Below the pieces are notes generated by a model, which saw only the letters and a program-made list of their open reading frames with translations, made no database searches and was not told the DNA's origin. A stretch of DNA of 64,000 bases from NCBI GenBank assembly GCA_011800155.1, contig CM022370.1:1240001-1304000 (forward strand). The letters are read 5' to 3'. Shown here piece after piece: positions 1 through 64,000 of the stretch. How positions within the stretch are numbered: position 1 is the stretch's first letter; each line of letters opens with the position of its first letter. The DNA is from Flammulina velutipes. Taxonomy: Eukaryota > Basidiomycota > Agaricomycetes > Agaricales > Physalacriaceae. The position numbers and the translations under genes were made by a program.

Positions 1-723
1 CGCTTGTAAATCCTGAAGTTTTCTCTGGCGCAGTGAGAGACGCGGACCAATGCCCTGTCCAAACTTCCAGCCCATTTTCTTCAATATCCGGGCGCCAGCG
101 GAATCTTGGGAAGGAGGAAGTATGGTCGCTTGTAGGACACTAGCTATGCTTCTACAAATTTATAAGGAACGATTTGCCGAAGAGCGACGCATGTACGCAC
201 TCGTCTTCCGGATCCACGCTTTGTTGCTCAGCGTGAAATGCCATTTCATCTGTGTTGTCGACCAGATTCTTGCCGTCCTTGATGTCCTGCAAATCTTCTT
301 CGTCCATAAAGTCTTCGGGGCGTGCAGCTTTCTGCTTCGCACGATCATTGCGTGAAGATATGAACGTTTGAGGTGCCCATCCTAGTCTCGTTAGACAAAG
401 CCTTCGACATGAAGCATAATGCGTACCTTCCTTGGACCCGACACTATTGAAGTAGCCCGCCGAAAAGCCACCTGTGAACGCGCCATGCAGTCTTCGGCGA
501 CCTTGCTCGTCGCGAACGTCTTGCTTCCACAATGGTACAAACTCGCCATTATCCTTCGACTTTTCAAGTGGTGGTAGTGGTGTCCCGATCTGTGCAGAGT
601 CAGCGTTGAACGTAGCGTTGGTAACAACTTGAGATATACCAAACAAAAGTTCTCGTTGACCTTCGCGCTGCGCGTATCAACGCCCAAATCGCCCAGCTTT
701 CGTTTGAGGCGACCAGTATTCAT
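1..723 (-). CDS. GPATCH1: GPATCH1/Tgh-like G-patch splicing factor, 3' part outside window
   Basis: This is the N-terminal part of a G-patch protein that in animals and plants joins the spliceosome (GPATCH1/TOUGH family). Four exons read in phase: 723-640, 589-427, 381-201 and 151 to the left edge. The first encodes [13 protein letters not shown]. The second carries the conserved DUF1604 block with [18 protein letters not shown] and [14 protein letters not shown]. The third continues with [11 protein letters not shown] and the [10 protein letters not shown] motif. The fourth contains the G-patch signature [18 protein letters not shown]. All three introns are 45-51 bases with GT..AG ends. The ATG at 723 is the first in-frame start and gives the expected short leader before FCLIGTP. 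The C-terminal half lies beyond base 1. Family assignment is firm; the role in splicing is inferred from homologues. Confidence 0.93.
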
Positions 724-885
724 CTTGCAGTAGTCATGGAACGAGGCAAAAGGCTAGCCAAAGCAAGCACAAGGGTCGACCGGCAGGCATCAAGTCACGT
801 CACACATTGTTATGTAACTCGACGCCACACTAGCGAGATACCTCCAGAATGATGACACAATGCGACAGAAAATGTATTCATTAAG
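724..885. promoter_or_regulatory. Short intergenic spacer, GPATCH1 promoter
   Basis: These 162 bases separate the start of the GPATCH1 gene from the stop of the aspartic protease gene, both on the minus strand. The spacer must hold the GPATCH1 promoter and the protease 3' UTR. I see no clear TATA box. Confidence 0.4.
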
Positions 886-2070
886 CTAGTTAATCTGCGC
901 ATCTGTAAATTCGGTCTTCCCAACTCCACATCGTTCATTATCGGGGTTACGCAAATCAATGTCCACGTACACCCTCTCCAAAAATGGCATGCCCAAAATT
1001 ATATCGTAAGGATTAGAATCATCCACCTTCGTAACACGAAGATTCAATGCCGTCTCATCATCCGGGTTCGTCGCAGCCATGTCTGTATGTCCGCCACCCA
1101 GCTGATATGGAATCTTTTGTGCAAAAGGATTCAAGTCAATAGGCTCTATTCCAGGTATCGATACCTGTAAATTTCCCATTGCCTGGAAATTGTTGAACGA
1201 TGTCGATGTTCTGTCACTGTCCTCGTGCCGAGTAGCACGTGCGGCCAGCACATACGCGTTCAATGCGTCCGTCTTGAGTTCCAAATCGCTTGTGCCGCTG
1301 TCTATAAGTGCCTTCCCGTGCGTTATCAGCATGCCATTCATGCTGAGAGTGACGGAATCGAAACCCAAGTTGTTGTATCTGCGGGCATCACCGTCACCTA
1401 TGAAATTTCTGAGCTCGGTTCATGAACTACAGCCGATACAAAGAACAAAAGAGCGTACGTGTACGACAAATTTCCACTCAAGGCAGGATCAACCCCTCCC
1501 CAAACACAACGTTTCGATCCATTTACACCCATAGGACGATAGTTCAGACCAAATCTCTTTAGAATGACACCTGTATCTGCCATCTTTTGCAAGAGAGAGG
1601 GCGGGTCCCCCTCGGACTCGGCCAGCCTGCATTTCCGTTGTTATAGATCTTACTTCAGCCAAATCTTGTAAACGTACCCGAGGATTCCATCCCATATATC
1701 CCTGTGTGTATAGTCACCGGTTAGCGTTCCCACGGACACAATATACAGGTGAACACTTACGTGTCGTTAGAATCTACCACACCGAATTTAAACACCTTCC
1801 GTTTCACCTCCAACTTATTCGCGATGGTAATTTTTGCAGTGTATTTTTCTCCACGTACTTCGGCGTTATCAGCGTATTCTGCGCTCTTGCCATCGCCGTT
1901 AGAGAATAAACCAGTTGCACTGACTAATGTAGACCTACAAATGACCCCAAAGGCTTCCCGATGTTCGCGTCGGACGGGATAGCAGATCTCTTGATGAATG
2001 TGAGGGAGCTCCCTGTATCGACATCACAAAATTTGTCGGAGCGCGTTAAAGGTCGATGATGAATAAAAGG
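886..2070 (-). CDS. Pepsin-like (A1) aspartic protease, N-terminus unresolved
   Basis: At least five exons encode an A1-family aspartic endopeptidase. Going down the minus strand they read: a piece with the first catalytic motif, CDVDTGSSLTFIKRSAIP (near 1990); EYADNAEVRGEKYTAKITIA (near 1850); a short exon that splices into DGILGLAESEGDPPSLLQK, the classic pepsin motif after the flap; GGVDPALSGNLSY; and NNLGFDSVTLSMNG with the second catalytic motif ALIDSGTSDLEL. It ends at TAA 886-888. Both catalytic Asp residues are present. Intron phases agree (for example 1440 and 1680). I could not find an ATG, signal peptide or propeptide before about 2070, so the gene may be 5' truncated or have small upstream exons. 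Basidiomycete relatives are normally secreted or vacuolar; this copy cannot be assigned to either. Confidence 0.75.
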
Positions 2071-4042
2071 CTACTATATCTAGGATAAATATCGTACGTA
2101 CCAATGTATACGTAGAGACACGTATCTTTTCTGAATAAATGGCAAGACGGTAGGGAAAAAATACCCTATTAATATGGTGACATCCGGCAAAACTAACACT
2201 CAGCTATAGCCCTCACGGAAGGGTCCCCAAAGTGTTAGATGGTCATATTGAAGGCCTCAGGATGCATTGCGGGTCTAAACAAGACCTGATATTGCAACTC
2301 CTCATCACAGCGCCACTACTATCTTCACTCCCTTTGCCTGCTTATCCAGCTTCTCCGTCGTGTCATATACAGCCCAGTCCGTGTTCTCATCCTGCTCAAT
2401 GTCAGTCCAGCCATTAATATCCCCACCGTCATTCTCACCGTTAATGCTCTCATGATTGCCACTGCAACTTGACCGCGACGTTCAAAATGTACAAGTGCGC
2501 TCGGCAATTTCCGGAAGTGCTCACAACGTTGAACGTGATCGTGATCTGTCACACAGCATCACATCACGAACGCGCCTTTCCCTTCAACCGTCACCACCAG
2601 CAAGAACGATCCAACGAGGCCAAGCTCCAAGTAGGCGACGTTTAAACCTTGACTACCGATACGTTTCCCGGAATCCGAAGAAGATGAAGCACCAGAGAGT
2701 CGGGCTGAGTGAGAGCAGCCAGAATGCCCCGAAATCGTGTAAGTCCTCGCCTCTGCCTCTGCCTGTTTACTTGCATTCTGACTCAAGCAGAAATTACTCA
2801 AATACACGAGCAGGATCACGCGACACGGGGTTGAAAGATATCAACGAGAACGATAACGAGAGTGAACGGGACGACAGCGGAGCAGAGATGGAGGCAGAGA
2901 TGGAGGAATATGGGGGAAGCTCAGAGGACAAAGGAGAAGACGAGTGAGTTGTGACTGACTCCTGGTGTCCAGAAACTAATTAATTCGCAGCGAAGACCAC
3001 CTCATTTTGTCGAACATGGTACCAAATCACGCACGTCGCTTGCATGCCTTCAGCGGTCTTCAGCTCCGTGCCAAGGCTTTCACAGCCCCCAGTCGCTGCT
3101 TCAGGAGCTGGAGTGCGTCTTTTGTGCAGTAATAGTACGCATATACTCACACTTTCTAGCGAGTCTTATGTTATCCGATCCAGGCGAAGATACTATCAAC
3201 GTTCCTCTTCGTATTCTCGTCAAGCCGTCAGCATACCCTCACCATCCTGATTCTGACCGGACGGCCGTGACCATGGCAGTGTTCTGGCGAGTCGTCGACC
3301 TATGGCATCAAGAAAAGTTCTGATAGTCACAAGTCCATCCCTCTATTCGACACGAACGACCGTTGTCGACTTCCAGGATACGAAGGATGCCATGGCGGTG
3401 GGCCAGAGATGAATACCCGTCATGGTGAGACTTACAGTTCGCGATGACAAGACACTGATTGTTATTCTCAGTAAGCCAGCTCCATAGATCTCATCATCAA
3501 ATCTCGCGACGCGGACGTTCAAACGTTCACTAGCACCCAAGACACCAGCGCGGCAGAAGACGTATTTGTCCGTGGTATGTCCCTCTTCACTGCCTCGTGT
3601 CGTCCTCACAACCCCTGCCACAGAAATTGGACACGGATTCGGCGGTCGCATCGCCCTTGGGTTTCACTAGCGCGTATCTGAGACGCCGTTCCTAAGAAAG
3701 ACGATGGTGGGGCGTGTACGTGCTCGTGGCACCCTGGTGTTCCGCCTCGCTCCAGTATGTCCTGTATTTTTGTCAACTGTACTACGTAGAATTCCATTGC
3801 TGTTTCATCTATCCTGGTGAATGAATCAATACCGCAAAGCCTGTGGCGTAGTACTAGCAGTATCTGTCGTAGTGTATACATAGCAGTTTTCATTGGGTAT
3901 ATATCAGATCTTTAATGCGTGGGGGGAGTCCACCTAATATCCAATATATAGGGTATTTATTCCAATTCAGGTATTTATTCTTGTCGAGGTATTTATCACT
4001 CATAAATCCAGTATGCACCATAAAGCAAGGTATTCATTACAA
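2071..4042. other. Gene-poor region with broken ORFs
   Basis: About 2 kb has no gene I can support. Open stretches exist on the plus strand (2456-2947, rich in Ser, Glu and Asp at its end) and minus strand (3343-3651, 3606-3893), but none begins at a good ATG with splice-consistent continuation, and I recognise no domain. The 2456-2947 stretch begins at TTG. It may be a decayed gene or mobile element. The right end (3950-4040) holds AT-rich direct repeats. Confidence 0.5.
3952..4040. repeat. Short direct repeats of GGTATTTAT
   Basis: The motif GGTATTTATTC occurs at 3952-3962 and 3970-3980, GGTATTTATCA at 3989-3999, and a diverged GGTATTCATTA at 4029-4039. The first three are spaced 18 and 19 bases apart. 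The surrounding DNA is AT-rich and lies just past the stop of the small secreted-protein ORF. Confidence 0.7.
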
Positions 4043-4327
4043 TTATATATGGTTTTCATCGCGCGGACATTTTTTGTGATGGAGGAGCATGTTAACTTTG
4101 GCAATGTCAACACCTTCAAACAAGAGAAACAAGAAGAATGGCACACTTTTCTTTTCGGAATCTCCTAGCAAGATGCGGGTTATACCCATTTCTGTATTAT
4201 TACGACGCCAGAGTGCGTCGCCCACCGACTTCGGCGCGCGTTTGGCGACCAGCGCAAGGGATACCGAGGTTGAGAACGCCAGGGTGAGTAGTACGATATG
4301 ACTGATGAATTTTGAGGAAGAGGGCAT
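4043..4327 (-). CDS. Possible small secreted protein (94 aa)
   Basis: A 94-residue ORF starts at ATG 4327. Residues 1-25 look like a signal peptide: a polar start (MPSSSKF), a hydrophobic core (HIVLLTLAFS) and an A-x-A-like end (SLALVA), followed at once by KR, a Kex2-type dibasic site. The rest is small and basic with a hydrophobic patch (PFFLFLLF) and only one Cys. A TATAAAAG box lies at 4372-4365, about 38 bases before this ATG. A more upstream in-frame ATG at 4360 lies only about 5 bases after the TATA box, so it should not be in the mRNA; this decided the start. I recognise no family. It could be a spurious ORF or the first exon of a spliced gene. Confidence 0.4.
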   Translation of the reverse strand: MPSSSKFISHIVLLTLAFSTSVSLALVAKRAPKSVGDALWRRNNTEMGITRILLGDSEKKSVPFFLFLLFEGVDIAKVNMLLHHKKCPRDENHI

Positions 4328-4364
4328 TGTAGTATGTTTAAATTGCGTACCGAGAACCATTGGG

Positions 4365-4372
4365 CTTTTATA
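4365..4372 (-). promoter_or_regulatory. TATA box of the small secreted-protein ORF
   Basis: TATAAAAG reads on the minus strand, about 38 bases upstream of ATG 4327. This spacing fits a TATA-directed start with a very short leader. Confidence 0.4.
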
Positions 4373-5072
4373 CGATATGTATAGTAGCGGTGACCGACGA
4401 TTATTATTCTGTGAGAGACGGTTGCATATGAAGAGCTATGCAGCGGGCGATACCCACGTTTATCGCTTGTTGGTGGCAAGTAGATTATTCATATCACCAT
4501 GGATAGACTCTGGTTACTAGGAGGAGCGACGGAAATTAATAAGAAATCGACCGAGCGACGACAATTCGAGGATACGCGGCGTGGACAGCATGCCCCTTGT
4601 CATGAGAACGCTAATAAAATCGGCAACTGAATACATACATGATGTAAGATTCGATCCACAGTCATGACAACTCCTCGCCTAGCAAGGAGGCAGCTGTAGG
4701 CAGTCACTGAAGTGATGTGGCGAAGGTTCGTTCGAGCGTGAGAACGCCGATATCAAACGCCCTGACTCCTAGACGTACAATTTCTACATAGCCTATCTGT
4801 GACCTTGGTTCAGCGCTCAGCCTTGGTCTTGCAAGGCGATAGACCAGGCTATTCTCCGTTCATTGACTGGAAACTCTTCTGGGCACCGAGCAGTGAGATC
4901 CCTTTCGAACTCGTTACCATGGCCATGATCACTAGACTGTCGCGGTACTAGAAGAGACCGCCGAGCGATTTACAGCCGTTTTGCCACCCGTTTTGCCACT
5001 GCCAAAGAGATTCAAGTTTTCAACAACTATTGCAAGGCCGGAGAGATTGGTGTATACAACAGGCCGTGTGTT
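4373..5072. other. Intergenic, no gene seen
   Basis: About 700 bases between the small secreted-protein ORF and the 3' end of RPC25. No ORF with supporting features was found. A small inverted repeat (CTCCT...AGGAG near 4672-4690) could form a weak hairpin but is not convincing as a functional element. Confidence 0.4.
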
Positions 5073-5936
5073 CTACCCTTCCTCCATAGCTTGATCCTGG
5101 TCTTCCGCACCTGAGCCGTCCCACCAAGAGACATTTCCGAGGCCTTGTTCTGACATGGAGCACTAGAACGAGTGTTAAATGTTGTAAGATAGCAACACAC
5201 AGGACACTCACTATAATTTGATAAGGCGCTCTTCTTGGCTCTTTTTTGACTTGGATTCCCTCCAACATCTGTGGCGGACCCGGCTCATCATCGTAGAATT
5301 CGTCCGACTCGACTCGAACGCGGACCAATTCGCCAGTATCGATGTACATTCGCGTGTCTTTGTCGGTGTCCAGCAGCTCTGTTGGTGTGCTGAGCTCCGA
5401 GTCGGGTATCCAGAAAAAAGCACGTTCGTTGGAGTCAAAGGTGGATGGTTTTGGGAGATATACGGCGGGAACATAGATATCGTCAAAGAAGCCCATAGAT
5501 ACTAGGTTAGGTCAGTAGATATTGTTGGAAGGAAGGAAGAACAAACGTCGTATTGATTCGGCATCGGATGATTTTACTTTGGCGATTATAACCTGGGAGG
5601 TGAACGGCCGGAACGCGACCAATCTAAAGACAACTAGAGCTTTCTCAGGATCGAGGCGTATGGAATGATTCAAGCGTACCTTTGTAGTACAGAATACCAT
5701 CTCCGTAGCGAACTTTACCCTCTCCCGCCTGAGCTATGTCAAAGACGCAGATACATAGGCCAACATCGTGAAGAACACGGTTCGCGTATTTTTTGTTGAG
5801 CTCCGAGATGAGCGCTGTTTCTGGAGGAATGCCAAAGTTCGAAGGATGGATACCAACTGTGTCCTGGACAATAAATGAGAACGACCAGCAAAGGCAAAGG
5901 TAAGTAACGTACTTTGAGGATGGCAAGATTGAACAT
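5073..5936 (-). CDS. RPC25: RNA polymerase III subunit Rpc25 (RPC8/POLR3H)
   Basis: Five exons (5936-5913, 5863-5680, 5633-5547, 5501-5212, 5162-5073) total 675 bases and encode 224 residues, close to the normal length of this Rpb7 paralogue. With Rpc17 it forms the Pol III stalk used in initiation. The N-terminal SHS2/Rpb7-like part reads MFNLAILKDTVGIHPSNFG, then ISELNKKYANRVLHDVGLC and FRLVAFRPFTSQVIIAKVKS. The S1/OB-type part starts SMGFFDDIYVPAVYLP and includes MYIDTGELVRVRVESDEFYD. The end, SEQGLGNVSWWDGSG, matches the WW-containing tail of the family. All introns are GT..AG and phases fit exactly. It shares a 175-base divergent promoter with the RING gene. Confidence 0.95.
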
Positions 5937-6111
5937 TGCAGGAAAAGACTGATCGGAAGATCGGGCCGAAAGTGTCAGGGGAAGACGTGACTGTGATGGA
6001 TCATGCCGACGTACTTACTCACGTACCACTATGGTGTTGACGCCCAACTGATATAAAAGCCGGTACAGCTATCAGTGGATTCCAGCGCCTATCTCTTGAA
6101 CAGCGACCACC
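5937..6111. promoter_or_regulatory. Divergent promoter, RPC25 / RING-H2 gene
   Basis: The two ATG codons (5936 minus, 6112 plus) are 175 bases apart, so the genes must share or overlap their core promoters. A plus-strand GATATAAAAGC-like element near 6049-6059 lies about 55 bases before ATG 6112 and is a plausible TATA box for the RING gene. Confidence 0.5.
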
Positions 6112-8037
6112 ATGTCCTCCGATGCTGCACTTAGAAAGAGTAAATCTGCAGGCGACCTTCCACAGCCAAGCTCAGCCAGCCCCACACAAACAGCAAGCGA
6201 TGCTGACCACCCGTTAACCGCAACTAGCGATCCCAATGTCGAACGCCATGCCGGCCCGAGTCGTCTGGGTACGTCAGTATCTCCTCTGCCGACGCCAAGT
6301 CTACCAGTGCCCACACTTGCACCGATACGTCAATCACCTCGGTCACCGATGCCAACTCCATCGCCCACCGTTCCTCAACCGCCACCAGCGCCACCTCCAC
6401 GGCGGGTACCCCAAACTCGCTATGGCCGGATAATGGCATTCCTTGGTTTTGGCCGCAATGCTGACCCCGTACGGCGGTCTAACATGTGGCTCGTCTGGAA
6501 TTTTACATGGGGCACATCACAGGTGACGTTTATCGATGAACTATCAAGCTATAGATACTCATATCCGACTAGACCGTGGTCATCATCGTCCTTCTCGTCA
6601 TATCTACTAAACTTGAAAGCAAAACCGTCCCAGGCGTCAACGAATGGGACGCTTGTGAACGGCCTCTTGGGGCTTGGTCTAGTCTTTGGGTCGCCAGAAT
6701 ATTCTTGGCCTTGGGGGTCGCGTTTTGGAAGTGGAGGAGGGAACAGACTTTGTGAGAGAATATCACATCATCGACTATGCAACTATGTGCTTACCATGAG
6801 CAGAGCTTCACGTCCTGACATTGAAAGCGGAAATTCAAGCGGTGCTGCTACTCCTTCAGTATCGCGACCCACCCTTGGTAGCCTACAATCTACGCACAAC
6901 CACAACACTAACACCAATGACGTTAATTCTCCAACTTTACCATACACGAATTTGTACAAAAGGTGTGTGTTTAACCTTACTGGCAGTTTATCATGATTTT
7001 ATCTTCTTAGAATTGGATTACTATCATCTCTACTTGGCTTCACGTGGTTCTTGACGGCACATATCCTTGTGTACACCTCTATCAATACTTGTCGCCTATC
7101 TTCTCCCCATCTATGGTGGCTCGTCTTTGGAATCTTGTGCATAACTTACCTCATGGTGCTGGAGGTGGTTCTTCTCACGGTGATCGTCTTTATCATCGCT
7201 CCCATCCTCTTCGTAAGCGTTATCCTAACGTTTACCGTTTTCTTGTGATCTAATTCTCACCAGCTCTTCTGGAACGTCCTCCTCATGTGTCTCGGGCGCC
7301 ATCCTCTACAAAACCCAGGCATAATAAAACCAGAGATCGGCAAGCTGCCCAAATCTGTGGTGGATCGGATACCTTTGGTCATGTACATCCCACCGCCACC
7401 CGATCCAACTGTGTACCCCGCCAGCCCTATCAAGGTCCCCGAATCGCTATATACGTATCCACCAAAAAGCCCTACGACACCAAATAACACTCAGAAAAAG
7501 CGATTTAGATGGTTCAAAAAATCGAACAAAAATAAATCAAAGCCATTGGAGAAGGATGGGAAGAAGAAGGATGAGAAGGATAGAGAGCAACCGCAAACGT
7601 GGGAAGAGCATTGGGAAGGCGACGGGTATCCCTTTGTTGTGTTGGAGGGGAATCGGGCGGCTTGTGCGATTTGTCTCATGGATTTCGAGGAGCCAGCGAA
7701 GAAGGCTGGGATGGAGGATGTTGAGTCGGAAGTGAACGAAAAGGAGGCGAAATCTCCTGCGGAAGGTGATGAAGCCATTGCGGAAGAGCAAAGGCAGAAA
7801 GAGTTGAAGCTTGAGGATGCTGGTGACGGTGCACAGCCTTTACGCCTGTTAGAGTGCGGCCATGTATTCCATGTAAGTTTTGTTCTTTCACCCGACGCAA
7901 TAGTCTAATCAACGTATCAGAAAACATGTTTGGACCCTTGGTTAACAGACGTGTCGGGGAGATGTCCTGTCTGTCAGAGAGCAGTCGAGGTGCCAGAGCC
8001 ACCCAAGTCGAAGAGGCGGACGATGTCGACTCGATGA
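6112..8037 (+). CDS. Multi-pass membrane RING-H2 E3 ubiquitin ligase
   Basis: Six exons (6112-6522, 6573-6751, 6804-6962, 7011-7212, 7264-7872, 7921-8037) sum to 1677 bases, 558 residues. The first 115 residues are rich in Ser and Pro. Hydrophobic helices follow: TVVIIVLLVIS, a segment around SLWVARIFLALGVAFW, and three more in IGLLSSLLGFTWFLTAHIL through VLEVVLLTVIVFIIAPILF. The cytosolic tail has a Pro-rich stretch, a Lys-rich stretch, and a RING-H2: CAIC, then about 57 mostly acidic residues, then LLECGHVFHKTCLDPWLTD and CPVCQ. The zinc ligands C-C-C-H-H-C-C-C are complete. The protein probably ubiquitinates membrane or secretory-pathway substrates. The long insert between the second and third zinc ligands is unusual. 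Confidence 0.9.
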
Positions 8038-8265
8038 AGTGTTCTACTATTATGTATGCAGGAATTTACATGGTAAAATAGCCAGCTTTGTAGTAATTGT
8101 AACAGTGGAATCTGTATGATATTTTGCAAGCCGACATAAAAAGGATAGAGGGTACAAATACGTGATAGCAATTAAGTAGCAAGTGGCGCGCGGAACCATT
8201 GAATATTACATGAATGATAGAAGTGTCTGTATGTCACCAGTCCGAAGAACCCAACGAATCAAATT

Positions 8266-9228
8266 TTAGAGTGCGAATTTCTAACATGAACCGGTCAGGC
8301 GACGACATGAGCAGAGGTTATGACTTACCATGGTAAGAGCTTCTTCGATATCGCGAAGGTACATCTCCGGGATGAACCAATCGAAGATGGTATCAAGATC
8401 CTCGTGCATACAGTCCGTGCATGCAGCGGCCGCTTCCCGAGCCGTTTTTCTCATCGCCCGATCTACGGACGACAGCATATCGCTTGATGGACACTCCCTC
8501 AGCGCGTCACAGATTTTTGAACAATAATCTATCAGCCACGTCCGTGTAACATATGGCTCATCATCCACGAGCCACTTGTCGTGCGCCTTGCACGCCCCAC
8601 GTCGGAGGTACTCGTCCACATCCCGTCCGATGGCGACGTGGTTGCCCGCGATACCGACGACGCGGTCTGTGCGCTCCTGGTGGCATTTGAACAGGCGGTA
8701 AAGCACGCGTGTGTTGAGGATGTCGAGCTCGGGGATGTCATCGTCATCATACGCAAGCAAGCGGCGGTTGAGGACGATGTCCGCTGCTTCGGCCGCTTCG
8801 GGCATCCAGCCCAGTCCGTGTGCGATGGCAAACACGCGGAGGCCATCCTCCTTTGCGTATGTACGAAGCTGGCTGCGTGCACGCCGCGCGACAGGACCCA
8901 TGGAGAACTTTTTGACCATGATAATGATAATGCGGTAGAGCTCAGAAAGGTTATCAAATGCGGGGTCGATGGCGGGGTAGCAGAAGCGGAGGATGGTGTC
9001 GAGAGTGGCTGAATCTTCAGACATAAATACGACCGGGTCGGCGGCGTCGACGTAGTCCGTTGGGCATGAGAATAGATCCTTAAAGTATGGGGAAGCGATG
9101 GAGAGTATGATTTTGTGTGCGTAGAAGTTCACTTTGTCGGAGGAGACGAGGACAATATCAGAAGTGGCATCTGAACCGTCGAAAGGATCCGAGGCTGTTG
9201 TGCCTTTGATGGGTGGAAGGTGGTCCAT
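8266..9228 (-). CDS. BTB/POZ domain protein
   Basis: A main exon (9228-8329) and a tiny last exon (8280-8266, five codons) encode about 304 residues. Residues about 20-120 form a BTB/POZ fold: SDIVLVSSDKVNFYAHKIIL, ASPYFKDLF, and a later segment DTILRFCYPAIDP typical of basidiomycete BTB proteins. The rest is helical, with several Cys near the C terminus (AAACTDCMHEDLD). The ATG at 9228 (MDHLPPIKG) was chosen because the longer upstream reading begins at TTG. The intron 8328-8281 has strong GTAAGT..TTAG ends and changes the C terminus to TMKFAL. Such proteins are often Cullin-3 adaptors or transcription-linked, but no partner can be inferred. The family is expanded in Agaricomycetes. Confidence 0.85.
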
Positions 9229-9466
9229 AATTCTACTTTTGAATGCTGCGCGCAAGGCCTATACGAACTCATATCAAATGCATGCAACAGTGAAAGGTAA
9301 GATAAGCTCACAACTTGCACAGCGCTTTTGATTGAAAAGAGTGAAATGGTTGTCAATGTCAGTGGAAGAGCCAGACGCGTCACCCTCAACGTTACCCTGT
9401 GCAATTATGTCACATCAAATGTGGCGCACGCGCCTGGGCCATGTAATAAAGCAAGTCTATACAACA

Positions 9467-10412
9467 TCAAAGTATAAATGGTACGACAATCTTGCGGTCT
9501 GTGGGAAACTGGTCTCCGAATATTCGCTTGTACCATTGGTGACCACGGTATGCCCTAGGAAACATGACCATGACTTCGTTGAATAGAAAGATCCAAGGTG
9601 GTGTGAGCGAAGGGAAGAATGATGAAGTTGGACCGATAATCGTAGACAATTCCGCCACGACGGGGAGAGGGGAGGCTGCCACAGCGTACCCGAGCCATTC
9701 CACCCATTCAGAGAAGTAATTGGGGAATGACACGTACTTGAAAAGGGCGCCGAACGGAATTGCATAGCGAGGTTTGTCAGAAGACGCGTCGTCGTTTTTC
9801 TTTAAAGGATTCCGACGAATATTCATCAGGATCATGTCGTGTTGTATATTTCCGACGAAGCCAGCAGCCCACAGCACGAGACCCGTAGTGAACATGGTCG
9901 TAGATGTGCTGGTAAGGAACATCTGGGCCTGCGGCGACGCAATATACGCGCCCATAAGGTTTCCGTTCATAATGTTGAATGTGACGCCTGCAAGTGGAAC
10001 AATGATGCTCGCCTTGGAGCGAGACGGCGTGATGAGTGGTGATATTATGGCTCTGTTGGTGTAATGGATGAGGTATGCTAGGGCGAGAATGTGTTGGCGG
10101 CCAGACAGGGAGGAACCACCCAGCGGGGATGTAGCGTAGCTATAGATAAAGCAGATGGGAGACACGATTTCCATTGCGAACCACGAAAGACGGCCTGCGG
10201 CAGCTTAGAAAGAGCAGGTGATACGGTAAAAAGACGCACCGTCAAGCATGAGGATGTTCTGTCGAGAGAAACGACCAAACGGCGCGTCGTAGCCCAGCGT
10301 GAACAAGAACGCTGCAATGCTCCCAAGAGTGAACCATTTCCGAACAGCTACCGGAAAATGAGTGGAAGGCAGCGAGTGAGACGATGTGCTGACCGTCGTA
10401 GAGATCGTACAT
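9467..10412 (-). CDS. Steroid 5-alpha-reductase family (3-oxo-5-alpha-steroid 4-dehydrogenase-like)
   Basis: Three exons (10412-10394, 10347-10240, 10194-9467) encode 284 residues, a normal length for SRD5A/DET2-type enzymes. These NADPH-dependent membrane proteins of the ER reduce a double bond next to a carbonyl. The sequence begins MYDLYDAVRKWFTLGS, has several hydrophobic helices, an RQHILALAYLIHYTNRAI segment typical of the family, and the conserved C-terminal NADPH-binding region (FVGNIQHDMIL, then YVSFPNYFSEWVEWLGYA) ending in HQWYKRIFGDQFP and IVVPFIL. The ATG at 10412 was chosen; a longer upstream reading begins at GTG near 10490 and would nearly touch MTR4. The substrate is unknown: steroid, or a sterol- or lipid-like enone. 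Confidence 0.9.
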
Positions 10413-10516
10413 GATGGTGTCTGCCAAGTGGCGCACGCTCGTATTTACGTTATTATACGCGACGCGCTTACTGCCGATCTTGATTCTCACGGCCCGTCTT
10501 GTCCGTCACCGTCACT
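10413..10516. promoter_or_regulatory. Divergent promoter, 5-alpha-reductase / MTR4
   Basis: Only 104 bases separate the two start codons, so both transcripts are probably driven by one bidirectional core promoter. Confidence 0.5.
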
Positions 10517-13500
10517 ATGGCTGACCTCTTCTCCTTCCTCGACGCCGTTCCCGACGACGATTCAACAGTCGGCGACGCTAAGCAGGTCGTCGCGTCGAAG
10601 AAACGCAGGGCCAAGACTCCGTTGAAGGATGCGAACGATGAGGAGCCATCTGTCAAGAAACCCCGTTTAGAGACGCCTCAAAATCCCATTGTGCTGGATG
10701 ACTTTGAAACGGAAGCCAGGCGGGTCGTCGCGGCGAGTGCAGGTCTGCAAGGGAGCATCGAAGAGGGCGCACGCTTGGAACTGAGGCATCAGGTAAGTCC
10801 TTATTTGTGGCTGAGCACTTTGTATCGACCCGTCTAGCCTAGGTGCGACATCAAGTTGCTGTGCCGCCTGGATACCATTACAGACCAATTACCCAACACA
10901 TCCCGCCCGCAAAGCCTGACCGCGAATACAAATTCGAGCTCGATCCGTTCCAGAGAGTATCCGTCTTCGCGATACAACGGAACGAAAGCGTTTTGGTGTC
11001 TGCGCACACCAGTGCTGGCAAAACTGTCGTCGCCGAATATGCCATAGCGCAATGCTTGAATCGGAAGCAGCGAGTCATCTATACCAGTCCCATAAAGGTT
11101 CGTAGCCACATCCCGCGTATCTGTAATATCTTTCTAAATGCATTCTATAGGCTCTAAGCAATCAGAAATATCGAGACATGTTAGCCATCTTCGGCGACGT
11201 TGGTCTTATGACAGGAGATGTCACTATAAATCCATCTGCTACTTGTCTAGTCATGACTACAGAGGTTAGAGCTTACCTTTCTTCACAATTATACAGTCTT
11301 AACGTCTTCCAGATTCTGCGGTCCATGCTGTACCGTGGCTCCGAAGTGATTCGTGAAGTCGCCTGGGTCATCTTCGACGAAATTCATTACATGCGCGACA
11401 AGGAACGCGGTGTCGTCTGGGAGGAAACTATCATTCTGCTACCACACACTGTCCGATACGTCTTTCTATCCGCCACAATCCCAAACGCAATGCAATTCGC
11501 TGAATGGATATGCCAATCTCACGATCAGCCATGTCACGTTGTTTACACCGATTTCAGACCTACGCCACTTCAACATTACCTTTTCCCAGCCGGCGGCGAA
11601 GGCATCTACTTGGTCGTGGACGAGAAGGGCGAGTTCAAGGAGAACAACTTCTCCAAGGCTATGGGGCAGTTGCAGGCGCAAACGGCAGAGGACTCTGCTG
11701 ACGACAAGGGAAAGAAGGGAAACTGGAAAAAGGCGGCGGCGGAGAGCAAGAATGCATCTGACATTGCTCGTATCATCAAGAAGATCATGCAGAGCAATTT
11801 CCAGCCTGTGATCGTCTTTTCCTTTGGCAAGCGCGAGTGCGAGGGTCACGCCCTTGCCCTTGGTAAATACGAGTTCAACACTCAGGATGAGCAGGACCAA
11901 GTGGAGCAGATATTTAAGAGTGCGATTGATGGGCTCTCCGACGACGACAAGCAACTCTCCGGGATATCAACCCTCCTACCTCTTCTCCGTCACGGCATCG
12001 GTATACACCACGGCGGTCTTTTGCCTATTCTCAAAGAGGTCGTCGAAATCATATTCCAGGAGGGCCTAATCAAGGTCTTATTCGCGACAGAAACGTTCTC
12101 TATCGGCCTCAACATGCCTGCAAAAACCGTCGTCTTCACCGGAACGCGCAAGTACGATGGCCGGGAACTGCGCAACTTGTCTTCTGGTGAGTACATCCAG
12201 ATGTCAGGTCGTGCGGGCCGTCGAGGATTGGATGATCGCGGAGTTGTTATCCTGATGTGCGACGAGACGCTGGAACCTACATCTGCGAAGGAGATGATCA
12301 AAGGAGAGGCAGACCGACTGGATTCCGCTTTCCATCTTGGCTACAACATGATCATGAACTTGATGAAGGTCGAAGGGATTAGTCCTGAGTACATGCTTCA
12401 ACGATGTTTCTTTCAGTTCCAAAGTAGCGCAGGAATACCTCAGTTAGAGGCAGGTATGTCGACATTGTATGATGTTCCAAGTCGTATATTAATATTTGAC
12501 TAGAGCTAAGGAGGGAACAAGAGACACAGCGTACTGCTGGTATCGAAGATGAAGTACTTGTAGCTCAGTACTATGACATCCGACATCAACTAGAGCAGCT
12601 CATCGGAGACATGAAAGCCGCCATCACGCATCCAACATATTCACTCGCCTTTCTCAAAAGTCCCGGTCGTCTCGTACAAGTTAAATATCAGGACATGGAC
12701 TTTGGCTGGGGCGTCGTTATCAGCTGCCAAAAACGACCAGCTCCCAAGGTAAACAATCGTTTTCCTGAAATCGTTTACACGCCAATACATACTTTCTCCA
12801 GAATCGGCCCATGCCCACTGCAGAGGAGCTTCCAGCACACGAACGATACATCGTGAACGTTCTTCTCAACTGCGCGCGCGAATCCTCGCTCCCGCCTAAA
12901 GCAAAGGATCACACGAATGTCACTGCTATGCCTGGAAACGTGCTGCCATGCCCTCCAGATATCGAGGGTGTCGTTCTGGTTGTTCCTGTTCTTCTGATTG
13001 CGATACAAGGAATGAGTCACTTACGAATCGTTCTCCCCAAAGACCTACGTGCAGAAGGGACTCGCAAAACCGTCTGGAAAAACATCCTAGATGTCCGCCG
13101 CCGATTTACAGATGGTATCCCTCTGCTTGATCCCATCGAGAATATGGGTATCAGAGAGGGCGATTTCAAAGAGTTGGTCAAAGTAAGTATTGCACCAACT
13201 AACCTGATGCTTACATGCTGACTTCTCCATCTCAAGAAAATCGAAGCATTGGAAGATAGGTTGTATAACAGTCCCTTGCACAGAGACACACGGCTTCCTG
13301 TCCTGTACACGCTGTACTCGAACAAGCGAACGTCGCAAGAGCGCATCCGTGCGCTGAAGAAGCGAATTCAATCGACGCAAGATGCCCTACAACTGGAGGA
13401 ACTCAAGTGTCGCAAGCGTGTGCTTCGAAGGCTAGGTTTCACGACGTCGGCGGACATCGTTGATGTCAAAGGACGGGTGGCGTGCGAGATCAGCAGTGGT

Positions 13501-14093
13501 GACGAACTTCTCATCACTGAGCTCATATTCAACGGCGTCTTCAATACATTGGAACCGGATCATTGCGCAGCTTTGTTGAGTTGTTTCGTATTCGATGAGA
13601 AGGTTCGCCTGTATACTTTATATTTCCCTCTCTTACTCAATATACTATATCCCATAGAGCGAGCAAGAGACCAAGGTCAAAGAGGAATTGGCGGGCCCAC
13701 TCCGCACCCTAAAAGAAATGGCCCGTCGAATCGCAAAGGTGTCCAAGGAGTCAAAATTGGAAGTCGACGAAGACGCCTATGTCAAGTCTTTCAAGGTCGA
13801 GCTTATGGACGCTGTCATTCAATGGTGTCGAGGAGCTTCGTTCTCCGAAATGTGTCAGGTCTGCTGCTGCTGCTAGTTTCTTGTTGGCGTCCGCTCACAC
13901 TCTTTCGTAGCTCACAGATGTCTTCGAAGGTAGTGTCATCCGAGTCTTCCGACGGCTGGGTGAACTTCTCCGGCAGATGGTCCAAGCAGCCAAAGTCATC
14001 GGGAATGAGGAACTGCAGAAGAAATTTGAAAAGACTTCTGAGTTACTTGAGCGGCCTAACAGTGTCATATTTTGCTCATCGTTGTATATTTGA
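10517..14093 (+). CDS. MTR4: Mtr4, exosome-associated DExH RNA helicase
   Basis: Nine exons (10517-10792, 10843-11097, 11151-11264, 11313-12453, 12504-12748, 12802-13182, 13237-13602, 13658-13858, 13911-14093) total 3162 bases, 1053 residues. Mtr4 unwinds RNA for the nuclear exosome, alone and in TRAMP. An acidic and basic N-terminal tail precedes the helicase core: Q-motif region [14 protein letters not shown], Walker [20 protein letters not shown] box (FDEIHYMRD), SAT motif (FLSATIPNA), and the second RecA domain with [29 protein letters not shown] and [15 protein letters not shown]. The arch/KOW insert follows, then the helical C-terminal domain ending in the family's [12 protein letters not shown]. 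Nothing essential is missing. Confidence 0.98.
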
Positions 14094-14266
14094 CCGTGTA
14101 TCTCACACTCCGTTTTTTTCCGCATCTTCAGCCCCACGAAGAAACAGTATATTTGCTTCGTGAATTGAATTACGGATTGAGTTTAATATAGTAAGACCAT
14201 CGAGTATATAGTCCAAATCCTTTAGCGCCTCGGTCTGCTCACCTTCCTGGAATAAGAGCCTTAAAG

Positions 14267-15477
14267 TCAAAGGATATCAGTGTCGGAGGAGGCCATACGG
14301 GTAAGTTTGGTGGGTGGCTGGATCTGCGCTCTGTCTTCTATGTGAACCCTCTTCCTCTTCACCGACGATTTGACCACATTTTTCAAGTTTGAAGGTGATC
14401 CCATCGGCGTAAGCGGCAAAATCTTACTGCTAGCTAGAGTAGAGACGCCCGCGCCTGATCGTTCGTCATCTCGCCGTCGCCAATCTCTGAGGGATGCATG
14501 ACAGCGGAATGCCATGCACTCATATTCTTCAAGACGCGCATGTCGGTTTCGCCGATATCTCCATTGAAGGGTACATCCGCTGACGGCAAGATGCTATCTC
14601 GAACCCACCTCACTGCCTTTTCCTCCTCTGACTATGTTAGTAGGATCTGGCCGAGTTTTGGCATAACTCCGAGGAGAAGAAATCCCGCGCGTTGTTGCCT
14701 GGAACCAAGACATGTTGATAGCCCTTTTCAGCTCCACTGTGGTCCCAACAGCGATACGGCAACGATCCAGTTCTGTGAGGCCAGTGGTGGGGCACGCGTC
14801 ATTGTGACCGTCTTCGCAATGCCTTCGAACAAAAGACGGATGAAGAGTTGTTTTCAAGAGTGGGGAGTTGGTGAAAGGGAATGGGTAGGCCACACCATTG
14901 ACATAGAAAGGCACAAGCTCGTGGTTTTTCGTGACGATGGGCAAGAGCTGATATGTGTACTCCCTTTCGGGGAGTGACTACGATGTGATTATTGAAAGCC
15001 AACTTGAGGGGATATGAAGAACTCACTGTCGTAAAATGCATGCGATCCTTAGTGGCACACTTTGAATTGGCACTGAACAAGTCACGCATGGACGCCATTG
15101 TATCCATTGTCGGAAGCAGCGCCCACTTACCCTCACTGTACAGTGGTATCATGTCATTGGCACTAGACATAGATCTATGTAAGTATTTGACCTATGAGAA
15201 CTGCTGGGAAGACATACTTTGGATAGTGGCGCTTGGTCGCGTTTCGAAGTCCGCTATTTCGTCGCGTTCGAGTCCCATAGAATATTCCACATGATCCAAC
15301 GCTCGCAGGAGAGGGATGATAGAGAACGCTTTGTCTCGACATTCGCAGCCTGCGTGCTGATATCAGAGAGCTTGACCAACTCCATGGTGTAAGATCAAGA
15401 TGTGATCCTACAAATGTACGCTCGGCATGACCGGTCCGTTGTTTTACAGTTAAGTTCCAAGGTTCAACTCGTCGCAT
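14267..15477 (-). CDS. Hypothetical protein, exon structure unresolved
   Basis: A spliced gene seems to lie here, but I could not fix all exons. Coding-like blocks on the minus strand are: MRRVEPWNLTVKQRTGHAER (15477 on); a 15390-15200 block; NDMIPLYSEGKWALLPTMD (about 15160) through KDRMHFTT, then a 49-base GT..AG intron leading in phase to SLPEREYTYQLLPIVTKNHE, FYVNGVAYPFPFTNSPLLK and LHPSFV; a block MRVLKNMSAWHSAVMHPSE (about 14550); and a last exon with a nuclear-signal-like KSSVKRKRVHIED ending at 14267. No domain is recognised with confidence. It lies convergent to MTR4 and downstream of ELP6. RNA-seq would be needed to join the blocks. Confidence 0.45.
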
Positions 15478-15627
15478 TACCACTATATGAACGACTTTGT
15501 GATCTTTTTAAAAAGCGTAGACACCCGACCTGCCGACGACATATACTCACGTTTTCTAGAGATATTTCATGAGCAATTATACAAGATCGTGCAACGTTTA
15601 GACTTCACCCCATCGCCGACCACCAAC

Positions 15628-16448
15628 CTACAGCACGCCCGCGTTATTCCCTCTCTCGAAATATACTGCACTAGAATCTGTCAATCGATATTGGACTGCC
15701 TGGCTGCGCGGGAGGCTTTTAGTTGAGGTATGGAGGTCGGTGTGAAGAGATATCTATAGTACGAGGGTGAGAGGGAGAAAGAGACGGAAAGGGAGATGCA
15801 CACCTCCCCACTAACAACGCCACTCCGACCGCTGGACAAAGCCTTGACGTCGACATGATACGCCGCGAGCTGCAAGAGGTCAGCAAATAGCTGATCCGGG
15901 GCATCGGGGACCAGTATATGATGTCTAATAACCAGCGTCGCTTGATACTAAATACTCGCAATGAGCAAAAGTCCAGTTCGATTCTGCCAGGAAAACCACA
16001 CCTTTAGACACTGCCCTCGCAGCGCTCGACAGAACCGGACGATCTCCAGCGTCGAATGGCCTGTCCATTCTAGTTTTGATATATCGTCCAGAATGACCAG
16101 CGCGCCGGGCTCGAGGTTATCCACCACGTCGCGAAATGTCTGATTTAGTGATGTGATCTTCGAGAGAAAGAGAAGGGTTCCCGCTGTTTTCTGGGTGGTG
16201 AGATTGATACTCTGTGATTGTTGGAATCTTCAGAAGGAGGGGAAAGGCAAGGAACGAACATTCTTCAGCGCTATGGCGTTCCATCGTGCCCAAGGCTCGG
16301 AGACTGATATAATGATTCGTTTTGTTTGCTTCTGCTCTTTGCTATGCGCGGCAAGGAGTTGGTGAAGAATATAGTCTGCAGGCGACGCGAGTTCGTCCGT
16401 AACTAGATGGAGAACACCTTGTGGAAGCTCTGAAGGAGAAAACACCAT
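15628..16448 (-). CDS. ELP6: Elongator complex subunit Elp6
   Basis: Four exons (16448-16260, 16211-16002, 15947-15804, 15753-15628) give 669 bases, 222 residues, with perfect phase-0 joins. Elp4-Elp5-Elp6 form the RecA-like hexamer of Elongator, which supports wobble-uridine modification of tRNA. The sequence begins MVFSPSELPQGVLHLVTDEL; the strand-turn-helix of a degenerate RecA fold continues with RIIISVSEPWARWNAIALK. LVILDDISKLEWTGHSTLE is the Elp6-type Walker B-like strand. DVKALSSGRSGVVSGEI is the family's C-terminal hallmark. There is no Walker A, as expected for Elp6. The intron at 16001-15948 is 54 bases. The product is mildly shorter than animal Elp6. Confidence 0.88.
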
Positions 16449-16557
16449 GGTGGTTAAAGTGATCCCTATTGGGTACTCGTAGCACGTGCTTATAACCAGT
16501 TCATGTCAATCCAGAAAATATTGTTCATTACATCCATAAATGCCCAGGGGTATATAA

Positions 16558-18010
16558 TTAGAAGAATTGCACCATGAGAGCTACAGCAAGGACACCAAAT
16601 GCCAACGCGCTGTGAACCGCGGCGCCTTCTGTATGCATGCCAAATGCACCATCAACCAGTGTCGAGGCATTGGAGAAGGCGATACCAGGCATGTCAGCCG
16701 TGACGTTAGATCCATAAACATACGAAGTGATATCCTCGCCAGGTTGCTGAGGGTCGGCACACTTGATAGTGACTTGTTTAAGGAGAGCGTAAAAGTGACC
16801 AGCGGCGACGTAGTCGGGGTCATTCCAGTCAATCATTCCGCCTGACCACTGGACGGTGCCCGGGGCGCTCGAATTGATGCCTGCGGGCCAAAGGCTGAGT
16901 TGAATGCGGGATGGGGTGGATGGGTATTTGCCATCAGCAACGTCTGCTTGTTGGATGGTGCGTACGGTCTGACCGTCAATGGCAAAGGTTAGAGCGGTAG
17001 GCTGCCAGTCGATTGTGTAATCGTGATAATTGCTGTGGGTATCTGAAAGGTCCTTGTGCGTGTCCCCGGCGGTGTCGAGTGCTGTATAGTGTTAGCTGCA
17101 TGGTAGTACAACCGGGAGAGTGGACGTACGGATATTTCCTTGCCAGAAAAAGTTTGTTTGTGCTTCGGTGGTAGCCACGCCGGGGAATTCCCAGTCAATT
17201 TCGTCCTTGATATCGCTCATGGTGATGAATGCGGTAACAACGCCACTCCATTTTCCCGTTTTCACTGCGATGCGTAAGTTCAAGGGAGAGTCATGCTATA
17301 GGACGACGACGTACAGGAAGCGGTGACTGTTCCGTAGTGCAGATAGCGAGTGGACGAGATACGCGTTCCGCCATTGTCTTCGGTGAGAATCATGGCCAAC
17401 TCTCCGCCAGATGAGTTGGTGTTGAAGATGGTACCCTTGTCCACGACCCAATCTATTCGTTTGTTAGACGGAATGGGGTTGAGAGATATGTGTGCCTACC
17501 GTGGGAAGTGTAGTTGCCATCATAGAAGGTTGAGTTGCTGAGAACTCTCGAATTGTCCGCAAAGGTGTGCTGTATATTGTTCAGGCGATGAGGGGAAGGA
17601 GATCGCAACGATGCTCACTGTGGCGTCCTGGCATACGGGATTGGGCCTGCATGAGTCCAGGGAGTTGGAGTGAAGAGGATTGCAGCCTCCGAGACAGAAC
17701 TGAAGACAAGTCAGTTAGAGTCAGTTAAGCGTGACAAAGGTTCGAGTGTATGTACTCACGGTGTCTTCCCCACAAAAGCCAAATTCACCTGGGAGATCTT
17801 GGGATCATTTCCACAGACGGCGAGGACGATGAGACTTACTGCAGCAGGGAGCCGACGCTGGACAAGGAGACGTTGCGTTGCTGTGGACGACGACGACGGC
17901 GTTGGACTGGGCGACAATCAGGGAGTGCGCGTTGCTTACCAGGTTGTTGCGTGGACATGCGCCGCCAAAAAGAGAGAGGATAGCACGGCGACCACCAGGG
18001 AAGAGTGCAT
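16558..18010 (-). CDS. GPI-anchored GH16 Crh-type cell-wall transglycosylase with chitin-binding-like module
   Basis: Eight exons (18010-17940, 17880-17840, 17788-17760, 17699-17619, 17569-17500, 17452-17315, 17264-17130, 17081-16558) encode 362 residues. Crh/Utr2-type enzymes link chitin to beta-glucan in the wall. Features in order: signal peptide (MHSSLVVAVLSSLFLAAHVH); a Cys-rich chitin-binding-like module (SPCPASAPCCSEFGFCG, then FCLGGCNP); the GH16 jelly-roll with KTGKWSGVVTAFITMSD and the catalytic DEIDWEFPG, giving the E-I-D-x-E nucleophile and acid/base; the substrate-cleft segment NYHDYTIDWQPTALTFAIDG; and a C-terminal Asn/Ser-rich region with a hydrophobic tail (ALAFGVLAVALMVQFF) that looks like a GPI signal. 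It shares a 302-base divergent promoter with the Zn2Cys6 factor. Confidence 0.93.
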
Positions 18011-18312
18011 TGTAACGAAAGAGGGCGACGACGATGAGAGTTGTTGACAAAAGACGGGTTTCTTCAAGGCACGCGTTTCGCTTGGCTTTTTAGGGCGATT
18101 TTCGCTCAATTATTGGGATCAGAGGCCACCGTTGCTTGCAGTTTTTGTTAGGCGATGGTATAGAATTTTTGAAATGCATAATGGATTCCGTATTCATGGC
18201 GGCTACACAAGCGCTCAACTATGCGCCCTAAAACTCTAATCGTCTCGGGCCGATTGCCGGATTAGCGTATGTAACCCCTGTTCCAGCTTGCAATCCTTGG
18301 TCTCATCCCGTC
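18011..18312. promoter_or_regulatory. Divergent promoter, GH16 / Zn2Cys6 factor
   Basis: These 302 bases lie between the two ATGs. No ORF. The arrangement allows the regulator and the wall enzyme to share control, but nothing in the sequence proves it. Confidence 0.4.
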
Positions 18313-21146
18313 ATGTCGTCCGGGGAAGAATCAGCTACAGAAAGGCAGCAAAACGTACGCGCAGGCTGGAAGAAACGCCGTTTGCAAGGCGCATGTGTGC
18401 GTTTGAATCTCGTCTGTCATCTCGTTAATAATCTCAACCCGAATCACAGGATGGATGCCGTCGGAAGAAAAGTACGTGTCTCGTCGTCTCTGCTCGCGCC
18501 AAAAATGCTCACCTAACAGTTGAAAGTAAAATGTCTGTCCATTCCAAATAACCTTCCTCTCGCTCCTTAGACTTGTCTCAGGTGACAGCGGAACCAGTCC
18601 GAACGGACAGTGCACAAATTGCCGCTCGTTTGGAGCAGTATGCACACATCTCGAACCTCCAAAGGCAAGCGTGATTTCCCTATTATTACGGGATATAACT
18701 CACCACACAATCCAGAAACGAGGTCCCAAGAGCAAGTACGCGCCTTGCTACCTTGTATCTTTCACCACTCAATTTCCGTCCTAGTTATGTCCTCAAACTC
18801 GAGCGCAGAGTACTGCAACTCGAAGAATCTCTTAAATCCGTAAGTGTTTTGACAATGTCGCAGTAATCTCTCTTACTAAAGGCATGCAGTATCAAGACAA
18901 GGAACTAGACCCTGACAGTGTAGTCAACTCACCCCAATCATCTCTTTCTTGTCAGGACGAAGAGGCGGAGAAAGAGGCAGACTTGAGCTTCATCCAAGTC
19001 ATGAACAGTATCAGCAAGCTATCTCTCCACGGTATCGATGGTCGTTACTTTGGTCCTGCAAGTAACCTTGCCTTCATGAATCAAGCCTTCAGCAAAGTGC
19101 ACGGTAGTAAAGAACCTGGACCCGACTTCTCTGTCAAGAAGGAGCACTGGCGCAACTGGCTACTGCATCCGGTCAGTTCTTGATCATAACTTTATCCCTG
19201 CCACTCGTCTGACTCCCAACAGTGGGAAGAAGCAGCGGCTTTGGTTCACCCCAACCTCATTTTCCCGCCTCCCGACCTCCTCATCTCTCTCATCTCTCTC
19301 TACTTCACTCACTTCCATCCCTATCTACCTGTTTTTCATCAACCCTCCTTCAAGCAATCAGTAGCCTCGGGCTTGCATCTCCATGATGTCCGATTCGGCA
19401 ACATAGTACTCCTCGTGTGTGCTATTGCATCTCGCGCGTCGAATGATCCTCGCGTGTTTCTCCACGGCCAGACGGAGCACTCTAGTGGATGGACATTCTT
19501 TCGACAAGTACCAACAATGCCCCGTGGTCTCTTTGAGAATCCAAGTCTCTATGATCTGCAGCACTGTTGTGTACGTGATGATATCTGTTTCAGTCGTTCA
19601 AATTTAGGATCTGATATTCATCTATGTAGCTATCCGCAGAGTTCTTGATGGGAACGTCGTCTCCACAATCGAGCTGGATTATGATAGGCCTGGGTCTCCG
19701 ATACTCTATTGAAATGGGTGTACACCGTCAGCGACCAGGACCTCCCAGTGCAGAAGCGGAGCTCAAGAAGCGAGCTTTCTGGTGTCTTATTATCATGGAT
19801 CGCCACTTGGGCTTTTATCATGGCCGGCCTACCGCGATACAACACGAAGAGTATGGATTTTCCACTTGGCATAGTCTTTATAACTTAACTTTCCCTAATA
19901 GTTTTGATCTCGAGTTGCCTATCCCATGCGACGACGAACACTGGGATACCTTTACACAGCCCGAGGGCAAGCCATCCGCGATCGATTACTTTGTGTGCCA
20001 TCTTAAGCTATGTCAGATAATGACATTGGCTCTACGGACACTCTATTCGATACGAAGACCAAAGAACGATGCCAGCACGAGCTTGGAGGTCGTCACCCAA
20101 CTCGATTCGATGCTCAACTCGTGGTATGGAAAGATTCCACAACATTGTTTGTTTCTCAATGCCCTCCGATCCCCCACTTGTACACTGACACCCATATAGT
20201 GGTTTGGGATCCGAAACGGGAAAATTTAATGTTCTTCGATCAATCTGCTGTCCTGCATAGTATTTGGTACAACATCCAGATACAAATACACAGGCCGTTT
20301 ATCAGGCAGAACGAGATAGGGTCCCAATCGTTGGCCATTTGTCGGAGCGCTGCTCGGAGTTGTGCGCGGGTGCTTGATGTACAGAGGGAGCGGGGGAGGT
20401 TGATGATGTTTGGATTCACGGTAAGCACTCTATGGAAGATGTTTTTCCTTCGTTGGTTCGATACTTATACGTTCTGGAGTCGCAGATGTCGGCGTTTGCC
20501 GCTGGTGTAGTACTGGCACTAACGATGTGGAGTAATCTACAATCCGGGTGGAAGTCAGACAAGGAGAAAGAGGATATCGAAAAGTGTATCAGGGTGTTGA
20601 AGGCTACCGAGAGGCGGTAAGTGCCTCAATATTTCCCTATCTCTCGAACTCATCATTATCAGGTGGAACATATCCGGTCGACTTATGTGCGTCAGGGAAC
20701 CCCGCTTAGCGGCTGATTCTAATTTTTCTTCTAGGGACATCTTGCAGACACTGCTGAACGAGGTATCAGAATCTCCAGCTCCGACGGCGAGGCCACAGCA
20801 GGATGAAATGGAGTTTGCGCTGTCTGGTGGCCAACCTACTACATACCACGCTGAGGCTGAGAACTTGCTTGGTCAGATGCATTACGATGACTCAGGAATG
20901 GGGTATTGGATGGTGCCAGAGGAGTATCACCACCCCGCGCCACAGCAGCAGCATCCTCAGCTTCCAGTGTCCCCGCCTCCTCATAACATCGTCAAGCAGG
21001 GTGCTGCAAATGTATGGACAAATACGCCCATGGGGTTCAAGTGCGTTTATTTCCCCTTTTTCCCTTTACTTGGGTAGACAGGCTGATTTTGCTTTGATAG
21101 CTGGGCAGATTGGGACGCGTACGTATCAACTATGCCCCCAAGTTGA
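18313..21146 (+). CDS. Zn(II)2Cys6 transcription factor with fungal_trans domain
   Basis: Fifteen exons give 2094 bases, 697 residues. The DNA-binding cluster reads CDGCRRKKIKC, then QCTNCRSFGAVC, with correct C-x2-C-x6-C / C-x2-C-x6-C spacing, followed by the linker KKRGPKSNYVLKLERRVLQL, a short coiled coil for dimerisation. The middle homology region (PF04082 type) includes YFTHFHPYLPVFHQPSFK, QSSWIMIGLGLRYSIEMGVH and RAFWCLIIMDRHLGFYHGRP. The C terminus is Pro/Gln/His-rich and ends NWADWDAYVSTMPPS. The cluster is cut by three introns. One flanks a 6-base microexon (18527-18532) that supplies part of the third Cys codon, and the next one uses a GC donor (18665). The targets are unknown; relatives control nutrient use. 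Confidence 0.92.
18527..18532 (+). other. 6-base microexon inside the Zn2Cys6 domain
   Basis: TAAAAT lies between introns 18472-18526 and 18533-18581. It completes A-TA AAA T-GT, which encodes Ile-Lys-Cys. Without it the third zinc-binding Cys is lost. Confidence 0.7.
18665..18715 (+). other. GC-AG intron in the Zn2Cys6 factor
   Basis: The exon ends CCTCCAAAG and the intron begins GCAAGC and ends TCCAG. Splicing joins EPPK to KRGPKS, the expected basic linker. No GT donor nearby keeps the frame. Confidence 0.75.
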
Positions 21147-21438
21147 GGGTGGCGCACGACTGGAAGGGTACTCATACACGCGTAATTCACTGATTGTCAA
21201 TGACCTTCCTTACCATTTATGTATCTGAAGTGTATGTATGCATGTATGTATTATTACGACGGCGGCGCTCGTCTAGAACTCTGGGACATTGTATACTCTG
21301 GTTTGATCTGCTTGTGGAGATGAAGGTAAGCGCGCCACGTATTTATCGCTAACAGAGGTACTTCGCGTTGGCAAATCATTATTCTAGTGTACAGTTCCAC
21401 AATGTAGGTGTCTTACAACCGTCCACGAATCTCGGGCT
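21147..21438. other. Convergent intergenic spacer
   Basis: About 292 bases between the stops of the Zn2Cys6 factor (+) and TAO3 (-). It holds only presumed 3' UTRs, including a GTATGTATGCATGTATGTAT stretch near 21231-21250. Confidence 0.4.
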
Positions 21439-24400
21439 CTATTGTCTAAAAGACTGCTCAGCATCAACGACGACCATCGAATCTCCCTCCGTAAACATCT
21501 CCTCATCAAACTCTTCCAACAATTGCCTCGTTTCATTCATAATTTCCCTCACTGCCTCCCTTACTGTCCATGTCGTCGGTGCGGGTTCGTCCCATTCACC
21601 ATTCGGCATCGGCACTAACATCGACTGATACCCCAAACAACTCTGTACCACCCTTATCCGCCGATACGTCGCTTGGATCAACGCCATCGACTTGACCTTT
21701 GTCTCCTTCGCCTGTACATAGTCAGACACAGGCGACGAAGACCGCACAAAGGCATTGGGCCCTAGATGGACAATCCGAGGCGGCGCAGCGGAAGGAGAGA
21801 CGGGCGACCGATGCGGCTCCAAACTGAAGAAACTCGCATCGTGACTCTCCCAGCCCACGGATGGTCGGACTCGTGGAGAGCTGTCTGGTGAAGGCATGCC
21901 CGACTGGCGGCGGCGTGGCTTCGCAAAGACTGACGAGGAAGGGCGGGATGGGTTCTGCTGGGCTCGGAGTTGACTATCCAGCAAGAACACCTTCTCTTTC
22001 ATGAACAATCGCAGCTGCAGAACAAGCGGAGACCGATGTACACACAGCAGCTCCAAAAGAGACCATAGGCAATAGTCCACCATGTTTGGATTGTGGAACG
22101 TTCGACGCTGTTGCTGGACTCCACCACTGAACATGGTTGCAGGCGAGAAATCGAACTGTCCACTCGCCCGGGGAGAAGGAGTCGGAGAAGGGGATGGCGA
22201 ATATTCTCGAGGACCGAACGTAAAGTCGCCAGTGCCTTCTGCGAGAATTGTTCGTAGAAAACTCGCAATGCGTAGCCATATGTCTGGTAGACTGCCCAAG
22301 TCCTTTCCCCCGCGCACGACAATGACCTTTAGCGCCTGTAGAGCAGTGACCATTGTGTAAAGATCCCGATTTTTGTTATTGTCAGACCTATCCCGAGACT
22401 TTGACCGCTCCAGTCCTGATGGTTCCGATGAAGGTCGGCGCCTTCGACGTTGGCAAGCTGACATAACATACGCCGATAGGCGCACCCATGCACGCCGAAC
22501 GGCTTCATGGTGCCACGGTTCCGGTCGCCTGCCATCTTGATCAATCTCTGCTGTGGTCTTCAGTGACAGTGCGAGTGGCAAGACCACGCCAGACATGAAC
22601 TCATGCGAGGGCGAATACCTCTCAATCTCCCCGAGGACGTCAGAGTTGTAGAGAAGAACAGCTTGGTTGAGAAGACGGATAAGAGACGTCCGGCAATGTA
22701 GAGTGAACAGCAACCTCTCGGAGGCTGCCATGTTACATGCTTCGAGGCCTGCGGCGCAGACCTGGGTCATAACCAGTTCGGAAAATCCGGGCTCTCGAGC
22801 ATAGGTTGGGTTTTCGCAGAGCTCCGCGAGAACGTCGAAAATGCCAGAGAAATCAACCGTTAGCGCATACGAGCTTATGATGGGCGCCAGATCCCGCAAG
22901 AATGCGACCAGATGCTTGCCACTGCGAGATGTACTACTGTTGCAGTATGACACCCTAGCGAAATCGGCCAGGAAGGTGGCAACCACCTCATTCACATCCT
23001 TGTTAACCTCCTTGAGAAGAACTTTGACCAGTTCCGTGTTTCGATGACAAGCCGAACCGGACAATTGTCCACCAGCTCGAGAGAAATCAATGACCAGCGA
23101 AAAGTAGTGGAGCCGCATGGCCACAAAATCACTGGGCGTTTTCGACTTCTCGTTGAGTTGTTGGTCCAGAATCTCATCCATGACAACGTCTTGGGGAGAG
23201 TTCTCTGCAGGTCCTTTGAGCCCATCTGCCTTGCCCTTCGGAGATACGCGCAATAGCACGGTACTAAGGGCCTCTATACCCTGCTGAAGGACGGACCGTG
23301 ATGAATTGGAGGCCTCGTAGAAAAAGGGTGCCAAATGTCGAAGACACGCCAGGAATTGCTCCGAGCGGATAGTCGTCAGATCATGAGCAATCACGGTCAG
23401 AAATAGGCGGACGAGGTTGTCAACCGTCAGTCGCTTCGGCTCATATTCCTCCGGCAGGTCGATGGTGATATTGTTCTTAGCACCTTTTCGCACAGATGCC
23501 AAAAACGTCTGGGGCTTCTCTTCAGCAGTCGCTACCATGAGGGCCTCTCGCTCTTGGACTTTAGTTGAGTGATGGATACCGCCAGGGTCCGAACCCGCCG
23601 TCGATCCTGATTTCAGAGAGGAAAAGAGGGAATACACGTTCTTCGCTACCCATGGTGTACCAGCCTCCGGGAGGGCCAGAATATGGGACATCACATCCAA
23701 GCTCTGGTACACAAAGGCTTCCCCATGTCGAGCGAAAAAGCGATTGACGGCGTATTCGACTGCAGCTTTGATGCCAGAGTTCATCTCCGCTTCAGCGTAA
23801 ACCTTCACAACGGCGGGCATGAATAGCGTGTAGCCTCCTCTAGAGAAGAACAACCGATGGAAGCGGGTGCTGGCGACCATAAGTGCTGTGAAACAGTGAG
23901 AAACCAGGCGTCCAGAATGAAGAGATACTCACCAATCAGGGCCTGACTTACTATCCCGATATCACCTCCATGGGTTACCAAAATCCGGTTTATCCCGTCT
24001 ACTAGCACCGCCAGCTCAGCTCTGTCGTTAAGATGCCTCGGCATCGAACGGAATATCTGAGCAACAAGGGGAAGGTAGCTCCGTGAAAGAAGGATGGAAA
24101 GCCCTCGTAACTTCCAATCCTGGCCGCCACTGTCAGACGGACGTGCCACTCGTGGTACGAAGTCACTCAATTCCAGAGGTCGCATACCCGCGTGTTCATC
24201 CCACGAGGGAAGAACGAGCCTCGTCATGCTCTTCCTAACCAGTTGTATATCTTGAGGATTCTTCTTCAGCATGTCCGTGAAGAGCATGTTCTGCGATACA
24301 CGAACCATAGTCACGGCGACAAGACGAGTGTGGAGATCCTCGAAAGGATTGTCCGATCTACCCAGAGTAGTTGGGAACATGAAAGGATTTGAAACCGTGT

Positions 24401-27400
24401 GTTGGAAGTATAGAGCCCCAGATGGGACGAAGCACATATCGATCTTAGCTCGTCGGAAGTCTCGTAGAGATAAGTCGCTGACTTGATCCACGAGCTTGGC
24501 CAAGATAGGTATGACATATGCGTAGTCCTGCAGGGCTTCATCCGTAGTAGCGTTTTTCGCTTTGTCTTTTAAAAACCCGGTGAGGTAGTTGAATATATGA
24601 TGTGCCATTGAAGGAGGTAACGTGTGACGGACATGCAGGAAGGCACGGAACGATGTGACTGCAGTAGCAACGTCCTTGGTTTCATCTGCTAGTAAGTCCA
24701 AGACTGGCCTCGCTATAAGGGATGGATCGTTCCTCATAAGGTCGATGATAGTTGCCCGGGCTGCGTGCGCTACTGTGAAATCGGGATCGAAGACCAACGA
24801 AGCAAGCATAGGAAATATCCGAGTTAGAGAAGGAACGAAGATCGCCCGTCTTTTGATGCCATACATAGGACCGCCAGAGCTCGAATTACGCCGCAAAAGC
24901 GTCACGTCGTCAGAGGGTAGTCTTGGGGATTTCTGGGGTGAAGATACGGGGCTGGGATTAGGCGAAGGGCCAGGCGATGTGGGATAAGAAGGTTGTGTGG
25001 TCTTCGACTCAACGAGGTCCAACTGTTGTATGGGCAACAATGACAACGGCGTATGGATCCTTTCCATGTGTTGGTTAACAGGTGCATCATCATCCACCCA
25101 ACCAATTTCTGCCAAGCGCTTTCGCATCTCAGGAGGAAGGTTGTCTTTCGCATCCAGAGGATCATCTCGTCGCACGTAATGAGCAGAGCCCATATCAGTA
25201 GCGATGAACGGGAGAATAGGGCGCGCTAGTTTGAACAGCCTACGCGAGCGATCCGTAATGACGTGCTGGGAGGCAAGTTGGAATCGCCAATTGGAAAGCG
25301 TGCTAATCCGAGCAATTGCTCGCAATTTTGTATCTCGATCCAGACTGATAAATTGAATAAATGATTGTTATAGAGAGTCCATGCATACCTGTTGAAATCG
25401 ACTTGTATGGTTGCCTGGATATCAGCGGGTGTCTTCTCAGCGCACTGCATGATTAAAAAGCTGGCCTGCGGGACTATCAGTTTCCGTTTGGAAGACAAGG
25501 ACGATAAATGTACCGAGCCTACAGTCGACACGTCTACGTTATCATCCACGCAGAGATATCTATCCCATACAATCGGGCCAATGCGACCGAAATCCTCCGG
25601 CTCGAGCACCAAAGACACAGTCACAAGAAGCTTCATGATGCGACATATGTAGCCTTTCGCAAGCGCGGCGAGTAGTTTGTTTTCATGAGGTGCAGTAATT
25701 GATTGTCCGTCCATCGTAGACCGCCGCGGGTTATCGAGAGTAGCAGAAAGTAGCATGGTACTCCTTCTCTGCAACATTTTAGATATATGTCTCGTCCAGA
25801 AGAATGGACGAAGATTACCTGGTGATGGACGCGTGCTTCCTGCATCATCACATAAAGCTCTCGAATAGCTGTCACAGCAGTGTCCACCTCGTCATGAAAA
25901 TAGTCTTCGTCAATATGATCATGGTATTCGATAAACCACGATACAACTTGTTGTAGCCAAGGTGCACTGAATTGATTTATGAGCAACACGTTACAAATGT
26001 AGGCATGATGCAAACCTTTTCATCGATCGAGTGAGCAGGCGCGCCTCTCGGAATAAAACACAATACAACAGCCGCTGGGAAGGAGGCACCAGGAGCTTTC
26101 GTTCCTAAGGTTCAAAGTTAATGTCTATGGCAGGGACAGCTTCGTAATAACTCACTCTAGCCTGCAGTATGGCACCTAACCGAATCTCTAGCTCATAGAC
26201 AAACTTGGCCACGTCGAGGAATGCATCATCCGATATCTGTCAATCAGGTAAGCGTGGAACGTATATGGAGGACAGTGGACATACAGTGTTTGATTCCCTA
26301 TCCCTTCGCACTGATTGAATACTCCCGATCAACTCAACTAAGAGCATGGACTGTCCCAATCTCGCCTTGCTCCAAGTACCGTCCGCAACTTGATCTTTCC
26401 CGCTGGAACCTCCGATATCACTTGAGAGAGCAACAGACATCATCTCAGCATTTTGAGTCCAAAAGTTCGGAACGAACTTGGCTATGGAGTTAATTGTCCG
26501 AAGATGATTTACGATGGATACTTCTTTCGTTGCAGCAGCGCAAGAAAACAGTGGCTTATACATCAGCTGTGGGTAGGAATTCGAAAGGGTGGCAAACAAG
26601 GTGGTTAATGGTAGGCAAGGGTAGGGAGGCTCGTCGTCGACCATACGCTTGGTTCATCATCAGATAGGCATTACGCATTATGATTGAAAAAAAAAAGAAA
26701 CTCACCTCGTATAATTCGGGCAACATGAAAGCCACGACGAGTTTGCGGACGTCTTGGGGAAGTACTTGAGCAAGGGCATTAAGGATACGAAGTAATGGTG
26801 GCCAAGGACTGTCAACTATCTGAATACCGTTAGACTGAGAATTGCATCGAATGTAAAGTACTTGCCACATGCTTCAAACCCTTCTCGAAAGTGGCTTTCC
26901 ATTCAGCTCCTCGATACCAGCTGGTTACAGTGGCTATACACCAACGCCCGACGTCAGACATGTCCTCCGCTGTCAACATAATCAAGACCGCTTTGACCAG
27001 GTTCCTCTTTGCTTCGAGCACCGTGGCTGTAGAGGTGTTTTCCAATTCAGGAAGAACCCGCTCTCGGGCAATCTTTATGACAGTGAGGGAATCATTCAGG
27101 CGTCTGTTGGTGTCTGGTGAAGATGCGTCTAGCAGTGAACAGAAGATACGACTGAAGGCGTTTAACTTCCTAGAGTGAATGGAAGCTAACAATGGCGACA
27201 AAGATGAGTCTCGAGGCATGACAGGCCAGTATTCGTCGACGGCATAATTCAAGAGCCATTTCCTATCCGCCTCTGGCGCATTCTCGATACACTTGCCCAA
27301 TGCCTCCACCATCAACACATCACGGACATCCTGTTGTGAATCGACGTCAAGGAAGATGGCATTGTAGTCCTGTTCCACCGTCATCTCTTCGAATTCTCCG

Positions 27401-28646
27401 CAAGAGCCATCGCGGACCTGACGAATGATTTGGCTGAGAAGTTTGCCTTCCTCGGTACGGCCGTCTGCCCATGGGAGAAGAGAGAACATTCCTTGTGATA
27501 TGGAGATGAATGCCATGGGTGTAGATACCGGTACGCAAGACTCGGATGGGACAGTCAGAGCCCAGAGTGAAGAAAGGACCCTCAGTCGGAGCGGCGAAGG
27601 TTGTATGAAGGCTGCCTTGAGACACCACATAGCTCGTTCTATCCCTGAGGCCTGAAGTTCCAATGAGAACGTATCAGGAGGGAGATGAATGAACGCACCT
27701 CGTCTATAGGATCCCATGTCTTTCTGATGACTTCAAAAGATTCAATCGCAAACCACCGTTCTTCATCAACTCGCGTCCCTTTGTCGAAGGTCAGAAATGG
27801 GATGAGAAGGGTAGAGAGGACTAGGTTTTCAATGGGGAGCGCGCGGATGCCTGTCGGCTCGTATTGAAGCAGTACTTGATAGAGGTATTTCAGGCTGACA
27901 GGCTGCAAGTGTAGTGATTGTCTGCGCGTCTTCGAGTTGGTGACGTTGCTAAGCTGGTTGATAGATAGCGAAGACCCATGCATGTTCATCGCCCCGTACG
28001 ACTTTACATCCCCAAATCGCGTCGCCCAACAGGCCTTCTGAAGATCGTATGCGAACTTCCTCGAATCATCGAATGCGATCTCGCGCGCATGCTCCACGAC
28101 CTGCTTGAAGCCGAGTTTCTGGGCTATGCGGGATGTCTTGGGTGCTTGTGCAGTACGAGGAACGCTTAACGTCGAGGACGAGCTTGACGACGGCTGTTGC
28201 GAGTGGAGAGGAGGCGTCAGGAGGACATGTTGACGGACATGATCCCACCGTGCTGACGACGGCGAAGGTGGTATTAACTCTCCTTTGATAGACGAGGCTG
28301 TCGTTGACTTGGCCAGGTCGAGCTTTGGGAGCGTCCTGAAGAACGCCGGCCTCGGACTTTCTGGCCTCTGTTGGGCATCGTTGAATGGGTTGTGCTCAGA
28401 GCCCAAAGGTGATTCGACGAGGTCTGTCTTGGTCCAAGCTGCATCCCGCAAAGTGTCGTCTTCATTGAGCTCCGAAAGTGTCGAAAACTTGGAATGGCCG
28501 CGGGCCTGCGACTGACTTGGTGATTCGAACGAAGTCTCGGATGCCGTTCGGCGACTGGAAGACGACTTTCCCGAGTCAAAAGAGAACAGCCGTCGCGGTC
28601 CTCGCGGTGTTCGTCGCTTGTCGCTGTCCTGGGACTTTGAAGGCAT
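21439..28646 (-). CDS. TAO3: Tao3/Mor2/Furry-type cell-morphogenesis scaffold (PAG1)
   Basis: A giant HEAT-like protein of roughly 2,200 residues in about ten exons. Family members (yeast Tao3, fission yeast Mor2, animal Furry) hold the RAM/NDR kinase Cbk1/Orb6 and Mob2 and direct polarised growth and cell separation. The start ATG 28646 (MPSKSQDSDKRRTPRGPRR) opens a Ser-rich, probably phosphorylated N terminus; a longer reading begins at TTG 28709 and was rejected. The MOR2-PAG1 N-terminal domain begins near RIAQKLGFKQVVEHAREIAF (about 28110). The mid region (25325-23805) includes a Pro/Ser stretch between TSPGPSPNPS and RLPSDDVTLLRR. The C-terminal domain (23880-21439) contains EVNEVVATFLADFARVSYC and ends EEMFTEGDSMVVVDAEQSFR. 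Its joins, such as DPIDE to ASGIERAMW, use GT..AG introns. Not every small exon between 25.3 and 26.9 kb was verified. Confidence 0.93.
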
Positions 28647-28822
28647 CAATGAGGCATGGACAGAAGGGGAGGTTGAATTTTCCCACACTATAATGATCGA
28701 CAAGTACAATTATTGAATGCCCTACAAGTATACGACGTACAAGCATGTTGATAAATAAATCCAGCAAAGAGAAAATCACAGCAATTATAATATAGCAGTC
28801 GAAGCAAATCCCTTCAGTGCAC

Positions 28823-31800
28823 CTAAAGACCTTTCACCCTGGCAGTCCTCTCCATGTCCCTTTCAGCCTTCAACTTCTCAATCTCTTTCATCAACGCCTC
28901 CCTCTCCGTCCTCATCTGCTTCTCCCGTTCCATTCTGTCGATTCGCATAGCATGAAGCTCCTCTTCTTTCCTGTCCAGTTCCCTGTCCTTTCTCTCCAGC
29001 TCTCGTTCAAGGCGATCCAAAAGTCGCAGTTCGCTCCTGGAGATACTGGAGAGAATGAGGGGATCGGATTGTCTGAGCGGGCCTTCGTCACGATACGAGT
29101 CTTGAGCCGTAATGCCAGTGGCCGAGCGCCCAGTAGCACCGAGCTGAGGCGCCGACTGTGTCGTACTATACGAGGCCAGAGCCGAGACAGAATCCCGTTG
29201 AGACGCCAACTCAGGCCTAGGTGCCACCGGCTGTGACTTTTGGGAGTCGTGCTTCGCGCCACTAAGCCTGGTGCCAGTGGCTTTTGGTTGCCTTACGACA
29301 GCCGGCTCCTCCTCATTCTCATTCTCCTCCACGACAATCGTCTGAGAGGATGTCTCTTCAACTGCATCCGTCGTTGTCCGAGATATCGTCGAAGTGTGTG
29401 CTTTCCGCGCACTATCATGAGTGGAAGCTGGCACGGCTCTATTGCTGCATGCCTTTCTCTTCAACCTGCACATTCGGCAATTACCTACCACATCTTTCTG
29501 CATTCGGTCGCATGGAATCTTTCGAGCGACGCACGTTTCACACTTGATATCATATGAGCTCAAAGCCTAAACGTTTTGGAGGACGTGTACTCACACTTTC
29601 CTCGAACTGAACGGGACTCAAATCCCAATCTGAGATTTTGATCCTCCCACCAATCTTCCCATCGATCAGGTCGACGCCGCCCCCCAGGGAGACGTTGATG
29701 ATGTTCGCCCAAATATCTTCTCCCGCCCTTTTTTTTGCCGCCTCTTGTTGATCCAGGTCCAATGTGACTGCGACATCGTGAAGCTCGGCGAACCATCTAT
29801 CTCTCTCAGATGCTTCAACTTCTTTTGCCAGCAGAGCCCAAAACTGTTGGTAAAAACATCAGAATTACAAGCAAAATGATCATGTAGAAAGAGGAAGACA
29901 CACTTTCGTAAACGCATTGCTGTCTTGTGCACCCTCTCCAGGTAAAGGTTTGGCGATCTCGTCATAATCGTTCGTCGTATCAGCTTGTGATGGAGGTAGG
30001 TCTACCTCCATAGACCAACCACATTTCTCGTCCTCGAGTAAGCATTCTCTACAGTCCGACTCCTTGCTACAGCTATGCACACAGTTCCGATTCAATGATG
30101 CGCAACGTTCGCACTAGCTTGAAACATCAGGTCTGAGAGACGGGATCCAAAGTATGAGTTGACTGACCGGCGAGGTAGCGGTTATTGGTATCAAACTCCA
30201 CGACACTATGGGCACCCCGTCTACAGTCGTTCCCTCTAGTTTCTTTCCCTTGATCCGGCTGGAATTCCAAATGATTTCGCACCAAAGCTCGTCGCCTATC
30301 TCCTCACGCAACTCACGAAGCCTCTCCGTATCAAGTCGGGTACCAAGATCACGAAGTTCTTTGAGCCACGTGCGGCGGGAAGAGGGTGTCGTGGGAGGAG
30401 CGGAATGGACGGAGCGAAACTGGAACGAGTTCAGAATGGCCAGGAATACCTAAATAGAGGTTATTCACCTTTTTCATAATCATCTCATCTGTCATGATAT
30501 TGTCCATCTGAGGGCTCTTCCTCACACACTCGCTCCCTACAAGCGCACATTCCCTGCAAGCACCATCTAGTTCGCGCATATTCGTATACATGCAGGTAAC
30601 ACCCGCAGTCTTGCACGCATCACACTAATAGAGGCACTAAGTAAGCCATATTTATGTGTAGAGAGTGAGATACGTACCGGAGCACCAGCTTGGATAGGAA
30701 CCAAGTCCCAGTCAGCCACTTTCACGGCGCCTTGTTTGCTAACTGGTCTCCCTTCTCTCAGATTTAAACTAACCATCTGGGCCCATCTAACGTCCCCGAG
30801 CTTAGCCTTTACTTCATCCTGTTTATGCCGAGTCATCTGAAGAACCATATCTCGCATCTCTTCGAGCCAGACCCTCTTACTGCTGTCTTTTTTCTGTTTG
30901 TCATTATGTATGTTGACGAACTGCGTCGAACAGATTAGTAGGGCAAGACTCACGAAGACAGGCTATCACTTACATCAACATAAAGCAAGTGATCCATTTG
31001 TTCCTGTGCAGGGTTAGGCTCCTGAGGCGGTTCTTGCGAAACGGGCGAGCATGGTTCGTTGAGTGATTTCAATGCGCATCGGCGACAATGAGCGCCTGGC
31101 TCCTCAACATTCGCGTACTCGCAGGGAACGACGCGTGTAAGACATGATTCACACTTGACAGATGGTAAATAACGAAGAAAACAGTGCAGACTAGGTACTC
31201 ACTGGTTTCAGAGACAGAGTTGGTACAAGGTCCCACCCCGTGATCTTGTTAACGACGCCCGTTAACGCGCGAACTTTCCCTTCGTGGTTCAATGGAAGAC
31301 TGAGATGGACAAGGTCTGCCCATAGTGAGGGGGGCAGTTGTTCTTTTATTTCCTTCTGTGCTTCGGGGGTCATCTGTAGAATTCGTCGACGGAGTTCAAT
31401 CAACCAGGACTGCTTGTTGGCTTCGCGTGTGGGGTCATTAAAGTGCGATTTAAGCTAGAAGAGATATCAGGACGGATCTACATGGGGAGAGATGTGTCAC
31501 TGACTGAGGCTGGAAGCGATGATTCGTCGAAAGGTATCCCTACAACACACGGCTTCTGCTTGAACAAGCATCGACGACATTTCTGGTGCGGTTTGCTGGC
31601 TACTGTGTTCTCACATTGGCTTTTGATCGATGTACAAAAGTTGCACTACGAGATAGTGAATGAGACGCGTTGAGAGATATGTATGCGCTAACGTACCGAT
31701 TCAGTCCTCGCTGTTGGGACAAGGTCCCAGTCCGTGATGCGTATTCCTCTGATGACCTGGTTCTTGAGACTCCTCGGCGCGCCGTCTAGTTTCTTGGGAA

Positions 31801-32161
31801 CGTTCAAATGAACAAGTTGAGACCATAGCTCAGAGCCTGCGATCGCCTTCGCGGTCCTTCTGCCCTTGTCGTCCATTTCGAGAGCAATATCGCGTAGTTC
31901 CGTGAGCCAGGAGACTCTATCTTCTGTTTGTCTATCTTCATCTTTGAACAACGCCTCAAACTGAAATGAGACGCGTTAGCGAATTGGAACGCGTCGAAGG
32001 ATGAGCGCGTCGGCTTTACGTACAGAGTTCTCGACGGTTTTGCGCCTCTTCGGTGGATGATCATCACATAGGGATGAGGCAGTCGACTGAGTTCGTTTCT
32101 GCGACATGTTGTCGTGAGAGTTGTTGGAAGAGGAAAAGGATCGTCGCAAACGACGCCACAT
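28823..32161 (-). CDS. Novel five-module Zn2Cys6-array protein with C-terminal coiled coil
   Basis: Eleven exons, all joined in phase 0 (32161-32024, 31960-31697, 31645-31505, 31454-31203, 31153-30974, 30920-30678, 30624-30469, 30419-30168, 30113-29904, 29843-29595, 29542-28823), encode 934 residues. After a 46-residue basic leader (PPKRRKTVENS) come five modules at about residues 47-181, 182-325, 326-458, 459-612 and 613 onward. Each has an N-terminal segment with W-[LF]-x-E-[LM]-[RH], a central [LIR]-W-x-x-[LMI]-[VI] motif and a W-[DS]-L-[VIS]-P motif. Then follows a Cys array C-x2-C-x6-C-x9-11-C-x2-C-x6-7-C, starting CNFC, CESC, CDAC, CERC and CETC. That spacing is Zn(II)2Cys6. The tail is Ser/Thr/Gln-rich, then a charged coiled coil (ELERKDRELDRKEEELHAMR). 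I know no described family with this layout. Nuclear zinc binding is inferred. ATG 32107 is an alternative start. Confidence 0.82.
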
Positions 32162-32417
32162 AAGCCGGCGGAGTTTAGAAATGTAATATTTACGTCATTC
32201 AATCAATACTCAGTGTGGCGCTACAGAATGAAGGACCAGAGGGATACAGATGCACCTTTCGGGAGAATAAACAGATAGACGTTCAAATTATATCGATGGA
32301 AAGGACTTGTAATATTGGTTCAATGAGGCTCGAAAGCAACCACGGTTCGACGATCAATTGATCGAGCGATCGGGACCGGGAAAAATTCCCATCTTTCGCT
32401 ATTGCGCTTTAGCACAA
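32162..32417. promoter_or_regulatory. Divergent promoter, Zn2Cys6-array gene / LYAR
   Basis: The 256 bases between the two start codons hold no ORF. It contains an AT-rich stretch and the repeated sequence CGATCAATTGATCGAGCGATCG (32351-32372 region), which includes the perfect palindrome CGATCAATTGATCG. Confidence 0.5.
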
Positions 32418-33635
32418 ATGGTTTCTTTTCAGTAAGGCGTGTTTAACTCTTGTGTTCTCTACGGTACTTACTATTTGACTAGCTGTAACGGTTAGAGATC
32501 CCATGCGCACACCAACTATCCATTAACATTTATTCAACAGGATGCGACGATGTCGTGAAGAAACCAAAACTGGAGTCTCACTGGCAACGATGCCATGCAG
32601 ATGTTGACTGCCTCGATTGCAGCCAAACCTTCAAGAATCCCGCGCAATTCAAGAGCCATACCTCGTGCGTCAGTGAAGCAGAAAAATACGAAAAAAGCGT
32701 CTACAAAGGTCCAAAAACGGTGTGTTTTGATCTCTTCATATTCTGTATGTCTAGCTGATCGTTTGCCTGAATAGGGACCCAAAAACAACTATCCGCGACT
32801 AGAGGCAGCTGCGCCTATGGAGCCCGCGCAGGGTGGTTTCCGTGGTGGTGGCTTCCGTGGTGGCTTCCGTGGCGGACGCGGTGGATTCAACGCTGTCAGC
32901 GGTCGTTCAAGTGGTGCCAACTGTACCCCCATGGGCACACCAAAAGGCTCCCCACCACCTACCCCTGCTCCCCCCACCCTCAAGCGCAAGGCGGATGAGA
33001 TGGACGTTGATCAAAAGGTACGGCAGTCCATATCATTTTTCTCATTCTTTTGAATACCGAAACTTCTCCAGATCACTTTACAGGAATCTACTGAGACAAA
33101 GAAGTCGAAGACGACCGATACCAACGTGGAGAAGCCAGTCAAGGAGAAAAAAGACAAGAAATCGAAAAAGGACAAGACGGAGCTCCCGGCTACCGAATCT
33201 CCAGTAGCGACAACAGACGCGACGAATGGCAAGAAAGAAAAGAAAAAGGACAAGAAGGAAAAGAAGGCGTCAGAAACCGCACCCGTGGATGCCGCCTCAA
33301 GCTCACCGTCAAGCGAGGAAAAGACAAAGAAGGAAAAGAAGGAGAAAAAGAAATCCAGGTCGGTGGACGCAGAGGATGAAGGAGAATCCAAAAAATCCAA
33401 AAAGAAGCGACAGCAAGCTGAATCTGCTATGGACGTCGATGTACCGCCTTCTCATTCCACAGACGAATCGTCTAAGAAGCGAAAACGGGATACTGCAGAT
33501 ATCGCAGTAGTCGCAGTAGCGGACGGATCCTCGAAGGACAAGAAGAAGAAGGAGAAAAAATCGTCAGACGAGAAGAAAGAAAAGAAGAAACATCGCAAGT
33601 CAGAAACGACAGCAGTCGTCTCTGTGGTGGCGTAA
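32418..33635 (+). CDS. LYAR: LYAR-type C2HC zinc-finger nucleolar protein
   Basis: Five exons (32418-32431, 32483-32490, 32541-32719, 32775-33017, 33072-33635) total 1008 bases, 335 residues. The N terminus MVSFHCNGCDDVVKKPKLES, then HWQRCHADVDCLDCSQTF and HTSCVSEAEKY, is the LYAR zinc-finger pair (C-x2-C...H-x3-C, C-x2-C...H-x3-C). Next comes a Gly/Arg/Phe-rich stretch (GFRGGGFRGGFRGGRGG), common in nucleolar RNA-binding proteins. The rest is a long Lys/Glu-rich tail with KKRKRDTADI and many KEKK runs. Homologues bind nucleic acid and act in rRNA synthesis and ribosome maturation. The second exon is only 8 bases long and encodes the first zinc-binding Cys. Confidence 0.93.
32483..32490 (+). 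other. 8-base microexon of the LYAR gene
   Basis: CTGTAACG lies between introns 32432-32482 (GTAAGG..CTAG) and 32491-32540 (GTTAGA..ACAG). It completes CA-C TGT AAC G-GA, encoding His-Cys-Asn-Gly, which restores the MVSFHCNGC finger start. Confidence 0.8.
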
Positions 33636-33762
33636 TCCTTCCGGTTTGATCTATTTCTTTGGATATCTTTGTGTATATATAATGCTTTGATTATGTGCTC
33701 CGTGAGAATGTAGTGATATGCAATGCGTAGCGAGTGGTAAGGATATATAAGAAAAGGTATTA

Positions 33763-36745
33763 CTATCTGTCCAGACCTATGCCTAGGGATATAAGGTTCA
33801 TTAAGCTCCCGTCGGGCTGCTTAGCACCCGCTGAAACATACTCCAGCAACGTCTCAAAGAGCTCAGATCTCTGTCTAAAACGTTCCTCGCCCATCTCCTC
33901 TCCTCCAGGTTCAAGTGGATCTTGTACACTGCGCAACGCCTGGGGATCTACCCATTCCATGCCGGTAACACGAGGTTTGGGTGCGATACGTGTGATATCG
34001 TTCGTCCATGCATCATCTTCTGGCGTATTAGCCCTAGATCGTTTGCGAGGTGGGGAGTCTTCGTGTTCGGATGGATATGTCTTGGGCACTAATGTTGGAG
34101 ATCGAGGCGTCAAGAGGTGGGTAAGAAGTGACCGGAAGATCTCAGTCTCTGCAGCGTCGCTGTGGTCGACGACACTGGCAACTTCGCCTTGCAGAAAAGC
34201 CAACGCTTGAATTTGTGGCATTGTTTCGCTCATCTCGCGGAATCTAGCTTGGGTTGAATATACGAGGCTGGAATTTGACAAATAACTCACTGCTGTTGCC
34301 GAATTTGGAACTTCGCCTTCCTTAAGACTTCTGAGGCAGCGGGTCTGCGGGTATTGTAGATTAGTTCAAGCGGCAGTCTTTAGGTAGCGCGAAGCTTACC
34401 GGACTAGTGTCATCTTCCAAAAGTCATCTAATCGCCTGTCCTTTTCGACGTCGTTTTTATCATCCCCCATGTTTATTGACCGCTCCATAGAACCCCCTGG
34501 GCCCATACCCGCGTTTCCTCCATGCATGAACGCAGTTTTAGAGGTGGAGTCGTACACAACTTGATGCGCATAACGAGGGACGGGTTCATCTAAGGAATGA
34601 TGGGCAGACAGTTGGCTCCCTTGCAGAACCTGCATCCACTGCCTGCGTCGGGAAGCATAACGAAAGACCCAAGTTGGTTGATCTGCAGCCAAAGTGGTAT
34701 GTGCTCCGGCACGCGATGCGCGCGTCAATCCGCAGAAACTATCGCAGAGTCATGTTAAATTTACAGGTCAAAGGAGGAGAACATACATGTAAAGCTCCTG
34801 CAGCTGAGGATCTATTACAGCACGCTGGGTGAACAGTGCGTTTGGACCACCGGATGCCGTGAAATTGGAAAATAATTCTTTGGTGGTGTTGCTGGAGATG
34901 TCGTATGCGTACATGTCTGAAAGATATCTATCGTCACGCTGGCCTGCAAAAATGAATAGGGTGCGTGTGGTGGGCTCAAGTATCATCGAATGTCCTAGAA
35001 CTTGTCAATGTGGTGTGTATTTTATATCGCATACACGTACCAAAACGTGACAGGATTTGTTTTCCAGAAGAATCGACCAAACTTGGTGCACATTCAACCA
35101 AGTTGATACAATGGGAAAATGCAGAACTCACGGAATATGTTTCCACTTGCTCAATCGAACATTGTAGCTATAGAAGCTAGAGTATCTGACGGGTTTCTCC
35201 TCGTCGACTATCTTGCCGCCAAATACATAGATAATCTGCGCATCGCTATCCATAACCATTTGATGGTCAAATATCAGAGGCGGACCTCCGGATGACTGCA
35301 GGAGTTAGTTAGCTCGAAGTCTTTCTTTGAGAAAGAGGGTGGTCATGCCTCTGTATCGACAGCAAGATAATCCCAGTGGTCCTTGTCTGCGCCACGAGTG
35401 TGGTATCTATAAAACTCGGAACGAGGCGTTGAACTGTCCCGCTGGGATCGCGGTTCGTCATGAATGTCTCCGTCTCCGAGCCTTCCAAAGACATAGATAC
35501 TTCCTGTCTTCGAGTCGAAGACCATCTTGTGACATGCCCGAGCGTCTGGCGCGTTTCGAACCGATGTTGTAGACGAGCATAGAAGCGTCCATCTGTTCGC
35601 TTTGATGTTGAAAGACCAAAAATCATCCAAACTCTTCTTGCCATCGTATCCTCCAAAGAGGTAGATGATACCGTGAGCAGAATCTATACACATAGCGTGT
35701 CCACCGCGTGCACAAGGAACGTCCCCATCTTCGTCACTGCCATCAAGCCTCTCCCATATAGCGTGCGGCTGGCAGGATTGGAGATAATCCTTGAATAGGT
35801 TCGCTTTGCCCATCTTCACAAGCAGTTCCTCGGCATTCAACCATTTGCCTTGCACTACGATAAGGTCGAACAGCTCTGAGACTAACGGGTGCTCGACGCG
35901 AAGGCCCGATCTATCGAGTATCGCCTGATAAGGAGAGAGCAAGCGCCGCTGGCGGAGATGCTTTAATGCGAGACGAAGCACGATAGTCTCAGTATACTGC
36001 GAAGGCCTTGAATACACTTGCATGAGTACTGCAGATATAGAATGCTCACTTCGGTATATCTCTTATAAACAGTTTCCACATATGTCTTGTCGCGTATACC
36101 CGTCATTGCGACGTACCAGATTGAAGCATGATAGCTGGCATTGTGCGGACTATAGTAAGGTGTCAGCTGAATGAAGCGTGAGAGAAGGGGTAGTCGCGTA
36201 CGATACTGGAGCAAGCTTAACGTAACGAGTGGGTATTTCTACGCCATCGTCATTTGTATGCGGTATCGAAAATGTTTCCGGAATGGTGTCGTTCTTCAGG
36301 CTTGCGTTTAGCACCAAAGACATGTTATCTTCGGACGTTCCAACGTAGACCTTGAATTCCTTCATATTGCACGCATGTACTATAGTAATTTTAGAGTCGT
36401 TTGAGAAGCGCGAGGCAAGAGCGTACACTTGTTGAGCTAATTGACAGTCAGTGGAAGCCTCGTGTTTCATCAAAGGACATACCTTGCCGAGTGTTATACT
36501 CTCTAGAAGAGATTCATGAGCACTAGTCCATCGGATAAAGGAGTACTGAACTAACTGAGTATGGCAAGGGAGTCCAAGCGTAGAAGCAGCCATGTCGGAG
36601 TTCCGTGTGGGGTTGACGCGCCACTCCATCTACTCGACGGGTCTGCAGGATTGTCTATAAGGATGTTCTGAGGTACGTAGGAGCCGCTTTGGGAGCTTGC
36701 GCCCGCGATACTATACAGAAGAGGCTCGGAACGTTCCAGAGGCAT
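33763..36745 (-). CDS. MKLN1: Muskelin homologue (discoidin-like, LisH/CTLH, kelch repeats)
   Basis: A gene of about ten or more exons starting at ATG 36745 (MPLERSEPLLYSIAG) and ending at 33763. Order of parts: a discoidin-like N-terminal domain (NILIDNPADPSSRWSGAST, with QYSFIRWTSAHESLLESITL and EFKVYVGTSEDNMSLVL); a helical LisH/CTLH region (LKHLRQRRLLSPYQAILDRS, HPLVSELFDLIVVQGKWLNA); and kelch repeats (ARGGHAMCIDSAHGIIYLFG, ACHKMVFDSKTGSIYVFGRL, HQMVMDSDAQIIYVFGGK, then a repeat with TTRTLFIFAGQRDDRYLSD). Muskelin is a substrate receptor of the CTLH/GID ubiquitin ligase in animals and probably in fungi. The last exon holds a nuclear-signal-like PPRKRSRANTPED. The GID-related role is inferred. 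Confidence 0.92.
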
Positions 36746-37228
36746 GGAAGTAAGAGAGAAACGCGTCGAGCTGTGATCATGCTTACATCACCCACACAGA
36801 TGATGGATTCAGATTGAGTACTTACATTGCACCCAAGCCTGTTGAATGGGAGATAGCTGATTATTCCTCAAGGAGAACGCGCCATATCGATGGTGCAGAC
36901 ACGAGCACCAAACCATTATTCCTATATGTATAACTCTTTTCGGACGTGCCTTTACTACTCAGATAAACCCAGCTTCAGCCCAAGGAATTGAGATGGGGCG
37001 CCGTCAATACAGTGTGCTCAAGGCAGAAAAAGATATTACGCGGAAGCTAGGTGAATAGAAGGTAGAAAAAAGATACATGGATAGCTTGGAGCATGCGCGC
37101 ATAGATAAAGACAATGGACATACGGGTTAGCAATAGACCGGGTGAAAACAGTATAATAAAGAATTTGAGGCGCGCGCGCCACACACAACCGTTTATCAGA
37201 GCTGGAATGAAAAACGACAACAGTAAAA
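36746..37228. other. Intergenic spacer
   Basis: About 480 bases between the muskelin start and the PWWP gene stop, both on the minus strand. It holds the muskelin promoter. A run of alternating CG (GGCGCGCGCGCC, 37168-37179) is present. No gene seen. Confidence 0.4.
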
Positions 37229-38956
37229 TCAAGGTTCCACAGACATGTCCATGGTCAAGTCACCCATGAACGCGTCATCCATAAGTTCTGAATGAATTGT
37301 AGTTAGCTTGAGTCCAAATTCCAGTTGGCAGAGCGAAAGGTTCCCAAAGTGTTCAGCCAAGATTAAAAGCATGGAATATGGTGGTAAAGAATATGAAAAT
37401 GCTGATATGAGGCTCACCATCTTTTCCAGTTGCAACGTCAGGCTTTTTATCTTCAACCATCTTATCGTCCGCGTCGTCCGCGGTCCCATTTGCGTCAGCG
37501 GAGGTCGGCCCAAGTGTGGTAGACTCTTCCTTGATCACTTCTGTGGTAGGTGGTACATCGTCCGTTTTGACTTCGCCATTAGTGACAGGAGCATCTGTAG
37601 TAGGCTTATTCGATGGGAGCGTCGTGTTTTCCTTTGGCGGTATGACATCGCTCATGGAGACGCCATTTTTCACGGCTTCGCCGTCTCGGTGAGTTCCAAG
37701 GACCTGTTGCCAACGATCTACCAGCGCCTTTGCACGCTCTCTGAACCTGAATGTAGCGTCTGCTCCTACAGGCAATTTATCATCTGTCAGAATGGTGATG
37801 TGCCGCATGACTTTGCCAATCTTCGAGAACTAGAAAAGACGTGTTAAACCAGAGACAGAATGACGGACAGAAAACGAAATGACGGGAGAAGGGGAGCAGT
37901 ATATAATGGTCTTGGCAGAATTTACGATCGAAGGAGGTCCGTAGCTCATTGTAGAGCGAAGACGATGAAATGCGGCGTAGCCCTAACCCTAGAAAAGAAG
38001 AAGAACGTACTGTGAGCTGTTCAACGGTCATTTCGTGGTAATTCTCGATGGTGGAAAAAAGAGTATCCATAGAAGGCATCTCCTAAGAGAGAAATGTCAG
38101 TGATATCGAAAATCAAGCGAAGGTGGTACAATGCGGGAAAAGAACGGCGGAAAAGCAAAGCAGATTGACACTCACAGTCTCTTTGGGTACAGCTTTGTGG
38201 CCGAGGAATGTCTTTTGGAGTTTGTGTCTCCAGTCCCGAACCTCTTCTGCCTGGCTTTTAGGTGCTTCGTCTGCGTCGATTTCTCCTTCAGCATCCTCGT
38301 CTTTGCCCTTCTTAGCCCCATCGTCTTTCTTCGACTTCTTGGCTTTCTTTGCAGGAGGCGCCCCCTCGTCCTCACTCTCGGCCTCAACAGGTTTCTTGGA
38401 CTTCTTTCCACCTTTCTTCGCCGCCGCAGGCTTTCGTTTGCGCTTTCCTTCGGAAGGTTCACTAGCCAATTCGTCCTCCTCGCCGTCAGCATCAGCGTCG
38501 GCGTCCTCGTCTTCATCTGCCGTGGGAAGCTGGGGGCGTTTAGCCTCCCATTCGGTGGGGTCCAGTGCGATTCGGTAACCTGCTAGAAGGTCCCCGGACT
38601 TTTTGACAGGATCGTTGATGTACGACTCTATTTCGTGTGGTAGAAGTTTGGAAATGTCTTTGGGGCCCAACCAGGAGCTGATAGACGGACAAACAGTTAG
38701 TCTGAGATCAAAGGAACGCCGCAAGGACTCACAAGTCGCCGGTGGGGAAAAACTGCACCAAAGAGATTCCATTTGCAGCGGCGCTCTTGCCTGGTCTCTC
38801 AGACTTGACTCTTGGTGGCGCGTCGGCAGGGTCTACTATCCTTCCCGGCCACGGAGGGTAACCGCGTACCTTTCCGAGAACGATGTCTTTCGGCGCGTAC
38901 GATGGATGCGATTTGGGCTGCTTCGCGGCAGGTTTGCTTTTGGTTGGCTTAGGCAT
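37229..38956 (-). CDS. PWWP-domain chromatin protein, LEDGF/HDGF-like
   Basis: From ATG 38956 (MPKPTKSKPAAKQPKSHPSY) a PWWP domain follows at once: DIVLGKVRGYPPWPGRIVDP and GISLVQFFPTGD, continuing SWLGPKDISKLLPHEIESYI. PWWP domains read methylated histone H3 (K36) on nucleosomes. A long acidic and basic region comes next (EDEDADADADGEEDELASEP, GKRKRKPAAAKKGGKKSKKP). Then a helical region beginning EEVRDWRHKLQKTFLGH and running through MDTLFSTIENYHEMTVEQLT, FSKIGKVMRHITIL and FRERAKALVDRWQQVL resembles the LEDGF integrase-binding/TFIIS N-terminal fold. The last exon, after a long intron, encodes DELMDDAFMGDLTMDMSVEP. It is probably a transcription-elongation or chromatin adaptor. About five introns. 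Confidence 0.88.
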
Positions 38957-40012
38957 AGTTAAAGAAAGGCAATTTAAAGAGCAATTTAGCAAGAGTCAAG
39001 TCGAAAGGTGGCGTTCGGCGAATCCGCAGATGGTCGTGGTGGTACTGAAGGAACAAGTACTAATCACGTGGCCGGTCTGTGCGCGTCAACAAAGATTTCG
39101 TTCGGCAAAAATATGTGCCGTTGGCATGGCGCTCAAGCGCTCTCTTTCAGGCGTCACTATTTTTTGTAGCCCACGAAGTTTTGACCATACATAGCTTGTT
39201 TATTATGGTTCGTCTACACTTCGAACCGATCCCGTCCGATACAATTTGAACTAAGACGTAAATGCTTTCAAGGGACTCTGTCGTTCCTCCCTTCTCAATC
39301 GTTAGTTCGAGTTCTTTATTAGAAAAAAGTAACAGTCTGGTTTACTCAAAGGAGTCTGAACTAAGGACAGTAGGTCTAGATTAGTATCTCTTCGGTAAGA
39401 GATCTGTCCGAGAGATGAGAATTTTACGAAGGCAGAAATTTGACAATGCGGCAGGGGCAGCCAAGGCCAAATGTTCGAGAGCTGTGAGCTCTGGGATAGT
39501 CTGAGAGTACCAAGTTGTGGTATTGATGAGCCACTGAGATGCATGTTCCCTTCATCTGCATGAGAATGATATTGATGTCCAAAATGCGGCGGCGGCGAAG
39601 GAGATAACGTGAGTACGGCAGTTTATCAGGCGAAATGCTGCCAGATCGTGTGTATGTACGGTCGCCCTGCAATACAAATGCACGCAGTAGATCGTTCTAT
39701 AGCGATGGTGGCGGTGGCGGTGGCGGTGGCGGCGGCAAGATATGATACTGCAGACCGAGGAAGGGAGTCGTCCATGAGTGACGAATAGCTAGAGACGGGT
39801 GCTGAGGATACAAGTATATGGTGCCGTGCTAGTGAATACAACTGGAGCCAAGGCCCAAGAGGGATTCATCATGGTAGTTAAGAACAAAGACGTGACCGCG
39901 TCTTTCTCCTGCATTATTCCAATATCGACAGTCACATCGCTCAACAAGTGTACATATGAATCTTAGCCGCTGGAGTATAGCTGACTAGGTGTCGAAATCC
40001 AGCCGCCAGAAA
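38957..40012. other. Divergent intergenic region, no gene seen
   Basis: About 1.06 kb between PWWP (-) and the ABC1 gene (+). Open stretches on the minus strand (39302-39544, 39424-39672, 39626-39841) do not start at ATG and carry no recognisable domain. The one notable element is a (GGTGGC)n microsatellite at 39707-39736. Confidence 0.45.
39707..39736. repeat. (GGTGGC)n microsatellite
   Basis: Four exact copies of GGTGGC (39707-39730) are followed by one variant GGCGGC (39731-39736). Confidence 0.9.
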
Positions 40013-42422
40013 ATGAGTCGATTGCACGTGCGGAGCTGCAATATTAATGTCTTCATGCTTTACTTCCAACGTCAATGCATGAGCTATCATAGACAGCGCT
40101 CTCTCTTCGACTTGGCGTCGCGCAATCTTTCTTCTAACGTCCACCAGCCCAGATGGCATTCACATGCAAGGCCGAAACGATCTCATAGCGGGCCCAATAG
40201 TAATAACAGACGAAAGACAAACCCTTGGATTGCAATTCCGACAACAGTCGTAGTGATAACCGGCCTCGGATACTATGCGTACCACAATTCCAAGCCATTT
40301 AAGCATTCTGTGCTTGCCGTTGTGCGTTGCTCAAGGGTCGGAGGTGCGCTATACTCTAACTGTAACGTTTTGCCACTCACCCGCTGTTCTAGTTTCCGCT
40401 GTATTAGGAGCTATAGATTACAAGTGGACCTTCTCAAAGACCTACCATTCTGAAGACGAAAAACAGCTTGCATATTCGGAATGCCATACTCGCAGCGCAA
40501 AGAGGGTGTTGAAGGCGCTTTTAGCAAATGGTGGTACGTGCATATAATAACGGTCAATGTCGTAGAAACTCTGATTCAGACAATAGGCGTATTTATCAAG
40601 CTTGGACAACATATGTCCTCCTTGATAATGCTTCCTCGAGAATGGACCACGACAATGAGACCCCTGCAGGACCAATGCGAGGCCACGCCGTACGAGGACG
40701 TCGACGCGCTCTTTCTGACCGATATGGGTTCTTCATTGTCAGATATATTCGACGACTTTGACCCGAATCCTATCGGAGTGGCGAGTCTGGCCCAAGTACA
40801 CGTCGGGCACCATCGAGCATCTAACAAACAAGTGGCAGTCAAGGTCCGCCGTCCAACTTTACACCCAGGACATCACTCATCCCGACCAGCTTCAACATCC
40901 TCATCTAGCAGAGTTCTGTCAGGTGGACATGGAGATGGTCGAAGTTACTCTTGGTCAGTGAGAGGAGTCTGCCGTATTTAACATTCACTGACGGCATACA
41001 GGTTGGATTAAGTTTTGGTTCCCAGAATTCGAGTTCACCTGGCTCGGAGAAGAGATGCGCGAGAACCTACCCAAGGAGATGGATTTTACTCACGAAGCTA
41101 GTAATGCTGCGCGAGCCGCCAAGGACTTTGAGAATATGCGGACTTCTCTCTACATCCCTCAAGTGCTTGTCGCCGAGAAGCGAGTTCTCATCATGGAATA
41201 TATTCAAGGGGGGCGCGTGGATGATCTTAAGTACCTCGCGGACGCCAACATAGACAGAAACAAGGTCGCATTGGAGCTATCGAGGATTTTTAATCAGATG
41301 GTTTTCGTCAACGGCTGGTTCCATGCTGTGAGTCGCCTCTCACGGGTCTGAAACTAATCTCATAACATTCAGGATCCACATCCTGGTAATGCTATTCGTT
41401 GATTGACATGACAACGCTAATCGGTTGGAAGGCAATCTTCTCATTCGTCCTGCGCCTAAAGTCTCGAAGTCGCCCTACAACTTTGAGATAGTACTATTGG
41501 ACCACGGTCTTTACTTTGACATCGACACTCCTCTTCGCGTCAATTACAGCAAATTCTGGCTTTCTTTGATTGCTCCGGCGTCAAAGGCCACGAATGAAGA
41601 TCGTCGCAAATACGCAGGACTTGTTGGGAACATTGGCCCCGATCTGGTGAACCCCTCAGCTTCACCCTAAAGACCGTTACTAAACCTTACTAGTATCCCA
41701 TCTTCGAAGCAGCTATGACCGGACGAGCTGGACTAGAAGGGACTTTTGAAGATGACCCGAACCATAATGGACCACCATTAGAGCGCGCCTCTGGTCTAAT
41801 CAATGCATCTCGGGTGACAGACACGGAAGTTGAGCTAATCAGGAACACTATCATGACGCGCGAAGGCATGTTCACGGCCATTCTGCACGTTCTGCGTCGT
41901 GTGCCTCGAAGAGTGCTTATGGTGCTGAAGTTGAATGACCTGACAAGGTGAGCTTCATCCTGCTGGTCTTCGGCGAATCTAAGTTTTCGTTAGAAATTTA
42001 GATCAGTCTCTTATGACTACCCATTCTGAAGTGCGTGTTTAGGCCTTGTGTGACTTGACGCCTAATGTATTCGCGAGCAGACACGTATATTCCTCATAAT
42101 GGCTAAATACTGTGCATACGCGGTATGGAGAGACGACCAAAAGAGGGTGATAGATGCTATGAGAGATCGTGGATTGTTCTCATTATGTCTTCTGTCCGAG
42201 TATTTCGCCTCATGGTGGTGGGTGCTTCATGAAAGTCGTCTTAAAGTTGCGCTTACTCTCTCTCTCTCTGTCAGGCGTTATCAAAAGAAATACTCAGCAA
42301 TGGTCTTCTTGGAGACATTGATGGATACTCAAGCGCGTTTAGTAGTTATTAAAGCGTGGATACGGGGACTAGTAACAAACGGATTTACTGGTGCTCATAT
42401 GGCCGCCTCAGGACTGGCATAG
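40013..42422 (+). CDS. MCP2: Mitochondrial ABC1/ADCK-family atypical kinase (Mcp2-like)
   Basis: About ten exons encode a UbiB/ABC1 protein of the ADCK1/5-Mcp2 branch, which in yeast acts in mitochondrial lipid homeostasis. The Arg-rich N terminus (MSRLHVRS from 40013, or MLYFQRQCMSYHRQRS from 40055) looks like a presequence. It is followed by a membrane helix (IAIPTTVVVITGLGYYAY). The family motifs are present: WTFSKTYHSEDEKQLAYSEC, the KxGQ motif in FIKLGQHMSSLIMLPREW, the Ala-rich loop PIGVASLAQVHVG, the catalytic Lys in VAVK, QHPHLAEFCQVDMEMVEVTL, FTHEASNAARAAKDFENMR, VLIMEYIQGGRVDDL, the catalytic loop DPHPGNLLIRP and LLDHGLYFDI in place of DFG. It ends GAHMAASGLA with TAG 42420-42422, one base from the GatB stop. 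Confidence 0.92.
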
Positions 42423-42423
42423 A

Positions 42424-44215
42424 TTAATCTTGCAAAAGTAATAATATTCTCCCTTTGGCTGCATTGGCATCCGAGCGACCTCGCGTATCCCTCATGACCT
42501 TTCCTACAAGCCTGTTGACGACATTGTGATTTCCAGTGCGGAAGGAGGCGACTTCGGTGGGCATTGCATCTATTGCCTGCTGGCAAACAACAGTCAGATC
42601 GCCTGAATTCGTGGGATCTGCCGAGGGGTTGCTGGCAATTAAGTTGAGTTCAAGAGCCACCTGTTCGACTGAGGATGAAGACAATGAGGGGCTGCCCAGA
42701 ATGTGACGCAGTAGGATCTTTCCTGAGGCCTGAGTTATCTTCTTTTCCGTGACCAAGTCTATTAACGCGCCCAGATGCTTTGAAGAGATGTGGTTCGAAG
42801 AGAAACTTTTCTCTTGAGCAGATAGTTGTCCGAGAAGTGAATTCAACATCCTGTATAACTGTTAGCACAATTACTACCGGTATAATAATAATCACCAGTT
42901 CGCGACAATCTTAGGCTTCCTCCTTCCGTTGTCAAGTATCTGCTCAAAATAGCGAGTGGCGCTGATTTCTGGTTCTGTATTTATATCCTCGAGTTCAATT
43001 TCCGTTTCACCATCGAAAGGGATGTCGCAGGTAGCATCCAGAGCTATGAGTTTATCGATATCCCCTTTTGTGATACCACAGGGTTCGTACAGTTTTATCA
43101 ATCGAGCTCGTGCGGCCTCGGGGAGCAAAGGTAAAGCCTTTCCCACCTGGGCGATCTCTGCCTTTGTTGATATTTTCAGTTTCCTGAATTGAATAGTGTA
43201 TTGTCTCAACGAACCTCTGGGATAGAGAGTATGCCAAGGTTGGGGTCAGGCATATAACGATAGTCTGGTGCGTCCTCCTTTGAGCGTAGTTTGAAGGTTT
43301 CCCAACGGTGGTGGTCGAATCCTCGGGTTTCTTGAACTATGGGTTCTGATGCCAATATGAGAGCTTTTTGACGATCGATTTCGTAGTCTATAATTTATAG
43401 TGAGGAAACGGAGTGTTGTTAACGAGACGTGGCTTACTTATAGCGCCAACCATGAACTTGACGCTGTTTAGGTTCTTGATTTCACAGCGCGTGCCAAATG
43501 CCTCGCCAGGACGGTGCACAGAGACGTTCACATCACAGCGAAGGGACCCCTATTCATCTTAAGCGTCGCTCCGTGGTATGGATGTGTGATTTTACCGTCT
43601 CCATGTTTCCGTCGCTTGCTCCGACAGCGCGAAGAGTTGCCTGTAACGTACGCACGTACTCTGCAGCTTCGTCCGGCGATTCAAGGTCAGGCTCTGTGAC
43701 TATTTCCAAGAGTCCTGCACCTGACCTATTCAGGTCAATGTAGGATGTACGTGTCTGCGGCTCAAACACAGATTTCGCTGTATCCTATGCAAAGTTAGAG
43801 GCTTGTTTCCTATTGCGCGACGACGCACCTGCTCCATCTGCACTTGATGTATTCTGACTTTCTTTCCCGTTGACAGAGTGAGAAATCCATCCTTCGCAAT
43901 GGGTGCATAGTGTTGAGTGATTTGGTATCCCACCGGCAAGTCTGAGTAGAAGTAGTGCTTGCGGTCAAACGTAGAGCGTCTTTGAATATTGCAATTTAGC
44001 GCCAATGATGCCCTTAGCGCTAGTAGTACGCATTTTGGATTTAGCCTGGGTAAGGTGCCCGGGAAGGCTGCGTCAAAGGCGTTGAAACGAGTGTTGGGAA
44101 CATGCGACAACAACGAGGTCGGCGCGCTGGAGAACAGTTTTTGGCGCGTTTTTATCTGAGCATGAGTTTCGATACCGAGTACGACGTGCCAGCCGTCCAG
44201 GAGCAACCGCGACAT
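42424..44215 (-). CDS. PET112: Mitochondrial glutamyl-tRNA(Gln) amidotransferase subunit B (GatB/Pet112)
   Basis: GatB converts Glu-tRNA(Gln) to Gln-tRNA(Gln) in mitochondria with GatA and GatF. The start ATG 44215 gives [20 protein letters not shown], where GIETHAQ is the conserved GatB opening. Then come [96 protein letters not shown] and [11 protein letters not shown], and [11 protein letters not shown]. The C-terminal YqeY-like tail domain follows ([34 protein letters not shown]) and ends at TAA 42424-42426. About six exons with 45-60 base introns. No targeting sequence is obvious beyond the first residues; the start could be slightly further upstream. Confidence 0.95.
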
Positions 44216-44296
44216 AGAATCAAAGCGCGAGATGATGGTTCATATCAGAGAATTCATACACTACGAATGTGATGTGTACATGTAGGAACCAGATTC

Positions 44297-44956
44297 TCAT
44301 GCTATTGATTTGAACAGATCGTCTACTTTGTCTATCGATCCTTTGAGCGTATTCCACTGCAAAATGTCAATGCATGTACATAACGAATAAGAGAAGGAAA
44401 ACTCAGACCTGTTCTAATGTCAACGATATTCCTTTCTTTCCGGGCTTCAAGTCTCCCTCGTCACCGTAAAATTCGCGTATATCGACAAGAGGAGTTCCTT
44501 TGAAGACACTGACGCTGGCTCGTCGTTTCTTGCCGAGGTCTACAAACCCAGCCTGGGCTATAGTGGATTTCTGCTGTGGTTAGTTAGATTTGCCCTTGCT
44601 TTGATATCGTATCTACCTTCGGTGGTGTCACTGGAGTCTTCTTAACCTTTGAAGTATGTTTGACATCTGAGACATCCTCCTCATCGTCGTAGATCTTGGG
44701 TTTCTTCGACAGACGATATATGACTGAGATTCGGACGACGCGCAAAGGACTTACCTTGAGCGTCTTTTGTTTGCTACCTGGCGCGTCTTTTGCGGAGGCG
44801 GGCGTCGCTTTTCTTGATTTCTGCAGCGATGTTGAAGCTGAGACGCGTCGCAAACGCGTCGAAATGACAACATACGGATATGGGCTTCTTCTGCTCAATT
44901 TCGGATTCAGAGGCAGACTCTTCCTCGCTAGACTCGTGTTGCTTGCGTTTGGCCAT
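44297..44956 (-). CDS. SUB1: Transcriptional coactivator Sub1/PC4
   Basis: Five exons from ATG 44956 ([20 protein letters not shown]) to TGA at 44297. The N terminus is Ser/Glu-rich, as in human PC4 where it is a CK2 target. A Lys-rich linker ([20 protein letters not shown], then [19 protein letters not shown]) leads to the PC4 ssDNA-binding domain: [40 protein letters not shown] and [20 protein letters not shown]. It binds single-stranded DNA and helps Pol II start, and also acts in Pol III transcription. Introns of 46-56 bases lie at phase-consistent sites. It is divergent from TOM1 and tandem with GatB. Confidence 0.95.
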
Positions 44957-45665
44957 GCCAATATTTGACTGGTATGAGTGAGGGTAACAGAGCTGGAGGG
45001 AATACATCCACGTGCACCTTGTGCTCATATAATAATACTAATAGGGGCAGTAACTGTAGTACAACTGTAGTACTTCAACTTTCAGTAGAGTTGCGGCAAT
45101 TGTTTGAACTAGCTAATTGCGCCTCGTCATACGGTCTAACGCCGTTTCAATACATAGTCTAAGGTAGCTATGATCAGTGCTCCGAGGAAATTTGTGGAAA
45201 TAATAGATGACTTTCGATTATATACGTGTAGCATCATGTTTTATGGGAGTCGGCAGTGGCAGTAGCCTCGGGATTTGTGAGTCAGAAGGCGCCACACTTC
45301 CGACATTCTTGTAAGCCGAGGCGATGCCAATCGGATCGGAATTGCGCATTCGACAATCAATATGTAGTGTTTTTTCGATTATGTATACTCGTTCAGCGTG
45401 ACCTTGCCAGTACAACTGCAGCTTGAGTTACCCAGTACAAGGAAGGTCAAGAGCTGTTAAGACTTGTTAAGAGTCATGGCGTGACACTGTGACCGTCACA
45501 TTGAGTAAATTCCCGGCAAATTCCGGCACGCGTCAGCGAAAGCCTTCTGCAACAAGCAGGAAAGGCTCTCTCCTTCCACCACCATCACGCCCCAGTTTTC
45601 CTGATCCCTTCCATTGCTCTACTTTTGGCGTGAACTCTCATTTTCATGACATTCAGTCGTGAACA
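44957..45665. promoter_or_regulatory. Divergent promoter region, SUB1 / TOM1
   Basis: 709 bases with no gene seen. It contains the palindrome TGTGACCGTCACA (45488-45500) about 165 bases before the TOM1 start, and a GTTAAGACTTGTTAAGAG direct repeat just upstream (45454-45471). Confidence 0.4.
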
Positions 45666-48600
45666 ATGAAGATTTTACACAAATCAAAGAGAGCGGTTCC
45701 GCCGGTACATTTACCGTTCTCTTTACAAGATCGTTTGCTGACCCTTCTGCGCGTCGTTTTAGCCAGCCCAAGTAGTGGAACTCATCGCAAAGCTCCAAAA
45801 TACACCCACTGATGAGTTGGCTGTCGCACTAGGAGAAATCACAGTTTGGAAATGGCAGCGTTCTGACCTCAACGCCTGGGTCAAGGCTCTCAACAAGTTT
45901 GATGCCATCCTCGAAGATGTCATTCGCGATTGCCACATCGACGAGCTACAGATCCGGCCTTTCACACCCGCACAGCGGTCACTGTTATGTGAGATTCTGA
46001 GGTTTGAGCGGCTGCTATTGGAGAACTCGACAAACCGAAAGATGTACAACTCATACGATGTGCGTCTCATCAACTCCTTCTATTCCTTTGAATCTGACAC
46101 AACGACTTGCAGCGTCTCAACAGCTTACTCTTCACCTCAGACCTCGACATCCTTATTCTTACCCTGAAGCTTCTGCTTCGCCCATCTCAGCAATATTCCG
46201 CCCAACCTGCCGTTTCCCAAGCTTTGAATATTTCTACCCCGCGATTGCAATCTTTGGCAAAGCGTTGGCCGCAGCTCCGCGAATATGGCGTGAGTCTCGT
46301 CGATCTGGCCAAACCTGGCGAGGGATTCGATAGCGACGCTCTGCCGATAGAGGCCAAAGAAGTCAATTTCAGCTTCTACAGGACAGAGGTATCACCAACC
46401 GACAACGACGAAGACAAGGCGATGGTCACCGACATTCCAGAAGCTTCCTCCGGTGCTGTTCAAAAGCCGCAGCCTGGTGCAGTGAATATACACATCGATG
46501 AAGCCATGCTCTCCAAGGGGGAAATGGAAATCTTGGCCGAGGTAGTTGACAAATATTCGGTTCCCGACAACGAAAAGTTCGAGCTCTTGTGCCGCATTCG
46601 GGCTGCGGCTGTCTTGAGGAAAGACAGATGGCAGGACAGGGAGAAACTGGTTATCGTTCGTCTGCTCGCTGTGGCTATCTTTGGACACACCCATCCAGAG
46701 AGTCAAGCAACATCCTCCATTTTCCTCTACGAACCCGACTTGATCACACATGTCGCCGAGCTCCTCCACACCGACAAAGGCATTCCCGTCGCCGTGCAAA
46801 CCGCTGCCATCTCGGCTATGGACGCCTTGGCGAGGTACCGCTCCAGAATGCAAGAAGTTCTGACCTCCGTTAACGCGGGTGTTAATCACGGTATACTCAT
46901 GGGCCTTCTACGCAAGACTGTCGCCGATATATCCAGTCCGGAATCGAGCGTCCCCAATTCATTCGTCGAAGCTCTGCTTACATTCATCTCACTTCTTGCT
47001 TCTCACGCCTCAGGCGGCAATATGATCGTCGGCGCGGGATTGATTCCCCTCTTGATTCAAGTTTTGGAGAACAAGCTCACCGAGCGCCTCCCCGTCTTGT
47101 CTAAGACGATGCAACTAGTGGACAATGTATTATACAGCTTCCAAAACGCGTTCAGTTTGTTCTGCAATTCTCGTGGAGTGGACGTTCTCGTGGAAAGGAT
47201 TGAGGTACGTTTCGACTTTGATTTCAGATTCAATCATTGAAATCCTCTGTTCCTTAGTTCGAAATCACGTATAACATCAAGGAACACGGAGACCATTCGC
47301 GCTCTCGTGAGATTTACGGATCTCACAGTATGTTCACTTCCGGGCAACTCTATGTGCACGACTAACTTTACATCAGGCGAAATTCCAGTGGCGCGAGCGG
47401 CTGTCCTCAAGCATATTCTTAGGTCTATGCACCGGATGATGCAGTCATCTGGGACCTCCGAAGGATTGAGGAGTCTCATCGACTCGTCTATTCTCAAGTC
47501 CATCAAGAAGATCATTGAATATAGAGGCCTGTTTGGAGCTAGCGTCCTGCCCATCGGTATGCAGTGAATTGCGCTCATCGAACCATAAACTCATGGATTA
47601 CAGCGATCAACATCATGGCAACTTTTGTCCACAACGAGCCAACTTCTCTCGTCGTCATACAAGAGGCCGGCCTACCAGAGGCATTCTATAAAGCAATCGA
47701 GCTTGGCTTAGAACCTGCCATCGAAGTCATCCAGGCCATCCCCAACGCCATTGGAGCTCTCTGCCTCAACGAAGTCGGACAAGGTCAACTCACTGTTAGG
47801 CCTAGTATCATTCCATCCATCTTCTCTATCTTCACTTCGGAGCGCCATCTCAAGGTTTTGCTGGAGAAAGAGAATGCCGTCCTCATGGGCACCGCTATAG
47901 ATGAATTGATACGTCACCATCCCCAGCTCAAAAACTCAGTGTTTGAGGCCGTCAAGGCTACATTGAGTAAGATTGAAGATCTAGGAAACGCCTTCGTTCC
48001 GCCAGAGGACATGAAACAGTGGTACAAGTTGGTTCCGGTTTCTGCAGGGCAAGAACGCGACGAGGATGTCGCAATGGAGGACATTAGTGCTGAAGGCGAT
48101 GAAGTATCTTCGACGAAGGCCGAGAGCAAGGGACCGACATCCACTTCGGAGGACTCGGCACCGAAATCGCATGACAATCACATCGTGTCGTTTATCGATG
48201 TTATTGGCCGAGTTAGTTGTCGCCTTGTACCGATATGATACGTTATTGACCTCTTCTTTTAGTTCCTTGAAGGCTTGTTCCAACATGCGCCTCATTGCAA
48301 GGACTTCATGGCTACAAAGGATGGGCTGGACAATCTGGGCAGACTTACGGCACTCCCCTGCCTACCCTACGATTATGCGAACAGCATCGCGTCAGATTCC
48401 ATGGTTCAGATTATGCGTACGATGACCGAGGCGTCGACTAGCGAGACCCTCCTTCACTTGGCTAAATTGGTCAGGGAATCATTGGCGCTGACGCAGAATT
48501 TTTGGGTCAAGCTCGAAGACAGTTCGAAGGTGCTACAGTTTGTCGACCTTTCTGGTTCGTATCTTTCATCTTTCCCCCTCAATCTGTAACTCATGGAACT

Positions 48601-51600
48601 TGGTGTCTTCAGCTGAGGAAGAGGTGAATGCGAACTATTACTTCAGAAATCTGGTCACGCTCCACGTTCGCATCACCCTCTTGTCCGATGTGTTCGCTAC
48701 TGCTGGTTACGCTCATGGCAGACAGGCTATAGGTCTGCTTCAAACTCTCATGACAAGTATTACCCCACAAGTCGTGAAAGACCTCGGTTCTCTTCACCGA
48801 GCAAGCATCTGGGAGAATATAGTGTTGAAGCTGGGTCTGCAAGCCAAAGGCCTTGACCTCTCATCCTCGCCGACAATATCTCTTGAAGCGACTCCGAATC
48901 AGCTTGCACTGGGACTGCCTGATGGTGCTGGTGTTTCCAGCGCACAAAACGCTAACGGCACCGTTGAGGGACCCACGGAGGAAAGCCGTGACTCGAGTAG
49001 TGCGGCCAACAACAGTGCCAGTGAACCAAAAGAGAATGATCTTCCCAAGGCCGACAACCCTCGCGACGCCAACGCCACCGCCCTCAAGCACATCACAAAC
49101 GGATTGCCAAGTTCGCTGGCACCATTCTTTCAAGGTCTGTTAATTATCCTTCGCCTGTCACAAAGTGAAACATGGCTCATTTATCTTCAGCAATGGTCAA
49201 GATGTTCCACGCTCGAAGAGCCTTTGACAATGCTCAGCGGAAGCAGATGACTGAATCCTCCAATGTTGTTGCTGAGATACTGCTGGGTCATCTTTGTGTT
49301 CGGGACTTGGGTACGTTGCCAGTTTTCTCTCTGTCTCACGTGAGGATGGCTTACGCGTGAAGTAGGTGACAAACCTTCCATGTTCACATATTATAGCATC
49401 GTTCTCGGTCTCATGTCGCTCCTGTTGGTTGACGGTACGTCGGTTCACACCGTAGGTCAATTTCTCGTTTTAACATGACCACTTCTCAAGAGCGCACACA
49501 GAGCAGCACTATACACACGGTGCAGCTTCTGGCGCTTTATCGCGCGAATGGCTTGGAGGCCGTGTTCGAAGTCTGCCGAGAGTTCGTGTCTTCTATTGAT
49601 GCGATAACAGTCAACAAGGAGGACGCCCGATCCGAAAGTCAAGTCAGCGAACTAGCCCATGCCTATGGTGGCTTGAAAGTCGCCCTTCATCTCCTTCATC
49701 CCCTCATTTCTTCGAAGCCACTGTTTGAGTCTGGTCAGACGCCACTTTTGATTAGCCGCGAAGTCAAGGACACAGACCCGGAGTACTTTGAGCCTCACAA
49801 CTTCCTAGTCAGACTCCGTACGGCGGCCCTACCTTTCTTGGCTAGCATTTGGAAGGCTGAATGGTTGGTTTCTGCGCCACTACCACTTAGCCGCTCTGCA
49901 GTTCAAGCAGTGTTGGAGTTGGTCAATGGAGAAAACGAAGAACCAAAGGGAGAGGCCGACGCTCTACCAACGATTCCAGGTATACCACGCTCCACTGGGA
50001 CAGACGAAACTCGTATTCGTCAACTAACGGACATGGGTTTCCCGCGGTCGGCTGCGGAACGTGCCCTGTTGCGCACTCACAACAACGTCAACGCAGCCAC
50101 CGAACTTTTGCTCTCGCATCCGTACCCATTACCCGCTGATCCGGAGGCGGAGCTCGAGCAAGACGCAGATGCTGATGCTGACGCCTTGGCGCAAGCAGAA
50201 GCACCAGCGCCTGCTGATGAGTCTGCTACAGGTGATGCATCGGGGCCAAGCCCCAATGACGATCCCGAAGCTGATGAAGTGGCGCCGCTAGTCGCAGAAG
50301 AGCCTGTACCGGCTGGGAAGAGTTCCGATGAGTGGAGGAACGAGTTAAATGTTGCACGGGAGCCGTTGCGAGAGAGCATCAGCCACCAGGCTTTACGCCT
50401 GGTTGACGAACATCTCTCGCTCATCTTCGATCTACACGTCGCATTCATCAAACCACCAGGAGCTCATCAGGTCAAGGCAGTCCAAAAACTTGTGGACGAC
50501 ATCAAGGACTTCTCACCCAAGGCGTATGATGTCCAAGAGCAGCCCCTTGCAAACCGTTGCCGACTTTTGGCCTTAGTCCTTTGTGAGACTCCTTCTTCTC
50601 TCACCTCGGAGTTACGGGCTACGTTGATGGAGAGCCTTCTTGCACTCTTGTTGTCTAACCCCGCCAGCGCCAACACCGATCGACCCAGTACTCCCAAATG
50701 GCTTGCCGCCCATCTTCTTGTGACTGAAGCTCTTTTCACATTGGCTGATGAGCCGAGAGCTATTACTCTGCCGAAGGAAGACGAACCCATTGTATCGGAG
50801 CCAATGTCGACCGGACCCGCTCTGACGGAGGCCAAAACAATTGTCTTTGACTTCTGCTTGCGACTCCTCGCTATTCCTGATCTACCCAGCGACGAGCTGC
50901 TGTCCACTCTCCGACTTTTGGTACTCCTCACTAGAGACCATTCAGTTGCATCCCAGTTCGTCAGTCGGGATGGCTTAGACATCCTTTTCCGTCGTTTGAA
51001 GTCTTCTTCCGTCAATGGAAGCTCTTCTTACATTGCTACCATCCTACGCCACATCGTCGAGGATGCCTCTGTCGTCTCCCACATCATGCATCAATCCATA
51101 AAGCGCTACTTCAACCAGCTTCGCAGTCGCGTGGCAGACCCAACATCGTATGTCCGTAACTGCAGTGCCATGGCCCTGCGGAATGCAGAGGTCTTTATCG
51201 AGACAACCCAATCGCTCTGCCTATTGTCCGCACCCCATTCTTTGTCTGCCCATCTTTCTCTCAAGCCGGAAGCAGCGAAACTCGGCGAGAAGGCGGAGAC
51301 CGCACCGCCGAGCGACATGCAGGTGGATACCACGCCAGCCCCTCCACAACCCAAGCCTTCTATCATCACTGATACTGCTGTTCATTTCCTCATCGGAGAA
51401 CTCATGAGCACGCACAAAGCTTCCTTAGAGGCATCCGCAGAAGTCGCAAAGGGCACCGAGGAATCTGGTCAGTCAGAGGAGAAAAAGGATCACACTCACT
51501 ACATGTGCTTCATCATGCAGTGCTTGACGGAGTTGCTCTTCTCCTACGATTCTTGTAAATCGGCCTTCCTCTCATACCCCTTGAAGAAGTCTCGGGCCCC

Positions 51601-54600
51601 TGGAGTCGCGAAGGACGCCACGAAACAACGGGCACAGACTCTGTCTTTCTTCCTATCTGACCTGGTCGCATACGACAATCTTCAATCTCAACAAGACAAC
51701 GGGCCTCGCAGCAGAACTCAAATATGCCACTGGTCAATGTCCGTCTTGGTTGCTCTCTGCGTCGACAGTTCGTCAACAAATGAGCCCAAAGATGTTGCGC
51801 CATCTCTTGTATCTGTTCGCAAGACATTGTTGGATGCGATTAGTCGTACTATCAAGGACCTTCCTGCCACCGAGAGCCTCGAGAAGCGTTATGGTCGTTT
51901 ACTTGCTATAGGGGATCTATGCCATCGGCTGCTTACTGTGCGATTCAATTTGACGACAGCCAACCGCAAACAGCACGACGAGGCGCCTACACACCTAGCC
52001 AAAGTGATGTTGGAGAAAGGCTTCGTCGCTTCGTTGACAAATGCCTTGTCGGAGGTTGACCTCAACTATCCCAACGTCCGTAATCTCGTCAATTGTGTCA
52101 TGCGTCCCTTGGAACACTTGTAAGTCGTATCTGAAGCGTTGACCGTATTGATTCCAACACATTGATAGGACAAAGATTGCGATCAAAATGAGCAAAGCTT
52201 CAGGAAAGGGCAAAGATCTCGTCGAGGAGGCGAAGTCAGATACTGACGAGTCTATGGAATCTGACATGGAATCTGACAGAGATGCAAGGGAGGAAACTCC
52301 AGACCTCTATCGAAATTCGGCGTTAGGTATCTATGGAGGTGTACGTGGTTTTATGTTTCTTCATTGAATGATTGACACTTACTTTGCTTGTAGGAAATGG
52401 AAGTAGTTCACTCACATGACGACGACGACGACATGGATGAAGATGAAGATGATATGGATGATGAAGACGAAATGGACTTCGGGGATGAGACTGGAAGCGA
52501 TGATACGTCTAACACTGGAGATGAGGGTGACGATGCATCTATGCCGGCAGATATCGCTGAAGGAGAACGATGGGAAGTAGATGAAGACGAGGACGATGAA
52601 GAGGATGATTTAGTTCAGAACGAAGACGACGGCGACGAGGGCGACGATGATGAGGACGAGGAGGACGAAGAAGGCGGTGAAATCGATGACGAGGATGCTG
52701 AAGGTTTGTGGCAAGATCTACAAGGTGTCAATCCAGACCTTGCAGGTGATGAGGCTGAAGAAGAGGAAGAGATAGCAGGTATGTTCGTTCAAACCTCATT
52801 GTATCATGTCACTCATCCTCCAAACGCAGGTCCCATTCACATCATCCACGAAGACGAAGAAGACGAGCCGGAAATGGCGTCTGACGAGGACGAGTGAGCA
52901 TTATCCTGGTTTATAAAACATAGCACTCATATATTTGCAGATTTGGGCAGGATATGGATGGCCCAGAGTTTGTTGGCGGCATCTTTGGGTTCGCAGACAA
53001 TGCGCAGGATGGAGGAGGGATTTTTGTCCCTCGAAGACATCGAAGCACCGGTTCGTGTTTTAACGTCAATGCTCATCAACTACAAATCAACTTACCTCAT
53101 TATAGCTGAGGAGAATGTGCAAATCTTCGGAAGACCTCGCAATGGGGCTGCACCTCCTCCAGAAGCAACTACACATCCACTTCTTTTGGATGCATCCGCA
53201 GGACGTTCCCAGGCTCGCTTGCCACGCCCTCCTCATCAAGGCCGAATGGTAGCAGAAGGCGGCGACATTTTGCAGACTCTTGAGCAACTCGTGGGCGGCG
53301 GTGCCTTCCAATTCTTCCAGCATATCATGACTCGAGGCCGTGGCGGTGGTGGACCAGAAACGATTCGTCTTGATGTTCCTCCGACTGCTCTTATGAACCT
53401 TGAACGTGGATTCCTTGCCAGGCGTCAACCAATCGTCTCGGCGTCGGTGCGCGTAGAGCGAAATAGCGCACGCAATCCATCACAGGCCCGCGACTTGGAT
53501 CCTCTCCTCACGCTCCAACGGTGGGCCGAAGAGGTAAAAATTCTGCATGGCGACTTCGTTACAGACCGTGCAACGAAGTTAGCGAACCACCTGACCCTAG
53601 CTCTCCTTCCTGCTGCGATTGAATCAGCCAAGCAGGACAAGATTCGCCACGAAGAGCAGGCTCGTCAAGATGAGGAACAGAAGGCCGACGCGGAAAAGGC
53701 AGAGGAAGCTGCAAAAGCAAAGGCAGTTGACGAGACTACACCCACCGCTTCGGAGGAGACACCCGCTGAAGGACCGTCGATTACCGTCGATCAGCCCATG
53801 AGTGACGCTACTCCAGTCGCCGTTGTGGCTGACGCCGACACAGAGATGATAGATGGTACCGTTGAACCATCTACAGCACCATCCACAACACTGCAAGCAT
53901 CCACCCCCGAGGCCGGGCCCAGCGGTTCGACGAGTACCCCAGATGCTTCTTCGACGCCCGCCCGAGTCACCGTCCTCATCAATGGGAATACTGTCGACAT
54001 CACGGAAACTGGCATAGATCCGACTTTCTTGGAGGCTCTTCCAGACGAGATGAGAGAAGAGGTCCTCAACCAGCATGTTCGGGAACAACGAGCCGCTAGA
54101 GTTGAGCGGCCTCCCGATTCACACATCAGTGCCGAATTTCTAGATGCCCTACCTCCAGAACTACGGGCAGAAATCATTCAACAGGAAGCTGTCGAGAGAA
54201 CCCAGAGACGACGAGATGGTGTGGCAGGGAATCCCACCGGACCCACCGACATCGATCCCGCCAGCTTCATTGCGAGCCTTGATCCAACTCTCCGTCAGGC
54301 TATCCTCCTTGATCAGGACGACGGTTTCATCCAAACCCTCCCGTCTCATATGATAGCTGAAGTAGGCACGTACCGGGATGGGCATGCACATCTCTTACGT
54401 CGTTCCAACTTACCTGGTGGACGTGGGCCGCGACATACATCCGGGATAATGAATCAGAAAAACCCGGCTCCTCAGCACGATGCCATTCAGCTCCTAGATC
54501 GACAAGGTGTTACCGTCCTTGTTCGGTTGCTTTTCTATCCTCAAGTGATCAAAAAAAACTTGCTCTTTAAAGTCCTTCTCAACCTTTGCGAAAACGCCAA

Positions 54601-57388
54601 AACCCGGACGGAACTATTCAACTTGCTTTTGAATATTCTTCAAGACGGCACTGGCGATCTAACTGCCGTCGACAAGAGCTTCGCGCAAATGTCCTTCCGT
54701 CACTCGAAGCCCTCCACCAAGGCGATAGGAAAGCAGAAGGCTGGGTCGGACATCGCTTCAGTTCTTGCTCTTCCGAGTGTTCAGAACGAAGCCATGCCAG
54801 ATCTCATTGCTCAGCGATGCTTAGAAGCTCTCGTTTACATTGTTTCTGCCAACTCTTCAGCATCTCTATTCTTCCTCACAGAACATGAAGCCCCAGCTGG
54901 GCTACGAAGAACAGCGTCGAAGAAAGGGAAGGGTAAAGAGAAGCAGATGCCACAGACTCATTATCCCATCGTCCTGTTGCTGGGTCTATTGGATCGCCAA
55001 TCTCTCCTTCGCACTCCTTCCATTGTCGAGTCGGTTGTTGGATTACTCGCCACTGTGACGAAACCACTCAATACTCTGAAAGAGAACAAAAAACCACCCA
55101 CTCCAGAAGCCTCAACGTCTCAAGGATCTGACGCCGCACAGTCTGCTGGTGCTAGCGCTCCTTCTGATCCCGCCTCGGCGGACGCTCCCCTATCCATTCC
55201 TGATCCTCCCGCCCCTGCAGAACCAACTGTAGCTCCTGGTAAGTGTTCTTCATAATTTAAAGACCCCGACCTCTAACACCAATTATAGCAAATCCAACAG
55301 AATCAAAAGAGAAGATCGAGGCCATTGAACAAAAAATCTTACTCGCAAACCCTCCACAAATCCCTCACGTTGTACTTCGCTTCATCGTCAACATCTTGAC
55401 CGTCGGCGAGTGCTCTGCACGCACATTCCAACAAAGTCTGGCGCTAATCCAACATCTCTCCAACATACCCGATGCTCGAGACGTCATTGCTCAAGAGTTG
55501 AAAACCAAAGCCCAAGAATTTGGTCAAAGCCTCCTGGGAGATCTCGATGAGCTTGCAACCGCTCTCGCAAACTCGGAAGGAGAGGTTCCAATCAGCTCTG
55601 TGGCCGCCAAATTCTCCGCGCCGTCATCAGTACAAGCCAAACTTCTACGGGTTTTGAAGACCATCGACTACATGTACTCTCCTCGCGTCAACAGTGCTGC
55701 ATCGGAAGGCAAGGAAGGCGCAGACGACACCGAAAAGGTCCAGAGCATCTACGAGTCGTTCTGTTTCGCGCCACTCTGGAAACGGCTTGGGGATTGTCTC
55801 GCGGTCATTGAAGAGAAGTCCGATACTGAACATGTCGCAACGGTGCTTCTACCACTCATTGAAGCGTTGATGGTGGTATGCAAGTATGTTGGGCCCAAAT
55901 CGGCATCTTCTAGCAAAGCACTCCGAGCCACATCATCTCCCAAGAGTCCGACGACACCAGCAGAGGTCATGGAGGATCTTTTCGTTACATTCACGGATGC
56001 CCATAGGAAGATCCTGAACTTGATGGTTCGCAATAACCCCTCTCTCATGAGCGGCTCATTCTCCCTCCTTGTCCACAATCCCCGCGTCCTTGACTTCGAT
56101 AACAAGCGCAACTACTTTTCACAGCAACTGCATCGTCGTCCTCATGCTCGAGAACATCACGGAACATTGCAATTGAACGTTCGCAGAGCTCGCGTCTTCG
56201 AAGATAGTTTTCAGCACTTGCAAAGGAAGACAGGCGACCAAATCAAGTATGGCAAACTCAGTGTCCGCTTCTACGAGGAGGAGGGTGTCGACGCTGGTGG
56301 ACTTACTCGAGAATGGTTCCAGATCCTCGCGCGCCAGATGTTTGACCCAAACAATGCTCTGTTCCAACCTTGTGCTGCCGATAAGCTGACTTACCAGCCG
56401 AACAAAAACTCTTGGGTCAACCCGGAGCACCTGTCCTTCTTCAAGTTTGTTGGCCGCGTCATCGGCAAGGCTATATACGACGGTCGGCTGTTAGATGCCT
56501 ACTTCGCGAGGAGTCTCTATCGCCAGATTCTTGGAAAGCCTGTGGATTACAGAGATGTTGAGTGGGTAGATCCTGAGTATTACAACTCCTTGTGCTGGAT
56601 TCTGGAGAACGATCCTACGCTTCTAGAACTGACATTTAGTGTGGAAGCTGACGAGGTAAGGGGAAAGTTGTCGTTCTGGAAAGCCTCACTAACGAATACA
56701 CAGTTCGGTGTGAACCGTATCATTGCTCTGAAAGAGGGCGGGGAGACGCTCCCTGTAACACAGGAGAACAAGCGGGAATTCGTTCAGCTATCGGCACAGT
56801 ACCGACTTTATTCTTCGATCCAACATCAAATCGAGCATCTCTCTGCTGGCTTCTACGAAATCATTCCCAAGGACCTGATCACCATAGTATGTCTTCCGCT
56901 CCATGCCGCAAGTTAACGCTAACAACACCTTAACAGTTTAATGAACAAGAATTGGAGTTACTGATCTCTGGGACACCGGACATCGACGTCGACGAATGGC
57001 GAGCCGCTACCGAGTACAACGGGTACACAAGTTCCGACCCTAATATCGTCTGGTGGTGGCGAGCACTCAAGTCGTTCAACCGAGAAGAGAGGGCGAAGGT
57101 GTTGAGCTTTGCAACGGGGACATCACGCGTACCATTGAATGGCTTCAATGATCTCCAAGGAGTGCAGGGAGTGCAGAAGTTTTCGATACACCGTGCATAT
57201 GGAGAGTCCGACCGTCTACCTCAGGCGCATACTTGTAAGTCTCTGATTACCCAGGGTAATGTTCATATACTGACGTGCTTTCAGGCTTCAACCAGATTGA
57301 CCTACCGCAATACTCATCATACGACATGCTTCGTCAACAAGTGCTGCTGGCGATCAGTGAGGGAGGAGAAGGCTTTGGATTTGTTTGA
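45666..57388 (+). CDS. TOM1: Giant HECT E3 ubiquitin ligase Tom1/Huwe1
   Basis: About 11.7 kb with many short introns encodes roughly 3,500 residues. Tom1/Ptr1/Huwe1 ubiquitinates excess histones, ribosomal proteins and other substrates. The start ATG 45666 (MKILHKSKRAVPP) splices to PAQVVELIAKLQNTPTDELA. The armadillo-like DUF908 and DUF913 regions cover about 45.8-49.2 kb. A UBA domain lies at about 50,010-50,130 (IRQLTDMGFPRSAAERALLR). A long Asp/Glu-rich stretch lies at 52,390-52,890. The DUF4414 region (SAEFLDALPPELRAEIIQQE) is near 54,120. The HECT domain runs from about 56,150 (NVRRARVFEDSFQHL; VDAGGLTREWFQILARQMFD) to the end. The catalytic Cys is in QAHTCFNQIDLPQYSSYDML, and the protein ends GEGFGFV. 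The Cys codon is split by the last intron. All canonical elements are present. Confidence 0.96.
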
Positions 57389-57594
57389 AAGAAATCGTAT
57401 TGTAGTGCATTATTTCGTTTGACATTTGTATATCTGGATACTGGCATCGTTAGAATGTAATATTTTGTGGCGCAAGCACCGGTAGTCGGCTAGATCGGAG
57501 TTGCCGGGTGATACTTCCACTCGGTGCACAGGTCACATTGACAAAAGACAGTGCAAGATATCAAGCATCAAACATTCTGTGTTCTACGACCATC

Positions 57595-59021
57595 ATGAAA
57601 GCATACTATGTCACTGAGCTGGCCCATCCGTCCAAGATTCCAGTATCAACCAATGTCCCAGTCCCAGTTCCAAAGAAAGGCGAAGTACTTGTCGATGTCT
57701 ACAGCGCTGGGCTCAATTTCTTCGACGTACGTCTAACCATGAATCATGAATACTGGCGACTCATGTTAGCAATCAGATTCTACAAACACAAGGGAAATAT
57801 CAGACCAAGCCTCCTCTACCATTCGTCGCAGGTGCAGAATTCGCTGGTCGGATAGCACGAGAGTCACCTATTCCTCCTGGTTGCCCCTTCAAGCCAGGAG
57901 ATCGTGTCTTTGGTGCCACGCAGGGTTCATTCGCCGAGAAGGCGACTGTTGCTTGGAAGAACATCATTCCTCTACCTGACGCCCTTTCGTACGACCAAGG
58001 CGCTGGTGAGCTTTCTATTTATAAATCGTATCCGGTGCTGAAGTTAACCGGAAATCCAAAAGGCTTATATGTAACTTGGCCGACGAGCTACGAGGCGTTG
58101 GTTGGTCGCGCAGAACTGAAAGCCGGTGCGTGGGAGTCAATTCTCACAGACATACTCATCCTTAGAACATTCTAATAGGTGAATGGGTATTGGTCACTGC
58201 GGCCGCCGGTGGTGTGGGTATTGCAGCTGTCCAGCTGGCGAAAGGTATGAATACATCTTTAAGTGACAACAATACCATACTAAAAATGCATTAACTAGCC
58301 CTCGGAGCCAAAGTCATCGCCGCAGCTGGTTCACCAGAGAAACTCGAAATCGCCCGAAAGTTCGGCGGCGCAGACTATACCGTTAACTACACCGATCCTA
58401 ACTGGACCAAGGAAGTGCTGAAGATCACTGGCGGAAAAGGTGTCGACGTCGTCTATGATCCTGTCGGACTAATCAAAGGTAAGTTACAACGAAGAAAGCG
58501 AGCTACCAACTCATCTCTGCTTAGACTCGTTCAAATGCATAGCGTGGAAAGGGCGCGCTTTGGTGATAGGCTTTGCTGCTGGCACTATCGAGAAGGTTGG
58601 TCAAGTCCATTGAGGGATGTCCCTTGGTCGCTGAAAAGCCATCGACAAGATCCCAATGAATCTCGTTCTCTTGAAGAACATATCAATTGTGGGATTGCAC
58701 TGGGGTGCATACTCAAGTGAGCTAATATTCCATCTTGCTATGATTAAATCTAACAAGTCCCAAGTCCATGACACTAGTCGGATTCCCGTAGTCTGGAAGG
58801 AGGTGTTGGAGTGCGTATTCTTCGGCGAGTTCTGGTTGAGATAACTGACTGCTAAATTCTTATCAAGGCTGTTTGCATCTGGTCGCGCAAAACCAGTTGT
58901 TTATAACGAGGTTTACACACTAGATTCAATCAAGGACGGTCTCGCCGCGCTTGAGAACCGACAGACCTGGGGCAAGGCAATAATACAGATTCAAAACGAT
59001 ACCGTACAAAGCAAGTTGTAG
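57595..59021 (+). CDS. Quinone oxidoreductase-like medium-chain reductase (QOR family)
   Basis: About nine short exons encode an NADPH-dependent medium-chain dehydrogenase/reductase without the zinc ligands of alcohol dehydrogenases. It starts MKAYYVTELAHPSKIPVST, then GEVLVDVYSAGLNFFD, where GLNFFD lacks the Cys found in Zn-ADHs; PLPFVAGAEFAGRIARE; PFKPGDRVFGATQGSFAEKA; VLVTAAAGGVGIAAVQLAKA, the Rossmann nucleotide motif (A-A-x-G-G-V-G); KVIAAAGSPEKLEIARKFGG; GGKGVDVVYDPVG; WKGRALVIGFAAGTIEK; MNLVLLKNISIVGLHWGAYS; and the end GKAIIQIQNDTVQSKL. Likely reduces quinones or other electrophilic carbonyls. Introns of 50-60 bases separate the blocks. It starts 206 bases after TOM1. Confidence 0.9.
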
Positions 59022-59178
59022 AATTATTTGATGTTCCCTTTGCGCTATGTATCGTCTTGGTTCTTCTATCTGTGTTAATCTATGTGGCGCGAGAAGGTCC
59101 ATAACAATATAGTTGTAGCATAGTATACAAGAGTAAATACAGATAGCAATTATCACGCATGGAAAGCGTAAACAAGAA
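59022..59178. other. Convergent 3' spacer
   Basis: 157 bases between the stops of the quinone oxidoreductase (+) and RRN5 (-). Overlapping 3' UTRs are likely. Confidence 0.4.
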
Positions 59179-61260
59179 TTATGCGAAGCCCATAGCCCAG
59201 AGCTCGTTTTGATACTTTTCTTCTCTCAGTCTATCCTCCTTGTCCAGGTCTTCCTCGTCCTCTAGCTCCGCATCTAGCGCATCCTCTTCCATATCGTCTG
59301 TCATACACTGGTCACCCTCTGACAACTGAGGAGGCCTAAGGATAGGCAGCCGCGTCTCCCAACTGGCTACAAAGGGAAAAGGAGCCGCCCGCGTATTTCG
59401 CCCCATGTCATCCGACGCAATCTGACCGGTGTCGTCCTCGCCGGCAACACTAGCGTCGATATCGTCAGAAGTAGGTGCCTCACCATGATCGTCACCATCA
59501 CTTTCCTCCTCCTCTTCTTCTTCCTCATCCACGTACATTGAGTTTTCGTTCGGAGTGTCAAAGAATTTGCCGAATAAATCTTCCTTCGAGAGATGTGACA
59601 CGGCCATGAGTTCTAGTGCGTGCTCTATGTGAAACGGGGTGATCAACTATAAGGATAAGTTCAGTGTTTGACATATGAGAACTAGAGGAATGAGGCAAAC
59701 CTCTTTATCATCCTCATGTCGGCGCCAAACTTTGATATTGTTCTTGAGTACACTCTCTTGGTCCCGAGAGACGATAGAGCGGTGGAGGGCTTCGGTGATG
59801 AATTCGACTATGATCCTATGTAACAGGCGTATTACATCGGCTGACATGCTGCTATTCACTTCGGTGTTTTCGGCGTCATCGTATATCGACCTATACAATC
59901 TGCGAAGGAATGGGTCAGAACCATGTTTGGCAGAACATGCCTTGATTTCGTACCTCATCATTTTGGCGAGAGCAGCTAGATTGAACAAGTCCAGATCCAT
60001 CGCGTGCAGTTCAGGAATACCAATGGATTGATCGTGCAATATCGCCTCTAAATCTTTCGTCCTATCTTTACTTGCCACGGAACTTGTGACAACGACCGGG
60101 CGCTCCGTAAAGCCGCTGGTGGACGCCACTACTTGGGTACCCTCGTCCTCCACCTCCGACTCGATGTCGGATTCAAACATGATCTCTGCTTTCGAACGAC
60201 GGTCCGATTTTGTCTTTAGCCTCTTTTTGGGTTTTCCAGGATTGATTTTCTCCACGCCAAGAACGGCGTCTTTTCCTGTGCGAGCTGCTCTTTGTTTCCT
60301 CATATGTAAACGCTTTTGAAGCCTACGTCGAGATCGAGGCGAAAGATTTCCCATTGTGGTAGCAAGGTCCGCTTCGGTGGAATCACAAGGAGTGGCGTCC
60401 ATTGACTCGGCGACAGGCATGTTTGACAAATTTTGTAGCATGACGGCGGACTCGGCGAGAAGGAGTGGATCGATAACGAGGTCACTGGGCTCGTCAGATC
60501 GAGGAGGTGGAGGAGCCACGGGCTGGGTAGGCTGACTAGAGTGTTGCATCGGCTCCAATTGCTCTGCACCAAGTATATCGTGTCTTCCAGGGAGATCTTT
60601 GCTGGGGATGTGGCCGTCGACGGACCCAAGGCCCTGTTGCCAGAAAATCCTTTCCAACGCTCGCAGTTGCTGCTCCTCGAGCACACCGAACGCATGTTCC
60701 CTCTCCCAGACACGCTCACGCTCCTCCCTCCAGGTTGCGAAGTTTTGTAGCCGCTGCTCAACATCTTGAGAATCTGTAGCCTCTGAAAACACGCAAAAGT
60801 GTTCTTCTTCGATGGCAGCATCATGGCGCTGTCGTTTCTCTACCGTTTCCCAATGTCGCTCTAGCGAGTTCAGCTGAGCTCCCTGCGTCTCTTCCACTTC
60901 CAGCCAGTCATCAGAAACCTCCATAGCAATGTCCAAGTCGCGTCGCGTCGCGCTCAACGGCGCCTCGGCAAGCACGTCGATGTACGCACATACATCCACC
61001 ACCGTCTTGTGTTCCAACTCTGCCGCAATGAGATCTGGTCGTAGGCGAGAGTGAACGGATAGCGCATGAAAGAAAGCATCTTTTTCCCTGGACGTCCAAT
61101 AGCCAGTGGGGGGAATGTAGGATGCTGAACCCAATTGACCATCGTCTCCAGTAAGATGAGCACGAAATTCGGCAAGATGTCTTCGGAATAGTGTCAGGTA
61201 GAGAGATGAACAACGAGCGCTATTGTCGTGCTCGTTATCGTCGACGACGTCGGCGTCCAT
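59179..61260 (-). CDS. RRN5: Rrn5-like RNA polymerase I upstream activating factor subunit
   Basis: Two exons (61260-59701 and 59646-59179) give 676 codons. Rrn5 is part of the UAF complex that places Pol I on the rDNA promoter. Residues about 45-100 form a SANT/Myb-like domain: GYWTSREKDAFFHALSVHSR, RPDLIAAELEHKTVVDVCAY, the hallmark of Rrn5. A long helical region follows (ERVWEREHAFGVLEEQQLRA), then basic segments (RSRRRLQKRLHMRKQRAAR, KPKKRLKTKSDRRSKAEIMF) that may be nuclear signals. The histone-fold-like part DVIRLLHRIIVEFITEALHR, then the exon-2 start LITPFHIEHALELMAVSHL, resembles the Rrn5/UAF core. The C terminus is very acidic (MYVDEEEEEEEESDGDDHGE) and ends NELWAMGFA. It is longer than yeast Rrn5. 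Confidence 0.85.
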
Positions 61261-61709
61261 GGCTCAGAGACATAGGGAGATGGTGGCACTGGAAAGAAAC
61301 GAAACCAAAAAATGTGACGCTGGGCGATCATGATCGACCACGCGCTCATTTGATGCGCCGTCCCGAGCTCCGACACGCGCAATGTGGTAACTTCAAAGTT
61401 TCACGCGCGCAAGATCTGAGGCCAGAGTACTGCGTTCCTCGCCTTTGATAGCTATTTACCCCGTAGTCCTCATCCCTGCATTTTGAATTTATTCAGCTTG
61501 GCTGGGAGACAAGATCTTATTTAAACCGCCACGGTGGAAAACTAGCTACTTTCACCCCTCACCCAGTGACAACGCAACCCTCTGTTTCCCCCCCACATCA
61601 CGGATCGTGCATATGAAGCATAGTGTTATAGAGTATGTGGGTACTTATGTGGCGTATAGATAACTACTAACGGTATGTTTCCATCGAGGGAAGAGATGAT
61701 TCAGATGAA
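61261..61709. promoter_or_regulatory. Intergenic spacer, RRN5 promoter
   Basis: 449 bases between the RRN5 start and the acyl-CoA ligase stop, both on the minus strand. No gene seen. Confidence 0.4.
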
Positions 61710-64000
61710 TCACAAATTCGCCGTAGGCTGTGTGCGTATTCCAGCTAATCTACTCCTCTGCTCCCAATGCCAGCCAGCAATCTTGCGCACCTCGGCTTTG
61801 ATAATCTTGCCCGAAGGCGTGAGCTCTATTTGAAGTCTATCAGACAACGCCATATCTTCAGTACGTACCACCAGTCAACTCACCAAATGGCTCGTCGCGG
61901 ATGACAATCATCACAGGTACTGCAAATCGTGGCAACCTTCGAGGCAATCATTATCAGTACATTGCTTTACTTCAAAAAAGGTGAGGCATACGTTTTTACG
62001 GCGACGGACATCAGCGACGTCTCCGAGACTTGTCCTTGGTACGCTGGTTTCACCACCACCACCGCAGCAACGAGCTCTCCGAGCCGTTTGTCCGGAACGC
62101 CGACCGCTGCTACCTCCAATACCCGAGGATCACTGTACAGTGCGTTCTCCACCGTTACAGATGCCTACATATGGCATCAGCATTTGTCCTGTCGCTCCGT
62201 ACGCAAAGAACACACCACGTTCTCTCCACCCCGAATAATAATATCTTTTACTGAAACATTGATTAGTTTCTCTTTTCTCCGAGCGAGAGAGACCAAGAAC
62301 ACGACGCGACGTACTTCGATCCTTGATATACAAAAATCCCTCTTCGTCCATGCTACCGATATCGCCGGTCTTCAGCCATCCATCTGGAGTGAGGATCTTT
62401 CGGGTCGCTTCTGGGTCGCCCCAATACCCTCTCATCACATTAGGTCCTCTTCTGCGGAAAATCAGCAAGTTGAGCAAGTCCGGCAAAAGAACCAAACGCA
62501 CAGCCAAATCTCACCAACTTGGCCCGGTAGCGCTCTGACGTTCCCACTAATGATCACAACATCGTTCACAGGACATGCACGGCCTCTGTTCGCGGGAGGT
62601 TAGAATGCCATTATTATTGCCATTGCGATGGAGCCGGTCAGCAACACTTACGTGCTATTCGGCCGAAGTTCATAGTCTTCACCAGCATTCTGCCATGCAA
62701 TACCTTTAGTCCAACTGAAGTAAAAGAGAAGGGCTAAGAGAGAACCAACCGTCACAGCTATCGAATTTGTTTCCGTTAGTCCGTAACCTTGGCTTCTGTT
62801 CGTGAATTGAGTAATTCGCCCGACAGGCGGATAGGAAATGCGTACAGCTGAGCGTTCGGAAACACCTGCTTAGCTCTCGTTGCCAGAACATCTGGCGCTG
62901 GAGAACCACCAAAAAATAGGCCCTCAAGCGAATATCCCGCCAATGAGGTGTCCATAAGATCAGAAACCATAGCCGGAACCCTGTGGCGCACTGCGGGTGA
63001 GCCCAAAATCACACGAGCATAATTGAACTGACCCTCCCGCCACACAAACGTTCTCTCGCCTGATAAGCCTAAAAGTGCTGTAAGTAGCGGAATGGTCGAT
63101 CGAAGTGTTTAACTCACTTAGCGCCTGCAACAGCTCGTTCGGTTTACATGCTCGTACGAAATATCGAAAATCCTCACCTTCCTCCGGGATCCATTTCCGC
63201 ATGAGCACAATCTTCATACCGCTCATCGTGGCCATCATCTGGCGAAGGAAATCAGTACACGGTGCCGCGTTTAGATAAGAGAGCGGGCGATCGTACAGAA
63301 TAGCTTGTTGTCCCAGTCACATGGAATAATGGAACAGCAACTAGCGCGCCTTTCTGAGGACCAAAGTATTGGGGCACTACGTCTTCGCCTCGACGTAGAG
63401 CGGACCTTCGTCCTCCGACCACAGCCTATCAAAAATAAGACGCGCGCGACTGCTAGCTGAGGCACGCGTACGTTTAATGAATTTGTCAGAAATTGTCGCT
63501 GAGTGCTGAGCACGCCCTTGGGCAAGCCAGTGGTACCTTCAATGTTTTCTGAATATCATATTCGCTATTTAAGATTTGATGCGATCCTACCTGACGTGAA
63601 CATAATAGTGGCGTTATCTTCTGGATAGATGAAAGGGTATGTGTCGTCCAAAATATTTCTGAGCTCTCCGGAATAGTGGTTTAGAACATCATGATAAGAC
63701 TCAGCTCCGGTGGGAAGGGCTTTGTCGCGTAATGCGTGTAAAACCAAGACGCCTGTTAGATGACTGTGGGCATATATCGAGGCCAGCGCAGGCTCGAGTC
63801 TATCAGAACGTTCGGAGTCGAGAATCAACAGTTTACACTCCGTGTGAACAATACAATACTTGAGAGGCTCCAGCGGAAGCCAGCTAATAGACGCGTATCA
63901 GTCAAAGCGCACAAACGAGAGACCGAGACATGGAGTCTCTCACGCGTTCACCAGCACGGGTACGGCACCAAGCAGGTCTACAGGAAACCCAAATGAGCCA
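61710..64000 (-). CDS. AMP-forming acyl-CoA synthetase / CoA ligase, 5' part outside window
   Basis: This is the C-terminal two-thirds of an ANL-superfamily adenylating enzyme that activates a carboxylic acid as acyl-AMP and then acyl-CoA. From the right edge the minus strand reads: [43 protein letters not shown]; then [19 protein letters not shown], the P-loop-like A3 motif; [20 protein letters not shown] (A4/A5); [40 protein letters not shown] (A7); DRSTS-type A8 region; [20 protein letters not shown]; and the A10 catalytic Lys in [18 protein letters not shown]. It ends TQPTANL at TGA 61710-61712. Many introns of 50-70 bases. The substrate cannot be read from the sequence. The 5' end is cut by the window edge. 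Confidence 0.92.

Follow-up and report, generated by a model that had tools for sequence, protein, structure and literature searches.

Zn2Cys6 proteins form one of the largest families of fungal regulators, and they are generally taken to be DNA binders with a single cluster. The domain is recognized by the spacing C-x2-C-x6-C-x5..12-C-x2-C-x6..9-C, and in its canonical form the loop that separates the second cysteine from the third is rich in lysine and arginine and contacts DNA. In factors of the Gal4 class, one such cluster lies near the N terminus, and a regulatory domain specific to fungi (PF04082 or PF11951) usually comes after it. Nearly all Zn2Cys6 domains of known function, to our knowledge, bind DNA. 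A protein of this type can also act on DNA within a multiprotein complex, as does Cep3, subunit B of CBF3, the yeast centromere complex. Here we describe a gene of Flammulina velutipes whose product carries five clusters that resemble this domain, each preceded by a homologous tryptophan-rich segment, and we compare it with these systems.

Gene Structure and Protein Layout

The gene is intact and is read from the minus strand of a stretch of 64,000 nucleotides (C3:1240001-1304000; hereafter the window) in a genome of 38.1 Mb and 23 contigs. As reconstructed from the sequence, 11 exons joined at GT..AG sites encode a protein of 916 amino acids that ends at a stop codon at 28823. After a short first exon, exons that encode a W segment (81-88 aa) alternate strictly with exons that encode a zinc cluster, five times over; a W segment and the cluster after it are called a module below. 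Within exon 11, the fifth cluster is followed by a linker and then by a coiled coil. The features, in the order of translation, are as follows.

32024..32107, minus strand: exon 1, start methionine to residue 28, with a basic PPKRRK motif (putative nuclear localization signal); start taken from the alignment with P0001, the protein of a second fungus described below
31697..31960, minus strand: exon 2, W segment 1, 88 aa; modelled as helical at a mean pLDDT of 79.3
31505..31645, minus strand: exon 3, zinc cluster 1, C-x2-C-x6-C-x11-C-x2-C-x6-C; Zn_clus 17.6 bits against a cut-off of 21
31203..31454, minus strand: exon 4, W segment 2, 84 aa; W-exon shuffle test
30974..31153, minus strand: exon 5, zinc cluster 2, final gap x8; Zn_clus 12.4 bits
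30678..30920, minus strand: exon 6, W segment 3, 81 aa; W-exon shuffle test
30469..30624, minus strand: exon 7, zinc cluster 3; Zn_clus 21.7 bits, above the cut-off of 21
30168..30419, minus strand: exon 8, W segment 4, 84 aa; W-exon shuffle test
29904..30113, minus strand: exon 9, zinc cluster 4, net charge -2; no Zn_clus match
29595..29843, minus strand: exon 10, W segment 5, 83 aa; W-exon shuffle test
28823..29542, minus strand: exon 11, with zinc cluster 5 in its first ~35 aa (loop containing RK), linker of ~126 aa, coiled coil (residues ~839-916), and stop; Zn_clus 14.3 bits

The lengths of all 11 exons are divisible by 3, and all 10 introns are in phase 0, begin with GT, end with AG, and measure 49-63 nt. 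In each of the five clusters, an intron lies immediately 5' of the codon for the first cysteine. Because phase-0 introns stand on both sides of the W and Zn exons, whole units could be added in frame. The clusters span residues 117-709 of the 916-aa protein and hold 30 of its 33 cysteines; their net charges, from the first to the fifth, are +6, -1, 0, -2, and +7, and that of the whole protein is -5. Every motif quoted in the original prediction, which had read this gene as one path through 11 exons with five repeated modules, is present in the reconstructed protein. The start had been placed at the ATG at 32161; the ATG at 32107 is more likely, since P0001 begins at the matching residue.

An Ortholog in Cylindrobasidium torrendii

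A five-module protein is also annotated in Cylindrobasidium torrendii FP15055 ss-10 (Agaricales, Physalacriaceae), where the 911-aa protein CYLTODRAFT_487468 (P0001) is recorded as 'hypothetical protein'. It is 43% identical to the window protein in an alignment over the full length (41% over 98% by BLASTP), its five modules match those of the window one to one and in the same order, and the coil matches as well. All 10 exon junctions are free of alignment gaps within 5 columns on either side, which supports the splicing of the 11-exon model, given that P0001 was annotated separately, and the presence of a five-unit protein in a second fungus indicates that the gene is real and not an error of reading. 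We assign almost no probability to the view that the model is an artefact in which several genes or pseudogene pieces were joined by eye: all 11 exons stay in frame without an internal stop, their splice sites are GT..AG, P0001 was annotated as one continuous protein, and its identical joins argue against several separate genes.

For all five W exons of the window, the best-scoring partner in P0001 is the segment at the same position, a pattern that argues against concerted evolution of the modules. Identity to P0001 is 36-54% for the W exons, 34-45% for Zn exons 1 to 4, 41% for the core of cluster 5, and 69% for the coil, as against 17% for the linker that precedes it. Judged by these alignments, the modules and the coil look constrained and the linker does not. 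Among the differences between the orthologs, module 4 of P0001 has lost the leading tryptophan (NEVQALRQ) that is present in the window, and the final gap of its cluster 2 is longer (x10).

The pattern of conservation bears on whether the protein could be a metal store or a zinc or redox sensor, with thiolate clusters that would bind or release zinc and would not engage macromolecules. The concentration of 30 of 33 cysteines in the clusters is in keeping with such a role, and a chain would carry ten zinc ions if each cluster were binuclear. Yet conservation extends beyond the clusters to the W domains and the coil, and metallothionein-like stores are short and cysteine-dense, unlike the five-module protein. 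We consider this role very improbable.

Related Genes in the Same Genome

Two further genes of the F. velutipes genome encode modules of this kind, so that the number of modules varies among five, three, and one within one genome. The three-module gene (C9; L018 3383-7175) encodes 1148 aa and has seven introns, all in phase 0; the first loop is shortened in two of its modules, module 1 is followed by an additional linker exon rich in KR, and the tail of the protein consists of acidic and Pro/Ser-rich stretches followed by a C-terminal charged helix-like stretch. The one-module gene (C12; L007) encodes 449 aa with a Pro/Ser-rich tail, and its introns 1-4 are in phase 0 and the fifth, within the tail, is not. 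The splice sites of both genes are our own choice, made without a transcript or an ortholog, and with these sites all nine modules of the three genes consist of a W exon and a Zn exon with a phase-0 intron directly 5' of the first cysteine.

Comparison of the W segments with shuffled sequences links module 2 of C9 to the C12 module (z 11.8) and to module 3 of C9 (z 10.8), module 3 of C9 to window module 2 (z 7.1), and module 1 of C9 to window module 1 (z 10.1), with none of 300 shuffles reaching the observed score in each case. Compared directly with window W1 to W5, the C12 segment gives scores that are reached by 68, 44, 4, 265, and 66 of 300 shuffles. It is therefore tied to the family indirectly, through C9 module 2, C9 module 3, and window module 2. 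A homolog with one module and an unrelated W segment, which the original prediction had named as evidence that would count against it, was not found: C12 is the one-module gene, and its W segment is linked to the others through module 2 of C9.

No family gene beyond those in the window, C9, and C12 was recovered when the genome was searched with each of the nine modules. A weak match on contig C4 (E 0.41) was set aside on inspection. A gene on contig C6 (L037) has at least three tandem Zn2Cys6 clusters in one short stretch, and it resembles the window gene in carrying several clusters in tandem. The C6 clusters, however, are of the canonical type, their loops being basic (RKARVK, for example), and no W segment is seen between them. 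Because of this gene, the possession of several clusters per protein is not unique to the window gene. In the original prediction, no described family was known to share the layout. The literature listings searched contain no description of the array of W segments and clusters either, but clusters in series are less exceptional, given the C6 gene, and the number of modules varies from five to one.

A tree of the modules pairs those at the same position in the window and in C. torrendii for modules 3 (91/95), 4 (100/99), and 5 (82/91), and groups window module 1 with its C. torrendii partner and with module 1 of C9 (91/94). The pairing of module 2 has no resolution, strong support is found on only 1 of the 11 inner branches, and the C12 and C9 rows lie on long branches. 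Together with the best matches of the W exons at their own positions, this tree suggests that the five-module array was probably in place before the split from C. torrendii.

W Segments, N Terminus, and C-terminal Coil

The five W exons of the window are homologous to one another, with all 10 pairs scoring above all 300 shuffles (z 11 to 22). The model of W1 alone, built from six sequences at a mean pLDDT of 79.3, has five helices and some isolated beta bridges, and in a model of P0001 the blocks over the helices of module 1 reach a pLDDT of 91-96. Searches of Pfam, of PDB sequences, and of PDB folds returned no relative of the W segment above chance. The original reading of one gene with five homologous modules is thus supported, and no Pfam model covers the W part.

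The last 78 residues carry a leucine heptad with the residues S L L L L R M L L E G in the best of the seven registers, in which 7 of 11 positions are hydrophobic as against 1 to 4 in the remaining registers. In the model of P0001, the corresponding coil is a single helix (residues 832-907) with a pLDDT of 85-98 in 10-residue blocks. This conserved coil was absent from the original prediction. At the other end of the protein lies the PPKRRK motif; basic stretches, looser than this motif, are also present in P0001 and in the C9 and C12 proteins.

Divergence of the Zinc Clusters

The clusters of the window have the spacing C-x2-C-x6-C-x9..11-C-x2-C-x6-C with the exception of module 2, in which the final gap is x8, and all five conform to the Zn2Cys6 pattern. 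The spacing originally proposed was thus correct up to the fifth cysteine, and the final gap, given as x6-7, is x6 or, in module 2, x8. In an alignment of 14 modules (5 from the window, 5 from C. torrendii, 3 from C9, and 1 from C12), the six cysteines, an arginine directly after the fourth cysteine, and one tryptophan are invariant. Clusters 2 and 3 of C9 have first loops of x4 and x5 and middle gaps of x14, the final gap of C9 cluster 1 is x5, and that of C. torrendii cluster 2 is x10.

When the Zn exons were scanned singly at E values up to 10 against the Pfam model Zn_clus (PF00172), which has a gathering cut-off of 21 bits, only that of exon pair 3 exceeded the cut-off among the five in the window (21.7 bits); clusters 1, 2, and 5 fell below it at 17.6, 12.4, and 14.3 bits. 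These four are the only matches among the nine Zn exons of the genome, as none was returned for window cluster 4, the three Zn exons of C9, or that of C12. Scanned whole, the window protein gives 10.2 bits and P0001 gives no Zn_clus match. A PROSITE-like core pattern occurs in 1 of the 5 window clusters and in 3 of the 14 family clusters.

A profile search of the PDB with the module returned only three matches, all to subunit B of CBF3, with E values from 1.4 to 2.3, and the best of them (E 1.4) covers the zinc-cluster part alone. Unlike the clusters described here, subunit B has a strongly basic loop (TRRKVK), and no W segment was matched in it. The model of the 911-aa P0001, of low overall confidence (mean pLDDT 64.2, pTM 0.30), has short helices at both CxxC motifs in modules 1, 3, 4, and 5, that is, in four of five modules and not in module 2, which agrees with the expectation for Zn2Cys6. 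In a Foldseek search with this model, the Leu3 DNA-binding domain has the highest probability among the 50 matches listed (0.51, E 7.5).

These comparisons suggest that the clusters are likely akin to Zn2Cys6 but divergent, each single test being weak. The likeness to PF00172 lies in the six-cysteine spacing, in cluster 3, and in the CxxC helices of four of the five P0001 modules. In contrast, four of the five window clusters are under the cut-off or without a match, there are five copies in one protein, and a W domain is attached to each. Compared with 13 canonical clusters from the same genome, the middle gap is x9-11 in the window clusters as against x5-11, and the arginine right after the fourth cysteine is found in 14 of 14 family modules as against 1 of 13 controls.

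Loss of the Basic DNA-Contact Loop

The basic character of the first loop is eroded in the family modules. The mean number of lysines and arginines in this loop is 1.3 in the 14 family modules and 3.5 in the 13 canonical clusters (Mann-Whitney p 1.4e-5), although the controls lean toward the canonical because they were drawn from the best Pfam hits. They derive from the 20 best of 93 matches in the same genome, from which the 13 with an x6 loop were kept and 7 were dropped because the full pattern was absent from one open stretch. At loop positions 1, 4, and 6, lysine or arginine occurs in 4, 5, and 0 of the 12 family loops that have six residues, as against 11, 12, and 12 of the 13 controls. 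Even between orthologs the basic residues differ, in that the loop of window cluster 5 retains an RK pair and that of C. torrendii cluster 5 has no lysine or arginine. The identification of the clusters as Zn2Cys6 in the original prediction stands as far as spacing is concerned and has to be qualified for the rest, given that one of five Zn exons exceeds the Pfam cut-off and the basic loop is eroded.

The five-module protein also departs from the Gal4 class in layout, with five clusters in place of one near the N terminus, and neither PF04082 nor PF11951 is among the three Pfam families found in it at E values up to 10. From the composition of the loops, it is unlikely that all five clusters read CGG in the ordinary manner, and some binding of DNA by the protein is possible.

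An alternative along these lines is that the protein is a multivalent DNA binder, a transcription factor or a component of chromatin architecture, in which individually weak clusters with an altered surface would gain affinity and long-range recognition from five clusters on each of two chains, by analogy with poly-zinc-finger proteins. The spacing of all five clusters, the score of cluster 3, the net charges of clusters 1 and 5, the basic N-terminal motif, and the fact that CBF3 subunit B and Leu3 lead the searches by profile and by structure all accord with it. Both of those matches are weak, however, and the loss of the basic loop, the shift of its remaining lysines and arginines between the orthologs, the charges of clusters 2, 3, and 4, and the net charge of -5 of the protein as a whole argue against it. 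We regard DNA binding as the main role of the array as rather unlikely.

Distribution

The full-length protein, searched against 5.8 billion proteins with 7987 candidates scored, returned P0001 only, as did the coil alone with 463 candidates scored. A search with the 14-row module profile (7990 candidates scored) returned only P0002, a protein of 111 aa that is 98% identical over the W exon of C12. The narrow distribution is a lower bound, since the search depends on shared 5-letter words, the searches with the full-length protein and with the module profile scored a capped list of candidates, and distant relatives may be missed. Full-text literature searches, in which titles and the starts of abstracts were seen, produced no description of a five-module family of W segments and zinc clusters. 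A factor with two Zn2Cys6 domains is mentioned, from earlier work, in one paper (PMC10305253), and another names two CYLTODRAFT proteins, neither of which is P0001 (PMC6917577). A third paper (PMC10017718) was rejected as a false match to 'Fifty-five'. The cluster itself lies near a described domain, Zn2Cys6; for the module layout, the W domain, and the eroded loop, the literature and Pfam searches gave no counterpart.

Such a narrow distribution, with P0001 and the C12-related P0002 as the only matches, raises the possibility that the gene is lineage-restricted and evolves under conflict, or that it comes from a mobile element, and is kept as a repeat array with a changing number of units. 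The occurrence of five, three, and one modules in one genome and the rapid divergence of the modules (W and Zn exons are each 34-54% identical to their orthologous counterparts) would also be expected. Nevertheless, the order and register of the five modules have not changed since the split from C. torrendii, the count of modules in the five-module gene is equal in both species, and no transposase or other enzyme domain is found above the Pfam cut-off. An origin of this kind appears improbable.

A Proposed Multivalent Zinc-Cluster Scaffold

We propose, with confidence evenly divided, that the gene encodes a nuclear, dimeric, multivalent zinc-cluster scaffold that was built by duplication of a two-exon unit. 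Repeated duplication of one exon pair, which encodes a helical W domain and a divergent Zn2Cys6-like cluster, would have built the gene, and the symmetric phase-0 pair would add a unit without breaking the frame. Each W domain may pack onto its own cluster, the two together making a rigid unit for binding. The basic PPKRRK motif would target the protein to the nucleus and the C-terminal coil would pair two chains, so that a dimer of two five-unit chains would display ten zinc-cluster units. Within the nucleus, these ten units could retain chromatin or partner proteins through multivalent binding, in place of the single-site reading of CGG by factors of the Gal4 type. The sequences show the gene structure, the homology of the modules, the conservation of all five modules and the coil in a second fungus, the invariant cysteines, and the loss of basic residues from the loop; zinc binding, nuclear location, dimerization, packing of the W domain on the cluster, and partner binding are inferred. 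A scaffold that uses several zinc clusters at once had been suggested originally, and this fits the anatomy of the five-module protein. Several points count against the scaffold: DNA is bound by nearly all Zn2Cys6 domains of known function, cluster 5 retains its RK pair with a net charge of +7, the assignment of the clusters to Zn2Cys6 is weakly supported, the control clusters lean canonical, the tie of C12 to the window depends on C9 module 2, and the model of P0001 is of low overall confidence.

Somewhat more tentatively, we suggest that these genes represent a separate class of fungal zinc-cluster proteins. In this class, the Zn2Cys6 fold would have shifted from the reading of DNA to a repeatable block that binds protein, or both protein and nucleic acid; it would have been fused to a helical domain for which no relative was found and multiplied in frame by duplication of the exon pair to arrays of one, three, and five units, with a coil at the end of the longer arrays that might bring two chains together. 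The phase-0 exon pair would offer a simple route for the growth of such arrays, and the genes with one, three, and five modules in a single genome would serve as natural size variants. If this is true, a conserved array of five clusters with W domains and without the DNA-contact loop would show that the fold can be used as a modular building block.

Genomic neighborhood of the five-module gene

The five-module gene is flanked in the window by two features:

32489-33635, + strand, LYAR-type zinc-finger gene
26830-28709, - strand, two long open frames of 300 and 356 aa

The first is transcribed divergently from the five-module gene; its product matches the C2HC zinc finger of LYAR type in Pfam (PF08790) at E 2.9e-13 and has a long tail rich in Lys and Glu. 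The second lies downstream on the same strand as the five-module gene; its frames look like exons of a single gene, and they matched no Pfam family at E 0.001.

Related and canonical clusters elsewhere in the genome

Four further loci were found on other contigs:

L037 (G000:C6:739500-744500), about 1980-2900, + strand, tandem canonical Zn2Cys6 gene with basic loops
L038 (G000:C4:2348500-2352500), - strand, two Pfam Zn_clus matches about 250 bases apart
L018 (G000:C9), 3383-7175, three-module relative, 1148 aa
L007 (G000:C12), 956-2580, one-module relative, 449 aa

Three clear clusters are present in L037 (CANCRKARVKC.., CKACRKDNKK/intron/C.. and CEACRQNNKKC..), the second being split by an intron, and pieces on either side, distributed over several introns, may bring the total to five. 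No W segment was seen in this stretch. L038 contains two halves of canonical appearance, KCDGAHPTCSSC.. and KCDGSKPFCSTC.., spread over introns, and is possibly a two-cluster gene.

In the three-module relative, module 1 is followed by a KR-rich linker, the first loop is shortened in clusters 2 and 3 (C-x2-C-x4-C and C-x2-C-x5-C), and a long Pro/Ser-rich region precedes a charged C-terminal stretch. The one-module relative has a Pro/Ser-rich tail. Because P0002 (111 aa, ENA source, four member sequences) is 98% identical to the W exon of this gene, another public data set probably includes Flammulina velutipes or a very close relative.
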